From Pelomonas aquatica (GTDB taxonomy: Bacteria > Pseudomonadota > Gammaproteobacteria > Burkholderiales > Burkholderiaceae_C), in NCBI RefSeq assembly GCF_026712205.1, contig NZ_JAPPUW010000005.1:186001-250000 (forward strand): a stretch of DNA of 64,000 nt, in the 5' to 3' direction. This document shows, one piece after another, positions 1 through 64,000 of this stretch. Made by a program: the position numbers and the translations under genes. Position 1 is the first letter of the stretch; each line of letters begins with the position of its first letter. The notes under the pieces are model-generated. The model was not told where the DNA came from and did no database searches. It saw only the letters and a program-made list of their open reading frames with translations.

Positions 1-537
1 TTCTACCGCCTCAACGTCATCCAGATCCGCGTGCCGCCGCTGCGCGAGCGGCTGGAGGACCTGGGCCTGATCAGCAACCGTGTGCTGGCCCGCATCGCGC
101 AGGATGCCGGCGTGTCGCCGACGCCGCGGCTGACGGCCGGTGCGCTGCAGACGCTGTCGCGCTATGCCTTCCCGGGCAATGTGCGCGAGCTGGAGAACCT
201 GCTGCATCGCGCGCTCGCGCTGGCGGGTGGCGAGTGGATCGATGCGGACGACCTCGGCCTGCCCGATGCGCTGCTGGACGAGGGCCGCAGCGAATCGCAG
301 TTCGCGGCGCTGGACACGCCGCTGCCCGTGGCGCCGGTGTCCGAGGGCCTGAGCCTGCCCGAGCAGTTGCCGAGCGACCTGGCGCGCTATCTCGACGAAG
401 TCGAGCGCGCCATCCTGCTGCGGGCGCTGGAGCAGCACCGCTTCAACCGCACGGCCGCGGCGGCCAGCCTCGGCCTGTCGCTGCGCCAGATCCGCTACCG
501 CATGGCGCGGCTGGCAATCTCAGCAGGGGAAAGTTGA
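1..537 (+). CDS. pilR: NtrC-family sigma-54 response regulator, C-terminal part (PilR-like)
   Basis: Only the 3' end is inside the window; the gene enters at base 1 already in frame (FYRLNVIQIRVPPLRER). What is visible is the end of the AAA+ sigma-54 interaction domain, including PLRER and the FPGNVRELENLLHRA segment, then a linker, then a Fis-type helix-turn-helix near the end (RTAAAASLGLSLRQIRYRMA). This is the C-terminal layout of a bacterial enhancer-binding protein that remodels RNA polymerase with sigma-54. The length of the HTH tail and the nearby pilus chemosensory genes fit PilR, activator of pilin transcription, but the receiver domain and a pilS partner lie outside the window. The family call is firm; PilR is an inference. 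Confidence 0.75.
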   Translation, partial: FYRLNVIQIRVPPLRERLEDLGLISNRVLARIAQDAGVSPTPRLTAGALQTLSRYAFPGNVRELENLLHRALALAGGEWIDADDLGLPDALLDEGRSESQFAALDTPLPVAPVSEGLSLPEQLPSDLARYLDEVERAILLRALEQHRFNRTAAAASLGLSLRQIRYRMARLAISAGES

Positions 538-690
538 CCCCTCGTCCGGTGTGCCGCGCTGGACGCGGGCACCCCAGTCGGTCCCCCAAGGGGACGGCGA
601 TGCATGCGGCATCGAGCCGCATGCACATCGCCCGGCGGGCCGGCTTGGGGGCGGCCCGGCGCTCGGCCCGAAAATTCGCGCGTTGTCGGC
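538..690 (+). repeat. Dispersed GC-rich repeat, long form (copy A1)
   Basis: Immediately after the pilR stop lies a noncoding block with the core GGTCCCCCAAGGGGAC at about 580-595. It is followed by a hairpin-rich insert containing GGCGATGC, CATCGAGCCGC and CACATCGCC, and ends in GGCCCGGCGCTCGGCCCGAA near 674. The same block occurs inverted at 45600-45745 with only scattered differences over about 115 bases. A shorter form without the hairpin insert lies inverted at 36991-37063. No coding function is apparent. Confidence 0.75.
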
Positions 691-896
691 TTCTCGGGAT
701 TTGCCCTGCTTGAATCCGGCGCGGCCCGCATCGCGCGGCCGTCGCGGGCGCTCGCGAGCGAGCAGCGGCGCGGCCTGGCGCGGGGTTTCGGCCTGCGTGC
801 CCAATGCCCATGCGGGTTGCGCGGTGCGAGGCCCGTGTTGATCGGGGCGGCGCGCGCGTAACACCGTCTTCCAGCGCGTGGCGGGGCCTGGGTTTC
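691..896. other. Noncoding GC-rich spacer upstream of the nrdA promoter
   Basis: This stretch completes the gap between pilR and the nrd regulatory region. Short reading frames exist in several frames on both strands, as expected at this GC content, but none has a convincing start, ribosome site or protein-like composition. I see no RNA gene, terminator with a T-run, or operator in it. Confidence 0.4.
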
Positions 897-912
897 ACAC
901 TATCCCTAGTGC
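897..912 (+). promoter_or_regulatory. NrdR box 1
   Basis: The 16-mer ACACTATCCCTAGTGC matches the NrdR operator pattern (ACAC, A/T-rich centre, GTGT-like right half). Its start is 31 bases before the start of the second box, three helical turns, the tandem spacing typical of NrdR-controlled nrd promoters. NrdR is a zinc-ribbon/ATP-cone repressor of ribonucleotide reductase genes; its own gene is not in this window. Confidence 0.8.
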
Positions 913-941
913 TTGAGAGGGTGGGTTGCCACATATATAGT
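913..941 (+). promoter_or_regulatory. nrdAB core promoter (sigma-70 type)
   Basis: TTGAGA at 913-918 and TATAGT at 936-941 are separated by exactly 17 bases, a good sigma-70 match. The -35 hexamer begins right after NrdR box 1 and the -10 hexamer lies inside box 2, so NrdR binding to both boxes would occlude RNA polymerase. The predicted transcription start is near 948, leaving a leader of about 240 bases before nrdA. Confidence 0.7.
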
Positions 942-943
942 GT
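928..943 (+). promoter_or_regulatory. NrdR box 2
   Basis: GCCACATATATAGTGT has a perfect right half (ATATATAGTGT) and a weaker left half shifted by one base. It is placed 31 bases after box 1 and overlaps the -10 hexamer of the nrdA promoter. Confidence 0.75.
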
Positions 944-947
944 CCTC

Positions 948-1190
948 TCGTGCTATCCTTCTGCCCCAGTCGATCCCCCATGACCATCTCCCCGGACGCA
1001 CTGTTTGACGTGGCTTGCCGCCAGAGATGTCATACCAGACGACGCACCGGGGAAGCGCGCCGCGCAGCCGGCCGAGTCATGGCCCGGCAGGGACGAAACA
1101 CCCCGTCTGAAGCCCCCCACGATGCGATGGCCCGCCGCCCCCGGGTCGGTGCCGCGCATCGCTTTGCAGTTTTTCGATAAAGGATTCCCC
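948..1190 (+). other. Long 5' leader of nrdA mRNA
   Basis: If the promoter at 913-941 is correct, nrdA has an untranslated leader of about 240 bases. I see no cobalamin-box or other riboswitch consensus. A reading frame that could start at 980 ends in TAA at 1178-1180, ten bases before the nrdA start, but it has no ribosome site and looks like chance coding. The ribosome site for nrdA is AAAGGA, a few bases before 1191. Confidence 0.4.
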
Positions 1191-4094
<2,904 letters not shown>

Positions 4095-4102
4095 TCGAAG
4101 CG

Positions 4103-4136
4103 GCATCGCCAACTTGTATATACAAGTTGGCGATGC
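4103..4136. promoter_or_regulatory. Perfect 34-base palindrome between nrdA and nrdB
   Basis: The segment reads identically on both strands. Its left arm is GCATCGCCAACTTGTAT and the right arm is the exact complement, with an alternating TATATA centre. In RNA it would give a very stable hairpin just after the nrdA stop. No T-run follows, so it is not a standard terminator. The inner CTTGTATATACAAG also resembles GntR-type operators. Possible roles are mRNA stabilisation, adjusting nrdA:nrdB ratio, or protein binding; the sequence does not decide. Confidence 0.7.
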
Positions 4137-4251
4137 ATGTTTTCGATGCCCACGCGCAACAAAGATTGCGCGAATGACGCAAATAGCAGTGGCTGGTCCT
4201 TGTTGATTTGCGCCAGCACTGCGGATAATTCGGAGCGATAGGAAGCACACC

Positions 4252-5445
4252 ATGCTGGATTGGGACGAAGACCTGAAGTCCACTGATACCCCCGCCGCGA
4301 AACCCTTCGCGGCCATGCCTTCGGCGACAGCGTCGCGTGAAGCAGCCAGCATCTCGATGCCTGCTCCCCAACTGTCCGGCGAGTCCACCACTTCCGCGCG
4401 CCGCGGCAATGTCGAGCACACGACTGCCCGTCGTGTGCGGGCCGCCGACAAGCGCATCATCAACGGCCAGACCGACGTCAACCAGCTGGTGCCGTTCAAG
4501 TACAAGTGGGCCTGGGAGAAGTACCTCGCCACCTGCGCCAACCACTGGATGCCGCAGGAAGTGAACATGAGCCGCGACATCGCGCTCTGGAAGGATCCCA
4601 ACGGCCTGACGGACGACGAGCGCCGCATCATCAAGCGCAACCTCGGCTTCTTCGTCACCGCCGACTCGCTGGCCGCCAACAACATCGTGCTGGGCACCTA
4701 CCGCCACATCACGGCGCCCGAGTGCCGCCAGTTCCTGCTGCGCCAGGCCTTCGAGGAGGCCATCCACACCCACGCCTACCAGTACATCGTCGAGAGCCTG
4801 GGCCTGGACGAGAGCGAGATCTTCAACGCCTACAACGAAGTCCAGTCCATCCGCGACAAGGACGAGTTCCTGATCCCGTTCATCGACGCGATCATGGATC
4901 CCAACTTCGTCACCGGCACGCTGCAGGCCGACCAGACGCTGCTGAAGAGCCTGATCGTCTTCGCCTGCCTGATGGAAGGCCTGTTCTTCTACGTCGGCTT
5001 CACGCAGATCCTCGCGATGGGCCGCCAGAACAAGATGACCGGCGCGGCCGAGCAGTACCAGTACATCCTGCGCGACGAGTCCATGCACTGCAATTTCGGC
5101 ATCGACCTGATCAACCAGATCAAGCTCGAGAACCCGCAGCTGTGGACGGCCGAGTTCAAGGCCTCAATCCGGGCACTGTTCCAGAAGGCCGTCGAGCTGG
5201 AATACCGCTACGCCGAGGACACCATGCCGCGCGGCGTGCTGGGCCTCAACGCCTCGATGTTCAAGGGCTATCTGCGCTTCATCGCCAACCGCCGTGCGGT
5301 GCAGATCGGCCTCGAAGCCCTGTTCCCGAACGAAGAAAACCCCTTCCCGTGGATGTCCGAGATGATCGACTTGAAGAAGGAACGCAACTTCTTCGAGACC
5401 CGCGTCATCGAGTACCAATCGGGCGGGGCCCTGAGCTGGGACTGA
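4252..5445 (+). CDS. nrdB: Class Ia ribonucleoside-diphosphate reductase, beta subunit
   Basis: This 397-residue protein houses the di-iron/tyrosyl radical cofactor that NrdA uses. Metal-ligand motifs are visible in order: [21 protein letters not shown] (Glu and His ligands plus the radical Tyr), [11 protein letters not shown] and [10 protein letters not shown]. The C-terminal tail ([11 protein letters not shown]) is the expected docking peptide for the alpha subunit. The first 60 or so residues are low-complexity and longer than in E. coli NrdB, as is common in Burkholderiales. AGGAAG precedes ATG 4252. It lies 157 bases after nrdA, with the 34-base palindrome in the gap. Confidence 0.97.
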
Positions 5446-5540
5446 ACCCCAGCCACAACCCGATCAAGACCTGGCCAATGCAGTCACCGAGCGAAACCCG
5501 CATCAGCACCCTCGAGGTGGCGGGGCTGCATGGCGATCCC

Positions 5541-5588
5541 ATTCACCGTACCGAGGCGTTCCTCCTGAGCGACTCTCGGACGGTGAAT
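5541..5588. promoter_or_regulatory. Inverted repeat upstream of the histone-like gene (outer)
   Basis: ATTCACCGTACCGAG at 5541-5555 is complemented by CTCGGACGGTGAAT at 5575-5588, a 14-pair stem with one bulged base and a 19-base loop. It lies in the nrdB to histone-gene gap. It could be an operator or an RNA structure in the leader; no known consensus fits. Confidence 0.45.
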
Positions 5589-5596
5589 AGCCGTAT

Positions 5597-5618
5597 CCGC
5601 ACGGACCGGTCCGTGCGG
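5597..5618. promoter_or_regulatory. Perfect 22-base palindrome in the leader of the histone-like gene
   Basis: CCGCACGGA, CCGG and TCCGTGCGG together make a perfect palindrome. A CTTTT run comes 9-13 bases later, too far for a standard terminator. It lies 36 bases before the histone-like start and could partly terminate nrdB transcripts or attenuate expression of the downstream gene. Confidence 0.45.
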
Positions 5619-5653
5619 GACGGTGTCTTTTCCACTTGATCAAGGAGAAAACC

Positions 5654-6133
5654 ATGGCAACTGCGAAGAAAGCTCCGGCCAAGAAGGTCGCCGCGACCCC
5701 GGTGAAGAAGGCCGCCGCCAAGAAGGCAGCCCCGGCGAAGAAGGCCGCTCCGGCCAAGAAGGCCGCCGCCACGCCGGTGAAGAAGGCCGCCGCCAAGAAG
5801 GCAGCCCCGGCGAAGAAGGCCGCTCCGGCCAAGAAGGCAGCGCCCGCCAAGAAGGCCGCCGCCACGCCGGTGAAGAAGGCCGCTGCCAAGAAGGTCGCCG
5901 CGCCCAAGAAGGCTGCTGCTCCCAAGAAGGCCGCCGCTCCGAAGAAGGCGGCCGCCAAGCCTGCTGCCAAGCCCGCCGCGAAGCCTGCCGCAAAGAAGGC
6001 TGCTGCTCCGAAGAAGGCCGCCGCCAAGCCTGCCCCTGCGGCCAAGCCTGCCGCTGCTGCGCCCGCCCCCGCGGCCAAGACCGCGCTGAGCCCGCAAGCC
6101 GCCTGGCCCTTCCCCACCGGCAACAAGCCCTAA
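5654..6133 (+). CDS. Histone H1-like lysine/alanine-rich DNA-binding protein
   Basis: This 159-residue protein is almost entirely built of AKKAAP, TPVKKA and KPAAKPA repeats. That gives an extended, strongly basic chain like eukaryotic H1 tails and the H1-like nucleoid proteins of Bordetella and Burkholderia. Its likely role is nucleoid compaction by non-specific DNA binding. The only non-repetitive part is the C-terminus, LSPQAAWPFPTGNKP, whose AWPFPTG motif is typical of the Burkholderiales family. AAGGAG lies six bases before ATG 5654. The DNA contains a 75-base tandem unit (5701, 5776, and 5869 after an 18-base expansion), so length is probably variable between strains. Two inverted repeats lie in its leader and two strong hairpins follow its stop. 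Confidence 0.9.
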   Translation: MATAKKAPAKKVAATPVKKAAAKKAAPAKKAAPAKKAAATPVKKAAAKKAAPAKKAAPAKKAAPAKKAAATPVKKAAAKKVAAPKKAAAPKKAAAPKKAAAKPAAKPAAKPAAKKAAAPKKAAAKPAPAAKPAAAAPAPAAKTALSPQAAWPFPTGNKP

Positions 6134-6144
6134 GCGTTTGTTCG

Positions 6145-6166
6145 AGCGGGCGGTTCGCCGCCCGCT
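6145..6166 (+). terminator. GC hairpin with TTCG loop after the histone-like gene
   Basis: AGCGGGCGG, TTCG and CCGCCCGCT form a perfect nine-pair stem with a UUCG-type tetraloop, 12 bases after the stop. It has no T-run of its own and probably acts with the next hairpin or protects the mRNA 3' end. Confidence 0.6.
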
Positions 6167-6179
6167 TCACGCATCCGCG

Positions 6180-6215
6180 AAACCCGGCCCGCTTCGGCGG
6201 CGCCGGGTTTTTTCT
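6180..6215 (+). terminator. Rho-independent terminator
   Basis: AAACCCGGC pairs with GCCGGGTTT around an inner CCGC-TTCG-GCGG hairpin, followed directly by TTTTTC. This is a strong intrinsic terminator for the nrdB/histone-like unit. It also separates that unit from the convergent minus-strand gene ending at 6243. Confidence 0.85.
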
Positions 6216-6242
6216 TGGGCGAGCGCCTGACTGCGCTCGCTT

Positions 6243-7199
6243 CTAGGGGTAGAAGATGTTGACGCTGTAGCCGCTGACGCGCTGGCTGCCGGTGCTGAAG
6301 TTGAAGGACAGCGCCTGCTCGGACTCGGCGTTGACCTGCCTGAGCGCCGGGCTCAGCGCTTCCGGCCCGAGCACGCGGCGCGAGAGCGGGGTGCCGCCGG
6401 CGTCGGTCAAGCTGAGCTCTATCCACGGCGCCGCCACGTCCACGCCGGTCTTGTTGCGCAGCGACAGGTTGAGCCGGTAGCCGCTGCCGCCGATGGGGTT
6501 CAGCGACGTCGAATCGATGCTGAGGGCCTCGATGCGCCGCCACGGCTTCACGTCGCAGCCAAAGGCGGCGCACAGGCTCTGCAGCGGCCCGCGCATCGGC
6601 GGGTGCAGGGCCGCGATGGCGTCGCGGAAGTGCAGCGTGGCCTGCAGGGCCAACAGGGCCGCCAGCAGCAGCGATACCAGGGCAAGGGCGACGCGCATCC
6701 CCGGGCGATTCCAGCGCGCGCTGCTCTCGGCGCGGCGCATGAACTCGGGCATGGCGGTGCCGGGCGGCGCGGTCGCGGGCTCGGCGGCCATGGGCGCCGG
6801 CGCCTCGGCGGCGGGGGCCGGCGCCTGGCCGGCAGACGCTTCGACCCAGCGCGGCTCCTGTCGTGCCACTTCGGCGGGCCAGCCGGTGGGCAGCGCGTCG
6901 GTGCGCGGCTCGGGTTCGGGGGGCGGCATCCAGTCCGACTCGAACGCCGGTGCCGGTGGCGGGGGCGACGGCGGCTGAGTGGGAGGCGGTGGTGGTGGCG
7001 GTTCGACGGTCGCCGTCGGCGCGGCAAAGGCGGCGGGCCAGCCCGGCGGCGTGTCGCGCTCGATGTCGAACAGCAGTTCGCGGGCGTCGAAGATCTCGGC
7101 GCAGCGGCCGCAGCGCACCCAGCCGTCGGAGACGCGCAACTGGTCCTCGACGACCCTGAAGATCGTGCCGCAGGCGGTGCAACGCGTCGCGAGGCTCAT
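6243..7199 (-). CDS. Zinc-ribbon and DUF3426 membrane protein
   Basis: This 318-residue protein has three parts. An N-terminal MJ0042-type zinc ribbon has two CxxC pairs (CTACG and CGRC within residues 8-35). A proline-rich linker includes a run of seven prolines near residues 66-74. A single membrane helix (VALALVSLLLAALLALQ) leads into a DUF3426 domain outside the cytoplasm. The order fits a cytosolic zinc module tethered to the inner membrane. The function of DUF3426 is unknown to me. The gene overlaps prmA by four bases and is probably in the same operon, a pairing common in Burkholderiales. Confidence 0.85.
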   Translation of the reverse strand: MSLATRCTACGTIFRVVEDQLRVSDGWVRCGRCAEIFDARELLFDIERDTPPGWPAAFAAPTATVEPPPPPPPTQPPSPPPPAPAFESDWMPPPEPEPRTDALPTGWPAEVARQEPRWVEASAGQAPAPAAEAPAPMAAEPATAPPGTAMPEFMRRAESSARWNRPGMRVALALVSLLLAALLALQATLHFRDAIAALHPPMRGPLQSLCAAFGCDVKPWRRIEALSIDSTSLNPIGGSGYRLNLSLRNKTGVDVAAPWIELSLTDAGGTPLSRRVLGPEALSPALRQVNAESEQALSFNFSTGSQRVSGYSVNIFYP

Positions 7200-8092
7200 G
7201 CGGCGCGTTGGGCGGTCATGAGGATCCAGCCGTCTTCTTCATCGCCGACGTCGAGCGCCAGCCAGGGCGCGTAGGCCGCCTTCAGTTCGGCGGCTTGGCG
7301 TTCCAGGATGCCGGCCAGGATCAGGCGGCCGCCCGGTGCGACGTGGGCGCTCAGCAGCGGCGCCAGCAGCTTCAGCGGCGTGGCCAGGATGTTGGCGATG
7401 ACCAGCGGGTATTCGCCCCGGGCCAGTTCGGGCAGGCCGGGCTTGAGCGTGACGCCGTTGGCCGCCGCGTTGTCGCGCGACGAGGTCACGGCGGCCGGGT
7501 CGATGTCGACCGCGTCGATGTCCTGCGCCCCGTGCAGCGCCGCGCCGATGGCGAGGATGCCGGAGCCGCAGCCGTAGTCCAGCACGCGCGGCCATTCCTG
7601 CGCGTTCTTCGCGATCCAGCGCAGGCACATGCGCGTGGTCGGGTGGGTGCCGGTACCGAAGGCCAGGCCCGGGTCCAGGCGCATGACACGCCTGGCCTGC
7701 GGCGGCGCCTCGTGCCAGCTCGGCACGATCCAGAACTCGGGCGTGATCTCGACCGGCGCGAACTGGCTCTGCGTGAGCCTCACCCAGTCCTGCTCGGGCA
7801 CGGCCTGGATGGCCTGCACATGCACGTCGGCGGCCCAGTCCTGGGCCAGGATCAGCGTGGCGGCCTCGGTGGCCTCGGGCTCGCCGGGGAAGAGGGCCTT
7901 GACGACCGAGCGCTCCCAGCCGGCCTTGGGGGCCGGCATGCCGGGCTCGCCGAAGAGGGCGTGCTCGGCCTCGGTGTCGGCGTCGGCGTCCTCGACGGAG
8001 ACGGCGAGGGCGTCGATCTCCATCAGCGCGTCGCTGACGGTCTCGACGTCTGCCTCGCGGCAGACGAGGGCAAGTTCAAACAGATGACTCAT
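7196..8092 (-). CDS. prmA: Ribosomal protein L11 methyltransferase
   Basis: PrmA uses S-adenosylmethionine to methylate lysines and the N-terminus of ribosomal protein L11. The 298-residue product has the PrmA N-terminal substrate domain, the GLAFGTGTHPTTRMCL segment and the SAM-binding VLDYGCGSGILAIGAA motif. It also has VIANILATPLKLLAP, the NPPF-like catalytic strand of this family. Length is standard. It lies 30 bases downstream of accC on the same strand and overlaps the DUF3426 gene by four bases, so acc-prmA cotranscription is likely. Confidence 0.95.
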   Translation of the reverse strand: MSHLFELALVCREADVETVSDALMEIDALAVSVEDADADTEAEHALFGEPGMPAPKAGWERSVVKALFPGEPEATEAATLILAQDWAADVHVQAIQAVPEQDWVRLTQSQFAPVEITPEFWIVPSWHEAPPQARRVMRLDPGLAFGTGTHPTTRMCLRWIAKNAQEWPRVLDYGCGSGILAIGAALHGAQDIDAVDIDPAAVTSSRDNAAANGVTLKPGLPELARGEYPLVIANILATPLKLLAPLLSAHVAPGGRLILAGILERQAAELKAAYAPWLALDVGDEEDGWILMTAQRAA

Positions 8093-8122
8093 GCCCCGTA
8101 TTGTCCCGCGACGCGACAGGGG

Positions 8123-9472
8123 TCAGCGCTTGTGCGCCGCCATCCAGCCTTCGAGGTAGTGGATGGACGTGCCGCCCTCGATGAACTTGGCGTCCGCCAT
8201 CAGCTCGCGGTGCAGCGGGATGTTGGTCTGGATGCCTTCGACGACCGTCTCGCTCAGCGCGATGCGCATGCGGGCCAGTGCCTGCTCGCGCGTGTCGCCG
8301 TGCACGATGATCTTACCGATCATGGAGTCGTAGTTGGGCGGCACGAAGTAGTTCGTGTAGGCATGCGAGTCCACGCGCACGCCGGGGCCGCCGGGCGCGT
8401 GCCACATCGTGATGCGGCCGGGCGAGGGCGTGAACTTGACCGGGTCTTCCGCATTGATGCGGCATTCGATGGCGTGGCCCTTGAGCTCGATCTGGCGCTG
8501 CGTGAACGGCAGCTTCTCGCCGGCGGCAATTTTGATCTGCTGCTGCACGATGTCGATGCCGGTGACCAGCTCGGTGACCGGATGCTCGACCTGCACGCGC
8601 GTGTTCATCTCGATGAAGTAGAACTCGCCGTTCTCGTACAGGAACTCGAAGGTGCCGGCGCCGCGGTAGCCCATCTTCTTGCAGGCGGCGGCGCAGCGCT
8701 CGCCGACCTTCTCGATCGTGCGGCGCGGGATGCCGGGGGCGGGCGCCTCCTCGATGATCTTCTGGTGGCGGCGCTGCATCGAGCAGTCGCGCTCGCCCAG
8801 CCAGACGGCGTTCTTGAAGGTGTCGGCCAGGATCTGGATCTCCACATGGCGCGGGTTCTCGAGGAACTTCTCCATGTAGACCTCGGGGTTGCCGAAGGCG
8901 GCACCCGCCTCGGCACGCGTGGTCTGCACCGCGTGCACCAGGGCCGCCTCGGTGTGCACGACGCGCATGCCGCGGCCGCCACCGCCGCCGGCCGCCTTGA
9001 TGATGACCGGGTAGCCGACGGTGCGGGCGATGCGGATGATCTCCTTCGGGTCTTCGGGCAGTGCACCCTCGGAGCCCGGCACGCAGGGCACGCCGGCGCG
9101 GATCATGGCCTGCTTGGCCGAGACCTTGTCGCCCATCATGCGGATGGATTCGGGCGTCGGGCCGATGAAGGTGAAGCCGCTGCGCTCGACGCGCTCGGCG
9201 AAGTCGGCGTTCTCGCTGAGGAAGCCGTAGCCGGGGTGGATGGCCTCGGCGTCGGTCACCTCGGCCGTCGCGATGATGGCCGGCATGCTGAGATAGCTCT
9301 GGGCCGACGGCGCGGGGCCGATGCAGACGGCCTCGTCGGCCAGGCGCACGTACTTGGCGTCGCGATCGGCCTCGGAGTAGACGACGACGGACTTGATGCC
9401 GAGTTCACGGCACGCTCGCTGGATGCGCAGGGCGATTTCGCCTCGATTGGCGATCAGGACTTTCTTGAACAT
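8123..9472 (-). CDS. accC: Acetyl-CoA carboxylase, biotin carboxylase subunit
   Basis: AccC carboxylates the biotin carried by AccB, using ATP and bicarbonate, in the first step of fatty-acid synthesis. The 449-residue protein opens with [17 protein letters not shown], carries the glycine-rich ATP-grasp loop ([13 protein letters not shown]), and has the [16 protein letters not shown] catalytic segment of biotin carboxylases. Length matches the family. It follows accB by 13 bases, forming the usual accBC operon. Confidence 0.97.
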
Positions 9473-9485
9473 CGAGAGGCCTCGC

Positions 9486-9947
9486 TCACTCGATGACGAA
9501 CAGCGGCTGACCGAATTCGACGGCCTGGCCGTTCTCGGCCAGGATCTTCGTGATCGTGCCGGACTTGTCGGCCTCGATCTCGTTCATGATCTTCATCGCC
9601 TCGATGATGCAGATGGCCTCGCCTTCCTTGACCTGCTGGCCGATGTCGGCGAACGGCTTGGCGTTCGGGCTGGAGGCGCGATAGAAGGTGCCGACCATGG
9701 GCGACTTGACGACATGGCCGGTCTCCACCGGCGCGGCGGGTGCAGCGGCGGCGGCCACCGGGGCGGCTGCGGCGGCGGTGACGACCGGCATCGCGGGCGC
9801 GGCGGCATAGACCGGCTGCACCGCGATGGCGGCGGCCGGGTCGGACTTGACGATGCGGACCTTGCCGTCGGCCTCGGTGATTTCCAGTTCGGAGATGTTC
9901 GATTCCGAGACCAGGTCGATCAGGGTTTTGAGCTTGCGCAGGTCCAT
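9486..9947 (-). CDS. accB: Biotin carboxyl carrier protein of acetyl-CoA carboxylase
   Basis: This 153-residue carrier shuttles carboxybiotin between AccC and the carboxyltransferase. It has a small N-terminal region, an Ala/Pro-rich linker (about residues 45-75) and a biotinyl domain. The domain contains EAMKIMNE, in which Lys119 is the biotinylated residue. GGAG lies six bases before the ATG. Upstream, at the end of aroQ, is a hairpin with a T-rich tail that may terminate or attenuate transcription coming from aroQ. Confidence 0.97.
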
Positions 9948-9974
9948 GGACGCTCCAGGCTGTTGTTGTTTTGG

Positions 9975-10016
9975 GGAAAGGAAAAAAGGAAGGCCGGTAC
10001 CGTTCAGGCGCCGGCC
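9975..10016 (-). terminator. Possible intrinsic terminator/attenuator between aroQ and accB
   Basis: On the minus strand GGCCGG (10016-10011) pairs with CCGGCC (9997-9992), followed by TTCCTTTTTTCC. The aroQ stop codon lies in the loop. The stem is only six pairs and the tract is interrupted by cytosines, so it may be partial. It could set accBC apart from aroQ. Confidence 0.45.
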
Positions 10017-10450
10017 GCTCCCAACGATTCGAGGGCGTGGCGCAGCGCGAGGCGGTAGCCGTTCGCGCCGAGGCCGCAGATGACGCCGACCGCCAGCTCG
10101 CTCACATGGCTGTGATGGCGGAAGGCCTCGCGGCGGTGGATGTTCGACAGATGGACTTCGATGAAGGGCAGGGCCACGGCCGCCAGCGCGTCGCGGATGG
10201 CGACGCTGGTGTGGGTGTAGGCGGCCGGGTTGATGATGATGAACTGCGTGCCGTCGCTGCGCGCGGCCTGGATGCGGTCGACCAGGGCACCCTCGTGGTT
10301 GCTCTGGAAGCAGCTCAGCGTGGCGCCGGCATCGTGGGCGATCTTGCCGAGTTCGGCGTCGATTTGGGCGAGGGTCTGCGCGCCATAGACCCCAGGCTCG
10401 CGGCTGCCGAGCAGGTTGAGGTTGGGGCCGTGCAGGACGAGAACTTGCAT
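10004..10450 (-). CDS. aroQ: Type II 3-dehydroquinate dehydratase
   Basis: AroQ dehydrates 3-dehydroquinate to 3-dehydroshikimate in the shikimate pathway. The 148-residue protein has the type II signature: [18 protein letters not shown] near the N-terminus with the catalytic Tyr, [16 protein letters not shown] with substrate-binding residues, and [17 protein letters not shown] with the catalytic His. The start at 10450 ([12 protein letters not shown]) matches the family; the frame runs further upstream without protein-like content. The frequent aroQ-accB-accC order of proteobacteria is kept. Confidence 0.96.
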
Positions 10451-10591
10451 CAAACAGGTGGCTGCGGGCCGGACGCGAGGGTCTAGAGAGCCGCCACTAA
10501 ATTGAGGAAGGGCGAACTTTACGCGTTTTGGCGCCGATTTCCCGCCGGATAGGGAAATTCTCGGGGTCACGCTGCTTTGCAGCGCAGATGC

Positions 10592-11110
10592 CTAATTTTT
10601 GGCCAGCTGGCGCAGCTCTTCAAGCCGGCTGACGCCCAGTCGCCGCCAGCTGATCTCGCCAGTTTCGTCGAAGACGACGGAAAAGGGCAGTCCGCCGGCC
10701 GGGTTGCCGAGCTCGCGCACCAGGCCCAGGCCTTCCGGGCCGGCCAGCGCGATGAGGAAGTCCAGCGGGGTCTTCTTCAGGAAGGCGTTCACTGGCTCCG
10801 CCTGGTCAACGGCCAGGCCCAGCACCTGCCAGCCTTTGGACTTGGCCTCCAGATAGAACTGGTTGATCTCCGGCAGCTCCTTCACGCAGGGCGGGCACCA
10901 GGTCGCCCAGAAATTCACCAGCAGCGGCTGGCCGCGCAAGCGTGCGACGTCGAGTTGACCGCCGTTCGGGCCGGGGAAAAGTTGGCTCCAGAAAGCCTGG
11001 GCGGCAGGAGAGGGTGAGTTGTTCAGCTTGCGCCAAGCTAAAGAGGTACCCAGGGCCGCCGCGCCCATGCCGGCGCCGGCCAGGATCAGGCGACGGGTGA
11101 TGGGGTTCAT
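10592..11110 (-). CDS. TlpA/ResA-type thiol-disulfide protein
   Basis: This 172-residue exported thioredoxin-fold protein has the redox motif WCPPC (Cys72 and Cys75) after FWAT, as in TlpA/ResA proteins that reduce cysteines in the periplasm, often during cytochrome maturation. The N-terminus MNPITRRLILAGAGMGAAAL has a TRRLIL motif followed by a hydrophobic stretch, so export by the twin-arginine route is possible. Its start overlaps the stop of the next upstream gene by four bases. The substrate cannot be told from the sequence. Confidence 0.88.
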   Translation of the reverse strand: MNPITRRLILAGAGMGAAALGTSLAWRKLNNSPSPAAQAFWSQLFPGPNGGQLDVARLRGQPLLVNFWATWCPPCVKELPEINQFYLEAKSKGWQVLGLAVDQAEPVNAFLKKTPLDFLIALAGPEGLGLVRELGNPAGGLPFSVVFDETGEISWRRLGVSRLEELRQLAKN

Positions 11111-11706
11111 GGTTCGGGAGCGTCCAGCAGGGTTTGCAGCGCGGCCAGGTCGCCGCGCTCGGTCAGGCCGCGGGCGTCGGGCTTCAGCGCGCCGCGCAGG
11201 TCGTCGAAGTCCAGGATGGTCAGGCAGAGTGTGACGCGTTCGCCGAGGGCCGGGCAGGGCGCGTCCAGGATGAGCATGTCCACGGCCCGGCCTTTGCCGG
11301 CCGTCGTCTCGGCCACGTCGAAGTTCAGGCCGCGGTTGAGCAGCGCGATCTCTGCGGCCTTGCTGTCGTCGCAGTAGAGCTGCAGGTGGACGTTGGATAG
11401 GCGCGTGGCCGTGCCGCGCCAGACGGCGCCGGTCAGGTGGGGGCGGAACTCGGCGAGCCGCGCCATCCACTGCGCCGCCAGTTCGCGCAGCGCGCGTAGC
11501 TCGGCCGGCTGGGTGTCGGCGTGGAAGATGGCGATGTGCTCGCGCACGGCGTCCTCGACCGCGTCGTTGCCGGGCAGGGCGGCGCGCGGCAGGCCCAGGT
11601 CGCGCGCGGCGCGCTGCTTGGCGGGGCCCCAGTCCATGCCCTCGTCGACGATGAGGCGGGCGGCCATTGCTGCGATTTCAGCGGCGATTTCGTCGGGCGC
11701 ACTCAT
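11107..11706 (-). CDS. Conserved protein of unknown function
   Basis: This 199-residue protein starts [17 protein letters not shown] and has no membrane segment or signal peptide. A central stretch, GAVWRGTATRLSNVHLQL, followed by LNRGLNFDV, loosely recalls a nucleotidyltransferase core, but the usual Asp pair is not clear and I do not assign activity. From memory, homologues in Burkholderiales are sometimes labelled UDP-N-acetylmuramate-alanine ligase; the sequence has none of the Mur ligase motifs, so that name would be wrong. It overlaps both tlpA-like and mtgA by four bases and belongs to the mtgA-aroE operon. Confidence 0.75.
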   Translation of the reverse strand: MSAPDEIAAEIAAMAARLIVDEGMDWGPAKQRAARDLGLPRAALPGNDAVEDAVREHIAIFHADTQPAELRALRELAAQWMARLAEFRPHLTGAVWRGTATRLSNVHLQLYCDDSKAAEIALLNRGLNFDVAETTAGKGRAVDMLILDAPCPALGERVTLCLTILDFDDLRGALKPDARGLTERGDLAALQTLLDAPEP

Positions 11707-12419
11707 GGCAGTTCCGCGCTGTTCATCCGCCCGGCGATGACGCCGGCGCGGCCCATCACATAGGCCGAGGCGGGTTGGCGCTCGAAGCGCTTGGGCGCCG
11801 GCAGCATGACGGCCAGCCGTGCGCCCTCGAAGGCGCCCAGCCTTGCCGCATCGGTGTGGAAGTAGTGCCGCGCGGCGGCCTGGGCGCCGAACAGACCCTC
11901 GCCCCACTCGACGCTGTTCAGGTAGATCTCGAGGATGCGGCGCTTGTCGAGCAGCCCCTCCAGCATCAGCGTGATGACGAGCTCCTGGCCCTTGCGCAGC
12001 AGCGTGCGCTCGCCGGACAGGAAGAGATTCTTGGCCAGCTGCTGCGTGATCGTCGAGCCGCCGACGACCTTGGCCACGCCCTTGCCCCGGGCCTCGACGC
12101 GAGCCTGCGCCTTCTCGTTTTTCTTCCAGGCGCCCTTGAGGGCGTCCCAGTCGACGCCGCCGTGCAGGGCGAAGCCGTCGTCCTCGCTGGCGATGACGGC
12201 CCGCTTGAGCGTTGCGGGCAGTTGGGCGTCGTCCACCCACTGCTGGCTCCAGGCGACCTGGTGCTTCTCGGCCAGCAGGCGCACGATCTCGCTGCGCTGG
12301 AAGCTGGTGGACTGCGGCGCGACGAAGCGCATCAACAGGATGCGGCCGGCGAACCAGAACTGCAGGCAGAGCAGGGCGAGCGCCAGCACGGCGAGCAGGC
12401 GGCCGAGGTGGCGGATCAC
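11703..12419 (-). CDS. mtgA: Monofunctional biosynthetic peptidoglycan transglycosylase
   Basis: MtgA polymerises lipid II into glycan strands at the outer face of the inner membrane. The 238-residue protein has one N-terminal membrane helix ([17 protein letters not shown]) and the GT51 motifs: [15 protein letters not shown] with the catalytic Glu, [15 protein letters not shown], and [14 protein letters not shown]. There is no transpeptidase domain, and the length is normal. Four-base overlaps with aroE upstream and the unknown gene downstream indicate translational coupling. Confidence 0.95.
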
Positions 12420-13231
12420 AGCGAAGCCCTCAGCGCGGCCAGCACCGGCGCCGTGTCGGGCCGCACGCCGCGCCAGGAGAAGAAGGCCTCGGCCGCCTGC
12501 TCCACCAACATGCCCAGGCCGTCACGCGGCTCCGCGCCATGGGCCGCGGCCCAGTCGAGAAAGCCCTGAGCCTTGGGGCCGTACATCATGTCCAGAGCCA
12601 GGCTGCCGGGCTTGAGCACGCGGGAATCCACCGGCGAGGCTGCGCCGGCCAGGCTGGTGCTGGTCGCATTGATGACGACGTCTTGCTCAGCGGGAGCGTC
12701 GGCCAGGGCCGCCGCGCGCAGCGGCACGCCCAGGTGGGCGTGGCTCGCGGCCAGAGCCTCGGCCTTGTCGACGCTGCGGTTCACGATGGTGACGTTGGCC
12801 GGCTTCGCGGCGATCAGGCTGCCCAGCACGCCCGCGCCCGCGCCACCCGCGCCGATCAGTAGCACCCGCAGCCCGGCCAGCGGCCGGCCGGCATTGCGCT
12901 GGATGTCGTTGATGAGGCCGGCGCCGTCGGTGTTGTCGCCCGTCCAGCCCGCTGCGTCGAAGCGCATCGTGTTGACCGCACCGGCCAGCTGCGCGCGCTC
13001 GCTGTGCATGGCGGCGAGCCGGAAGGCCTCGAACTTGAAAGGCACGGTGATGTTGCAGCCGCTCGCACCCGCGGCGGCAAAGGCGCGCAGCGTGGCCTCG
13101 AAGCCGTCCAGCGGCGCCAGCAGGCGCTCGTAGCTCAGGTCCTGGTCGGTCTGCTCGGCAAACATCGCGTGGATGGCCGGCGAGCGGCTGTGTTCCACCG
13201 GGTTGCCGACGACCGCATATCTATCTGTCAT
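12416..13231 (-). CDS. aroE: Shikimate dehydrogenase
   Basis: AroE reduces 3-dehydroshikimate to shikimate with NADPH. The 271-residue protein has the shikimate pocket [12 protein letters not shown], the catalytic Lys in NITVPFK, the dinucleotide loop GAGGAGAG and a VNRS segment typical of NADP preference. Length is standard. It overlaps the TonB-like gene upstream and mtgA downstream by four bases each. Confidence 0.96.
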
Positions 13232-14079
13232 TGCTCTCCCGTCAAGGTTGTTTCCAGCCCCTCGTCGCGCGTGAACTTGAAGCGCGACGTGATGACCAGC
13301 ACCTCGGCGCCGCGCAGCATCTCCTGGCTGAAGTTGCCGAAGGGCGACGCGGCCTGCACGATGGCGATGGCGCGGCGGTCCAGCGTCGGGTTGCCGCTGG
13401 AGGCCACGATCTCGGTCTCGATGACGCGCCCCCTCTGGTCGATGTGGATGTTCATCGTCAGCTCGCCGTAGAGCTTCTTGCCGCGGTATTCGGGGAAGTC
13501 GCGCGTGCCGCGCTCCTCGATGCGGCGGCGCAGGCCGTCGTAGTACTGGGCGTAGACGACCTCGCGCGTGGCGGGGCTGATGTAGCGCTTGCGCGGCCGG
13601 GCGCTCTCGTCGTTGACGCGCTTCTCGATCTCGGCGAGCAGGTCGACGAGCTGGCGGCGCTTCTCGGCCTGGGCGCGCTCGTTCGCATCGGTTTTTTCGC
13701 GCCGCGGGTCGGGCGGCGGCAGCAGCGCCAGCTCGCGGCGCACCTGGGCGAGCAACTGCTGCTGCTGCTCCTGCAGCTGGGCGATCTGCGTGTGCTGTAC
13801 CTCGGCCGCGTCGCCCAACTCGCTGCGGCGGGCCGGTGGCAGAGGCGACGTGGCCCGGCCTGTCTCCATATTGCCGCCGCCCGCGAGGTTGGCCTGCGCC
13901 AGCGCCGCGGCCTTGGCCGGCGCCTCGCTGGAGCGGGTGTTGACGAGCACCACCTCCAGCGGCGTGTCCTGGAACACGCGGTTGAAGGAGTCAGGCGAGC
14001 CGACGCGCCAGGCCAGCAGCACGCCGTGCACGCCGAGCGAGCACGCGAGAGCGATCTGCAGCGTGCTCGGCTTGCGCAT
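13228..14079 (-). CDS. TonB-family energy transducer-like protein
   Basis: This 283-residue protein has an N-terminal anchor helix ([18 protein letters not shown]), a Gln-rich, coiled-coil-prone middle ([17 protein letters not shown]) and a C-terminal TonB fold ([17 protein letters not shown], then [18 protein letters not shown]). TonB proteins pass energy from ExbBD to outer-membrane transporters. There is no exbB/exbD here and no long Pro-Lys spacer, so it may instead be a TonB-domain protein with a local envelope role. MRKPSTL at 14079 is preferred as start because the hydrophobic anchor follows directly. It is sandwiched between aroE and the RNB gene. Confidence 0.85.
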
Positions 14080-14080
14080 C

Positions 14081-16108
14081 TCAGCCTTGTGAGGCCGCTT
14101 CTGCGGGATCTGCCTCGTTGACGTCGATGGCCAGTGCAATCGGTGCAGCGGCGCTCTCGAGTTCGTCGTCGTCGCCCTCGGGCTCCTCGGCGGCAGCGGC
14201 CTCGTCCAGGCGCTCGACCAGCGTCGCGTGCACGTCGAGCGTCATCTCGTCCAGGCCGGTGATGCGCACCTTCACATGGCTGCCGCGCGGCAGGTTTTCG
14301 CAGCCCAGGGCCTTGAAGACCAGCGGCAGCTCGTCGGCGCGCACTAGGCCTTCCTTCATGACGGCGGCGGTCAGCTCGGTCGTGCCGTTCTGAGCCAGGT
14401 GGCGCAGCGTCCAGAAGCGCTCGATGCCGTTCTGGAAACCGTTGTAGGCCGCGTAGGCGGACTCGAAGGCCGAGATGATGGAGAAGAGTTGGGCGTCCTT
14501 GGGCTTGAAAGGCGCGACCAGTGCCGCCGTCTTGCCGTGGCGGGCCGCCGCGATGATCTGCCACTGGTTGACCAGGTCGACATAGCGGCGCAGCGGCGAG
14601 CTGGCCCAGGTGTAGCTGGCCACGCCCATGCCGGCGTGCGGTAGCGCCTTGACGCCCATACGCACCTTGATGCCCGGCGCCAGGCTGGCCTGGCTGCGGT
14701 AGATGCCCGGCAGGCCCAGTTCGGCCAGCCAGCCGCCCCAGGCGGAATTGGCCAGGATCATGGCCTCGGCCACGATCAGGTCCAGCGAGCTGCCGCGGGC
14801 GCGCACGCTGATCTCGACGGTCTCGTCGCCGCTGGGCGGGGCCGTACGCTCTCCCAGCAGACGGAAGTTGTAGTCCGGCCGGTTGAAGTTCTCGGGCTTG
14901 CCGCGCACGACTTCGCGCTGGGCCTTCAAGTGCTTGGCCAGGCGCCATGTGAAGGCCAGCTCGGGCGCGAAGGCGTAGTCGGCCGGGGCTTCGCCGGACA
15001 GCGTGGCGTCGGTGACGATGCCGTCCAGCTTGTCGTGGCGCAGGTTGGCGGCGATGTGCACGCGCTCCAGCTTGGTTTCCTTGGCCTTGATCTCGAACGT
15101 CGTCTCGTCCAGCGTGAAGTAGATGGACACGGCGGGGCAGTCGCGGCCCTCGATCAGCGTGTAGGCCTGCACGACGTCGTCGGGCAGCATCGTGATCTTC
15201 CAGCCGGGCATATAGACGGTAGACAGGCGCTCGCGGGCGACCTTGTCGACGGCCGAGTCCGGCGCGATGGCCAGGCCGGGTGCCGCGATGTGCACGCCGA
15301 ACGTGACGGTGCCCGTGCCCAGGCCCTGCACCGACAGCGCGTCGTCGATCTCCGTCGTCTGCGAGTCGTCGATGGAGAAGGCCTGGACCGGAGACAGCGC
15401 CAGCTCGTCCTTGATCTCCGGCGCGGTCAGCGCGGGGAAGCCCACGCCCTTGGCGAAGTTCTCGAACAGGAAGCGCTTCCAGTGGAACTGGTAGGGGCTG
15501 GTGATGGCGCCGGCCGCCTGCAGCAGGTCCAGCGGCGCCTTGTGCGAGCGCTTGCTGGCCTCGACGACGGCCTTGTACTCGGGGCCGTTCTTGTCCGGCT
15601 TGAACAGGATCTTGTAGATCTGGTCCTGGATGGGCTGGGGGCAGCGGCCCTGGGCCAGCTCCTCGGCCCAGGCTTCGATCTGCTGCTGCTGCTGGCGCTT
15701 GCGCTCGATGCCGAGCAGCGCGGCCTTGACCGTCTCCTCGGGCGCCTTCCTGAACTGGCCCTTGCCGGCGCGGCGGAAGTAGTGCGGCGCGTCGAACAGG
15801 CGCAAGAGGGCGGCGGCCTGCTGCACGACGCCGGCCCTGGCATCGAAATAGTCGCGGGCCAGGTCGGCGAAGCCGAACTCGCCCTCGGGTGCGAACTCCC
15901 AGGCCAGGTCGAGGTCGATGTCGTCGGCCAGCGCGCGCGCGTCGGCCAGCAGCACGGCGGGCGCCGGCTGCTCGAACTTCAGCAGCACATTGGCGGCCTT
16001 GACCTTGACCCGCTTGCCCGAGTCGAGCTCCACCTGCATCGAGGCGTCGGCCTCGCTCATCACACGGCCGGCGAGGAATTTCCCGGCGTCGTCAAACAGC
16101 GCAAACAT
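14081..16108 (-). CDS. RNB-domain exoribonuclease (RNase II family)
   Basis: This 675-residue protein degrades RNA 3' to 5'. The RNB catalytic segment is clear: AFSIDDSQTTEIDDALSV supplies the acidic metal-binding residues, and the family's closing motif SYTWASSPLRRYVDLVNQ follows. The N-terminal region (about 1-250) is not a typical CSD pair, and the C-terminus after HVKVRITGLDEMTLDVH is an S1-like remnant ending in an acidic tail. It therefore resembles the Burkholderiales RNB subgroup rather than E. coli Rnb or RNase R. The start MFALFDDAG follows a short gap from the esterase gene. Confidence 0.92.
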   Translation of the reverse strand: MFALFDDAGKFLAGRVMSEADASMQVELDSGKRVKVKAANVLLKFEQPAPAVLLADARALADDIDLDLAWEFAPEGEFGFADLARDYFDARAGVVQQAAALLRLFDAPHYFRRAGKGQFRKAPEETVKAALLGIERKRQQQQQIEAWAEELAQGRCPQPIQDQIYKILFKPDKNGPEYKAVVEASKRSHKAPLDLLQAAGAITSPYQFHWKRFLFENFAKGVGFPALTAPEIKDELALSPVQAFSIDDSQTTEIDDALSVQGLGTGTVTFGVHIAAPGLAIAPDSAVDKVARERLSTVYMPGWKITMLPDDVVQAYTLIEGRDCPAVSIYFTLDETTFEIKAKETKLERVHIAANLRHDKLDGIVTDATLSGEAPADYAFAPELAFTWRLAKHLKAQREVVRGKPENFNRPDYNFRLLGERTAPPSGDETVEISVRARGSSLDLIVAEAMILANSAWGGWLAELGLPGIYRSQASLAPGIKVRMGVKALPHAGMGVASYTWASSPLRRYVDLVNQWQIIAAARHGKTAALVAPFKPKDAQLFSIISAFESAYAAYNGFQNGIERFWTLRHLAQNGTTELTAAVMKEGLVRADELPLVFKALGCENLPRGSHVKVRITGLDEMTLDVHATLVERLDEAAAAEEPEGDDDELESAAAPIALAIDVNEADPAEAASQG

Positions 16109-16125
16109 AGGGGCGTGATTGTCCC

Positions 16126-16716
16126 TTACGCGAGCAGGTGCGCCGCGACGCCCGGCAGATGGTCCTCGAAGTCGGTCAGCCCGTGGTCGCTGCCCTCCAG
16201 CACCTTGCCGTCGCAGCCGCTGTAGCGGGCCAGCATCTCGCGCCAGTCCAGCAGCTCGTCGCCCTTGGCGATCAGCGCGTAGTAGCGCGGCGGCGTGCTC
16301 AGCCGGGCCGGCGGCGCCAGCGCGGCGAGTTCGGCCACATGCCGGGCCGTGAAGTCGAACTTCAGCGCCGGGTCGTGCCAGGCCGTCTGCACGCCGATGT
16401 GGCGGGACAGGTCGCGCGCCGGGTCCACGGCCGGGTTCAGCACGGCCACGCGCCAGCCGCGGTGGGCCGGCTGTTCGGCCAGCGCGGTGGCGTAGAAGCC
16501 GCCGAGCGAGCTGCCGACGACGGCCGACCCCGAGGCCGGCCAGTCGGCCACGAGGCGGGCCAACTGGGCCATGGCCTCCAGCGGCGAAGGTGGCAGCTGC
16601 GGGCAGCAGAAATGCAGGCCCGGCATGCCGCTCGACCAGGCCGCCATGCGGCGCGCCTTGGCCGATTGCGGCGAGGAGCGGAAGCCATGCAGATAGAGCA
16701 GATGCGTGAGGGCCAT
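16126..16716 (-). CDS. YqiA-type alpha/beta-hydrolase (esterase)
   Basis: This 196-residue protein belongs to the small UPF0227/YqiA esterase group. It begins with LLYLHGFRSSPQSAK, which contains the oxyanion HGF. It has a GSSLGG nucleophile elbow (Ser70), an Asp in IAKGDELLDW and a His in EGSDHGL, a complete catalytic triad. Length is normal. It precedes the RNB gene by 17 bases on the same strand. The natural substrate is not known from the sequence. Confidence 0.88.
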   Translation of the reverse strand: MALTHLLYLHGFRSSPQSAKARRMAAWSSGMPGLHFCCPQLPPSPLEAMAQLARLVADWPASGSAVVGSSLGGFYATALAEQPAHRGWRVAVLNPAVDPARDLSRHIGVQTAWHDPALKFDFTARHVAELAALAPPARLSTPPRYYALIAKGDELLDWREMLARYSGCDGKVLEGSDHGLTDFEDHLPGVAAHLLA

Positions 16717-16827
16717 GACGGAAGTTTTCGCGGGATTCGTGCCTGGCGCCGACAGGGGCGGGCGCCGATTGACGCGAGTGTCGCCGCCCACCACAGTGGC
16801 CGCCTTTTCGTTTCCTTCGGTCAAACC

Positions 16828-19497
16828 ATGATCCCGATGTCCCGCACCGCGCTGGCCGCGGCCGCGCTGATCGCGCTGGCCGGCCTCGCGCAGGCCCAGA
16901 CCCCCGCCGCCCCTGCCGCCGCCGCCTCGGCCCCCGCCGCCCGCCCGCCCGTCGACCCGGCCGCACCCAAGCCCTTCGCCGATGTCATCAAGGGCGCCAA
17001 GGAGCAGCCCGGCCTGTTCCCGATCTGGCGCAAGGACGAGAAGGTCTGGATCGAGATCCCGAAGGACTACTTCAACAAGCCCTTCCTGTTCAGCGTCAAC
17101 GTCGCCAACGGCGTCGGCGAGCGCGGCCTCTACGCCAGCCAGATGCTGGGCGACGAGCTGGCCGAGTGGCGCCGCGTCGGCAACCATGTGCAGCTGATCG
17201 CGCTGAACACCAAGTTCCGCGCCGACAACGCGGCCAGCAGGCTTGCCGTCGAACAGGCCTTCTCGCCCAGCCTGATCACGTCGGGCCCGGTGGCCAGCGC
17301 CGACCACCCGGACCGCAAGTCCGTGCTGGTGGATGCCAGCGGCCTGCTGCTGGGCGACATCCCCGGCTATTCGACGCGCCTGGAGCTGGCCTACCGCCTG
17401 CCCTATGCGCCCGACCGCGCCAACTCCTTCATCGAGGCCAGCCGCGCCGATGCGCAGGTCTCGACGCTGACCGCGCGCGTGCACTTCGCGACGGCCCGCA
17501 TCCCGGCGCCGCCGCTGGTGCCCCCTCCCGTGCCGGTGCCCACGCCGCCGCAGGCCACGCCCGACCCGCGCTCGATGTTCTTCAGCTTCGTCTACAGCCT
17601 GCGCGCGCTGCCCGAGACGCCCGCCGCCATCCGCCACGCCGACCCGCGCCTGGGCCATTTCGCCGAGACCTACAGCAACCTCGGCGACGACCTCAAGGCC
17701 AACCCGCGCGTGCACATGATCGCCCGCTGGCGCCTCGAGAAGAAGGATCCGGCGGCCGAGCTGTCCGAGCCCGTGCAGCCCATCGTCTACTGGCTGGACA
17801 GGAACATCCCGGCCAAGTACCGCGAGGCCGTCAAGGCCGGCATCCTGGAGTGGAACAAGGCCTTCGAGAAGATCGGCTTCAAGGACGCCATCGTCGCCAG
17901 GCAGCAGCCTGACGACGCCGACTGGGACAATATGGACTCGACCCATGCGTCCGTGCGCTGGTTCACCGGCGCCGACGTCGGCTTCGCCATCGGCCCGAGC
18001 AACCGCGACCCACGCACCGGCGAGATCCTGGACGCCGACATCGGCATGAGCGACGTCTTCGGCCGCGGCACGCGCCGCTTCGCCGTGGACGACGTGCTGC
18101 CCGGCGGCCAGTCGCAGGCCCAGGCCTGGATGGGCGAGCGCAGCGGCCAGCTGCTGGCCGAGCAGCAGTGCAGCTATATGGCCGACCAGGCCAACGAGCT
18201 CGGCTTCGCGCTCGACCTGCTGGCGCTGCGGGGCGAGGCAGAGGGCATGGACATGAACGGCCCCGAGGCCGAGGCGCTGGCCCAGGCCGTCGTCAAGGAC
18301 GTCGTCACGCACGAGGTCGGCCACACGCTGGGGCTCAAGCACAACTTCCGTTCGTCCACCACGGTGACCCAGGCCCAGCTCCGGGACAGGGCCTGGACCG
18401 AGGCCCACGGCATCTCCAACTCGGTGATGGACTACAACGCCTACAACCTGCCGCTCAAGGGTGAGCCCAAGGCCAGCCTGACGAACACGACGCTGGGCGC
18501 CTACGACTACTGGGCCATCGAGTACGCCTACAAGACCCTGCCGGCCGAGCAGGAAGCCGCCGAGCTGGCCAGGATCGCCGCGCGCTCCACCGAGCCGCAG
18601 CTGGCCTATGGCGACGATTTCGACCAGGGCGTCGGCGGCCCCTACGACGGCTTCGATCCGCGCATCAACCAGCGCGACCTCGGCGACGACCCGCTGGCCT
18701 ATGCGAAGAAGCGCCTCAAGCTCAGCCAGGAGCTGTGGGAGCGCGTGCAGGCCCGCCCGGCCTCGGCCGGCGACGATCCGCTGCGCAACCGCCGCTCGGT
18801 GCTCGAGAGCTTCCGCCAGCTGGGCATGACGGCCAACAACGTCGGCAAATACGTCGGCGGCCTCCATGCCGAGCGCATCGTGCCGGGCGTGACGCCGGGG
18901 CCGGCCTTCAAGCCGGTGGACAACGCGCAGCAGCGCGAGGCGCTACGCTTCATCGCCACGGGCCTGCTGTCCAGCGATTCGTTCAGGTTCCGCCCCGAGT
19001 TCCTGACCAGCCAGACGCTGGACTACAACGAATGGGACCGCGGCCTGCCGCTGTCCATCCCGGACGCCGTCGCCGCGCTGCAGGGCTGCGTGCTGGACCG
19101 GCTGATGTCGCCCAACACCGCGCACCGCCTGATCGAGATGGGCAGCTACCTGCCCGAGGCCCAGCGCAAGGGCGCGGTGTCGCTCGGCGAGGTCTACGGC
19201 ACGCTGCAGGCGGCCATCTTCAGCGAGGTCAAGACCGGCGGCGAGATCGACCGCATGCGCCGCAGCCTGCAGCGCGAATACCTGCGCCGCCTGCAGGCCC
19301 AACTGAACCGCTCGACGAACGGCGCGACCGTCTACGCCGACGCCTTCTCGATGGCCCGCTGGCACGCTACCCAGCTCGCCAGCGAGCTGCGCACGGCCGC
19401 GGCCAGGCCGGGGCTGTCGGTCGAGACCAGGGCCCATCTGGCGGAACTGCAGGACATGCTGAACAGCATGCTCAAGGCTTCGCTGGTGCGCAGCTGA
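16828..19497 (+). CDS. Exported zinc-dependent metalloprotease (DUF5117/DUF4953 type)
   Basis: This 889-residue protein has a signal peptide (SRTALAAAALIALAGLAQAQ) and the extended zinc motif HEVGHTLGLKH at residues 495-505, the HExxHxxGxxH pattern of metzincin-like peptidases. A downstream Met follows in SVMDYNAYNLP, in the Met-turn position. It is thus a periplasmic or outer-membrane-associated endopeptidase. ATG 16828 or 16837 are both possible; the second gives a tidier signal peptide. It is divergent from the esterase gene and ends at a strong terminator. The substrate is unknown. Confidence 0.9.
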   Translation: MIPMSRTALAAAALIALAGLAQAQTPAAPAAAASAPAARPPVDPAAPKPFADVIKGAKEQPGLFPIWRKDEKVWIEIPKDYFNKPFLFSVNVANGVGERGLYASQMLGDELAEWRRVGNHVQLIALNTKFRADNAASRLAVEQAFSPSLITSGPVASADHPDRKSVLVDASGLLLGDIPGYSTRLELAYRLPYAPDRANSFIEASRADAQVSTLTARVHFATARIPAPPLVPPPVPVPTPPQATPDPRSMFFSFVYSLRALPETPAAIRHADPRLGHFAETYSNLGDDLKANPRVHMIARWRLEKKDPAAELSEPVQPIVYWLDRNIPAKYREAVKAGILEWNKAFEKIGFKDAIVARQQPDDADWDNMDSTHASVRWFTGADVGFAIGPSNRDPRTGEILDADIGMSDVFGRGTRRFAVDDVLPGGQSQAQAWMGERSGQLLAEQQCSYMADQANELGFALDLLALRGEAEGMDMNGPEAEALAQAVVKDVVTHEVGHTLGLKHNFRSSTTVTQAQLRDRAWTEAHGISNSVMDYNAYNLPLKGEPKASLTNTTLGAYDYWAIEYAYKTLPAEQEAAELARIAARSTEPQLAYGDDFDQGVGGPYDGFDPRINQRDLGDDPLAYAKKRLKLSQELWERVQARPASAGDDPLRNRRSVLESFRQLGMTANNVGKYVGGLHAERIVPGVTPGPAFKPVDNAQQREALRFIATGLLSSDSFRFRPEFLTSQTLDYNEWDRGLPLSIPDAVAALQGCVLDRLMSPNTAHRLIEMGSYLPEAQRKGAVSLGEVYGTLQAAIFSEVKTGGEIDRMRRSLQREYLRRLQAQLNRSTNGATVYADAFSMARWHATQLASELRTAAARPGLSVETRAHLAELQDMLNSMLKASLVRS

Positions 19498-19518
19498 GCG
19501 AGCCTCGCGGCGAGCGAC

Positions 19519-19546
19519 AAGGCCGGCAGCGATGCCGGCCTTTTTG
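19519..19546 (+). terminator. Rho-independent terminator after the metalloprotease
   Basis: AAGGCCGGCA and TGCCGGCCTT form a perfect ten-pair stem with loop GCGA, continued by a T-run. Confidence 0.85.
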
Positions 19547-19586
19547 CTGTTCACTAGGATGCTCGTCGTTTCACGAGGAGATCCGC

Positions 19587-19997
19587 ATGGCCGACGCCGC
19601 GCACTACAACCAATCCGGAGCCGGCAAGCTGCCGGGCCACCTCGGCATCGTCGTCACGCGCATCGGCGGCGGCGAGGTGCAGGCCGAGCTGGCCGTGCGG
19701 GCTGAGCTGATGGCGCCCAACGGCTTTCTGCATGCCGGCAGCGTCGTCACGCTGGCCGACACCTGCGCGGGCTACGGCTGCCTGGACAACCTGCCCGAAG
19801 GCGCGGTGGGCTTCACGACCATCGAGCTGAAGTCCAACTTCCTCGGCACGGCGCTCGAAGGCAGCATCGCCTGCACGGCGCGGGCCGTGCACCTGGGCCG
19901 CACGACGCAGGTCTGGGACGCGGTCGTCACGAACCAGTCCACGGGCAAGACGATGGCCTTGTTCCGCTGCACGCAGATGGTGCTTTACGGGAAGTGA
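19587..19997 (+). CDS. PaaI-type hotdog-fold thioesterase
   Basis: This 136-residue protein fits the PaaI/YbgC-like hotdog family that hydrolyses acyl-CoA thioesters. The signature NGFLHAGSVVTLADTCAGYG holds the HG motif and helix with the catalytic acidic residue, and ELKSNFLG forms the following strand. AGGAG lies seven bases before ATG 19587. It is a single gene behind a terminator and converges with mpl. The acyl-CoA substrate cannot be told. Confidence 0.9.
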   Translation: MADAAHYNQSGAGKLPGHLGIVVTRIGGGEVQAELAVRAELMAPNGFLHAGSVVTLADTCAGYGCLDNLPEGAVGFTTIELKSNFLGTALEGSIACTARAVHLGRTTQVWDAVVTNQSTGKTMALFRCTQMVLYGK

Positions 19998-20006
19998 GCG
20001 GCCGTG

Positions 20007-20114
20007 CTCAGCCGGCCCGGGCAGCCAGGCTTTGCAATAGCTTGTCGTGTATGCCGCCCTCGGGCCTCAGGCCCGGGCGGCCAAGCTTTGCAATAGCTTG
20101 TCGTGTATGCCGCC
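20007..20114. repeat. Tandem duplication of the mpl 3' end
   Basis: A 30-base sequence starting GCTTTGCAATAGCTTGTCG occurs at 20029-20058 and again at 20085-20114, exactly 56 bases apart, with similar but diverged flanks (GCCCGGGC) before each copy. The second copy is the coding end of mpl. The first lies past its stop and would encode the same last residues, GGIHDKLLQSLAARA. It is thus a partial tandem duplication of the gene tail. Confidence 0.85.
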
Positions 20115-21446
20115 AAAGCCGCCGTTGCTCATGCACAGCAGGTGGTCGCCCGGTTTGGCGGCCTTGACGACGGCCGCCACCAGCGCGTCCACATCGGCGC
20201 CGACCACGGCCTGGGCGCCCATCGGCGCCAGCGCCTCCTTCGCATCCCAGCTCAAGCCCTGCTGGTTGCAGAAGGCCAGGTCGGCCTCCTCCAGCGCCCA
20301 GGGCAGCTGGGCCTTCATCGTGCCCAGCTTCATCGTGTTGGAGCGCGGCTCGAAGATGGCCAGGATGCGCTCGGAGGGCAGCACGCGGCGGCGCAGGCCG
20401 TTGATCGTCGTGCGGATGGCCGTGGGGTGGTGGGCGAAGTCGTCGTAGACCTTGATGACGCCACCTTCACGTTGCACCTCGCCGCGCAGCTCCATGCGGC
20501 GGCGCACGTTCTGGAACTCGGCCAGCGCCGCGGCCGACTGCTCGGGCGGCACGCCCACATGCTCCGCCGCCGCGATGGCGGCCAGCGCGTTGAGCTGGTT
20601 GTGCTCGCCGATCAGGCCCCACTCGACGCGCGCGACCTTGAGGCTGCCGCGCAGCACGTCGAAGGCCTGCGGCTCGCCGCGCGCGCGCAGCATGCCGGCC
20701 TCTTCCTTCTTGGCGCCGAAGCGCTGCAGCCCGCTCCAGCAGCCGCGCGCGATGACGCGCTGCAGCGCCTCCTCGCGGGCGTTGACGACGAGCAGGCCGC
20801 TGGCCGGCACGGTGCGCACGAGGTGGTGGAACTGGGTCTCGATGGCGGCCAGGTCCGGGAAGATGTCGGCGTGGTCGTGCTCGAGGTTGTTCAGGATGGC
20901 CGTGCGCGGCCTGTAGTGGACGAACTTGCTGCGCTTGTCGAAGAAGGCCGTGTCGTATTCGTCCGCCTCGATGACGAAGGCCTTGCCTTCGCCGAGCCGC
21001 GCCGACACGCCGAAGTTTTGCGGCACGCCGCCGACGAGGAAGCCGGGCTTGTGGCCCGCGTGTTCAAGAATCCAGGCCAGCATCGACGACGTCGTCGTCT
21101 TGCCGTGCGTGCCGGCCACGGCCAGCGTGTGCCGCCCCTGCAGCACGTTTTCGGCCAGCCACTGCGGGCCGGAGACATAGGGCAGGCCGGCGTCGAGGAT
21201 GGCTTCCATCAGCGGGAAGCGCTCGCCGCGCGCGACGACGTTGCCGATGACGAAGACATCGGGCCTGAGTTCGAGCTGCTCGGCGCCGAAGCCCTCGATC
21301 AGCGCTATGCCGAGCGCTTCGAGCTGGGTGCTCATCGGCGGGTAGACGTTGGCGTCGCAGCCGGTCACGCGGTGGCCGGCCTCGCGCGCCAGCGCCGCCA
21401 GGCCGCCCATGAAGGTGCCGCAGATGCCGAGGATGTGGAGATGCAT
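20067..21446 (-). CDS. mpl: UDP-N-acetylmuramate:L-alanyl-gamma-D-glutamyl-meso-diaminopimelate ligase
   Basis: Mpl attaches recycled murein tripeptide to UDP-MurNAc. The 459-residue protein has the Mur-ligase architecture: an N-terminal Rossmann-like domain (MHLHILGICGTFMGG), the ATP loop GTHGKTTTSSMLAW, the central DEYDTAFFDKRSKF region characteristic of Mpl rather than MurC, NNLEHDHADIFPD, and a C-terminal DDFAHHPTAIRTT. Length matches the family. Its terminal codons are duplicated downstream (20007-20058). It follows hemL on the same strand after 29 bases. Confidence 0.95.
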   Translation of the reverse strand: MHLHILGICGTFMGGLAALAREAGHRVTGCDANVYPPMSTQLEALGIALIEGFGAEQLELRPDVFVIGNVVARGERFPLMEAILDAGLPYVSGPQWLAENVLQGRHTLAVAGTHGKTTTSSMLAWILEHAGHKPGFLVGGVPQNFGVSARLGEGKAFVIEADEYDTAFFDKRSKFVHYRPRTAILNNLEHDHADIFPDLAAIETQFHHLVRTVPASGLLVVNAREEALQRVIARGCWSGLQRFGAKKEEAGMLRARGEPQAFDVLRGSLKVARVEWGLIGEHNQLNALAAIAAAEHVGVPPEQSAAALAEFQNVRRRMELRGEVQREGGVIKVYDDFAHHPTAIRTTINGLRRRVLPSERILAIFEPRSNTMKLGTMKAQLPWALEEADLAFCNQQGLSWDAKEALAPMGAQAVVGADVDALVAAVVKAAKPGDHLLCMSNGGFGGIHDKLLQSLAARA

Positions 21447-21475
21447 GGCAGTGGCGCCCGAGGGCGCTCCGGGAT

Positions 21476-22762
21476 TCAGCGCAAGGCGGTGCGCGCGGCC
21501 GCGAGGGTGGCGTCGATGTCGGCCTGGCTGTGCGCCGCCGACACGAAGCCCGCCTCGTACAGGGCCGGGGCAAGATAGATGCCCGCGTCGAGCATCGCGT
21601 GGAAGAAGCGGTTGAAGCGCTCCTTGTCCGTCGTCATGACGGTCGCGTAGTTCTGCGGCAGCTCCGGCAGCAGGAAGAAGCCGAACATGCCGCCCTCGCA
21701 GTCGGCACTGAATGGCACGCCGTTGTCGGCCGCCACCGCCTTCAGGCCGTCGACGAGCCGGCGGGTGCGGGCCGACAGCGCATCGAAGAAGCCGGGCTTC
21801 TGGATCTCGCGCAGCGTCGCCAGGCCGCAGGCCGTGGCCACCGGGTTGCCGGACAGCGTGCCGGCCTGGTAGACGCCGCCCAGCGGCGCCAGGTGCTGCA
21901 TGACCTCGCGCTTGGCGCCGAAGGCCGCCAGCGGCATGCCGCCGCCGATGACCTTGCCGAACACCGAGATGTCGGGCGCGAAGCCGGGGATGAGCCCGGC
22001 GTAGTGGCCCTGCGCCGACGCGAGGCCGACGCGGAAGCCCGTCATGACTTCGTCCAGCACCAGCAGCGCGCCGTGCTGGGTGCACAGGCGGCGCATGGCC
22101 GTCATGAACGGCACGGAGGCGCGCACGAAGTTCATATTGCCGGCAATCGGCTCGACGATGACGCAGGCGAGTTCCTTGCCGTGCTCGGCGAAGGCGGCTT
22201 CCAGCTGCTCGACGTTGTTGTATTCGAGGACGACGGTGTCCGCCGCCGCGCCGGGCGTCACGCCTGCGCTGGTCGGGTGGCCGAAGGTGGCCAGGCCCGA
22301 GCCGGCCTTCACGAGCAGCGCGTCGGTGTGGCCGTGGTAGCAGCCCTCGAACTTGATGAACTTGGGCCGGTCGGTGGCGCCGCGCGCGAGGCGGATGGCG
22401 CTCATCGTCGCCTCGGTGCCCGAGCTGACGAGGCGGACCTGGTCGATGCCGGGCACGAGCTTCAGGATCTCTTCGGCGAGCTCGATCTCGCGCTCGGTCG
22501 GCGCGCCGAAGGAGAAGCCTTCGGTGGCCGCCTTCTGCACGGCCTCCAGCACGGCCGGGTGGCCGTGGCCGAGGATCATCGGGCCCCAGGAGCCGATGTA
22601 GTCGACGTAGCGCCGGCCTTCGGCATCCCAGATGTAGGCGCCGTCGCCGCGGGCGATGAAGCGCGGCGTGCCGCCGACGGCACGGAAGGCGCGCACGGGG
22701 GAGTTGACGCCGCCGGGAATGACGCGCGCGGCGCGCTCGAACAACTGCGAATTGGTAACCAT
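21476..22762 (-). CDS. hemL: Glutamate-1-semialdehyde 2,1-aminomutase
   Basis: HemL converts glutamate-1-semialdehyde to 5-aminolevulinate in the C5 route of tetrapyrrole synthesis. The 428-residue protein has [14 protein letters not shown], the PLP-binding [17 protein letters not shown] and [12 protein letters not shown], and the Schiff-base Lys270 in [16 protein letters not shown]. Length is standard. It lies 18 bases after thiD and is probably cotranscribed with it and mpl. Confidence 0.97.
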
Positions 22763-22780
22763 CGGAAACGAAGGAAAGGG

Positions 22781-23722
22781 TCAGTGCATGCGCCGCGGCG
22801 CCTTGGGCGGCTGCTCGGGCTCGGGCTCGTCGAAGGCGGTCTCGGCGCCTTCCTCGTCCGCCGCGGGCAGGGCCCAGAAGAAGCGGTCGGGGATGACGTT
22901 GCCCATGCCGGGGCGGAAGCCCGCGTCCAGCGACTGGTCGAGGAAGGACAGCGCCTCGCTGACGGCCGAGTGCAGCTCGGCGCCGACCGACAGCAGCGCC
23001 GCCAGCGCGGCCGACAGCGTGTCGCCGGCGCCGACGAAGGCGGTCTCGAAGCGCTCGAACTTCTCGCCGGCGATCGGGCCCTGCGGGCTGGCCAGCACGT
23101 TGTCGACGAACTGGTTGGGCAGCTGGATGCCGGTCACCAGCACATGCTGTGCGCCGGCCTGGGCGGCCGCCACGGCCAGCTCGCGCGCGGAGGGGCTGCG
23201 CTCGCTGTCCCAGTCGGGCAGCAGGAAGTCGGTCAGGGTCTTGTGGTTGCCCACCAGCACGGCCGTCTGCGGCAGCACCAGCTCGCGCAGCGCGTCCAGG
23301 TATTGCTGCTGCTCGTCCTCGTCGATCCAGGCGACCGAGGGCAGGTAGGTCACGAGGGGCACGTCGGGGTAGTCGCTCAGCACCTCGGCGACGGCGCTGA
23401 CGCCTTCGGCATTGCCGAGGAAGCCGACCTTCCAGGCCGTGATGGGCACGTCCTCGAGGATGTGGCGGGCCTGCTCGGCCAGCACGTCGGCGTCGAGGCT
23501 GTGGTGCTCGAAGACCTCGGCCGTGTCGCGCAGCACGACGGCGGTCACCACCGGCAGGCAGTGCGCACCCATGGCCGCGACGGTGGCCACGTCGCCGGCC
23601 AGGCCGCCGGCGCCGGAGGCGTCGCTGGCGTTGAAGCACAGCACGCAGGCCGGCGGCGGGCTCTCCTGCTCGTCTTGGGCGGGGTCGACCTCGGGGTCGG
23701 CGGGATGGGATGTTGGGCTCAT
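22781..23722 (-). CDS. thiD: Hydroxymethylpyrimidine/phosphomethylpyrimidine kinase
   Basis: ThiD phosphorylates the pyrimidine half of thiamine. The 313-residue protein has the ribokinase-like fold with NASDASGAGGLAGD near the start and the anion-hole motif GAGDTLSAALAALL near residue 230. The Glu-rich N-terminal and Pro-rich C-terminal tails are extra compared with E. coli ThiD. Start 23722 (MSPTSHPADPEV) gives a normal family N-terminus; the frame extends 34 codons further without support. I found no thiamine riboswitch upstream. Confidence 0.9.
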   Translation of the reverse strand: MSPTSHPADPEVDPAQDEQESPPPACVLCFNASDASGAGGLAGDVATVAAMGAHCLPVVTAVVLRDTAEVFEHHSLDADVLAEQARHILEDVPITAWKVGFLGNAEGVSAVAEVLSDYPDVPLVTYLPSVAWIDEDEQQQYLDALRELVLPQTAVLVGNHKTLTDFLLPDWDSERSPSARELAVAAAQAGAQHVLVTGIQLPNQFVDNVLASPQGPIAGEKFERFETAFVGAGDTLSAALAALLSVGAELHSAVSEALSFLDQSLDAGFRPGMGNVIPDRFFWALPAADEEGAETAFDEPEPEQPPKAPRRMH

Positions 23723-23881
23723 GGGGGTCGTGGCGGTCGCGGCCAAAGAGCTGCCGCAAAGCGTGGAGTCTGCCGCTAAAAGGGTGCTCCCGAGGCCCTG
23801 GGCACAGGCGTTTGCCCTCAGCATCGCGCTCTCGGGCCCTGGCTAGAATGATTCGATTGTAGTGAGCAAACTCTGAGCACC

Positions 23882-24055
23882 GTGAGCGAACCCAGTACCT
23901 GGATGTGCCTGATCTGTGGATGGATCTACGACGAAGCGACGGGGGATCCCGAGCACGGCATTGCCGCCGGCACGGCCTGGGCGGACGTCGACATGAACTG
24001 GGTCTGCCCCGACTGTGGCGCGCGCAAGGAAGATTTCGAGATGGTGCGCATCTGA
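23882..24055 (+). CDS. rubA: Rubredoxin
   Basis: This 57-residue protein starts with GTG at 23882. It has the two rubredoxin cysteine pairs, MCLICGWIYDEATGDPE and WVCPDCGARKEDFE, that bind one iron, and a conserved Trp after the first pair. It carries single electrons in the cytoplasm; the partner is not shown. It is divergent from thiD and 49 bases before the pilG-like gene, an arrangement common in Burkholderiales, though no link to pilus function is known to me. Confidence 0.93.
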   Translation: MSEPSTWMCLICGWIYDEATGDPEHGIAAGTAWADVDMNWVCPDCGARKEDFEMVRI

Positions 24056-24104
24056 CTCGGCCTCGCCGGCCCGGCCCCGAGCTGAAGTACCGAGGAGACA
24101 TGGT

Positions 24105-24494
24105 TTGAACGAGCAAGTTTCCGCAGCGGCGCCGACCCGCATCCTGGTCATCGACGACAGCAACACCATCCGCCGCAGCGCCGAGATCTTCCTGAAGCAG
24201 GGCGGCCACGAGGTGGCCCTGGCCGAGGACGGCTTCGACGCGCTGGCCAAGCTGGGCGATTTCCATCCCGACCTCGTGTTCTGCGACATCCTGATGCCGC
24301 GCCTGGACGGCTACCAGACCTGCGCCATCATCAAGCGCAACCCGCAGTTCTCGGCCGTGCCGGTGATCATGCTGTCGTCCAAGGACGGCCTGTTCGACAA
24401 GGCCCGCGGGCGCATGGTGGGCTCGCAGGACTACCTGACCAAGCCCTTCACCAAGGACCAGCTGCTCCAGGCGGTGCTGCAGCACCGGCCCTGA
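24105..24494 (+). CDS. pilG: Type IV pilus response regulator PilG
   Basis: This 129-residue single receiver domain has the acidic pair in VIDDSN, phospho-acceptor Asp61 in FCDILMPRLDG and Lys113 in YLTKPF. The start is best taken as TTG 24105, which has GAGGAGA six bases upstream; the preceding ATG at 24100 stops after two codons. PilG proteins are phosphorylated by the ChpA/PilL kinase and promote pilus extension in Pseudomonas. It is the first of the pilG-H-I-J-chpA series. Confidence 0.93.
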   Translation: MNEQVSAAAPTRILVIDDSNTIRRSAEIFLKQGGHEVALAEDGFDALAKLGDFHPDLVFCDILMPRLDGYQTCAIIKRNPQFSAVPVIMLSSKDGLFDKARGRMVGSQDYLTKPFTKDQLLQAVLQHRP

Positions 24495-24520
24495 GACCCA
24501 GCCTATGAAAGAGAACTGCC

Positions 24521-24886
24521 ATGAGCATCCACAACATCCTGCTGGTTGACGACTCCAAGACCGAGCTGCACGCGCTGTCGGAGATGCTGGTCAAGCGCGG
24601 CTACAACGTGCGCACGGCCGAGAACGGCGAGGAGGCCATGAAGCGCCTGGCCGAGGCCAAGCCCGACCTGATCCTGATGGACGTCGTCATGCCCGGCCAG
24701 AACGGCTTCCAGCTGACCCGCGCGATCACGCGCGACGAGCGCTATGTCGGCGTGCCGGTCATCATGTGCACCAGCAAGGGCCAGGAGACCGACAAGGTCT
24801 GGGGCATGCGCCAGGGGGCCAGCGACTACGTCGTCAAGCCCGTCAAGGCCGAGGAACTGATCGCCAAGATCAAGGCCCTGGGCTGA
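24521..24886 (+). CDS. pilH: Type IV pilus response regulator PilH
   Basis: This 121-residue receiver has the acidic pair in LVDDSK, Asp54 in LMDVVMPGQNG and Lys106 in VVKPVKAEEL. In the Chp system PilH opposes PilG, favouring retraction or acting as a phosphate sink. It follows pilG by 26 bases. A dispersed repeat separates its stop from pilI. Confidence 0.93.
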   Translation: MSIHNILLVDDSKTELHALSEMLVKRGYNVRTAENGEEAMKRLAEAKPDLILMDVVMPGQNGFQLTRAITRDERYVGVPVIMCTSKGQETDKVWGMRQGASDYVVKPVKAEELIAKIKALG

Positions 24887-24976
24887 TATGACGATGCCCC
24901 CACGCTCACTCCGTTCACTGCCCCCCGGGGGGGCGCTTCAACGCCTTCGGGCGGCCGGGCGGCGCTGACATGGCGA
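24882..24976 (+). repeat. Dispersed repeat with flanking direct repeats, copy B1 (pilH-pilI)
   Basis: A 69-base element (24895-24963) contains CTGCCCCCCGGGGGGGCG and ends GGGCGGCCGGGCGGC. It is flanked by GCTGATATGACGA (24882-24894) and GCTGACATGGCGA (24964-24976), 11 of 13 identical. The left repeat holds the pilH stop; the right one holds the pilI start. It is related in sequence and layout to the copy at 40236-40302. Confidence 0.75.
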
Positions 24977-25500
24977 ACCGGACGGCACTCCGTGAACTCC
25001 AGCAGCGCCTGGCCGAGCGCATGCAGGCCGCGCGCGAGCAGACGCTGATCGCGAACTGGCTGGCCGTCGAATGCGCCGGCGTCGGGCTGCTGTTCCCGCT
25101 CAAGCAGGCCAGCGAGATCTTCGCGCCGGTGCCGATCAAGCCCGTGCCCTATGCCAAGCCCTGGCTGGCCGGCGTGGCCAATCTGCGCGGCGGCCTGTTC
25201 ACCGTCGTCGACCTGGCCGTCTACCTCGGCCTGCGCGAGCCGGTGCATGGCCGCGCCTTCGCGCCGCAGAGCCGCCTCGTGTCACTGGGCGCCGACCTGA
25301 ACCTGAACTGCGCGCTGCTCGTGGACCGGCTGGCCGGCCTGCGCAGCGACGAGCAACTGCCCCTCGCGGCCCAGCAACCCGCAGGGCCGCTGCCGCGCTT
25401 TGCCGGCGCGCTGCGGCGCGACGAGGCCGGGCGCAGCTGGCAAGAGATCAACCTCGAGGCGCTGTCGCGACAGGAGAATTTCCTGCACATCGTCGCCTGA
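24970..25500 (+). CDS. pilI: CheW-like adaptor PilI
   Basis: This 176-residue CheW-domain protein links the receptor PilJ to the ChpA kinase. The fold is recognisable from FPLKQASEIFAPVPIKPVP through NLRGGLFTVVDLAVYLGL, the conserved CheW core, to the closing strand segment before LSRQENFLHIVA. It starts six bases after the right-hand direct repeat begins and has no strong ribosome site of its own, consistent with former close coupling to pilH. Confidence 0.92.
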   Translation: MANRTALRELQQRLAERMQAAREQTLIANWLAVECAGVGLLFPLKQASEIFAPVPIKPVPYAKPWLAGVANLRGGLFTVVDLAVYLGLREPVHGRAFAPQSRLVSLGADLNLNCALLVDRLAGLRSDEQLPLAAQQPAGPLPRFAGALRRDEAGRSWQEINLEALSRQENFLHIVA

Positions 25501-25572
25501 GGCGAACCGTTTCCTAGGCCCACAGCCCGCCGCCGAGCGCGGACATCACGAACATTGAAGGACGAGGGTGAG

Positions 25573-27927
25573 ATGAACCTGCTGGACAAGATCAGGGGAA
25601 AGTCCGAAACCGAAGAGCTGTTGACGATGCCGCCCGAGTCGATGGACACCACCATCGACACGCGCGGGCCGAGCTTCGATGCGACGCGCGCCGCCGAGTC
25701 GACGCTGGCCGGCGTCGAGAGCCTGGTCCCCGCCGACGCACCGACATCCATCATCTCGCAGGCCGTTCCGACCGAACCGGGCCCGGTCAGCGAGTTCGCG
25801 CCCAGCACGATGAGCTTCGCGCCGACCACGCAGGCCGCCGACCCGACCACGGTGCTGCCCGCGCGGCCCGCCGGCGGCGCCGCGAAGCTGGGCGAGCTGC
25901 TCGGCCGCCACCGCCAGCGCGTGCTGACCGGCCTCGTCGTGCTCGGCCTCGTCGGCACGGCCGTGTCGGTCAGCCTGGTGCTCGTGAGCTCCAACCGCAG
26001 CGCCGCCCAGGTGCGCGCGGCCGGCCAGGCGCTGATGCATTCGCAGCGCATGGCCAAGTCGGTGTCCGCCGCGCTGGTGGGCAATCCGGCGGCCTTCGGC
26101 GAGCTGAGGGAGTCGGTGGGCACGCTCGGCGGCGTCGTCACCAATCTGCGCACCGGCGAGGGCCCGCTGGCCGTCGCGCCGGCCGCCGTGCAGCCGACCC
26201 TCGAATCCCTCAAGCCCCTGGTCGAGCGCGCCGAGAAGAACGGCAAGGTCGTGCAGGCCCAGGAAAAGATCCTGACCCAGGTCGGCCAGGCGCTGCGCGC
26301 CATCAACCGCCAGTCCAGCGACCTGCTGGAGTCCGCCGAGGCCGTGTCGTCCCAGGCGCTGCAGATCGGCTCGTCGGCGGGCGAGGTCTCCGCGGTCGGC
26401 CAGCTCGTCATGCTGACCCAGCGCATCGGCAAGAGCGCCAACGAATTCCTGACGCAGGAAGGCGTCAGCCCCGAGGCCGTGTTCCTGCTCGGCAAGGATC
26501 TGAACTCCTTCAAGCTCATCACCGAGGCCCTGATCAGCGGCAGCCCCGAACTGCGCCTGAACGCCGCGAAAGACCCGCAGCTGAAGGAGCGCCTGCAGAC
26601 CCTGCTGAAGCAGTACGAGCAGACCCGCACCCAGGCCTCCGCGATCCTGGGCAATCTGCAGGGCCTGGTGTCCGCGCGTGAAGCCCAGACGGCCATCCTG
26701 AACGACTCCGAGCCGCTGCGCAAAGGCCTGGAGCAGGCCGCGGCCGACCTCGAAAAGACCGGCGGCGCCGGCTGGGGCCTGGCCCTGTTCATGATCCTGT
26801 CGCTGATCGCGCTGCTGGTGGGTGCCGTCGGTTTCCTGCGCCTGTTCGTGGCCGACCAGTCCGAGCGCGCCGCCCTCGCCGAGGCCCAGAAGCGCGAGGC
26901 CGAGGCCCAGGAGCAGGAGGCCAAGCGCGTCAACGACGCCAACCAGGCGGCCATTCTGCGGCTGATGAACGAGCTGTCCACGGTCGCCGAAGGCGACCTG
27001 ACGCAGCAGGCGACGGTGACGGAAGACATCACCGGCGCGATCGCCGACTCGGTGAACTACACGGTGGAAGAGCTGCGCACCCTCGTCGGCCAGGTGCAGA
27101 CGACGGCGGCCCGCGTGACGGACACCACCGGCGCGGTGGATCAGACCTCCACCGACCTGCTGGCCGCGTCCAAGGAGCAGCTGCACGAGATCCGCGCGAC
27201 CGGCGAGGCCGTGCTGGGCATGGCGGGCCGAATCACCGACGTGTCCGCGCAGGCGCAGACGACTGCCGAGGTGGCGCGCCAGAGCCGCCAGGCCGCCGAG
27301 CAGGGCCTGGCCGCGATGCAGAACAACATCGCCGGCATGAACACCATCCGCGACTCCATCCAGGAGACGTCCAAGCGCATCAAGCGCCTGGGCGAGTCGT
27401 CGCAGGAGATCGGCGAGATCACGGAGCTGATCTCGGACATTACGGAACAGACCAACGTGCTGGCGCTGAACGCGGCCATCCAGGCCGCGTCCGCCGGCGA
27501 AGCGGGCCGCGGCTTCTCCGTCGTGGCGGAAGAAGTGCAGCGCCTGGCCGAGCGATCCGGCGACGCGACGCGCCGGATCGCGGCCCTGGTCAAGACCATT
27601 CAGACCGACACCCACGACGCCGTGGCCGCCATGGAGCGCTCGACGCGCGGGGTGGTCGAAGGCACGCAGCTGTCCGACGCGGCCGGCAAGGCGCTGGAAG
27701 ACATCGACAGGGTGTCGCGCCAGCTGGACCAACTGATCGTGCGCATCTCCGCGCAGGCCAAGCAGGAGGCCGAGCACGCCAACGAGGTCGCGTCCAACAT
27801 CCAGCACATCTTCGCGGTGACCGAGCAGACCTCCGAGGGCACGCGCTCCACGGCCCAGATGGTGCATGAGCTGTCCCGTTCCGCCGAGGCGCTGCGCGCA
27901 TCCGTGGCCCGATTCAAGGTCGCCTGA
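25573..27927 (+). CDS. pilJ: Methyl-accepting chemotaxis protein PilJ
   Basis: This 784-residue transducer has an unusually long N-terminal cytoplasmic segment of about 105 residues, acidic and Thr/Pro-rich. Then come a first membrane helix ([20 protein letters not shown]), a periplasmic region with PilJ-type helices ([13 protein letters not shown] and [16 protein letters not shown]), a second helix ([19 protein letters not shown]) and a HAMP-like linker. The signalling domain ends with the receptor hairpin [20 protein letters not shown]. Start ATG 25573 has GAGGG upstream; a TTG at 25555 is in frame but weaker. In Pseudomonas PilJ senses surface contact and pilin retraction. Confidence 0.94.
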
Positions 27928-27959
27928 AGGCGACCCGCACCGAGCGAGAAAGCCCAGGC

Positions 27960-30900
27960 ATGGAAAGCTCCCTGCGAGACGCCGAACTCCCGGCCGACCT
28001 CAGCCCCCTGGCCTGGGTGCAGGAGGAATTGCGCCGGTCACTGGAGGCTGTGCACAAGACGCTGCGCCGCCTCGTGCGCGATGGCGCCGACAACCGCCTC
28101 TCGGCCTTTGGCGCCGACGCCCAGCCCAGCCTGCCGCTGCAGCAGGCCGCGGCCCAGCTGCACCAGGTCAGCGGCGTGCTGTCCCTCGTCGGCCTGCCGG
28201 CGGGCGCCAGCGTGCTGCGCGCCGCCGAGCAGGCGGTCGAGCGCCTGGCCCAGCACCCGCTGGAGGTCGAGCCCAGCACGGTCGACACCATCGAGCGCGC
28301 CGACTTCGCGCTGCTGGCCTATGTCGCCCGGCTGCTGGCCGGCAGCAAGACCTCGACGCTGGCCCTCTACCCGAGCTACCGCGACCTGCAGCAGCTCAAC
28401 GGCGTCGAGCGCATCCACCCGGCCGACCTCTGGCAGTACGACTGGGCCTGGCGCAGCCTGCCGCTGGAGGCCGGCGCCGCGCCGCGTTCGCCCGATGCCG
28501 TGCGCGCGCCCTTCGAGGCCGCGCTGCTGCGCCAGATGCGCGAGCCCAACCCGGCCCACGCTGCCAGCCTGTCCGGCCTGTGTGCCGGCCTGGCGGCCGG
28601 GCTGCCGGCCGGCAACGGCCGCACGCTGTGGCAGCTGGCCGCGGCCGTCTTCGAAGGCCAGGCGCTGAAGCTGCTGGGCAGCGACGCCTACACCAAGCGC
28701 CTGGGCTCCAAGCTGCTGCACGAGCTGCGCCTGGTGGGCCAGGACGGGCAGGACGATCCGCAGCGCGACCGCCTTGCGCAGGATCTGCTGTTCTTCTGCG
28801 CCCAGTGCCGCCCCACGCCGGGCGTCGGCCCGCGCCTGCAGGCCGTGCACGAGGCCTACCGGCTGGGCGACGAGCAGGCCGGCAACTACGAGGATGCCAG
28901 CCTCGGCCGCATCGACCCCGCCTGGGTCGCGCAGGCCAAGCGGCGCGTGCTGGCCGCCAAGGAGAGCTGGTCCAGCGCTGCCGAGGGCGACCAGCACCGC
29001 CTGACCGGCCTGGACGAGCAGTTCGCCGCGCTGGCCGAGTCCCTCACCCGCCTCTTCCCCAGCGGCGAGGTGCTGGCCCAGACGCTGCAGCGCGCCGTCG
29101 TCGCGACGCTGCGCTCGCGCAGCACGCCGCCGCCGGCCCTGGCCATGGAGGTCGCCACCAGCCTGCTCTATGTCGAGGCCGCGCTGGAAGACGCCGCCTT
29201 CGACCAGCCCGAGCAGGCCGACCGCGTGCGCCGCCTGGCGCGCCGCGTCGAGGCCGTGGCCCACGGCCAGCCGGCCGAGCCGCTGGAAGACTGGATGGAG
29301 GATCTGTACCGCCGGGTCTCCGACCGCCAGACCCTGGGCAGCGTCGTGCACGAGCTGCGCGCCAGCCTGTCCGAGGTCGAGAGGCTGTGCGACGAATACT
29401 TCCGCAGCCCGACCCAGCGCGAGCTGCTGATCCCCGTGCCCGGCCAGCTGCAGGCCATGCGCGGCGTGCTCAGCGTGCTGGGCCTGGACCAGGCCGCGCT
29501 GGCCACGGTGCGCATGCGCGACGAGGTCGACGGCCTCGCCAACACCGAGATCGACTTCGAGCGCGCCGGCGCCAAGGGCGTCTTCGAGCGCCTCGCCACC
29601 AACCTCGGCGCGCTGGGCTTCCTGATCGACATGCTCAGCGTGCAGCCGGCCCTGGCCAAGCGCATGTTCCAGTTCGACGAGGCCAGCGGCCGCCTGGACG
29701 CCGTCATGGGCCGCCGTGAAGGCGCCGTCGATCTGCCGGACTTCGAGGCCAGCGGCTTCCATGTCGAGCCGGAACCCGCGGCCGTGCCCGACTTCGCGCA
29801 CGAGGCGACCCAGCCCCTGCACGTCGAGCTGGGCACGCTGGAACTGCCCGACCTCAGCCTGCCCGACGTCGACCTGTCGCAGCCCGCACCGGCGCCCGCG
29901 CCCCTGCCCGCCGCACCGGCGCCCGCGCCCGCCGCGGCCGAGCCGAGCGTGGCCGACGACCCGGAGATGCGCGAGATCTTCCTGGAGGAGGCCGACGAGG
30001 TCATCGCCAATGCCCGTGCCGCGCTCGAAGCGCTGCACACGGAACCGGCCGACCACGCCCAGCTCACCGTCGTGCGCCGCGCCTTCCACACGCTCAAGGG
30101 CAGCGCGCGCATGGTCGGCCTGAACGACTTCGGCGAGGGCGCCTGGGCCTGCGAGCAGCTCTACAACGCCAGCCTCGCCGAGGCGCATCCGCAGGCCGAT
30201 GCGGCGCTGATGGGCTTCACGGCTGAGGCGCTGGACTACTTCGCGCGCTGGCGCGAGCAGATCGCCGGCAGCGCGCCTGGCCACAGCCTGCCCGACCCGC
30301 TGCGCCGCAGCGCCGATTCGCTGCGCCTGCAGGGCCAGCCGCTGCCGCTGGACTGGCCCGCCGAGGCGCCGGCCGCCGCCCCGCAGCCGGCGCCTGCGGA
30401 GCCCCCGCGCGCCGCCGCGACGCCGGCCGAGGTTCTGCCCGTGGCCGAGAACATCGAGGCCGCAGCACTGGACCTCGACTTTGCCGACACGCTGCCGCCG
30501 GAGATCGAAGAGGCCGAGCCGCTGCTGCCCGACTTCGTCCTCGAACCCTCGGAGCCGCAGGCCGCGGCGACCCCGGCCGGCCCGGCCCGGCCCGAGCCCG
30601 CGCTGTCGCTGGACTTCGGCGGCACCGAGCTGCTGCCCGACGTCCACGCGTCGGCCGAGCCCCTGCCGGTCGCCGCCGTCGACATGGAGCCGCTGCTGCC
30701 CAGCCTCGGCGTCGAGCTCGACCTGGACGGGGCGGCCGAAGCGGTCGAGGCCGCACCCCTGCCCGACGATGAGCCCACACTGGCGCTGTCCGTGCCGCCG
30801 GCCCACGAGGCGGCGCATGCCGCGGCGGCCGAGGCCGCGCCGCTGCTCGCGCTGGTCGAGCCGGTGGTGCCGCCCGAGCCCGAGCTCGCGCCGGTCGATC

Positions 30901-33878
30901 CCGACGAGGGCTTCAAGCTCATCGGCCCGCTGCGCATCAGCATCGCGCTGTTCAACATCTTCCTGAACGAGGCCGACGAGCTGTCGCGCCGCCTCTCCAT
31001 CGAGCTGGCCGAATGGGCGTCCGAGCTCAGCCACCCCGTGCCCGCCAGCTGCGAGGCGCATGCCCACAAGCTGGCCGGCAATGCGGCCACCGTGGGCTAC
31101 GACGATCTGTCGTCGCTGGCCCGCGAGCTGGAGCACACGCTGGGCCGCGCCCAGCGCGCCGTGCGCTACGAAGAGGCCGACGCCGAGCTCTTCGTGCGCG
31201 CCGCCGACGACATCCGCCGCCTGCTGCACCAGTTCGCCGCCGGCTTCCTGAAGCCGCACGACCCCGAGGTCATCGAGCAACTGCATGCCTACGAGCCGCA
31301 GGAGGAGCCGATGACGGCCGCGGCCCCGCTGGACGCGCTCGTGGCGGCGGCCGGCCCTGACACCATCGCCGGTGAGCTGGAGCTGCCCGCTTCCGTCGCG
31401 CAGCCGCAGCCCGAGCTCGCGTCCGAGCCGGCCGGCCAAGCCGTCGTCGAGCCGGCCCCTGCGCCGGAGCCGCCGCCCGAGCCCGAGGCCGGCCTGCCCG
31501 ACCACATCGAGCCCGACCTCTACCCGATCTTCGAGGAAGAGGGCCGCGACCTGCTGCAGCAGCTGCACGGCGCGCTGCGCGAATGGCTGGCCGAGCCCGG
31601 CGACCTGGGCCGCTCCGACGCCTGCATGCGGGCCCTGCACACCTTCAAGGGCGGTGCCCGCCTCGCCGGCGCGATGCGCCTGGGCGAGCAGGCCCACCAT
31701 CTGGAGTCGGCCATCGAGGCGCTGCTGCGCGCCGGCAGCGCCGACTTCGGCCAGGTCCAGGCCCTGCAGCACGAGGGCGATGCGCTGGAGCACGCCTTCG
31801 AGCAGCTCGGCCGCAGCCTGATGGCGCCGGCCGCCGCGGCCCCCGTGGCGGCACCGCTCCCCGCGGCCGTCGCACCCGCCGAACCCCGGCCCGAGCCGCT
31901 GGCCCGCTTGGCCATGCCGGCCCCGGTGGCCGACGAGGCGGCCCCGTCGGCGCCGGCCCGCGAGATCGACTGGAGCCGCTTCACCGACACCGCCGAGATC
32001 GAGCCCGGCAGCGACAGCCTGGCCATCGGCCAGGCTCAGGTCCGCGTGCGTGGCAGCCTGCTGGAGCGCATGGCCACGCAGGCCGGCGAGGTCAGCATCC
32101 GCCGCGCCCGCATGGAGTCCGAGCTGGCCCAGATGAAGGGTGCGCTGCTCGACCTGGACGACAACCTGGAGCGCCTGCGCGCCCAGCTGCGCGAGCTGGA
32201 CCTGCAGGCCGAGGCCCAGATGCATGCCCAGCAGGAGCTGGCGCAGCAGGGCGGCCGCGAGTTCGACCCGCTGGAGTTCGACCGCTACACCCGCTTCCAG
32301 GAACTGACCCGCATGCTGACCGAGTCGGTCGGCGACGTGGCCACGCTGCAGCGCACGCTGGGCCGCAGCGTGCAGTCCGGCGAAGACGAGCTGGCCGCGC
32401 AGTCGCGGCTGACGCGCGAACTGCAGGACGACCTGCTGCGCACCCGCCTGGTCGAGTTCGACTCCGTCGGCGAGCGCATGCACCGCGTCGTGCGCCAGGC
32501 CGCGCGCGACACCGGCAAGCAGGTCAGGCTGGAGATCAGCGGCGGCCAGACCGAGCTGGACCGCTCCGTGCTGGAGCGCATGTCGGGCGCCTTCGAGCAC
32601 CTGCTGCGCAACAGCGTCAGCCACGGCATCGAGGCGCCGGACGCGCGCGCCGCGGCGGGCAAGGACGCCACCGGCACGCTGCGCATCGGGGTGCGCCAGC
32701 ACGGCAACGAGGTGCTGCTGAACTTCGCCGACGACGGCGCCGGCCTCAACCTCGCGCGCATCCGCGAGCGCGGCCTGCAGCTGGGCCTGATCGCGCCCGA
32801 TGCCGAGCCCGACGAGGCCCAGCTCAAGCGCCTGATCTTCGCGCCCGGCTTCTCCACGGCCAGCCAGATCACCGAGCTCAGCGGGCGCGGCATCGGCATG
32901 GACGTGGTCCGCGCCGAGGTCGGCACGCTGGGCGGCAGCATCGAGACGGCCTCGCAGGCCGGCGCGGGCACCAACTTCCTGCTGCGCCTGCCGCTGACCA
33001 CGGCGCTGACGCAGATCGTGCTGCTCAGGAGCGGTGACCAGGTCGTCGCCGTGCCGGCGGCGCTGATGGAGTCCGTGCAGCGCGTGCCGGTCGACGCCGT
33101 CGAGGCGGCCTATGCCGGCGGCAAGCTCAGGCATGGCGGCGCTGAGCTGCCGTTCTACTGGCTGGGCGGCCTGCTCGGCCATCACGGCCGCGGCCACACG
33201 CATGGCCGCCATGCGCCCATCGTGCTGGTGCGCAGCGCGCAGGCCGCGCTGGCCCTGCACGTCGACGAGGTCATCGGCAACCAGGAAGTCGTCGTCAAGA
33301 ACCTGGGCGCCCAGCTCAACCGCGTGCCGGGCCTGGCGGGCATCAGCCTGCTGGCCTCGGGCGATGTCGCGCTGATCTACAACGTCGTCGCGCTGGCCGA
33401 CTGGTACGGCGTCGATGCCCAGGCCCGCCTCGTGGCGGCCCATGCGCAGTCGCAGTCGGCCCAGCCGGTCGCGCCGGTGGCCGAGGAGGTCGTGCAGGCG
33501 CCGCTGGTCATGGTGGTCGACGATTCGCTGACCGTGCGCCGCGTGACCCAGCGCCTGCTGGAGCGCGTCGGCCTGCGCGTGCTGCTGGCCAAGGACGGCC
33601 TCGATGCGATGGAGAAGCTGGCCGGCGACGAACTGCCGGCCGTCGTGCTGTCGGACATCGAGATGCCGCGCATGGACGGCTTCGACCTGGTGCGCAATAT
33701 GCGCGCCGACTCGCGGCTGGCCGGCCTGCCGGTCATCATGATCACGTCGCGCATCGCGCAGAAGCACCGAGACTACGCGGCCCAGCTCGGTGTCGAGCAC
33801 TACCTCGGCAAGCCGTATGACGAGGAACAGCTGCTGGGCCTGATCCAGCAGTTCACCCGTCACGCCGCCGCGGCCTAG
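27960..33878 (+). CDS. chpA: Hybrid CheA-type histidine kinase ChpA/PilL
   Basis: This 1972-residue kinase phosphorylates PilG and PilH. About 600 N-terminal residues are helical and Hpt-like without a clear phospho-His. Three Hpt modules follow with acceptor histidines at about His710 (AFHTLKGSARMVGL), His1036 (AHAHKLAGNAATVGY) and His1227 (ALHTFKGGARLAGA), separated by Ala/Pro/Glu-rich linkers. The CheA dimerisation and ATPase part has Asn1551 (LLRNSVSHGIEAPD) and the DDGAG box near 1592, then a CheW-like domain. The C-terminal receiver has Asp1854/1855, acceptor Asp1899 (SDIEMPRMDG) and Lys1951. Pseudomonas ChpA has more phosphotransfer modules. It follows pilJ by 32 bases. Confidence 0.95.
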   Translation: MESSLRDAELPADLSPLAWVQEELRRSLEAVHKTLRRLVRDGADNRLSAFGADAQPSLPLQQAAAQLHQVSGVLSLVGLPAGASVLRAAEQAVERLAQHPLEVEPSTVDTIERADFALLAYVARLLAGSKTSTLALYPSYRDLQQLNGVERIHPADLWQYDWAWRSLPLEAGAAPRSPDAVRAPFEAALLRQMREPNPAHAASLSGLCAGLAAGLPAGNGRTLWQLAAAVFEGQALKLLGSDAYTKRLGSKLLHELRLVGQDGQDDPQRDRLAQDLLFFCAQCRPTPGVGPRLQAVHEAYRLGDEQAGNYEDASLGRIDPAWVAQAKRRVLAAKESWSSAAEGDQHRLTGLDEQFAALAESLTRLFPSGEVLAQTLQRAVVATLRSRSTPPPALAMEVATSLLYVEAALEDAAFDQPEQADRVRRLARRVEAVAHGQPAEPLEDWMEDLYRRVSDRQTLGSVVHELRASLSEVERLCDEYFRSPTQRELLIPVPGQLQAMRGVLSVLGLDQAALATVRMRDEVDGLANTEIDFERAGAKGVFERLATNLGALGFLIDMLSVQPALAKRMFQFDEASGRLDAVMGRREGAVDLPDFEASGFHVEPEPAAVPDFAHEATQPLHVELGTLELPDLSLPDVDLSQPAPAPAPLPAAPAPAPAAAEPSVADDPEMREIFLEEADEVIANARAALEALHTEPADHAQLTVVRRAFHTLKGSARMVGLNDFGEGAWACEQLYNASLAEAHPQADAALMGFTAEALDYFARWREQIAGSAPGHSLPDPLRRSADSLRLQGQPLPLDWPAEAPAAAPQPAPAEPPRAAATPAEVLPVAENIEAAALDLDFADTLPPEIEEAEPLLPDFVLEPSEPQAAATPAGPARPEPALSLDFGGTELLPDVHASAEPLPVAAVDMEPLLPSLGVELDLDGAAEAVEAAPLPDDEPTLALSVPPAHEAAHAAAAEAAPLLALVEPVVPPEPELAPVDPDEGFKLIGPLRISIALFNIFLNEADELSRRLSIELAEWASELSHPVPASCEAHAHKLAGNAATVGYDDLSSLARELEHTLGRAQRAVRYEEADAELFVRAADDIRRLLHQFAAGFLKPHDPEVIEQLHAYEPQEEPMTAAAPLDALVAAAGPDTIAGELELPASVAQPQPELASEPAGQAVVEPAPAPEPPPEPEAGLPDHIEPDLYPIFEEEGRDLLQQLHGALREWLAEPGDLGRSDACMRALHTFKGGARLAGAMRLGEQAHHLESAIEALLRAGSADFGQVQALQHEGDALEHAFEQLGRSLMAPAAAAPVAAPLPAAVAPAEPRPEPLARLAMPAPVADEAAPSAPAREIDWSRFTDTAEIEPGSDSLAIGQAQVRVRGSLLERMATQAGEVSIRRARMESELAQMKGALLDLDDNLERLRAQLRELDLQAEAQMHAQQELAQQGGREFDPLEFDRYTRFQELTRMLTESVGDVATLQRTLGRSVQSGEDELAAQSRLTRELQDDLLRTRLVEFDSVGERMHRVVRQAARDTGKQVRLEISGGQTELDRSVLERMSGAFEHLLRNSVSHGIEAPDARAAAGKDATGTLRIGVRQHGNEVLLNFADDGAGLNLARIRERGLQLGLIAPDAEPDEAQLKRLIFAPGFSTASQITELSGRGIGMDVVRAEVGTLGGSIETASQAGAGTNFLLRLPLTTALTQIVLLRSGDQVVAVPAALMESVQRVPVDAVEAAYAGGKLRHGGAELPFYWLGGLLGHHGRGHTHGRHAPIVLVRSAQAALALHVDEVIGNQEVVVKNLGAQLNRVPGLAGISLLASGDVALIYNVVALADWYGVDAQARLVAAHAQSQSAQPVAPVAEEVVQAPLVMVVDDSLTVRRVTQRLLERVGLRVLLAKDGLDAMEKLAGDELPAVVLSDIEMPRMDGFDLVRNMRADSRLAGLPVIMITSRIAQKHRDYAAQLGVEHYLGKPYDEEQLLGLIQQFTRHAAAA

Positions 33879-33885
33879 GCGACCC

Positions 33886-34926
33886 ATGTCACAGGTTGTC
33901 GACCACCTCGCCGAGCTGACGGGCTTCCGTGACCGTGACGTCATGGACGTCACCCTCGTCATGGCGCTGCGCGACCTGCTGGAGCCGGAGTCGGTGGCCA
34001 TCTACCGCAGCGTCGGCGAGCCGGGGCAGGAGCGCTGGCTCACGCGCGCGCATCTGCGCGCCGGCGACGCGGTGGCCTCGGCCGACCCGCTGTGGGCCAA
34101 GCCCGAGGCGCTGCCGCTGGTGACCGAGCATCCGCTGCGCCTGGAGGCCATGCGCAGCCGCAGCGTGACCCAGGTCGCCCAGGGCGGCCAGTGGTTCTAC
34201 CTGTTCCCGATCGCGACCGACCGCGACGTCGTCGGCGTCATCGAGATCCTCTCCACGCGCCGCCTGGGTGCCAGTTCGCAGCGCATGGTCAGCAGCGTGC
34301 TGCGCATCTATCACAACTTCCAGGGCCTGCTCGACTACTCCGAGCGCGACACGCTGACCGGCCTGCTCAACCGCAAGACCTTCGACGAGAGCTTCCTGAA
34401 GGTGCTGACCGAGATCCCGGCCAAGCAGCCGCTGCCCGAGCACGGCGCCGAGGACCGCCGCCACGAAGCCGCCGTGCCCCACTATGTGCTGGGCGTCATC
34501 GACATCGACCACTTCAAGTCCGTCAACGACCGTTTCGGCCATCTGATCGGCGACGAGGTGCTGCTGCTGCTGTCGCGGCTGATGCGTGGATCCTTCCGCT
34601 TCCACGACCTGCTCTACCGCTTCGGCGGCGAGGAGTTCGTCGTGCTGATGCGCTGCGACGAGGATGTCCACGCCGGCGAGGCCTTCGAGCGCCTGCGCCT
34701 GAACACCGAGCGCTACGTCTTCCCGCAGGTCGGCCGCATCACGGTCAGCATCGGCTTCACCGAGGTGCGGGCCGGCGATGCGCCGGCCGCGGCCTTCGAG
34801 CGTGCCGACAAGGCCGTCTACCACGCCAAGGCGCATGGCCGGAACCAGGTGCACAACTACGCGGCCCTGGTGGCCAGCGGCGTGATCCAGGAAACCGCCC
34901 CGCTGTCCGACGTGGAGCTGTTCTGA
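33886..34926 (+). CDS. Diguanylate cyclase with GAF-like sensor region
   Basis: This 346-residue protein makes cyclic di-GMP. Residues 1-145 resemble a GAF/PAS-like sensory region without a membrane segment. The GGDEF domain starts at DTLTGLLNRKTFD, has DIDHFKSVNDRFGH and the active-site GGEEF at 247-251. An RFHD I-site lies five residues before it, so product inhibition is expected. It starts eight bases after chpA, so it is almost surely cotranscribed and likely ties pilus chemosensing to c-di-GMP. Confidence 0.92.
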   Translation: MSQVVDHLAELTGFRDRDVMDVTLVMALRDLLEPESVAIYRSVGEPGQERWLTRAHLRAGDAVASADPLWAKPEALPLVTEHPLRLEAMRSRSVTQVAQGGQWFYLFPIATDRDVVGVIEILSTRRLGASSQRMVSSVLRIYHNFQGLLDYSERDTLTGLLNRKTFDESFLKVLTEIPAKQPLPEHGAEDRRHEAAVPHYVLGVIDIDHFKSVNDRFGHLIGDEVLLLLSRLMRGSFRFHDLLYRFGGEEFVVLMRCDEDVHAGEAFERLRLNTERYVFPQVGRITVSIGFTEVRAGDAPAAAFERADKAVYHAKAHGRNQVHNYAALVASGVIQETAPLSDVELF

Positions 34927-34936
34927 CGCGGCTGCC

Positions 34937-36388
34937 TCAGGTCGGCTCGCGCGCCGGCAGCGCACGCGTCTTCACGACCGCATAGCGTTCCAGCGTGCGC
35001 GCGCGCGCCAGCGCGTGGTCCACGACCGGGCGCGGGTAGTCCACGCCCTGCATCTGCAGCGGCGCGCGCTCCCAGGGCGCGTGGACGGCCTTGGCCGGCA
35101 GGCCGGCCAGTTCGGGGCAGTAGCGGCGGATGAAGCGGCCCTCGGCATCGAACTTCTCGCTCTGCGTGGTCGGGTTGAAGATGCGGAACCAGGGCTGGGC
35201 GTCGCAGCCGCTGCTGCTGGCCCACTGCCAGCCACCGTTGTTGGCCGCGAGGTCGAAGTCCAGCAGCTGCGCGGCGAACCAGGCCTCGCCGCGGCGCCAG
35301 TCCAGCCCCAGGTCCTTGCACAGGAAGCTGGCCGCGACCATGCGCAGCCGGTTGTGCATATAGCCGGTCTGGCGCAGCTGGCGCATCGCCGCGTCCACCA
35401 GCGGGAAGCCGGTGCGGCCCTCGCACCAGGCGGCGAACAGCGCGTCGGCCTGCGGGCCCGTCTCCCAGCGAACAGCGTCGTACTCGGGCCGGAAGGCGGC
35501 CGTCATCGCCTGCGGATGGTGGTGCATGAGCTGGTGGTAGAAGTCGCGCCAGATCAGCTCCGACAGCCAGACCTCGGCGCCATGCTCGCCGCCCAGCATG
35601 CGCTGGTGGGCGAGCCGCGCCAGGCGGCGGATGGACACGGTGCCGAAGCGCAGGTGCACGCTCAGATAGCTCGGCCCCTTGACGGCGGGGAAGTCGCGCG
35701 TGCGGCCGTACTGGTCGATGCGGTCGAGGAAGTCGTCCAGCAGGGCCTCGGCGCCGCGGCTGCCCTGGCCGACATGGGGGCTCAGGCCCGCAGGCTTGAA
35801 GCCGATGTTAGCCAGCGTGGGCACGCCGCGCGCCAGCCCGCTCGGCGCCAGCGCCGCAGCATGGCGCTCGACCGGGTAGCTGCCCAGGTAGAAGGCGTCC
35901 AGCTTGCGCAGCCAGGCGTTCTTGTAGGGCGTGAACACGCCGTAGGGGCCGCCGGCGGCCGTCATGAGTTCGCGGCGCTCGAAGACGACGTGGTCCTTGA
36001 AGGTGCGCAGCTCGGCGTCGAGGGCCTCCAGCCGCCCGGCCACGAGCGCGTCGCGCGCCAGCGCCTGCGGCTCGTCGTCGTGGTTGCAGAACACCGCCTG
36101 CACGCCCAGTTCGGCCGCCAGGCGCGGGATCTCGTCCGCCGCGCGGCCGTGGCGCACGATCAGCGCGCCGCCGTGTCGGCGCAGGGCCTCGTCCAGCACC
36201 TGCAGCGCGCCGAGGATGAACTCGACGCGCCGGTCCGCGCGGGGCAAGGCGTCGAGGATGTCGCGGTCCAGCACGAAGGCGCAGAAGACCTGCCTGGCGC
36301 CGGTCAGCGCGCGGTACAGCGCGGCCTGGTCGTCCACGCGCAGGTCGCGGCGGAACCAGACCAGGGCGCGATCAATTCGGGTGGTCAT
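34937..36388 (-). CDS. phrB: Deoxyribodipyrimidine photolyase
   Basis: This 483-residue enzyme repairs cyclobutane pyrimidine dimers with blue light. It begins ALVWFRRDLRVDDQAAL, the photolyase N-terminal domain that binds the antenna pigment. The C-terminal FAD domain contains SYLSVHLRFGTVSIR, LIWRDFYHQLM, GRTGFPLVDAAMRQL and the WASSSGCDAQPWFRIFNP segment. Length is standard for class I CPD photolyases. It converges with the diguanylate cyclase gene and is divergent from algH across a 23-base gap. Confidence 0.96.
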   Translation of the reverse strand: MTTRIDRALVWFRRDLRVDDQAALYRALTGARQVFCAFVLDRDILDALPRADRRVEFILGALQVLDEALRRHGGALIVRHGRAADEIPRLAAELGVQAVFCNHDDEPQALARDALVAGRLEALDAELRTFKDHVVFERRELMTAAGGPYGVFTPYKNAWLRKLDAFYLGSYPVERHAAALAPSGLARGVPTLANIGFKPAGLSPHVGQGSRGAEALLDDFLDRIDQYGRTRDFPAVKGPSYLSVHLRFGTVSIRRLARLAHQRMLGGEHGAEVWLSELIWRDFYHQLMHHHPQAMTAAFRPEYDAVRWETGPQADALFAAWCEGRTGFPLVDAAMRQLRQTGYMHNRLRMVAASFLCKDLGLDWRRGEAWFAAQLLDFDLAANNGGWQWASSSGCDAQPWFRIFNPTTQSEKFDAEGRFIRRYCPELAGLPAKAVHAPWERAPLQMQGVDYPRPVVDHALARARTLERYAVVKTRALPAREPT

Positions 36389-36411
36389 ACCCGGCAGAAT
36401 AAAATGCCGCC
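36389..36411. promoter_or_regulatory. Short divergent promoter region phrB/algH
   Basis: The 23-base gap has an A/T island. On the plus strand TAAAAT (36400-36405) lies six bases before the algH ATG. On the minus strand TATTCT (36401-36396) lies seven bases before the phrB ATG. If these are -10 boxes, transcription would start at or within a base of each ATG, giving leaderless mRNAs; neither start has a ribosome site. The -35 positions, inside the opposite genes, are weak. Confidence 0.45.
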
Positions 36412-36990
36412 ATGCCCGCCGACCGGATCGTCCTGACCAACCAGTTCCTCATCGCCATGCCGGGCATGGCCGACGAGGCTTTCGCAGGCACGGTGGTCTA
36501 CCTCTGCGAGCACAACGACAACGGCGCCCTCGGCCTCGTCATCAACAAGCCCATCTCGCTGACGCTGGGCCATCTGTTCGAGAAGGTCGAGCTGAGCCCG
36601 CCGGCCGACCCGCTGGCCGAGACGCCGGTCTTCTACGGCGGCCCGGTGCAGACCGACCGCGGCTTCGTGCTGCACGAGCCGCTGGACGAGGAGGGCGGCC
36701 ACTACAACGCGACGCTGGCCGTGCCCGGCGGCCTGGAGATGACCACCAGCCGCGACGTGCTGGAGGCGCTGTCCAACGGCGCCGGCCCCAAGAAGCTGCT
36801 CGTCACGCTGGGCTACAGCGGCTGGGCCGCCGGCCAGCTGGAGGAAGAGATCGGCCGCAACGGCTGGCTGACCGTCGACGCGGCGCCGGAGATCATCTTC
36901 GACACGCCGGTCGAGCAGCGCTACGAGAAGGCCCTGGGCCTGCTGGGCATCGACCCGCGGATGCTCAGCTCCGATGCGGGGCATGCGTGA
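36412..36990 (+). CDS. YqgE/AlgH family protein
   Basis: This 192-residue cytoplasmic protein belongs to UPF0301 (YqgE, called AlgH in Pseudomonas). Conserved parts are NQFLIAMPGM near the N-terminus, GALGLVINKP, FYGGPVQTDRGFVLH and LGYSGWAAGQLEEEI. The molecular function is not settled. As in many proteobacteria it precedes ruvX/yqgF, with pyrR and pyrB following, so an operon is likely. Its stop is separated from ruvX by a repeat element. Confidence 0.92.
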   Translation: MPADRIVLTNQFLIAMPGMADEAFAGTVVYLCEHNDNGALGLVINKPISLTLGHLFEKVELSPPADPLAETPVFYGGPVQTDRGFVLHEPLDEEGGHYNATLAVPGGLEMTTSRDVLEALSNGAGPKKLLVTLGYSGWAAGQLEEEIGRNGWLTVDAAPEIIFDTPVEQRYEKALGLLGIDPRMLSSDAGHA

Positions 36991-37076
36991 GCGCCGAGCG
37001 CTGGGCCGCTCCCGAGCCGGCGTGCGTCCCCTTGGGGGACCGTCCGACGCTGGCGTCGGACGAGGGGCATGCGTGA
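36978..37076 (-). repeat. Dispersed repeat with perfect 13-base direct repeats, copy A3 (algH-ruvX)
   Basis: A 73-base element (36991-37063), inverted relative to A1, contains GTCCCCTTGGGGGACCG and a GTCCGACGC/GCGTCGGAC hairpin. It is bounded by identical copies of GGGGCATGCGTGA at 36978-36990 and 37064-37076. The left copy ends with the algH stop; the right copy ends in the first base of the ruvX ATG. This is the short form of the block seen at 538-690 and 45600-45745. Confidence 0.85.
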
Positions 37077-37474
37077 TGGCCGTCGTGGCTGACGCGTCCC
37101 GCCTTCAATCCTTTCTTGCTTTTGATTTCGGCCTGCGCCGCATCGGCGTGGCCAGCGGCACGCGCCTGCTCGGCGCGGCCGAGCCGCGCGGCACGCTCAA
37201 GGGCGGCGACTTCGACGCCATCGCGGCCCTCATCCAGACCTGGCAGCCCGACGCCCTCGTCATCGGCGTGCCGCGCCACCCAGACGGCGCGCCGCACGAG
37301 ATGACGGCCAAGGCGCAGAACTTCGGCCGCCGCCTGGCCGGGCGCTACCACCTGCCGGTCTTCGAGGTGGACGAGCGCTACACCAGCGTGGAGGCCGAAG
37401 GCCAAGGTGCGCACGACGTGGATGCCGCCGCCGCCGCGCTGATCCTTGAACAGTTTTTCCGAGAACACCCATGA
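37076..37474 (+). CDS. ruvX: Putative pre-16S rRNA nuclease RuvX/YqgF
   Basis: This 132-residue RNase H-like protein is thought to trim the 5' end of 16S rRNA or act on branched DNA. The fold is shown by FLAFDFGLRRIGVASG, VIGVPRHPDG and FEVDERYTSVEAE, which carry its catalytic Asp and Glu positions, with a final Asp in DVDAAAAALILEQFF. The start at 37076 gives a normal N-terminus. It overlaps pyrR by four bases (ATGA). Confidence 0.93.
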   Translation: MAVVADASRLQSFLAFDFGLRRIGVASGTRLLGAAEPRGTLKGGDFDAIAALIQTWQPDALVIGVPRHPDGAPHEMTAKAQNFGRRLAGRYHLPVFEVDERYTSVEAEGQGAHDVDAAAAALILEQFFREHP

Positions 37475-37968
37475 CTGAATTGCTGCTCGATGCCGAGGCC
37501 CTGTACCTCGAACTCAAGAAAGGGGTGCAGCGCCTGCTGACGCCCGACACCGCCCTGGTGGGCATCTGGAGCGGCGGCGCCTGGCTGGCCGAGCGCCTGG
37601 CGGCCGACCTGGGGCTGGCCTCCGGCACCATCTCCAGCGCGCTGCACCGCGACGACTTCGGCTCGCGCGGCCTGGTGTCCGGAAAAGGAGGTGCCGACCA
37701 CACGACGCTGCCCTTCGAGGTCAACGGCCGTGACATCCTGCTCATCGACGACGTGCTCTACACCGGCCGAACGACGCGGGCGGTGCTCAACGAGCTGTTC
37801 GACTTCGGCCGCCCGGCGCGCGTGCAGCTCGCCGTGCTGGTGGACCGCGGCGGGCGCCAGCTGCCCATCGAGCCGGCCTTCTCGGCTGCGCGCGTGACGC
37901 TGTCGTCCGAACAAAGCCTGCGTCTCGCCCGCAACGAGAGCGGCACCTTCAGCTTCGAGGTGAAGTGA
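37471..37968 (+). CDS. pyrR: Bifunctional pyr operon regulator/uracil phosphoribosyltransferase-type protein
   Basis: This 165-residue phosphoribosyltransferase-fold protein has the PRPP loop in [16 protein letters not shown] and [12 protein letters not shown], the PyrR pattern. In Bacillus PyrR binds pyr mRNA to attenuate it. In proteobacteria with the pyrR-pyrB order the regulatory mechanism is less clear, and no antiterminator hairpin is visible here. It overlaps ruvX by four bases and its TGA overlaps the pyrB ATG (TGATG). Confidence 0.92.
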
Positions 37969-38930
37969 TGCTCAGCAAACGCAACCCCCAGCTCAACAAG
38001 CACGGGGAGCTGATCCATCTGCTGTCCGTCGAAGGCCTGCCGCGCGCGGTCATCGAGCAGATCCTGGACACGGCCGGCAGCTTCCTGTCGGTCAACGACC
38101 GCGAGGTCAAGAAGGTGCCGCTGCTGCGCGGCAAGTCGGTGTTCAACCTGTTCTTCGAGAACAGCACGCGCACCCGCACGACCTTCGAGATCGCCGCCAA
38201 GCGCCTGTCCGCCGACGTCATCAACCTCGACATCGCGCGCAGCTCCACGGCCAAGGGCGAGACCCTGCTCGACACGGTCGCCAACCTCAGCGCGATGCAC
38301 GCCGACATGTTCGTCGTGCGCCACAGCGAGAGCGGCGCGCCCCACCTGATCGCCCAGCACTGCGCGCCGCATGTGCACGTCGTCAACGCCGGCGACGGCC
38401 GCCATGCCCACCCGACGCAGGGCCTGCTGGACATGTACACGATCCGGCACTTCAAGAAGGACTTCCGGAACCTGACGGTGGCCATCGTCGGCGACATCGT
38501 GCACTCGCGCGTCGCGCGCAGCGACATCCACGCGCTCAACATCCTCGGCGTGCCCGAGATCCGCGCGGTCGGCCCCAAGACCCTGGTGCCCGGTGACCTG
38601 CGCGACATGGGCGTGCGCGTCTGCCACGACATGGCCGAGGGCGTGAAGGACGCCGACGTCGTCATCATGCTGCGCCTGCAGAACGAGCGCATGAACGGCG
38701 CGATGCTGCCCAGCAGCGGCGAGTTCTTCAAGCACTTCGGCCTCACGCCTGACAAGCTCGCGCTGGCCAAGCCCGACGCCATCGTCATGCACCCGGGGCC
38801 GATCAACCGTGGCGTCGAGATCGCGTCCGAAGTGGCGGACGGCAAGAGCAGCGTCATCCTGCCGCAGGTCACCTTCGGCATCGCCGTGCGCATGGCCGTG
38901 ATGGCCATCCTTGCTGGAAACGAAGCATGA
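37968..38930 (+). CDS. pyrB: Aspartate carbamoyltransferase catalytic subunit
   Basis: PyrB joins carbamoyl phosphate and aspartate, the first committed step of pyrimidine synthesis. The 320-residue protein has the carbamoyl-phosphate loop [12 protein letters not shown] (STRTR at 66-70), [12 protein letters not shown], and [11 protein letters not shown]. There is no pyrI regulatory subunit nearby. Instead pyrX follows with a four-base overlap, the arrangement of the PyrB-PyrC' dodecameric ATCase of Pseudomonas-type bacteria. Confidence 0.97.
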
Positions 38931-40231
38931 AGATACTCATCAAAGGCGGCCGGCTGATCGACCCGGCATCCAACCTCGACCGCGTCGGCGACCTCGCCGT
39001 CGCCAACGGCCGCATCGTCAAGCTCGGCGATGTCGGCGAGTTCGCCGCGGAGCGCACCATCGATGCGGCCGGCCTCGTCGTCGCGCCCGGCCTGGTCGAT
39101 CTGTGCGCGCGGCTGCGCGAGCCCGGCCACGAGCACGAGGGCCTGCTGGAAAGCGAGCTCGCCGCCGCCGCCGCCGGCGGCGTGACCAGCCTGGTCTGCC
39201 CGCCCGACACCGACCCGGTGCTGGACGAGCCCGGCCTCGTCGAGATGCTGAAGTTCCGCGCCCGCAAGCTCAGCCGCTGCCGCCTCTTCCCGCTGGGCGC
39301 GCTGACGCGCCAGCTCGAAGGTGCCGCGCTGACCGAGATGGCCGAGCTGACCGAGGCCGGCTGCATCGGCTTCTCGCAGGCCGAGGCGCCCATCCGCGAC
39401 ACCATGGTGCTGAGCCGCGCGCTGCAGTACGCGGCCACCTATGGCTACACCGTCTGGCTGCGCCCGCAGGATGCGTACCTGAGCGGCGGCGTGGCCGCCA
39501 GCGGCTCGGTCGCCACGCGGCTGGGCCTGTCCGGCGTGCCCGTCGCGGCCGAGACGATTGCGCTGCACACCCTCTTCGAGCTGGTCCGCACGACCGGCGC
39601 CCGCGTGCACATCTGCCGCCTCAGCAGCGCCGCCGGCGTGGAGCTGGTGCGCGCGGCCAAGCGCGAGGGCCTGCCCGTCACGGCCGACGTGTCCATCAAC
39701 TCCCTGCACCTGAGCGACGTGGACATCGGCTACTTCGACTCGGCCATGCGGCTGACGCCGCCGCTGCGCCAGGGCCGCGACCGCGACGCGCTGCGGGCCG
39801 GCCTGGCCGACGGCAGCATCGACGCGCTGGTGTCCGACCACATGCCCGTCACCGTCGACGAGAAGGCCGTGCCCTTCGCCGAGGCCACGCCGGGCGCGAC
39901 GGGCCTGGAGCTGCTGCTGAGCCTGGCCATGCGCTGGGCGCGCGACGCCGGCCTGCCGCTGCCGCGCGCGCTGGCCGTTGTCACGGCCGAGCCGGTGCGC
40001 GTGCTGGGCAGTGCGCTGGGTTCGCTGGCCGCCAGCGCGGGCCGCCTCGTCGAGGGCGGCGTGGCCGATGTCTGCGTCTTCGATGCCGGCGCGAGCTGGG
40101 CCGTCGCGCCCGAGCGGCTGGCCAGCCAGGGCAAGCACACGCCTTTCGAGTTCTCGCGCAGCGGCTTCGAGCTGCCGGCGCGCGTGCGCTGCACGCTGGT
40201 TGCCGGCCACCTCGCCTACGAGGCTGAATGA
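38927..40231 (+). CDS. pyrX: Dihydroorotase-like protein, probably inactive (PyrX/PyrC')
   Basis: This 434-residue amidohydrolase-fold protein is homologous to dihydroorotase. The metal motif that should read HxH after PGLVDL is C60-A61-R62, so two zinc ligands are missing. The later Asp survives in LVSDHMP. In Pseudomonas such PyrC' proteins have no dihydroorotase activity and serve as a structural partner of PyrB; the operon position says the same here. A genuine pyrC must lie elsewhere. The stop duplicates into the flank of repeat B2. Confidence 0.93.
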
Positions 40232-40315
40232 GGGCCCCCACGCCCGCTTCGCGTGCTGCCCCCCGAGGGGGCGTGACCTCCCTTGGGGCGGCCCGGCGGG
40301 AGGTCGAATGAGGGC
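40223..40315 (+). repeat. Dispersed repeat with flanking direct repeats, copy B2 (pyrX-plsC)
   Basis: A 67-base element (40236-40302) with CTGCCCCCCGAGGGGGCG and CCTTGGGGCGGCCCGGCGGG is flanked by GCTGAATGAGGGC (40223-40235) and GTCGAATGAGGGC (40303-40315), 11 of 13 identical, with an exact ten-base core. The left repeat contains the pyrX stop; the right one contains the plsC start in the same GAATGAGG context. Confidence 0.8.
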
Positions 40316-41039
40316 GCTTGCCGCCAGCTGGCGCCTCGCGCGCCTCGTGCCCCATGTGCTGCACGGGCTGTGGATCGTCAGGCGGCGCTTCGAGCTGCTG
40401 GGCGCGGCCGAGCGGCATCAGCTGATTCAGTGGTGGTCGCTCAAGACGCTGCGCATCCTCGGCATCGCGCTGAAGGCCGAGGGCGCGGCCCTGCCGGACG
40501 GCCATCTGCTGGTGGCCAACCATGTGTCCTGGCTCGACATCGCCGCCGTGCACGCGGTGCTGCCGCAGGCGCGCTTCGTGTCGAAGGCCGACGTGAGGCA
40601 CTGGCCGCTGGTCGGCGCGCTGGTGGAGGGCGTCGGCACGCTGTTCATCGAGCGCAGCAGCAAGCGCGACGCGCTGCGCGTCGTGCACCAGACGGCCGCG
40701 GCCCTGCAGGCGGGCGACTGTGTGGCCGTCTTCCCCGAGGGCACGACCGGCGCCGGCCCGGCGCTGCTGCCCTTCCACGCCAACCTGCTGCAGGCGGCCG
40801 TGTCGGTCGACGCGCCGCTGTTGCCCGTCGTGCTGCGCTGGCACGAGCCCGGCGAACGCTTCAGCAGTTCGGCGCAGTTCATCGGCGACACGACGCTGGT
40901 GCAGAGCCTGTGGCGCATCGCGTCGGCGCGCGGCCTGGGCATCGACGTGCAGCTGCTGCCGACCGTGATGGTCGAGGGCCGTGACCGGCGCGCGCTCGGC
41001 GAGGCGCTGCGCGGCGCGGTCAGCCTGAAGCTGGGCTGA
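40308..41039 (+). CDS. 1-acyl-sn-glycerol-3-phosphate acyltransferase family protein
   Basis: This 243-residue PlsC-type protein transfers acyl groups to lysophosphatidic acid or a related acceptor. It has the block I motif NHVSWLDI (NHxxxxD) and block III FPEGTTG, spaced normally, with a weakly hydrophobic N-terminus that would sit on the inner membrane. GGGAGG lies five bases before ATG 40308. Its last 20 bases overlap the convergent gene at 41020. Whether it is the main PlsC or a lyso-ornithine-type acyltransferase is not decided. Confidence 0.9.
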   Translation: MRALAASWRLARLVPHVLHGLWIVRRRFELLGAAERHQLIQWWSLKTLRILGIALKAEGAALPDGHLLVANHVSWLDIAAVHAVLPQARFVSKADVRHWPLVGALVEGVGTLFIERSSKRDALRVVHQTAAALQAGDCVAVFPEGTTGAGPALLPFHANLLQAAVSVDAPLLPVVLRWHEPGERFSSSAQFIGDTTLVQSLWRIASARGLGIDVQLLPTVMVEGRDRRALGEALRGAVSLKLG

Positions 41040-41790
41040 GCCAGGCCAGTCCGGCCGAGGTGTCGCCGCGCGGGCGGTACTCCAGGCCGACGCTGCCGGG
41101 CCAGGCGCGCTCGGCCAGCAGCGCCAGCTCGGCGGCGTATTCGTCGGCCAGCGGCTCGTGGCGGCCGTCCACGCCGGCGAGCTGCACATGGCCGAGCAGG
41201 CCCAGGTCCAGCGCGCGGCGCAGATGGCCCAGCGATTCGCCGCCTTCGGACACGCGGCAGTGGTAGAGGTCGAGCTGCAGCTTCACGCGCGGCGAGCCCA
41301 GCGTGGCGAGCAGCTCCAGCGCCTGCGCCTGGCGGTGCAGGAAATAGCCGGGCATGTCGCGCCGGTTGATGGGCTCGACGGTCAGCGTGAGGCCCGCGGG
41401 CGCCTGCTCGGCGGCCCAGCGCAGATTGGCCAGCCAGGTGGCGCGCGTTTCGGGCCCGTCCTCGGCGATGCCGGACATCAGGTGCATGACCGGTGCGCCC
41501 AGGCGAACGGCCAGCGCGAGGCCGCACCGCGTGAGTTCGCGGAACTCGTCCTCGCGGCCGGGCAGGGCCATCAGGCCGCGCTCGCCGGCCGCCCAGTCGC
41601 CGGCCGGGGCGTTGATGAGGGCGACGCGCAGGCCCGCGAGCCGCGCGGCGAGTTCCGCCTCGTGCTGCAGATGCGGCTGCAGCATCTCGACGGCCGCAAA
41701 GCCGTCGGCCCGCGCGGCGGCGATGCGGTCGACGTAGGCGCGCTCCGGATAGAGCCAGTCGAGGTTGGCGGCGAAGCGGCCGGGGATCAT
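41020..41790 (-). CDS. Hydroxypyruvate isomerase-like TIM-barrel protein
   Basis: This 256-residue protein has the Hyi/OtnI form of the xylose isomerase-like TIM barrel: FAANLDWLYPERAYVDRIAAA, LINAPAGDWAAGERG, LTVEPINRRDMPGYFLH (with the catalytic Glu and Asn) and KLQLDLYHCRVSEG. It probably interconverts hydroxypyruvate and tartronate semialdehyde or isomerises a related 2-oxo acid. No glyoxylate-pathway partners are adjacent. The stop overlaps plsC by 20 bases in convergent orientation. Confidence 0.88.
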   Translation of the reverse strand: MIPGRFAANLDWLYPERAYVDRIAAARADGFAAVEMLQPHLQHEAELAARLAGLRVALINAPAGDWAAGERGLMALPGREDEFRELTRCGLALAVRLGAPVMHLMSGIAEDGPETRATWLANLRWAAEQAPAGLTLTVEPINRRDMPGYFLHRQAQALELLATLGSPRVKLQLDLYHCRVSEGGESLGHLRRALDLGLLGHVQLAGVDGRHEPLADEYAAELALLAERAWPGSVGLEYRPRGDTSAGLAWLSPASG

Positions 41791-41823
41791 GGCGATTCGG
41801 CCGCCGGTGCCGGATTCAGGCCC

Positions 41824-42567
41824 TCAGGCCTTGCCCTGGTTCGCCACGGCGGCCGCGGCCTTGGCGGCGGCCTCGGCGTCGCCCAGGTAATAGCTCTTGA
41901 TGGGCTTGAGGTCGGCGTCCAGCTCGTAGACCAGCGGGATGCCGTTGGGGATGTTGACGCCGACGATGGCGTCGTCCGCGATGTTGTCGAGGTATTTGAC
42001 CAGCGCGCGGATGCTGTTGCCGTGGGCCGCGATCAGCACGCGCTCGCCGCCCCTGATGGCCGGCGCGATGCTGTCGTTCCAGAACGGCAGCACGCGGGCC
42101 ACCGTGTCCTTCAGGCATTCGGTCAGCGGCACCTCGCCTTCGGCCAGGCCGGCGTAGCGGCGGTCGCCGCGCTCGCTGCGCGGGTCGGTCGCTGCCAGCG
42201 CCGGCGGCGGCGTGTCGTAGCTGCGGCGCCAGATCAGCACCTGCTCGTCGCCGTACTGCTTGGCCATGTCGGCCTTGTTCAGGCCCTGCAGCGCGCCGTA
42301 GTGGCGCTCGTTCAGGCGCCAGGCGTGGCGCACCGGCAGCCAGGTGCGGTCCATCTGGTCCAGGCAGTGCCACAGCGTCCAGACGGCGCGCTTGAGCACC
42401 GAGGTGTAGGCGATGTCGAAGTCGTAGCCGGCTTCCTTCAGCAGCCGGCCGGCGGTCTTGGCCTGCTCGACGCCGGTGGGCGTCAGGTCCACATCGGTCC
42501 AGCCGGTGAAGCGGTTTTCCAGGTTCCAGGTCGATTCGCCGTGGCGGATGAGGACGAGCTTGTACAT
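41824..42567 (-). CDS. gpmA: 2,3-bisphosphoglycerate-dependent phosphoglycerate mutase
   Basis: GpmA interconverts 3- and 2-phosphoglycerate in glycolysis. The 247-residue protein has the phosphohistidine motif [18 protein letters not shown] and the second conserved His in [15 protein letters not shown]. Length is typical. ATG 42567 ([10 protein letters not shown]) is the natural start. It diverges from the rhodanese gene over a 104-base gap that holds GATAAT-like hexamers on both strands. Confidence 0.97.
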
Positions 42568-42671
42568 GGGGCAGTCGTGAGACAAATGGACGCGGGATTA
42601 TCCGGTGGCGCGGCACGGTCCGGCTGCCCGGCGATAATCGCTGGCTTCGTTGAACTGCACGGGATGCTTGC

Positions 42672-43088
42672 TTGAACTTCCTGCTTGAACCTCAGAATCT
42701 GGTGTTGATCCTCGCCGCCTTGGCCTCCGGCGGCATGCTGCTCTGGCCCCTGCTGGTGTCGGGCTCGCAGGGCGCGGCCGTCAGCACGGCCGCGGCGGTG
42801 CAGCTCATCAACCGCGAGAAGGGCGTGCTGATCGACGTCAGCGAGCCCGAGGAGTTCGCCAAGGCCCACGCCGCCGGTGCGCGCAACATCCCCTTCGGCC
42901 AGATCGAGGGCCACAAGGCGCTGCCGTCCAACAAGGCCCTGCCGCTGGTGCTGGTGTGCCCGACGGGCGCGCGTGCCGGCCGCGCCGCGGGCATGCTGCG
43001 CAAGCTGGGCTACGAGAAGGCCCAGGTGCTGGCCGGCGGCCTGAAGGCCTGGCGCGAAGCCAACCTGCCGGTCGAAAGGGCTGCATGA
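42672..43088 (+). CDS. Membrane-anchored rhodanese-like protein
   Basis: This 138-residue protein has one N-terminal membrane helix (LVLILAALASGGMLLWPLLV) followed by a rhodanese domain. The domain has the LIDVSEPEEFAKAHAAGARNIP segment and an active-site Cys in VCPTGARAGRAA. Such proteins move sulfane sulfur; the acceptor is unknown. TTG 42672 is taken as the start because no in-frame ATG precedes the membrane helix. The order gpmA, rhodanese, grxC, secB, gpsA is common in Burkholderiales. Confidence 0.88.
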   Translation: MNFLLEPQNLVLILAALASGGMLLWPLLVSGSQGAAVSTAAAVQLINREKGVLIDVSEPEEFAKAHAAGARNIPFGQIEGHKALPSNKALPLVLVCPTGARAGRAAGMLRKLGYEKAQVLAGGLKAWREANLPVERAA

Positions 43089-43154
43089 GCAGCCCTTCGC
43101 CAAACTGGCTCGATTCATTGTTTTTTTGGCAGAAAGCGGCCTGAGGGAATCGCG

Positions 43155-43418
43155 ATGGCAACCGTCAAGATGTACACGACCCTGGTCTGCCCCTACTGCG
43201 TGCGGGCCAAGACGCTGCTGAAGCAGCGCGGCGTCGAGCAGATCGACGAGATCCGCGTCGACCTGGACCCGGCCGAGCGCGAGGCGATGATGAGCCGGAC
43301 CGGCCGCCGCACCGTGCCGCAGATCTTCATCGGCGACACCCATGTCGGCGGCTGCGACGATCTCGTCGCGCTGGACCAGCAGGGCGGCCTGCTGCCGCTG
43401 CTGCAGGCCGCGGTCTGA
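43155..43418 (+). CDS. grxC: Glutaredoxin 3
   Basis: This 87-residue dithiol glutaredoxin reduces disulfides with glutathione. The active site is CPYC (Cys12 and Cys15), followed by the TVPQIFIGDTHVGGCDDL glutathione-binding segment with the cis-Pro. It can in principle re-reduce NrdA. It is codirectional with the rhodanese gene 66 bases upstream and with secB downstream. Confidence 0.96.
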   Translation: MATVKMYTTLVCPYCVRAKTLLKQRGVEQIDEIRVDLDPAEREAMMSRTGRRTVPQIFIGDTHVGGCDDLVALDQQGGLLPLLQAAV

Positions 43419-43549
43419 GCCGGTTTCGGGCGGCAGGCCCGATTTCAAGGCCGGGCAAGCCCCCACGGGGCTGTCACGGTCGAGCGCTGATAATGCCCCG
43501 CCGCCCGCAGCACGCCGCTAGCGGGCTTCCTGTTTGAAAGAACTGCCCC

Positions 43550-44032
43550 ATGGCCGACGAGCTCCAAAACGCCCAAACCGCCGACAGCGGCGCGCCCGTG
43601 TTCCAGATCCAGCGCATGTACCTGAAGGATCTGTCGCTGGAGCAGCCCAATGCGCCCCAGATCCTGCTGGAGCAGCAGCAGCCCCAGGTCGACATCAACC
43701 TGACGCTGTCGGCCGAGAACGTCACCGACGGCATCTACGAGGTCTGCGTGACCGCCACGGTCAACACCAAGGTCGGCGACAAGACGCTGTTCCTGGTCGA
43801 GGCCAAGCAGGCCGGCATCTTCGAGATCCGCAACGTGCCGCAGGAACAGGTCGAGGGCATCCTCGGCATCGTCTGCCCGCAGATGGTCTACCCCTATCTG
43901 CGCGCCATCGTGTCGGACGTCTGCACCCGCGCCGGCTTCCCGCCCGTGCTGCTGACCGAAGTGAACTTCCAGGCCATGTTCGAGGCCCAGCAGGCCCAGC
44001 GCGCGGCCCAGGGCGGCCAGGCCGTCAACTGA
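43550..44032 (+). CDS. secB: Protein-export chaperone SecB
   Basis: SecB holds precursor proteins unfolded and delivers them to SecA. The 160-residue protein has the family's [16 protein letters not shown] start, the [11 protein letters not shown] strand, and [19 protein letters not shown] with [11 protein letters not shown] at the end. Length is typical. A strong terminator follows at 44055. Confidence 0.97.
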
Positions 44033-44054
44033 TAGCGAGCTTCGCCCGGTGACG

Positions 44055-44082
44055 ACGCCCCGCCCCGAGCGGGGCGTTTTAC
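44055..44082 (+). terminator. Rho-independent terminator after secB
   Basis: ACGCCCCGC pairs with GCGGGGCGT around a five-base loop, followed by TTT. It ends just before gpsA, so gpsA probably has its own promoter or depends on read-through. Confidence 0.75.
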
Positions 44083-44101
44083 TTGGTGGACACTTCCGCG
44101 C

Positions 44102-45118
44102 ATGACGACGATGAAGATCAGCGTGCTCGGCGCCGGGGCCTGGGGCACGGCGCTGGCCATCCAGGCCGCCAACGCGGGCCATGAGGTCAGCCTGTGGGGG
44201 CGCGACGCGGCGGCCATCGACGCGATGCGCGTCAGCCGCCGCAACGCCGCCTACCTGCCCGACAGCGAACTGCCCTCAGCCCTGGCGCTGACGGCCGACC
44301 GCGGCGCGGCCATCGCCCACGCGGCCCGGGGCCTGACCATCGTCGCGACGCCGATGTCCGGCCTGCGCGAGACGCTGGCGGCCCTGCCTTCGACGCAGCG
44401 CGTGCTGTGGCTGTGCAAGGGCTTCGAGGCCGGCACGGGCCGGCTCGGCCACGAGATCGCGCGCGAGCTGTGGCCGGCCATGCCAAAACTGTCGGTTGGC
44501 GTGCTGTCCGGCCCGAGCTTCGCGCAGGAGGTGGCGGCCGGCCGGCCGACGGCCCTGGTCGCGGCCAGCGAGGACGCCGGCCTGGCGCGCGCGGCCGTCG
44601 AGGCCTTCCACGGTGAACGGCTGCGCGTCTACACGTCGAGCGACCCGGTGGGCGTCGAAGTCGGCGGCGCGGTGAAGAACGTGATGGCGATCGCCGTCGG
44701 CGTCTGCGACGGCCTGAGCGCATCGGCGCCGGATGCGCCCGGCCTTAACGCGCGCGCCGCGCTGATCACGCGCGGCCTGGCCGAGATGCTGCGCCTGGGC
44801 CTGGCCCTGGGCGCCAGGGCCGAGACCTTCATGGGCCTGTCGGGCCTCGGCGACCTGGTGCTGACGGCCACCGGCGACCTGTCGCGCAACCGTCGCGTCG
44901 GCCTGATGCTGGCCCAGGGCCTGGGCCTGCCGCAGATCCTGGCCCGGCTCGGCCATGTGGCCGAGGGCGTCTACAGCGCGCCGACCGTGCTGGCGCGGGC
45001 CCGCGCCGCCGGTGTCGAGATGCCGATCACCGAGGCCATGGTGGCGCTGCTGGACGGCCGGCTGCGCGCCGGTGAGGCGGTCGAGCGATTGATGGGGCGC
45101 GAGGCCCGCGCGGAATAG
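44102..45118 (+). CDS. gpsA: NAD(P)H-dependent glycerol-3-phosphate dehydrogenase
   Basis: GpsA reduces dihydroxyacetone phosphate to sn-glycerol-3-phosphate for phospholipid synthesis. The 338-residue protein has the dinucleotide motif [16 protein letters not shown], the [16 protein letters not shown] segment, the catalytic Lys in [13 protein letters not shown] and [20 protein letters not shown]. Length is normal. The gene ends one base before the convergent trmL stop. Confidence 0.97.
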
Positions 45119-45119
45119 C

Positions 45120-45590
45120 TCAGCTTCCGCCGCCGTAGCCGTTCTGCCGCCAGGCCTCGAACACCGCGACCGCGACGCTGTTGCTGAGGTTCAGGCTGCG
45201 CTGGCCCTCGCGCATCGGCAGTCGCACGCGCTGCGCGGTCGGGAAGCCGTCGCGCAGCGCGGGCGGCAGGCCGGCCGTCTCGCTGCCGAACACCAGCCAG
45301 TCGGCCGGCTGCCAGGCCATTTCGCCGAAAGGCCGGCTGCCGCGTGTCGTGAAGGCGAACATGCGTGCCGGGTCGGGCGCCTCGGCGGCGAGGAAGGCGG
45401 CCCAGTCCGCATGGCGCTGCACGCGGGCGTACTCGTGATAGTCCAGCCCGGCGCGCTGCAGCAGCCGGTCCTCCATCGAGAAGCCCAGCGGCTCGATCAG
45501 GTGCAGCGTGCAGCCGGTGTTGGCCGCGAGGCGGATGACATTGCCGGTGTTGGGCGGGATCTCGGGGTGGACGAGGACGATCTGGAACAT
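45120..45590 (-). CDS. trmL: tRNA (cytidine(34)-2'-O)-methyltransferase
   Basis: TrmL 2'-O-methylates the wobble nucleotide of certain leucine tRNAs. The 156-residue SPOUT protein has IPPNTGNVIRLAANTGC near the N-terminus and the trefoil-knot SAM site in VFGSETAGLP and RSLNLSNSVAVAVFEAWR. The start at 45590 (MFQIVLVHPE) is standard; the frame extends upstream only because it reads through repeat A2. Confidence 0.95.
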   Translation of the reverse strand: MFQIVLVHPEIPPNTGNVIRLAANTGCTLHLIEPLGFSMEDRLLQRAGLDYHEYARVQRHADWAAFLAAEAPDPARMFAFTTRGSRPFGEMAWQPADWLVFGSETAGLPPALRDGFPTAQRVRLPMREGQRSLNLSNSVAVAVFEAWRQNGYGGGS

Positions 45591-45599
45591 GGGCGGAAG

Positions 45600-45745
45600 T
45601 ATCTCGCCGGTGCACGGAGTGCATTCGGGCCGAGCGCCGGGCCGCCCCAAGCCGGCCCGTCTGGCGATGTGCGAGCGGCTCGATGCTGCGAGCATCGCCG
45701 TCCCCTTGGGGGACCGACCAGACGCGCTCGCGTTCAGCGCGGCGA
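45600..45745 (-). repeat. Dispersed GC-rich repeat, long form (copy A2)
   Basis: Read on the minus strand this block contains GGTCCCCCAAGGGGACGG, the hairpin insert and GGCCCGGCGCTCGGCCCGAA in the same order as copy A1 at 538-690. It occupies nearly the whole comF-trmL gap. Just outside it GCACGGAGTG (45612-45621) and CACTCCGTGC (45763-45772) form a ten-base inverted pair, the latter overlapping the comF stop. No 13-base direct repeat was seen here. Confidence 0.8.
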
Positions 45746-45761
45746 GACCGGGCAAGGGGCT

Positions 45762-46517
45762 TCACTCCGTGCCGGGTTCCGGCGTGCGCGCGACGACCCA
45801 GGCCTGCACGCTCATCGCGCCGGCCTGCAGCAGCACGCCGGCCAGCTCGAACAGCGTGGCGCCGCTGGTCATCACGTCGTCCAGCAGCGCGACGCTGCTG
45901 CCGCGCAGCCGGGGCGCCGCCAGCGGCTCGATGGCGAAGACGCCGCGCACATTGGCCGCGCGGGCTTCGAGCTTGAGGTCGGCCTGGGCGCCGTTGTGGC
46001 GCAGGCGCAGCAGCATGCCGGGCTCGCAGCGCAGGCCGCGCCGCCTGGCCAGCGCCTTGGCCAGTTCGTGCGACTGGTTGTAGCCGCGCTCGCGCAGGCG
46101 CTCGCTCGACAGCGGCACCGGCAGCAGCCAGTCGGGCGCGGCCACGTCGGCGGCGCTCAGCGCCGAATTGAGGCGCTCCAGCAGGCTTTCGCGCAGCTCC
46201 AGGGCCTGGTGGTATTTGAAGTGCTGCAGCAGGCCGTCCCAGGGGAAGCGGTAGTCCAGCGCGGCCACCGTGCGGTCCAGCGGCGGCGCCACCTGCAGGC
46301 AGCGCCCGCACTGCGGCCGGGGGCGGCCGATCAGTTCCAGCGGCAGCCTGGCCGCACAGGTCCAGCAGCGCGGCTGCGGCCGGGCGTAGAGGGCCAGGCA
46401 GGACGCGCAGACGGTCTGCCGGCTCCAGGCGCGGCAGACCGCGCATTGGCCGGCGCAGCGCATCAGCACCTTCTCGACCAGTGCGGGCTTGGCGGCCATC
46501 AGGGAGCGTTCGGGCAT
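45762..46517 (-). CDS. comF: ComF family phosphoribosyltransferase-like protein
   Basis: This 251-residue protein has an N-terminal zinc-finger region with several cysteine pairs (CAGQCAVC, CASC, CWTC, CGRC) and a C-terminal phosphoribosyltransferase fold with LLPVPLSSERLRERGYNQS and the PRPP-loop-like VALLDDVMTSGATLFE. ComF proteins help natural transformation, probably at single-stranded DNA entry. The start at 46517 (MPERSLMAAKP) is preferred over an ATG 39 bases upstream that would overlap the divergent gene. Confidence 0.9.
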   Translation of the reverse strand: MPERSLMAAKPALVEKVLMRCAGQCAVCRAWSRQTVCASCLALYARPQPRCWTCAARLPLELIGRPRPQCGRCLQVAPPLDRTVAALDYRFPWDGLLQHFKYHQALELRESLLERLNSALSAADVAAPDWLLPVPLSSERLRERGYNQSHELAKALARRRGLRCEPGMLLRLRHNGAQADLKLEARAANVRGVFAIEPLAAPRLRGSSVALLDDVMTSGATLFELAGVLLQAGAMSVQAWVVARTPEPGTE

Positions 46518-46540
46518 CGGCTCAATATACTGACCGGCCC
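46518..46540. promoter_or_regulatory. Short divergent promoter region comF/methyltransferase
   Basis: The 23-base gap contains TATACT (46526-46531) on the plus strand, nine bases before the methyltransferase ATG. It also contains TATATT (46529-46524) on the minus strand, six bases before the comF ATG. As -10 boxes these would give leaderless or nearly leaderless transcripts both ways. The gap length equals that of phrB/algH. The -35 matches are poor. Confidence 0.5.
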
Positions 46541-47464
46541 ATGAGCGAGCCGGCATCGACCCCTAATTCAAACAAGGGGCCGCGGCCCCAGGACCTCGAC
46601 CCCGCCGCGCTGCGCCACCAGGCACGGCGCCTGGCCGCCGCGGCCCAGCCGCCCTGGCTGCATGCCGAGGTCGCGCGCCGCATGGCCGAGCGCCTGCCCT
46701 TCATCAAGCTGCAGCCGGGCCGCGTGCTCGACGCAGCGCCGGCCCTGGGTGCGAGCGCGGAGCTGCTGCGTCTGGCCTATCCCGACGCCGAGATGCGGTG
46801 GCACGAGGCCGAGCCCGCGCTGGCCGCGCGTGCCGCCCAGGCCCGGCCCCAGGGCTGGTGGCAGAAGCTGCGCGGCGCGTCGTCGGGCCGCGTCGACGCG
46901 CTGCCGGCGCGGCCGGAGGTCGAGCTGCTGTGGTCCAACATGGCCCTGCATGCCGTCGCCGACCTGCCGGCCCTGCTGGCCGGCTGGCAGGCCAGCCTGG
47001 CGGTGGGCGGCTTCGTGATGTTCTCCTGCCTGGGGCCGGACAGCTTCGTCGAGCTGCGCCCGCTCTATGCGCGCCGCGGCTGGGGCCGGCCCGCGCCGGA
47101 CTGGTGGGACATGCACGACATCGGTGACCTGGTGCTGAAGGCCGGCTTGGCCGACCCGGTCATGGACCAGCAGCGGCTGACGCTGACCTGGGCCAGCCCC
47201 GAGAGCCTGCTGGCCGACCTGCGCGCACTGGGCGGCAATGCCGCGCCGGACCGCTTCGCCGGCCTGCGCGGCCGAGCCTGGCGTGCCGCGCTGCTGGCCG
47301 AGCTGGACGGGCTGCGCGACCGCGAGGGCCGGCTCGCGCTGACGCTGGAGCTGGTCTTCGGCCACGCCTTCAAGGCCGCGCCGAGGCTGGCGGTGGCGGC
47401 CGAAACCCATGTGCCGGTCGACGCGATGAGGAAGGCTTTGCGCGCCGGGCGCACGGGGGGCTGA
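46541..47464 (+). CDS. BioC-like class I methyltransferase with altered SAM motif
   Basis: This 307-residue protein aligns by eye with the BioC-like methyltransferases often found beside comF. The C-terminal half keeps SNMALHAVADLPALLAGW, FSCLGPDSFVELRPLY, the WWDMHDIGDLVLKAGLADPVMD segment and LTWASPESLLADL. The SAM-binding motif I should read like VLDxGxGxG but is VLDAAPALGASAELL, lacking the glycine pattern. It may bind SAM weakly, have another role, or be a pseudoenzyme. Malonyl-ACP methylation (biotin synthesis) is the best-known role of the family; no other bio genes are here. Confidence 0.75.
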   Translation: MSEPASTPNSNKGPRPQDLDPAALRHQARRLAAAAQPPWLHAEVARRMAERLPFIKLQPGRVLDAAPALGASAELLRLAYPDAEMRWHEAEPALAARAAQARPQGWWQKLRGASSGRVDALPARPEVELLWSNMALHAVADLPALLAGWQASLAVGGFVMFSCLGPDSFVELRPLYARRGWGRPAPDWWDMHDIGDLVLKAGLADPVMDQQRLTLTWASPESLLADLRALGGNAAPDRFAGLRGRAWRAALLAELDGLRDREGRLALTLELVFGHAFKAAPRLAVAAETHVPVDAMRKALRAGRTGG

Positions 47465-47475
47465 GGCCGCGCCGA

Positions 47476-47497
47476 GGACAGCGCCTGCGCGCTGTCC
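47476..47497 (+). terminator. GC hairpin after the methyltransferase gene
   Basis: GGACAGCGC and GCGCTGTCC form a perfect nine-pair stem with loop CTGC, 12 bases after the stop. There is no T-run, so it may be a weak or Rho-assisted terminator. The rest of the gap to 47718 holds a TAAAAT hexamer at 47593-47598 without a clear -35, and nothing else I can assign. Confidence 0.4.
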
Positions 47498-47718
47498 GAC
47501 GGCTGCCGAAGGCCTTGCAGCATGCAGGCGACAAGGCATGAACGCCGGTTTTCCCTAGGTCCGGCAGCCCGGATCGCCACGATCACGGGGGCTAAAATCG
47601 CGCGCCGCAAAGAGGGGCAGGGGCGGATCCCCGGCTCAGTTCGAGCGGCTTGTGGCGTCAATTGCAGCCTCGGCGGTGCGGTTGACCGACGGCAGAGTCC
47701 CGCTCATCCAGGAACCAA

Positions 47719-48921
47719 GTGACAACCATGACGATGATGAACGCACGAGTGCATAGCGCCTCAAGCGGCTGGGCCCGGCGGGCCGCCGTGGCGGCGATGG
47801 CGGCCCTGGCAGCGGGCTCGGCCCTCGCGGTGAACGACCTCAAGGGCGGCCCGGGCGTCAATCAGCTCAATCTGCACGAGCCGGCCACGCGCATCGCGGC
47901 CGACCAGATGTGGCTGCACAACTTCATGCTGATCATCTGCCTGGCGATCTTCATCGCCGTGTTCGGCGTGATGTTCTATTCCCTCTTCAAGCACCGCAAG
48001 TCCAAGGGCGCGGTGTCGGCCAACTTCCACGAGAGCGTGGCCGTCGAGATCGCCTGGACCGTCGTGCCCTTCCTGATCGTCATCGGCATGGCCCTGCCGG
48101 CGACCAAGGTCGTCGTCGCGATGAAGGACACGACCAATGCCGACCTGACCATCAAGACCACCGGCTACCAGTGGAAGTGGGGCTATGACTACGTGAAGGG
48201 CGAGGGCGAGGGCATCGGCTTCCTGTCGACGCTGGACCTGGCCCAGCGCGAGTCCTCCAACTCCGGCCATCCCGAGCCGGTCGACAACTACCTGCTGAAG
48301 GTCGACAACCCGCTGGTGGTGCCCGTGGACAAGAAGGTCCGCATCATCACGACGGCCAACGACGTCATCCACTCATGGGGCGTGCCGGCCTTCGGCATCA
48401 AGCAGGACGCCATCCCCGGCTTCGTGCGCGACACCTGGTTCAAGGCCGACAAGGTCGGCGACTACTACGGCCAGTGCGTCGAGCTCTGCGGCAAGGAGCA
48501 TGCCTATATGCCCATCCACGTGAAGGTGCTGTCCGCCGCGGACTACACCGCCTGGGTGGATGGCAAGAAGAAGGAAATGGCCGCCAAGGCCGACGACCCG
48601 AGCAAGGTCTGGGAGCAGGCGGCCCTGATCGCCCGCGGCGAGAAGGTCTATGCGAACAACTGCGCGGTCTGCCACAAGCCCGACGGCAAGGGCGCCGGCC
48701 AGTTCCCGGCCCTCGATGGCTCGCCCGTCGTGAACAGCGACGACAAGCTCAAGCAGATCACCGTCGTGCTGAACGGCCGCAACAACAACCAGATGCCTGC
48801 CTGGAAGGGCAAGCTCTCGGACACGGAGATCGCGGCGGCGATCACGTACACGAAGAACAGCTGGTCCAACAAGACCGGCCAGACCGTGCAGCCGTCCGAA
48901 GTGCTGGCCGCCAGCAAGTAA
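47719..48921 (+). CDS. coxB: Cytochrome c oxidase subunit II with fused cytochrome c domain
   Basis: This 400-residue subunit passes electrons from cytochrome c to the oxidase. A signal/first hydrophobic segment ([16 protein letters not shown]) precedes two membrane helices ([20 protein letters not shown] and [15 protein letters not shown]). The CuA domain has [14 protein letters not shown] and the copper motif [15 protein letters not shown]-terminal cytochrome c domain has CAVCHKPDG and axial Met in NQMPAWKG, so this is a caa3-type subunit. GTG 47719 fits AGGA five bases upstream; ATG 47728 is the alternative. Confidence 0.95.
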
Positions 48922-48952
48922 TCGCCCGAACGCCGAATCCAGAGGAAATCAC

Positions 48953-50608
48953 ATGAGTGCAGTGCTCCCCCCCCACGGCGCGGTTGGTGGTCATGGCGGC
49001 CATGCCGGCGACCACGCCCACGACGACCATCACGACCATCACGCACCCACCGGCTGGCGCCGCTGGGTGTTCGCGACCAACCACAAGGACATCGGCACGC
49101 TCTACCTGCTGTTCTCCTTCGCGATGCTGATGGTGGGCGGCGTCCTGGCGCTGTGCATCCGCGCCGAGCTGTTCCAGCCCGGCCTGCAGTTCTTCAACCC
49201 CGAGCTCTTCAACCAGTTCACGACCATGCACGGTCTGATCATGGTGTTCGGTGCGATCATGCCGGCCTTCGTCGGCTTCGCGAACTGGATGATCCCGCTG
49301 CAGATCGGCGCCAGCGACATGGCCTTCGCGCGGATGAACAACTTCAGCTTCTGGCTGCTGATCCCGGCGGCCATCATGCTGGTGGCGAGCTTCTTCATGC
49401 CCGGCGGCGCGCCCGCCGCGGGCTGGACGCTCTACGCGCCGCTGACGCTGCAGATGGGCCCGTCCATGGACGCCGGCATCTTCGCGATGCACATCATGGG
49501 CGCGTCCTCGATTATGGGCTCGATCAACATCATCGTGACCATCCTCAACATGCGCGCCCCCGGCATGACGCTGATGAAGATGCCGATGTTCGCGTGGACC
49601 TGGCTGATCACGGCCTATCTGCTGATCGCCGTCATGCCCGTGCTCGCCGGCGCGATCACGATGACGCTGACCGACCGCCACTTCGGCACTGCCTTCTTCA
49701 ACCCGGCGGGCGGCGGCGACCCGGTCATGTACCAGCACATCTTCTGGTTCTTCGGCCACCCCGAGGTCTACATCATGATCCTGCCGGCCTTCGGCATCGT
49801 CAGCCAGATCGTGCCGGCCTTCGCGCGCAAGAAGCTGTTCGGCTACGCGTCGATGGTCTACGCGACCGCGTCCATCGCGATCCTGTCCTTCATCGTGTGG
49901 GCCCACCACATGTTCGCCACCGGCATGCCGGTGACGGGCCAGCTGTTCTTCATGTACGCGACCATGCTGATCGCGGTGCCGACCGGCGTGAAGATCTTCA
50001 ACTGGCTGGCGACGATGTGGCGCGGCTCGATGACCTTCGAGACGCCGATGCTGTTCGCCGTCGGCTTCATCTTCGTGTTCACGATGGGCGGCTTCACCGG
50101 CCTCATCCTCGCGATGGCGCCGATCGACATCCAGCTGCAGGACACCTACTACGTCGTCGCCCACTTCCACTACGTGCTGGTGGCCGGCTCGCTGTACGCG
50201 CTGTTCGCCGGCGTCTACTACTGGGGTCCGAAGTGGACCGGCGTGATGTATTCGGAGACGCGCGGCAAGATCCACTTCTGGGGCTCGCTGATCTTCTTCA
50301 ACGTGACCTTCTTCCCGATGCACTTCCTCGGCCTGGCCGGCATGCCGCGCCGCTATGCCGACTACCCGATGCAGTTCGCGGACTTCAACGCGATCGCGTC
50401 CATCGGTGCCTTCGGCTTCGGGCTGATGCAGGTCTACTTCTTCCTCTTCGTCGTCGTGCCGATGATGCGCGGCAAGGGCGAGAAGGCGGCGCAGAAGCCC
50501 TGGGAAGCCGCCGAAGGCCTGGAGTGGGAAGTGCCGTCGCCGGCGCCCTTCCACACCTTCGAGGAGCCGCCCAAGCTGAACGCCGCGGCCACCAAGATCG
50601 TCGCTTGA
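48953..50608 (+). CDS. ctaD: Cytochrome c oxidase subunit I
   Basis: This 551-residue heme-copper oxidase core reduces O2 and pumps protons. It has a heme a ligand in [11 protein letters not shown], the D-channel region NNFSFWLL, the His-Tyr crosslink site in FFGHPEVYI, CuB histidines in WAHHMF, and the last two ligands in VVAHFHYVL. About 12 membrane helices are expected. The N-terminus is unusually His/Asp-rich ([19 protein letters not shown]) and might bind metal. It follows coxB by 31 bases. Confidence 0.97.
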
Positions 50609-50618
50609 GGACTGAGCG

Positions 50619-50732
50619 ATGACGCCCGAGCAGCGCAAGGCCAATCGCCGTCTGGCATTGATCCTGTTCACCGTGGCCCTGGCCTTCGGCGTCGGCTTCA
50701 TGGTGAAGATGACGCTGTTCGCCCACCACTGA
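50619..50732 (+). CDS. Cytochrome oxidase small assembly protein
   Basis: This 37-residue protein starts MTPEQRKANRRLALILF and has one membrane helix (LALILFTVALAFGVGFMV) with a positive N-terminus, ending MTLFAHH. Small single-helix proteins of this form sit between ctaD and ctaG in Burkholderiales and are labelled small assembly proteins. It starts ten bases after the ctaD stop and ends just before ctaG. Confidence 0.8.
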   Translation: MTPEQRKANRRLALILFTVALAFGVGFMVKMTLFAHH

Positions 50733-50733
50733 C

Positions 50734-51348
50734 ATGCCGCTCCGCACGCTCGCCGCGGCCCTGCATCGCGACAACCGCCACCTGCTTGCGAAGCTGGCGG
50801 TGGTGGTGGCGCTGATGTTCGGCTTCGGCTATGCGATGGTCCCGCTCTACAAGGCCATCTGCAACGCGCTCGGCATCAACGTGCTGTCACTGTCCGAGAA
50901 GCAGACTTTGCTGGCCGAGAAGGGCGAGGCCAACGGCAACGGCCAGATCGACTACAGCCGCAGCATCGAGGTCGAGTTCGACACCAATGCGCGCGGCCCC
51001 TGGGACTTCAAGCCCGCCGTGCGCCATCTGAGCGTGCATCCGGGCGAGCTGACCCAGGTCATCTACGAGTTCAGGAACGTGCAGGACCGCACGATGGCCG
51101 CGCAGGCCATCCCGAGCTATGCACCCATGCAGGCGGCGGCCCATTTCAACAAGCTCGAGTGCTTCTGCTTCAACGAATACACGCTGAAGCCGGGCGAGGG
51201 CAGGCAGTGGCCGGTCGTCTTCGTCATCGACCCCAAGCTGCCCAAGGACGTGAAGACCATCACCTTGTCCTACACCTTCTTCGAGGTGGCGGGCAAGGGC
51301 GCGGTCAAGCTCGGCCAGGCGCCCCAGGCCAGGGGAGCCGCGCTGTGA
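50734..51348 (+). CDS. ctaG: Cytochrome c oxidase assembly protein CtaG (Cox11)
   Basis: CtaG inserts CuB into subunit I. The 204-residue protein has one N-terminal membrane helix (LAVVVALMFGFGYAMVPLYKAIC) and a periplasmic immunoglobulin-like domain. The copper-binding CFCF motif has Cys143 and Cys145, plus Cys43 near the membrane. Length is typical. Its last four bases overlap the DUF2970 gene. Confidence 0.95.
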   Translation: MPLRTLAAALHRDNRHLLAKLAVVVALMFGFGYAMVPLYKAICNALGINVLSLSEKQTLLAEKGEANGNGQIDYSRSIEVEFDTNARGPWDFKPAVRHLSVHPGELTQVIYEFRNVQDRTMAAQAIPSYAPMQAAAHFNKLECFCFNEYTLKPGEGRQWPVVFVIDPKLPKDVKTITLSYTFFEVAGKGAVKLGQAPQARGAAL

Positions 51349-51587
51349 GCGAGCCGGGCCAGGATCTGAAGGACGCCGTGAACCGCAAGGCTTCGCTGGG
51401 CCAGACGATCTCGGCCGTGGCCTGGAGTTTTTTCGGCGTGCGCCGGGGCCGGGACCACGAGAAAGACATGGCCAGGCTCAACCCGGTGCATGTGGTGATT
51501 GCGGGCGTGCTCGGCGCGGCCCTGTTTGTGTTGATGCTGGTGCTGCTGGTCCGCTGGGTCATCAGCAGTGGCGTGGCCGGGGCCTGA
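51345..51587 (+). CDS. DUF2970 small membrane protein
   Basis: This 80-residue protein starts with GTG 51345 overlapping the ctaG stop (GTGA). It has the DUF2970 core SLGQTISAVAWSFFGVRRG and DMARLNPVHVVIAG followed by one hydrophobic helix (GVLGAALFVLMLVLLVRWV). Its place between ctaG and ctaE in beta-proteobacteria suggests a role in oxidase assembly or stability, which is not proven. Confidence 0.85.
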   Translation: MSEPGQDLKDAVNRKASLGQTISAVAWSFFGVRRGRDHEKDMARLNPVHVVIAGVLGAALFVLMLVLLVRWVISSGVAGA

Positions 51588-51634
51588 GGCTCGGCGCGAG
51601 AAGTTCAGAACGAGTGCAGAACTAGGAGAACGAC

Positions 51635-52519
51635 ATGTCGGCAGCGACTACCCCGGGCAAGGCCCCGTACTACTTCGTCCCGGCGCCCTCGCGGCACCCG
51701 GTGATGGCCGCGACCGGCCTGTTCTTCGTCATCCTCGGCGCGGGCCAGTGGGTCAACGACCATCACTGGGGCATGTACTCGCTGTTCGGCGGCCTCGCGC
51801 TGTGGGCCTTCGTGCTGCAGCAGTGGTTCCGCCAGGCCATCGGCGAGAGCGAGGGCGGCCTCTACGGCGACCGCATCGACCTCTCCTTCCGCTGGAGCAT
51901 GGGCTGGTTCATCTTCTCGGAGGTGATGTTCTTCGCGGCCTTCTTCGGCGCGCTGTACTGGGCGCGCGTGTTCTCGGTGCCGTCGCTGGGCAGTCTCGAG
52001 AACGCGCTGCTGTGGCCCGACTTCAAGGCCATCTGGCCCAGCGCCGCGCCCGGCTTCACCGCCGCGCCGGCCGGCACGGTCGAGGCCTTCAGCACGATGG
52101 GCCCCTGGCCCATCCCGACGCTGAACACCGCGCTGCTGCTGACATCGGGCGTCACGCTGACCATCGCCCACCACGCGCTGATCGCCGGCAACCGCGCCCG
52201 CACCATCGCCTTCATGTGGCTCACCGTGCTGCTGGGCGCCACCTTCCTCGGCTTCCAGGCCTTCGAGTACCACCACGCCTACACCGAGCTCAACCTCAAG
52301 CTCAGCTCCGGCGTCTACGGTTCGACCTTCTTCATGCTGACCGGCTTCCACGGCTTCCACGTCTGCGTGGGCGCGCTGATGCTGCTGTTCATCACCATCC
52401 GCCTGATGAAGGGCCACTTCACGCCCGAGCGCCACTTCGGCTTCGAGGGCGCGGCCTGGTACTGGCACTTCGTCGACGTGGTCTGGCTCGGCCTCTACGT
52501 CATCGTCTACTGGTTGTGA
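51635..52519 (+). CDS. ctaE: Cytochrome c oxidase subunit III
   Basis: This 294-residue membrane protein supports the proton-pumping core. It has seven predicted helices and typical segments: YYFVPAPSRHPVMAA, FRWSMGWFIFSEVMFFAAFFG, GFQAFEYHHAYTELN, TGFHGFHVCVGALML and the C-terminal WYWHFVDVVWLGLYVIVYW. A terminator follows the stop, closing the structural part of the cluster. Confidence 0.97.
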   Translation: MSAATTPGKAPYYFVPAPSRHPVMAATGLFFVILGAGQWVNDHHWGMYSLFGGLALWAFVLQQWFRQAIGESEGGLYGDRIDLSFRWSMGWFIFSEVMFFAAFFGALYWARVFSVPSLGSLENALLWPDFKAIWPSAAPGFTAAPAGTVEAFSTMGPWPIPTLNTALLLTSGVTLTIAHHALIAGNRARTIAFMWLTVLLGATFLGFQAFEYHHAYTELNLKLSSGVYGSTFFMLTGFHGFHVCVGALMLLFITIRLMKGHFTPERHFGFEGAAWYWHFVDVVWLGLYVIVYWL

Positions 52520-52540
52520 GCGGGCGACCGCCAGCATCGC

Positions 52541-52570
52541 AAAGCGCCGCAGCCGCGGCGCTTTTTTCTT
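52541..52570 (+). terminator. Rho-independent terminator after ctaE
   Basis: AAAGCGCCGC pairs with GCGGCGCTTT around loop AGCC, followed by TTTCTT. A strong intrinsic terminator, placed before the convergent DUF2909 gene. Confidence 0.85.
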
Positions 52571-52579
52571 GAAGCCTGT

Positions 52580-52798
52580 TCAGGATTTCAGCGGCAGCCC
52601 GGTCGGGTGGATCCAGCCCAGCTTCCAGCACAGCAGGATGATCAGGAACAGCGCCACCGACACGCCGACCCGCACCGCCAGCGCGCGCGCCATATTGGGG
52701 CCGCGCCCGTCGCGGCTGCCGTTGCGCAGCATGAAGAAGCCCGCCGCCGCCAGCGCGCCGAGAATGCCGATGAAGGCGATCAGGATCACGAATTTCAT
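52580..52798 (-). CDS. DUF2909 twin-transmembrane protein
   Basis: This 72-residue protein has two membrane helices (VILIAFIGILGALAAAGFFML and VRVGVSVALFLIILLCWKLG) joined by a basic Asn/Gly/Arg loop, the DUF2909 layout. It is regularly found opposite the SURF1 gene in oxidase clusters of Burkholderiales; its function is unknown. Minus-strand GATAAT lies eight bases before its ATG and suggests a nearly leaderless transcript. Confidence 0.85.
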   Translation of the reverse strand: MKFVILIAFIGILGALAAAGFFMLRNGSRDGRGPNMARALAVRVGVSVALFLIILLCWKLGWIHPTGLPLKS

Positions 52799-52828
52799 GG
52801 TCGCAAATTATCCGCCCGAGGTCGTTGC

Positions 52829-53533
52829 ATGACGCGTCGCGGCTGGCTGTTGCCGGCGGCGGCGTTGCTGGGCGCTGCGCTGACCGCGCGCCTGGGGTTC
52901 TGGCAGCTGGACCGGGCCGCGCAGAAGACCGCGCTGCAGGCCGCCATCGAGGCCGAGGCCGGGCGCCCGGCGCTTGCCAATGCCGAGCTGGGCGGCGAGC
53001 AGCAGCTGCATCGCCGCGTCGTGCTGCGCGGCCGCTGGGTCGCCGAGCGCAGCATCTGGCTCGACAACCGCGCGATGGACGGCCGCGCCGGCTTCTTCGT
53101 CGTGACGCCGCTGCGCCTGGCCGGCCGCGGCGAGGCCATCCTCGTGCAGCGCGGCTGGGCGCCGCGCGACCCGCTCGACCGCCAGCGGCTGCCCGCCGTG
53201 GCCACGCCAGCCGGCGAGGTCGAGGTGCAGGGCCGGCTGGCCGCCTCGCCGTCGCGGCTTTTGGAGCTGGGCGAAGGCAGGCCCGGAGCGATCCGGCAAA
53301 ATCTCGATGCTGCGGCCTTCGCCGTCGAATCCGGCCTTGCGCTGCTGCCCCTCACCGTCGTGCAGGCCGGGCCTGCCGGTGCCGACGACGGCCTGCTGCG
53401 CCACTGGCCGGCGCCGGATCTCGGCCTGCAGAAGCACTATGGCTACGCCTTTCAATGGTTCGCGCTCTGCGCGCTGATCGTCGGTCTCTATGTCTGGTTC
53501 CAACTCCTCCGCCCCCGGCTCCGCAAGCCCTGA
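52829..53533 (+). CDS. SURF1 family cytochrome oxidase biogenesis protein
   Basis: This 234-residue protein helps heme a insertion into subunit I. It has the two-helix SURF1 layout: an N-terminal helix running into LGFWQLDRAAQK, a periplasmic part with RVVLRGRW, IWLDNR, GFFVVTPLRL and ILVQRGWAPRD, and a C-terminal helix ([19 protein letters not shown]). Start ATG 52829 is 30 bases from the divergent DUF2909 gene. The 3' end overlaps the next gene by 44 bases. Confidence 0.94.
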   Translation: MTRRGWLLPAAALLGAALTARLGFWQLDRAAQKTALQAAIEAEAGRPALANAELGGEQQLHRRVVLRGRWVAERSIWLDNRAMDGRAGFFVVTPLRLAGRGEAILVQRGWAPRDPLDRQRLPAVATPAGEVEVQGRLAASPSRLLELGEGRPGAIRQNLDAAAFAVESGLALLPLTVVQAGPAGADDGLLRHWPAPDLGLQKHYGYAFQWFALCALIVGLYVWFQLLRPRLRKP

Positions 53534-54182
53534 ACCGCTGAGCTTCGCGGTGCACAGCCTGCCCGACCCGCGCGTCGCCACCCGGCAGCGCGCCGGCCGC
53601 TGGAAGATGCTGCTCGTGCTGGCGCTGTGCGCGGCGCCCGTGGTCGCGTCCTACTTCACCTTCTACGTCATCAAGCCGCACGGTTCGGCCTATGGCGAGC
53701 TGATCACGCCGGCGGTCGAGATGCCGGCCGACCTGCCGCTGAGCGACCTGCAGGGCCAGGCGGTCACGGCGGCTTCGCTGCATGGCCAGTGGCTGCTGGC
53801 CGTCGTGCAGCCTGCAGCCTGCGGCGCGGCCTGCGAACGCCAGCTCTATGTGCAGCGCCAACTGCGCGAGATGCTGGGCAAGGAGCGCGACCGCGTCGAC
53901 AAGCTCTGGCTCATTCCCGACGACGCGCGGCCGCGCGCCGAGCTGCTCGCCGCGCTGGTGCAGAAGGGCGCCGAGGTCACCGTGCTGCGCCTGCCGCGCG
54001 AGCGCCTGGAGGGCTGGCTGAAGCCCGCCGCGGGCAAGACGCTGGCCGATCATTTCTACGTCGTCGACCCCATGGGCCGCTGGATGCTGCGCGCGCCGGG
54101 CGAGCCCGAGCCCAGGAAGTTCAAGGCCGACCTCGACAAGCTGCTGCGCGCCAGCGCCGGCTGGGACGCTGCAGGCCGATGA
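53490..54182 (+). CDS. Membrane-anchored Sco-like thioredoxin-fold protein
   Basis: This 230-residue protein has a cytoplasmic start, one membrane helix ([21 protein letters not shown], about 41-61) and a periplasmic thioredoxin-like domain. It carries a CxxxC pair, Cys111 and Cys115 (CGAAC), the spacing of the copper-binding Sco motif, though the surrounding Sco signature is missing. [14 protein letters not shown] follows in the position of the Sco histidine strand. It lies inside the oxidase assembly operon between SURF1 (44-base overlap) and ctaA (four-base overlap), so a part in copper or thiol handling is likely. Confidence 0.82.
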
Positions 54183-55267
54183 ACGAGCTGCTGCTCCCGC
54201 TCGGCCAGGTCGCCGCCATCGGCGGCGCGGTCGCCCTCGGCCCGCTGATCTGGTGGCGCCAGCGCTCGCACGCGGCCACGCCCACCGGCCGGCTGCGCGC
54301 GCTGACGCTGCTGGCCCTGTTCCTGACCTTCGACCTCATCGTCTTCGGCGCCTTCACGCGCCTGACCGATTCCGGCCTGGGCTGCCCCGACTGGCCCGGC
54401 TGCTACGCCGCCGCCAGCCCGGTCGGCGCGCATGCCCATATCGAGGCCGCGCAGGCGGCCATGCCCACCGGCCCGGTGACGCACGGCAAGGCCTGGATCG
54501 AGATGCTGCACCGCTACCTCGCCAGCGCCGTGGGCCTGCTCATCGTCGTGATGACCGCGCTGAGCTGGCGGCTCAGGCGCCAGGCCGGCGAAGCGGCGCC
54601 GTCGCCGTGGTGGCCGACGCTGACGCTGGCCTGGGTCTGCGTGCAGGGGGCCTTCGGCGCGCTGACCGTCACGATGAAGCTCTTCCCCGCCATCGTCACG
54701 CTGCACCTGCTGTTCGGCCTGGGCCTGATGATGCTGCTGGCCTGGCAGCGCGAGGCCTACGAGCCGCGGCCGCTGGCGCTGCCCGCCGCGCTGCGCCTGG
54801 CCGTGGCGGCCTTCCTCGTGCTGGCGCTGCTGCAGGTGGCGCTGGGCGGCTGGGTCAGCACCAACTACGCGGTGCTGGCCTGCGACGAATTCCCCAGCTG
54901 CCACGGCGGCCAGTGGTGGCCCCATCTGGACTTCGGCCAGGGCTTCCAGCTCTGGCGCGGGCTCGGCCAGCGTGCCGACGGCGGCTGGCTCGGCTTCGAG
55001 GCGCTGGCGGCCATCCACATGGCCCACCGCCTCGGCGCCGCGGCCGTCTTCGCGGCCCTGCTCGCGCTGGCCTGGTCGCTGCGCGCACATGCGCCAGGCT
55101 GGTCCAGGGCCTTGCTCGCGGCGGGCGGCTGGCAGCTCGCCTCGGGCTTGTCCAACGTCGTGCTCGACTGGCCCATCGTCGCCGCCCTGGCCCACACCGC
55201 AGGCGCCGCCGTGCTGCTGGCCTTGCTCACCACCTTGTTCGCACGGGCCTGCCGCGCCCCCTCATGA
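54179..55267 (+). CDS. ctaA: Heme A synthase
   Basis: CtaA oxidises the C8 methyl of heme O to the formyl group of heme A. The 362-residue protein has eight predicted membrane helices with conserved histidines in [23 protein letters not shown] and [10 protein letters not shown]. Paired periplasmic cysteines are visible in [10 protein letters not shown] and [11 protein letters not shown]. Four-base overlaps link it to the Sco-like gene upstream and ctaB downstream. Confidence 0.95.
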
Positions 55268-56175
55268 CCATGGCTTCCACGTCCACCGCCGGTGCCCTCG
55301 TGCACAGCCCGCGCTGGCAGCAGTTCTACCAGCTGACCAAGCCGCGCGTCGTCCAGCTCATCGTCTTCTGCGCGGCCATCGGCATGGCCCTGGCCGTGCC
55401 CGGCCTGCCGTCGCTGCAGCAGGCGCTGACCATGCTCGCGGCCATCGCCGGCATCTGGCTCGTCGCCGGCGCCGCCGCGGCCTTCAACTGCCTCATCGAG
55501 GACGGCATCGACGCGCGCATGAAGCGCACCGCCTGGCGCGCCACCGCCAAGGGCGAGCTCAGCCGCCCGCAGACCCTGGCCTTCTCGGCGCTGCTGTGCG
55601 GCATCGGCATGGCCATCCTGGGCGTCTGCGTGAACCTGCTGACGATGTGGCTGACCTTCGCCACCTTCGTCGGCTATGCCGTCATCTACACCGTCATCCT
55701 GAAGCCGATGACGCCGCAGAACATCGTCATCGGCGGCGCATCGGGCGCGATGCCGCCGGTGTTGGGCTGGGCCGCGATGCGCGGCGACCTCGGGCCCGAG
55801 GCCTGGCTGCTCTGCCTCATCATCTTCCTGTGGACGCCGCCGCACTTCTGGGCGCTGGCGCTCTACCGCGCCGAGGACTACGCCCGCGCCGGCCTGCCCA
55901 TGCTGCCCGTCACCCACGGCAACGACTACACGCGGCTGCAGATCCTGCTCTACACCTGGGTGCTGTTCGCGGCCACGCTGCTGCCCTTCCTGACCGGCAT
56001 GAGCGGCTGGTTCTACCTGGTCAGCGCCGTCGCGCTGGGCCTGGGCTTCTGCGGCTATGCCTTCCGGCTCTGGCGTGCCTACTCGGAGATGCTCGCGCGG
56101 CGGACCTTCTGGTTCTCCATCTGGCATCTGTCGCTGCTGTTCGCGGCCCTGTTGATCGACCATTACCTCCCATGA
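55264..56175 (+). CDS. ctaB: Protoheme IX farnesyltransferase (heme O synthase)
   Basis: CtaB adds a farnesyl group to heme B to make heme O. The 303-residue UbiA-family protein has [18 protein letters not shown], the first Asp-rich motif region [32 protein letters not shown] and [18 protein letters not shown]. Multiple membrane helices are clear. It overlaps ctaA and the sco gene by four bases each, so the three are translationally coupled. Confidence 0.96.
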
Positions 56176-56774
56176 ACACCCGCCGCCTCGCCCTTGCCGC
56201 GCTGACCGCGCTCGCCCTCGCCGGCTGCCAGAAGGCCGGCCCCGACAAGCCGGCCTTCAAGGGCATCGACCTGACCGGCGCCGAGTACGCCCGCACGCTG
56301 AACCTGACCGACCAGGACGGCCGCGCCCGCTCGCTGGCCGATTTCAAGGGCAAGGTGCTGGTGGTCTTCTTCGGCTACACGCAATGCCCCGACGTCTGCC
56401 CGACGACGATGGCCGAGGTGGCCGAGGTCAAGCGCAGCCTGGGCGCCGATGGCGACAAGGTGCAGGGCGTCTTCGTCACCATCGACCCCGAGCGCGACAC
56501 GGCCGCGCTGCTGAAGGCCTATCTCGCCAGCTTCGACCCCGGCTTCGTCGGCCTGCGCGGCAGCGGGGAGCAGACCCAGGCCGCGGCCAAGGAGTTCAAG
56601 GTCTTCTATGCCAAGGTGCCGGGCAAGACGCCCGAGACCTACACGATGGACCACACGGCCGCGAGCTACATCTTCGACACCGAGGGCCGCGTGCGCGTCT
56701 ATGCGCGCTACGGTGCCGGCGCCCAGCCGCTGGCCGACGACATCAAGCTGCTCTTGGCGGAGACCAAAAAATGA
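56172..56774 (+). CDS. SCO1/SenC family copper chaperone lipoprotein
   Basis: This 200-residue protein delivers copper to the CuA site of CoxB. It has a lipobox (LALAGC, Cys19) so it is anchored as a lipoprotein. Its thioredoxin fold contains the copper motif CPDVC (Cys72 and Cys76) after FFGYTQ and the third ligand His161 in YTMDHTAAS. It is the last gene of the oxidase cluster and ends at a bidirectional terminator. Confidence 0.95.
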
Positions 56775-56799
56775 CAAAGGCCCCGTGAAGGGGCCTTTG
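56775..56799. terminator. Bidirectional intrinsic terminator sco/rpoH
   Basis: CAAAGGCCCC and GGGGCCTTTG form a perfect ten-pair stem with a five-base loop, beginning right after the sco stop. In the minus direction it is followed by TCATTTTTT, a good T-run for transcripts arriving from rpoH. In the plus direction the tail is only TCTTC. Confidence 0.75.
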
Positions 56800-56800
56800 T

Positions 56801-56888
56801 CTTCATCGCGCGACTGCCGCGGAACCGGCTTTGCCGGGCCGCTGGCAGTGCCCCTTGAGGGGGCCGGCGTCAGCCGGTAGGGGGTGGG
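56801..56888 (+). repeat. GC-rich intergenic repeat-like element (copy C)
   Basis: Between sco and rpoH lies GCGGAACCGGCTTTGCCGGG, then CTGGCAGTGCCCCTTGAGGG with a second hairpin of GCCGGCGTCAGCCGG. It shares the plan of the other elements (an arm hairpin followed by a CCCC/GGGG hairpin) but not their exact sequence, and no direct repeats flank it. From memory similar blocks are frequent in related genomes. Confidence 0.45.
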
Positions 56889-57800
56889 CTACGCAGTCAG
56901 CGCCTTTTTCATCTTCTTCATCGCGGCCACCTCGATCTGGCGGATGCGCTCGGCCGACACGCCGTACTCGGCCGCCAGCTCGTGCAGCGTCATGCCGCCC
57001 GAGGCGTCGTCGTTCACCTTCAGCCAGCGCTCTTCGACGATGCGGCGGCTGCGCGGGTCCAGCACCTCCAGCGCGCGCTGGATGCCGTCGCCGGCCAGCG
57101 TGTCGCGTGAGCGGGCCTCGATGACGCGGGTCGGCTCGTGGCTTTCGTCGGCCAGGTAGGCGATGGGGGCGAAGCTCTCGCCGTCGTCGTCGGTCTGCGG
57201 CTCCAGGGCCACGTCGCCGCCCGACATGCGGGTCTCCATCTCCAGCACTTCCTCGCGCTTCACGTTCAGCGTGCTGGCGACGTGGGCGACCTCGGCCTCG
57301 GTCAGCGTGTTGCGGTGCGTCGCCGCGTCGTCCTGGCCGGCCTTGAGCTGGTGCTTCATCGAGCGCAGGTTGAAGAACAGCTTGCGCTGGGCCTTGGTCG
57401 TCGCGACCTTGACCATGCGCCAGTTCTTCAGGATGTACTCGTGGATCTCGGCCTTGATCCAGTGCATCGCGTAGCTGACCAGGCGCACGCCCTGGTCCGG
57501 GTCGAAGCGCTTGACGGCCTTCATCAGGCCGACATTGCCTTCCTGGATCAGGTCGCCCTGGGGCAGGCCATAGCCGACATACTGGCGCGAGATGGACACG
57601 ACCAGGCGCAGATGCGACAGCACCATGCGGCCGGCGGCTTCCAGGTCGCCGTGCTCGCGCAGGCGGCGCGCGGCCGAGCTTTCCTCCTCCGCGGTCAGCA
57701 GCGGCAGGCGGTTGACGGCGGAGATGTAGGCGTCCAGATTGCCCAGCGAGGGCACGAGGGCCCAGGGGTCGCGGATGGCAATGGCGGAAGAGGCAGACAT
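56889..57800 (-). CDS. rpoH: RNA polymerase sigma-32 factor
   Basis: RpoH directs transcription of heat-shock genes. The 303-residue protein has region 2 (LRLVVSISRQYVGYGLPQGD, then LIQEGNVGLMKAVKRFDP), the RpoH box QRKLFFNLR at 138-146 that marks sigma-32 among sigma factors, and a region 4 helix-turn-helix (TLHELAAEYGVSAERIRQ). ATG 57800 has AAGGA ten bases upstream. Upstream is a perfect CIRCE operator, so HrcA probably represses this gene. Confidence 0.97.
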   Translation of the reverse strand: MSASSAIAIRDPWALVPSLGNLDAYISAVNRLPLLTAEEESSAARRLREHGDLEAAGRMVLSHLRLVVSISRQYVGYGLPQGDLIQEGNVGLMKAVKRFDPDQGVRLVSYAMHWIKAEIHEYILKNWRMVKVATTKAQRKLFFNLRSMKHQLKAGQDDAATHRNTLTEAEVAHVASTLNVKREEVLEMETRMSGGDVALEPQTDDDGESFAPIAYLADESHEPTRVIEARSRDTLAGDGIQRALEVLDPRSRRIVEERWLKVNDDASGGMTLHELAAEYGVSAERIRQIEVAAMKKMKKALTA

Positions 57801-57850
57801 CGTGTCGAATCCTTCGAAACCGCCGCGTGGATTGCAGCGGTGACGAGATA

Positions 57851-57877
57851 TTAGCACTCTGCTTTATAGAGTGCTAA
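57851..57877 (-). promoter_or_regulatory. CIRCE operator (HrcA site) upstream of rpoH
   Basis: TTAGCACTC (57851-57859), nine bases, and GAGTGCTAA (57869-57877) match the CIRCE consensus perfectly in both arms and in spacing. Read on the minus strand, a possible promoter TTAGCA (57877-57872) with 18 bases to TAATAT (57853-57848) overlaps it completely, so HrcA binding would block rpoH transcription. The start codon is 51 bases further on. Confidence 0.93.
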
Positions 57878-57966
57878 ACCTCTTCGACCCAGGGCAGGAA
57901 TACAGTGTTTCAGCGGATGCAATAGTTGGCGACTGCTAACTTCAGGCCGCCGCGTCGGCGGATTCG

Positions 57967-58467
57967 TCAGTCGACGAGGCCGAAATCCGGGCTTTTGATC
58001 ATGGCCTCGATGTCGAGCAGGATCAGCATGCGGTCGCCGATCTTGCCCAGGCCGGTGATGAAGCGGGCGTCCAAGGCCGCCGGCACCTCGGGGCGGGGCT
58101 TGATCTCCTCGGCGCTCAGTTCCAGCACGTCGGACACCGAGTCCACGACGATACCCACCACGCGGCCGGCCACGTTCAGCACGACGACAACGGTGAAGGC
58201 GTTGTACTCGCCGGCCTGGCCGAGGCGCAGGCGCAGGTCCAGGATGGGCACGATGACGCCGCGCAGATTGACGACGCCCTTGACGAAGGCCGGCGCGTTG
58301 GCGACGCGGGTGGGCGCCTCATAGGAGCGGATTTCCTGCACGCGCAGGATGTCCAGGCCGTATTCCTCCTCGCCGATGCGGAAGGTCAGGAACTGGCGGG
58401 CATCGGTGCGGGCCAGGGCCTGCACGGCCTGGGCGCCGGGGCTGGGAACGAGGTCGGTGGAGCTCAT
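57967..58467 (-). CDS. cheW: CheW-type chemotaxis adaptor
   Basis: This 166-residue protein is a complete CheW domain: FLTFRIGEEEYGLDILRVQEI, then VNLRGVIVPILDLRLRLG and the closing FITGLGKIGDRMLILLDIE. It links receptors to a CheA kinase, most likely of a flagellar chemotaxis system, since the pilus cluster has its own PilI. No other che gene lies beside it; the gene downstream of the hybrid kinase is on the same strand with a 28-base gap. Confidence 0.94.
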   Translation of the reverse strand: MSSTDLVPSPGAQAVQALARTDARQFLTFRIGEEEYGLDILRVQEIRSYEAPTRVANAPAFVKGVVNLRGVIVPILDLRLRLGQAGEYNAFTVVVVLNVAGRVVGIVVDSVSDVLELSAEEIKPRPEVPAALDARFITGLGKIGDRMLILLDIEAMIKSPDFGLVD

Positions 58468-58495
58468 CGGGCGCTGCGCGTGGGGAAGGGAGCGC

Positions 58496-61400
58496 TCATT
58501 CTGCCCGCTCCGCAGGGGCGGACAGCGCCAACAATTCGTCGACCAGGGCCAGCAGTTCGTGCACGTCCAGCGGCTTGGTCAGGTAGTGCCGGGCGCCCGC
58601 CGTGCGGGCCAGCGCGATCTGTTCCGGCTGGGCATTGGCCGAGACGACGATGACGGGCGGCGGCGTGCGGCCCAGCTCGCGCAGCCGGCCGAGCACGGTC
58701 AGGCCGTCGCCGTCGGGCAGCTGCCAGTCGAGCAGCAGCAGCGCCGGCGGCCGCTGCCGCAGCGCGCGCAGGCCGGCCTCGGCCGTCGTCGCGACCTCCA
58801 GCTCCAGCCCCGGGCGCTGATCGAGGATGCCGCGCATGACCTCGGCGTTCAGCGGGTTGTCCTCGATGTAGAGCAGGCGCCGGTGCGGGCCGCTGCGGGG
58901 CGCGGCGGGTTCGTCCGGCTGGCCCTGGCCGGCGGCCGGCATGGCGCTGCCCGCGGCCGGCAGCCTCAGCACGAAGCAGGCACCCTGGGCCTGGCCCGCC
59001 GCCGGCGGGTCGGCGCGCAGGCTGCCGCCCATCATCTCGGCCAGGCGCAGGCTGATGACCAGGCCGATGCCGGTGCCCGGCAGGCCGCTGCGCTCGCGGC
59101 CCAGGCGGTTGAAGGGCTGGAAGAGGGCGGCGCGCTGCACCTCGCTGAGGCCCAGGCCGGTGTCGCGCACGGCGATCTCGACCCAGCCGGGCTCGGGCGC
59201 GCCGGCCTCGATGCCGATGCTGCCGCCGGGGCGGTTGTACTTGACGGCGTTGCTGAGCAGATTGGTCAGGATCTGCGTGACCCGCGTGGCGTCGCCCAGC
59301 AGGCGCACGGCGCCCGGGTCGATGCGCTGGCTGATGGCCAGGCCGCGCTCGGTCGCGCTGTGCTGCACCAGGGCCAGCGCGCGGGCAAGCAGCGGCGGCA
59401 GCTCCAGCACGGCCGGCTCCAGGCGCAGCGAGCCGGCCTCGATGCGCGACAGGTCCAGCGTGTCGTTGATCATCTCCAGCAGATGCCAGCCGGCCTGCGC
59501 GATCTGCTGGGCCCGGCCGCGCTGGGCCGGCGCGAGCGGCTCGGCCGCGTCCATCTGCATCAGCTGCGTGAAGCCGAGGATGGCGTTCATCGGCGTGCGC
59601 AGCTCATGGCTCATGCGCGACAGGAACTCGTTCTTGGCCTGGTTGGCGGCCTCGGCGGCCTCGCGGGCGCGGTCCAGCTCCTCGATGCGCAGCTGGTCGG
59701 TGATGTCCTCGACGACGCCGACCAGCCGGTGCGGCCGGCCGTCGGCGCCGCGCAGCAGGCTGACGAGCACGCGGGCGTGGGTGATGCCGCCGTCGAGCCG
59801 GACGTAGCGCTTGTTGCGGCGGTAGAAGGGGATCTCGCCACGCAGCATCCGGCTGGCCAGGCGGATGTCCTCGCGGCGGTCGTCCTCGTGGGTCACGTCG
59901 ATGGAGCGTCGCCCGAGCAGCGTCTCGGCCGGGTAGCCGACGAGCTTGCAGAAATGGGTGTTGACCTCCTGGAAGCTGCCGTGCAGGTCGGTGAAGGCGA
60001 TGCCGATGGGCGCCGTCTCGAAGATGCTGCGAAAGCGCTGCTCGCTCTGGCGCAGCGCCTGCTCGCCCAGCGTGCGGTTGCCGATCTCGCGTTCCAGCGC
60101 CGCGGTGCGCTCGCGGACCAGGGCTTCGACATGCTGGGTGCGCCCCGACATCAGCAGCAGCAGCGCGCCGACCATGGCCGTGGCCATCAGGCCCACCAGC
60201 GCGAAGGCCCAGCTGCGGCCGGGCGCCTGCACGAAGCCCGGCAGGTCGTAGATGCGCACCTCCCAGTGCCGGCCGCCGAACTCCAGCGGCAATCTGACGA
60301 GGGGCAGGACGGCGTCCTCGCTGCGCTGCACGGCCTCGCAACCCGGCGGCCCGCCCAGGCGCCGGTAGGCGGCGCCGGGTTCCAGGTCGATCAGGCAGGC
60401 GCCCAGGTGCTCGGGCCAGCTCACGGCCAGGCGCGACAGCAGCAGGTCGGGTCGCAGCGTCGCGAAGACGACGCCGCTCAGTGCCTGCTCGCCCGGCACG
60501 GCATTGCCCCGGTAGAGCGGCTGGTAGAGGACGACGCCGACCGCGCCCTCCTTGTCCTGCGACAGCTGGAAGCCCGCCGACGCGGCCGGCCGGCCCCGGG
60601 CCGCAGCCTGCGCGATGGCCGCGCGCGCGCCGGGGATGGTGCGCACGTTCACGCCCAGCGCGCCGAGGTTGCGCGACAGCGGCTCGACGAGGCGGATGGC
60701 CATCATGTCCTCGTCGGGCGGGACGCTCAGGTCACCGGCGCGGCCGCGGTCGCGCGCCTGGAAGCCGCCGGGGAAGCCGTCGGCGGCGGCCGCGGCGTTG
60801 AAGCGCTCGACGTCGGCGCGCGCGACGCGCAGCGTCAGCCCCAGCGCCAGCAGCGGGCTGTCCTCGGTCAGGAAGCCGCGCGTCGCGCGGGCGAACTCCT
60901 CGCGCGTGGGCAGGGCTTTTAGCTTGACGAGGCCGTGCACGGCCTCCAGCGTCAGCAGCGGCTCGCGCAGCCGGTCGGCCAGGTCCTGGGCCGCGCTGCC
61001 CGCATCGCGCGTGAAGTCGGCGCGGTTGCGCTGGCGGTCCCATTCCATCGTCACGGCCACGCCCAGGGCGACGAGCAGCGTCGTCAGCAGCATCGGCAGG
61101 CCGACGCTGAAGCGGCGCGGGCTCCAGGCCGAGCGCGGCCGGCCGATCAGCGCCAGCGTGATCGGCGTCGCGATCAGCACGCCCATCAGGTCGCCGGTCC
61201 ACCACACCGTCCAGACCAGGCCCATCTGCGCCTTCGCGACGACGTCCGTGGCCATCAGCGCCAGCGTCGCGCAGCTCGGGCTGACGAGGCCGGCCAGGGC
61301 TGCGGCGCCCAGGTAGCTGCCGACCTCGCGCGCCGTGCCCAGCAGCAGGGGCCGGCCGCACCAGCGCCGCATCAGCAGCGTGCCGGCCGCCGCCTGGGCC

Positions 61401-61696
61401 GCCGCCCCGCAGCCGATGCTCAGGGCCAGCGGCAGCACGGCTGGGCCCAGGTCGGCCATCGTCGTCGCCTGCACGATGAAGGAACCCAGGGCCACGGCCG
61501 GCAGATGGCGCAGGCCCAGCACCAGCAGCACGGCCAGGCCCCAGCCCGCGGCCGGGTAGATGGGCGCCACCTGGTAGGGCGGCAGCACCATCAGCAGGCC
61601 CAGCCGGCCCAGCAGGTAGTAGACGACGGTGATGCCGGCCGACAGCGCCAGGTAGCGACCGACGTCGCGGGCCGACACCGCGGCTGCCGTCTTCAT
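58496..61696 (-). CDS. MASE1-CHASE-PAS hybrid histidine kinase
   Basis: This 1066-residue membrane kinase has an N-terminal MASE1 sensor of several helices (about 15-215). A CHASE-like periplasmic domain follows (about 225-470, with FNAAAAADGFPGGFQARDRG), then another helix (FALVGLMATAMVGALLLLM), a coiled segment and a PAS domain (FRSIFETAPIGIAFTD). Next are a HisKA box with His697 (RMSHELRTPMNAILGF) and a HATPase domain with LLSNAVKYNRPGG and GTGIGLVISLRL. The C-terminal receiver has acceptor Asp990 (LLDWQLPDGDG). Start 61696 overlaps the permease stop by four bases. Its partner protein and signal are unknown. Confidence 0.93.
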   Translation of the reverse strand: MKTAAAVSARDVGRYLALSAGITVVYYLLGRLGLLMVLPPYQVAPIYPAAGWGLAVLLVLGLRHLPAVALGSFIVQATTMADLGPAVLPLALSIGCGAAAQAAAGTLLMRRWCGRPLLLGTAREVGSYLGAAALAGLVSPSCATLALMATDVVAKAQMGLVWTVWWTGDLMGVLIATPITLALIGRPRSAWSPRRFSVGLPMLLTTLLVALGVAVTMEWDRQRNRADFTRDAGSAAQDLADRLREPLLTLEAVHGLVKLKALPTREEFARATRGFLTEDSPLLALGLTLRVARADVERFNAAAAADGFPGGFQARDRGRAGDLSVPPDEDMMAIRLVEPLSRNLGALGVNVRTIPGARAAIAQAAARGRPAASAGFQLSQDKEGAVGVVLYQPLYRGNAVPGEQALSGVVFATLRPDLLLSRLAVSWPEHLGACLIDLEPGAAYRRLGGPPGCEAVQRSEDAVLPLVRLPLEFGGRHWEVRIYDLPGFVQAPGRSWAFALVGLMATAMVGALLLLMSGRTQHVEALVRERTAALEREIGNRTLGEQALRQSEQRFRSIFETAPIGIAFTDLHGSFQEVNTHFCKLVGYPAETLLGRRSIDVTHEDDRREDIRLASRMLRGEIPFYRRNKRYVRLDGGITHARVLVSLLRGADGRPHRLVGVVEDITDQLRIEELDRAREAAEAANQAKNEFLSRMSHELRTPMNAILGFTQLMQMDAAEPLAPAQRGRAQQIAQAGWHLLEMINDTLDLSRIEAGSLRLEPAVLELPPLLARALALVQHSATERGLAISQRIDPGAVRLLGDATRVTQILTNLLSNAVKYNRPGGSIGIEAGAPEPGWVEIAVRDTGLGLSEVQRAALFQPFNRLGRERSGLPGTGIGLVISLRLAEMMGGSLRADPPAAGQAQGACFVLRLPAAGSAMPAAGQGQPDEPAAPRSGPHRRLLYIEDNPLNAEVMRGILDQRPGLELEVATTAEAGLRALRQRPPALLLLDWQLPDGDGLTVLGRLRELGRTPPPVIVVSANAQPEQIALARTAGARHYLTKPLDVHELLALVDELLALSAPAERAE

Positions 61697-64000
61697 TCCG
61701 CCTGGGCCTCCCGCAGCGTCTGCACGACGGGGCGCCGCAGCACGCCGCGCAGGCTCCACCAGCCGGCGCTCCAGGCCAGCAGTGCACCGCAGGCCGCGCC
61801 GGCGAAGGGCACCCAGGGCTTGAGCTGCCAGTCGAACTCGAACACGAAGCGTGCGAGCAGCGCGGCCAGCAGCAGCGCGACGGCGCCGGCCAGGAAGCCG
61901 GCCAGCGCGCCCACGCCCAGCAACTCGGCGCGCTGTACCCGCGCCAGCAGCGCGGCCGGTGCGCCCAGAGCCCGCATCAGCGCGAACTCGCGCGTGCGCG
62001 CCTCGCGCGTGCTGCCCACGGCCGCCAGCAGCACGACGAGGCCGGTCGCCAGCGTGAAGCCGAACAGGAACTGCACGGCCTGGATGACCTGGTCCAGCAC
62101 GCCCTGCACCTGGTTGAGCTGGGCCGAGACGTCGATGACGGTCAGATTGGGGAAGCGCCGCGCCAGGTCGCGGTCCAGCCTGGCGCCCGCCGGCAGCCGA
62201 AAGGCGGCGATCTGCGTGGACGGCAGATCGGGCAGCGCGGCGGTCTCGAACAGCACGAAGAAGTTGACCCGCATCGACGACCAGTCGACCTTGCGCAGGC
62301 TGGTGATGCGGCCCTGCACGGGCTGGCCGGCGATGTCGAAGGCCAGCGTATCGCCCAGCCTCAGGCCCAGCGTCGTGGCCAGGCCGGCCTCCACGCTCAA
62401 GCCCAGCTCGCCCGCCGCGGCGCTGCCCCAGCGCCCGGCCACGATGTCGTTGTGGGCCGGCACCTCGGCCGCGTGGCTGAGGTTGAACTCGCGCTCAGCC
62501 AGGCGCTGCGCGCGCTCGTCGGCGAAGCGCCCGGCCTGCACGGCCGCGCCGTCGATGGCCGTCAGCCGGCCGCGGATCATCGGGTACCAGTCGAACCTGG
62601 CGACGCCCGCGTCGGCCAGCGCCTTGCGGAAGGCCTCGCCCTGGTCGGGCTGGATGTTGATGACGAAGCGGTCCGGCGCTGCGGCCGGCGTGGCGCGGCG
62701 CCAGCTGGCTATGAGGTCGGTGCGCAGCAGCACCAGCAGGGCCAGCGCCAGCAGGCCCACGGCCAGCGAGGCCACCTGCATGACGGCGAAGCCCGGCCGC
62801 GCGGCGACCTGGCGCGTGGCCAGCAGCAGCCAGCGCGGCAGGCCCGTGCCGCTGACGTTGACCGGCACCAGCCGGCGCAGCAGCCAGACCGCCGCCCAGG
62901 CCAGCGCCGCGAACAGCAGCACCGCGCCCGCGAAGCCGGCCGCGGCGATGGCGCCCAGCTTCATGTCGCCGGCCAGCACGACGAGGATGGCGCCCAGGCC
63001 CGCGACGCCCGCGCCCAGCACCAGCAGCGAGCCGGCCTTGGGCGCGCCCAGGTCGCGGCGGATCACGCGCAGCGGCGGCACGGCGGCCAGCTGCAGCACC
63101 GGCGGCAGGCCGAAGCCCAGCAGCAGCGACAGGCCCAGGCCCAGGCCCAGCAGGGCCGGCCAGGCGCTGGGCGGCGGCAGGCTCGCGTCGATGAGGCCGA
63201 CCAGCAGCGACACGAAGACCTGGTGCAGGCCCAGCCCGCCCAGCACGCCGGCCGCGCTGGCGGCCAGGCCGGCGAGCAGGAACTCCAGCGCATAGGCCCA
63301 GGCGATGCGGCGCTGCGGCTGGCCCAGCACGCGCAGCATCGCGCAGGCATCCAGGTGGCGGGCCGCGAAATCACGCGCGGCCAGGCCCACGGCCACGGCC
63401 GCGAGCAGGGCCGACAGCATCGCCACCAGGCGCAGGAAGCGCGCGGCGCGGTCCAGCGTCTGGCGCATCTCGGGGCGGCCGGATTCCAGCGACTCCAGCC
63501 GCACGCCGCGCAGGCCGCCCTTCTCGACCTGCTGCCCGGCCGCGTCGACGAAGCGCCGCACCGCATCGGGCGCCGCGCCGGCCCCGGGCACCAGGGCCAG
63601 GCGGTAGGTGATGCGGCTGGCCGGCTGCACGAGGTGGGTGGCCGCCAGGTCGGCCTCGGCCAGCATCACGCGCGGCGCGAAGTTCATGAAGCCGGCGCCG
63701 CGGTCGGGCTCGGTCTCGATGAGGGCGGCCAGCGTGAAGCGGGCGTCGCCGAGCAGCAGCGCATCGCCGAGCTTCAGGCCCAGGCCGTCGGCCACGGCCG
63801 GGTCGGCCCAGACCTCACCGCGCGCCGGCGCGCCGCCGCGGCCGGGCAGGGCCTGGTGCAGCGTGATCTGGCCGCGCAAGGGGTAGCCGCTGCCGACCGC
63901 CTTGACCGCGACGAGCCGGCTCTCGCCGCCCTGGGCGTCGTCGGCGCGCGCCATGCTCGCGAAGCTGGCGCTGCGCGCGCCGGTCAGCTTCAGCTCGGCG
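61693..64000 (-). CDS. ABC transporter permease of the COG3127 (YbbP) type, partial
   Basis: The gene runs past the window edge; 768 C-terminal residues are visible and it is open at base 64000. It has repeated FtsX/MacB-type permease modules: periplasmic domains alternate with helix groups such as LVAMLSALLAAVAVGLAARDF, LEFLLAGLAASAAGVLGG and FGFTLATGLVVLLAAVG. The signature region REFALMRALGAPAALLARVQ is present. This matches YbbP, the permease paired with ATPase YbbA and often a lysophospholipase L1-like esterase, which should lie beyond the edge. Its stop overlaps the hybrid kinase start. Confidence 0.9.
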   Translation of the reverse strand, partial: AELKLTGARSASFASMARADDAQGGESRLVAVKAVGSGYPLRGQITLHQALPGRGGAPARGEVWADPAVADGLGLKLGDALLLGDARFTLAALIETEPDRGAGFMNFAPRVMLAEADLAATHLVQPASRITYRLALVPGAGAAPDAVRRFVDAAGQQVEKGGLRGVRLESLESGRPEMRQTLDRAARFLRLVAMLSALLAAVAVGLAARDFAARHLDACAMLRVLGQPQRRIAWAYALEFLLAGLAASAAGVLGGLGLHQVFVSLLVGLIDASLPPPSAWPALLGLGLGLSLLLGFGLPPVLQLAAVPPLRVIRRDLGAPKAGSLLVLGAGVAGLGAILVVLAGDMKLGAIAAAGFAGAVLLFAALAWAAVWLLRRLVPVNVSGTGLPRWLLLATRQVAARPGFAVMQVASLAVGLLALALLVLLRTDLIASWRRATPAAAPDRFVINIQPDQGEAFRKALADAGVARFDWYPMIRGRLTAIDGAAVQAGRFADERAQRLAEREFNLSHAAEVPAHNDIVAGRWGSAAAGELGLSVEAGLATTLGLRLGDTLAFDIAGQPVQGRITSLRKVDWSSMRVNFFVLFETAALPDLPSTQIAAFRLPAGARLDRDLARRFPNLTVIDVSAQLNQVQGVLDQVIQAVQFLFGFTLATGLVVLLAAVGSTREARTREFALMRALGAPAALLARVQRAELLGVGALAGFLAGAVALLLAALLARFVFEFDWQLKPWVPFAGAACGALLAWSAGWWSLRGVLRRPVVQTLREAQAE

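Follow-up and report, generated by a model that had tools for sequence, protein, structure and literature searches.

The junction between algH and ruvX in the window, by which we mean the whole 64,000-nt stretch of DNA analysed, carries a copy of a short repeat, R1, whose insertion, fixed position and orientation, covarying structure and reading frame may be regarded as established from sequence comparison. R1 is probably a coupling-preserving repeat, such that a ribosome finishing the upstream gene would pass through a micro-ORF to the downstream gene. We infer that the micro-ORF is translated, that ribosomes are relayed through it, that the GAGGGG end of the element acts as a Shine-Dalgarno (SD) sequence and that R1 is mobile.

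An inserted repeat between algH and ruvX

On the + strand, algH (36412..36990; ORF call, DUF179/AlgH-like, Pfam PF02622) ends in the TGA at 36988-36990, and ruvX (37076..37474, +; ORF call, Pfam PF03652) begins with the ATG at 37076-37078, an in-frame GTG at 37073 being another possible start. The 13-base sequence GGGGCATGCGTGA occurs twice, once as the 3' end of algH (36978..36990, +; the ancestral copy, present singly in three congeners with empty sites) and once at 37064..37076 (+), where it leads into the ruvX ATG as TGATG. The R1 copy, a 78-nt short form recognised by the R1 model and by pair counts, occupies 36991..37068 (+). Because the 73 bases between the GGGGCATGCGTGA copies make up most of this 78-base family member, the element and the right-hand copy share GGGGC, which doubles as the conserved R1 end. 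Pair counts place three helices at 36991-36996/37018-37023, 37026-37031/37035-37040 and 37044-37049/37054-37059 (+), followed by the Shine-Dalgarno-like end GAGGGG (37062..37067, +; putative SD); after this motif and one C, the in-frame GTG lies 4 nt on and the ATG 7 nt on. A predicted micro-ORF (GTG..TGA, 29 codons, VSAERWAAPEPACVPLGDRPTLASDEGHA and a stop) extends over 36987..37076 (+), with its GTG overlapping the algH stop as GTGA and its TGA overlapping the ruvX ATG as TGATG. An earlier note on this DNA had described the two repeats and the element and had reasoned from TGATG; its description holds, positions and sequences included, and both genes are intact around the insert, as it had stated. 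It had overlooked the micro-ORF, which spans the distance from the algH stop to the ruvX ATG, and coupling may therefore be handed on rather than lost.

Thirteen of 18 same-genus algH/ruvX junctions read TGATG without any insert (L062, L064, L066-L076), two carry a long form of the family in the opposite orientation directly after the algH stop (L077, L078), and the remaining three deviate (L063, L065, L079). In L065, as well as in L119 from the named-genome set, the ruvX start is GTGAGCGCTGAGCGCCGGGCCGC, which resembles an element's left end fused to the gene. Among 30 loci (the host genome and 29 relatives), GGGGCATGCGTGA is found twice in the host genome and once each in L067, L068 and L073, where it is followed by TGATG. 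The empty junctions of congeners, three of them with a single GGGGCATGCGTGA, therefore identify the algH/ruvX element as an insertion; close relatives thus hold the empty sites that the earlier note had anticipated, and with 48 BLAST matches in the host genome (5.12 Mb, 56 contigs) its picture of an inserted, genome-wide repeated element is borne out. A broader survey of this junction in 80 named genomes and four other loci, including that of the window, yielded 61 short junctions, 22 long ones and one without a ruvX match (L157), which was set aside; the closest AlgH loci were those of Roseateles and Pelomonas. Inserts or tandem arrays of other types were seen at algH/ruvX in other Burkholderiales (L139, L140, L145, L147, L153, L161, L169, L183, L187), and six of these nine are open from a start at the algH stop to the ruvX start. 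A second short type, with the end GAAGGGTGC, occurs in L108 and L081, and the micro-ORF of the latter encodes MSAAQGRPKQARSRLAGQAAGRRVPQ up to its stop.

Empty sites were also found for eight further R1 copies, at murC, rsgA, leuC, panB, purU, accA, dapC and an aminotransferase gene (names read from the translations). Of 73 orthologous junctions from ten congeners, each of ~215 bases, 66 had no insert at the start, four contained an R1 copy (L287, L291, L292 and, in degenerate form, L330) and three another insert (L297, L298, L329). One empty leuC junction is 99% identical over the 113 nt downstream of the site. Stop/start overlaps are present at the empty sites of leuC (ATGA), murC (GTGA), rsgA (ATGA) and accA (TGATG); those of purU are mixed, and the neighbour gene of dapC varies among some congeners. 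At panB and the aminotransferase gene the empty site has a free start, and this old start now opens the micro-ORF, so that R1 seems to target the start codon rather than the stop/start overlap itself.

The 13-base repeat and its single-copy empty sites agree with R1 being a classical transposable element that makes a 13-base target-site duplication at stop/start junctions, the micro-ORF being incidental. A second intra-operon insertion in the window (40226..40315, +; repeat scan, Pfam), between genes for an amidohydrolase, which we take to be pyrC, and an acyltransferase, points the same way: a 10-base repeat, GAATGAGGGC, is located at 40226-40235 and 40306-40315, with a micro-ORF of 27 residues at 40228-40311, and 14 of 18 congeners lack the insert, the others having a 15-nt gap (two) or inserts >50 nt (L354, L355; the 19th locus is the host genome). 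This insert is of a reverse-oriented related type, pieces similar to which occur elsewhere in many of the genomes searched from the genus. Across the 58 R1 copies that have a start codon at each end, however, the flanks of the same site match over a mean of 4.10 bases, versus 3.75 for swapped flanks; the observed mean was reached in 7 of 300 permutations and falls to about 3.95 without the algH/ruvX copy, the only one of the 58 with a match of ≥10 bases. Apart from the functional NTGA, R1 copies generally lack site-specific repeats, so the 13-base duplication does not hold up as a habit of the element, and the scarcity of direct repeats genome-wide, which the earlier note had named as the observation that would speak against it, largely applies to the R1 family. 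GGGGC is common to the algH end and the R1 end (GACGCGGGGC in relatives, GACGAGGGGC in the element), leaving only 8 bases that need a target origin. Given the lack of family-wide repeats and the GGGGC already present at the R1 end, the algH/ruvX repeat is best seen as a real duplication of ~8 target bases (ATGCGTGA) beside the shared GGGGC. In addition, Y1, the sole transposase family examined, is unlinked to R1. We therefore regard a classical, target-duplicating transposable element as quite unlikely here; target duplications do arise at some sites.

Two other intra-operon elements in the window had been credited with the same plan; the one at 40226-40315 fits, but long relatives of R1 at 537..669 (- strand, immediately behind the stop of a gene on the + strand) and 45627..45760 (+ strand, adjoining a gene stop on the opposite strand) lack it by eye. 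The direct-repeat scan of the window further contains a candidate 7-base repeat case at 44613-44675. Other repeats in the window are two 45-base direct repeats, 96% alike, whose starts are 56 bases apart (20014-20114), and, at 5665-6057, an array of 10 overlapping 105-base repeats whose starts are mostly spaced by 18 or 39 bases.

Spread, structure and position of the R1 family

The core CGAGCGCYGGGCCGC has 49 exact occurrences in the host genome, at least one of which (L101) stands without the rest of the element, and with up to 1 mismatch it was counted 51+57 times, compared with 13+11 for the reversed pattern; this repetition is not due to chance. The family comprises a long form, mostly 116-136 nt in length, and a short form (~78 nt) that ends in GAGGGGC. 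Using a model built from thirteen short copies of the host genome and containing three helices, we detected R1 in all 20 genus genomes searched (E ≤ 0.01; 18-132 matches each, the weaker ones including long forms) and, at E ≤ 1e-5, in 64 of the 200 family genomes searched, which belong to 49 of the 141 genera. In an order-wide draw of 250 genomes, the host genome was the sole R1 match among those listed (20 other genomes were listed, 6 of them from the same family; 229 were unlisted), and within the order, among the matches listed, R1 was confined to one Burkholderiales family. In the host genome, several contigs (C7, C21, C25 and C32) start some 100 nt ahead of an element, and the left flank of L002 is also that of L005, from which assembly forks at the elements appear likely.

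For detailed comparison, 107 R1 matches from 100 genus loci (L279 left out) were reduced to 103 by dropping two L199 sites listed again under L217 and two weak partial matches (L213, L198). A second set, of 45 copies, came from 39 loci in 30 other genera, taken from the strongest listed matches rather than as a random sample; the 40th stretch fetched (L417), a filler without a known match, gave none. The prediction for this set was fixed before its loci were read. The folding pattern consists of three separate hairpins, and pairing is maintained in 95.6% of cells in the 107 genus matches, with 199 both-side changes compared with 39.3 in shuffles, and in 98.7% of cells in the 45 matches from other genera (41 both-side changes compared with 6.3); both alignments were fitted to the model, which favours it, and sliding controls pair 29-64% of cells. 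The structure of R1 is thus one of three covarying hairpins. By itself, the algH/ruvX element folds unremarkably (z -1.10; 23 of 200 shuffles fold equally well), and the structural evidence for R1 is its covariation across copies rather than a single-sequence fold. Rfam gave no match at the gathering score for the window and five loci, Pfam and NCBIfam none for the element or three micro-peptides, and no description of R1 was found in the literature searched, the coverage of which is thin for subscription papers.

R1 is placed with precision relative to genes. Most genus copies (81/103) lie between a stop and a start on the same strand, whereas 9 have the stop only, 9 the start only and 4 neither. 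The first long-ORF start is exactly at +4 in 66 of the 103, and any NTG is found at +4 after the GAGGGGC end in 73, compared with 0-7 for each of the other offsets from 0 to 11; in other genera, 27 of 45 copies have the NTG at +4 and each other offset 0-4. In 137 of all 148 copies, GAGG falls within the final 8 nt. This distribution is indicative of a fixed position and orientation of R1 at gene starts. The long copies of the host genome differ in this respect: a stop on the opposite strand was found within 11 nt of the GAGGGGC end in 24 of 35 and 31 nt away in 1, with none for 10 (ends were located by pattern, and two of the 37 long copies, lacking a recognisable end, were not scored). The long forms thus abut opposite-strand stops as if they were 3' UTR elements.

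The micro-ORF and its reading frame

Of the 103 genus copies, 79 have a start codon that overlaps the upstream stop or directly adjoins it; of the others, 13 lack any upstream stop within 80 nt and 11 lack an overlapping start. The micro-ORF opened by this start ends at +8, in the TGA of the downstream NTGA, in 46 of the 79, at +3 in 8 and elsewhere in another 8, and it stops in the spacer or the element in only 3; the remaining 14 run >60 nt past the element, 12 of them >400 nt into the downstream gene. Among the 28 second-set copies that have an overlapping start upstream, the ORF ends at +8 in 19 and at +9 and +11 in 2, runs >60 nt on in 7 (in L415 through a tandem copy) and stops inside in none. 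In L236, the leader of a pseudopilin-like gene reads as R1 peptide up to GFTLLE, presumably the pseudopilin cleavage motif.

We envisage that R1 settles at a gene start inside an operon. A typical copy has three hairpins and ends in the Shine-Dalgarno-like GAGGGG, with a start codon 4 nt beyond its end. The old start of the gene, often overlapping the upstream stop as NTGA, now opens a micro-ORF across the element that terminates in a TGA overlapping the new start, and a ribosome coming from the upstream gene could reinitiate on the micro-ORF and so arrive at the downstream gene. The insertion would thus be tolerated in a translationally coupled operon. Coupling through ATGA and TGATG is described in the accessible text of PMC6728339. 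Reinitiation over 38 nt in E. coli was down by 80-90% in two gene pairs and zero in a third, according to the text available of PMC10666635, so an untranslated insert of 86 nt should uncouple the genes. Conversely, structures after stop codons served in a synthetic operon as translational insulators that hinder reinitiation (PMC7518266, as far as its text was available), and strong R1 hairpins could likewise hinder it, which speaks against an easy relay.

Openness of the micro-ORF alone is weak evidence. Of the 58 copies with an upstream overlapping start and a +4 start, 53 give a relay, 1 a fusion and 4 fail, and an open path (relay or fusion) survives shuffling of the element in 39.3 of 58 cases. 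The exact frame is more informative: a 1-nt deletion leaves 11 relays, 8 fusions and 39 failures, and a 2-nt deletion 8 relays, 44 fusions and 6 failures, although these counts are not independent, R1 copies sharing descent. A TGA stands immediately ahead of the start in 7 of 10 second-frame copies versus 7 of 46 (Fisher P 0.001). The algH/ruvX junction taken alone proves little, because its 22 long versions give 16 relays, 1 fusion and 3 failures (2 lack an overlapping start), that is, a relay or fusion in 17 of 20, where 11.8 are expected from shuffles and 16 are left after a 2-nt deletion (6 after a 1-nt deletion).

It is conceivable, though unlikely in our view, that R1 serves operon genes as a structured regulatory RNA or as a portable ribosome-binding site, the open frames being a by-product of GC-richness, an explanation that would accommodate the covariation in three helices, the fixed distance from GAGGGG to the start, the unconserved amino acids and the frequency of open frames by chance. 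It fits less well with the frame-specific results, including the spacers between the upstream stop and the element, whose length is divisible by 3 at 55 of 72 sites, and with copies that continue, uninterrupted by a stop, into the downstream gene. Tandem arrays are likewise in frame: five tandem 90-nt copies in L408 form a single ORF from ATGA to ATGA, and two tandem copies in L403 one ORF ending at the downstream start; L415 also has two copies. The frame tests, the 3n spacers and the in-frame tandem copies seem to us the strongest signs that the frame matters. Frame regularity might nevertheless be inherited, if an element of fixed length always enters NTGA with 4 bases shared, with no selection for a relay. 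A left boundary common to many copies, seen as a spacer of 0 or 3 at 22 of 72 sites, conforms to such inheritance, but spacers of ≥5 nt are also mostly multiples of 3 (33/48), and, among copies with the 1-nt deletion, 7 of 16 copies of 77 nt have the frame-restoring spacer class and 7 of 12 copies of 78 nt a compensating base, the rest of each group having none. Frame regularity by inheritance alone accordingly appears rather improbable to us.

Under the relay that we favour, it seems to be the frame rather than the peptide that is kept in R1, since amino acids drift: differences at codon positions 1/2/3 number 73/53/64 in the element, compared with 37/16/103 in the downstream genes. A function of the micro-peptide itself, which was also considered, is unlikely given this drift between copies.

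Wider meaning and comparison with known repeats

Ribosome-relaying, start-codon-seeking repeats may have evolved more than once, as the mycobacterial MIRUs and as R1 plus at least one further Burkholderiales type, a view that we hold only tentatively. The further types would be the reverse-oriented amidohydrolase/acyltransferase element and the other algH/ruvX inserts, kept as micro-ORFs. If so, coupled operons would be a general niche for small mobile DNA, and repeats would be a source of new N-terminal extensions. If the relay reading of R1 holds, the MIRU lifestyle, start-codon insertion with coupling kept, would extend beyond mycobacteria. Many species have several copies per genome, and their filled and empty junctions can be used to test how far operons depend on the stop/start overlap, and could also show how hairpins, SD and micro-ORF divide the work. 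R1 may moreover explain annotation problems, namely wrong gene starts and odd N-terminal extensions, such as that of the ABC-transporter gene of L002, presumably livF.

Among other small repeats, the REP/BIME sequences with their REP-associated tyrosine transposase (RAYT) resemble R1 in being palindromic, intergenic and present in many copies, as described in the text available of PMC2817692, and differ from it in that R1 has a gene-start anatomy. One to three Y1 transposase genes are present in each of the 20 genus genomes searched, as a REP/BIME-type sequence moved by a RAYT would lead one to expect, but R1 was found within about 1.5 kb at 1 of 30 Y1 loci; with 29 of 30 loci having no linked R1, a RAYT origin is without support and we consider it very improbable. 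Chunjie, a MITE of Geobacter uraniireducens, is likewise a small repeated element, described in the accessible part of PMC10969869 as having conserved terminal inverted repeats and direct repeats, whereas R1 has no family-wide direct repeats; site-specific ones, a trait of transposons and MITEs that make target-site duplications, were absent across 58 R1 copies, that at algH/ruvX excepted. Rickettsia palindromic elements (RPE) lie in intergenic regions and within protein genes, according to the portion available of PMC2229807; R1, by contrast, lies at gene starts and mostly forms a separate micro-ORF, with run-on of >60 nt past the element in 14 of the 79 genus copies and in 7 of the 28 from other genera.

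The closest parallel is provided by the MIRUs. These also occur in tandem copies, and neither three covarying hairpins nor a GAGGGG end is known for them. The text available of a 2025 review (PMC12548453, citing Supply et al. 1997) describes them as apparently mobile and inserting at start codons with minimal impact, their ORF being coupled to the gene with a -4 spacing, so that the earlier note's impression that no described element has this habit must be given up. Compared by description only, MIRUs and R1 are both short repeats with an internal ORF at gene starts and with tandem copies. R1 shares the start-codon location (81 of 103 copies between same-strand stop and start, NTG at +4 in 73 of 103) and the -4 overlap of the ORF (46 of 79 ending at +8 as NTGA, and 19 of 28 in other genera). 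It differs in its host, which is not mycobacterial, the closest AlgH loci being those of Roseateles and Pelomonas, in the copies that continue into downstream genes and in the long relatives that abut opposite-strand stops. The best reading of these likenesses and differences is that R1 would work like the MIRUs, in another lineage.
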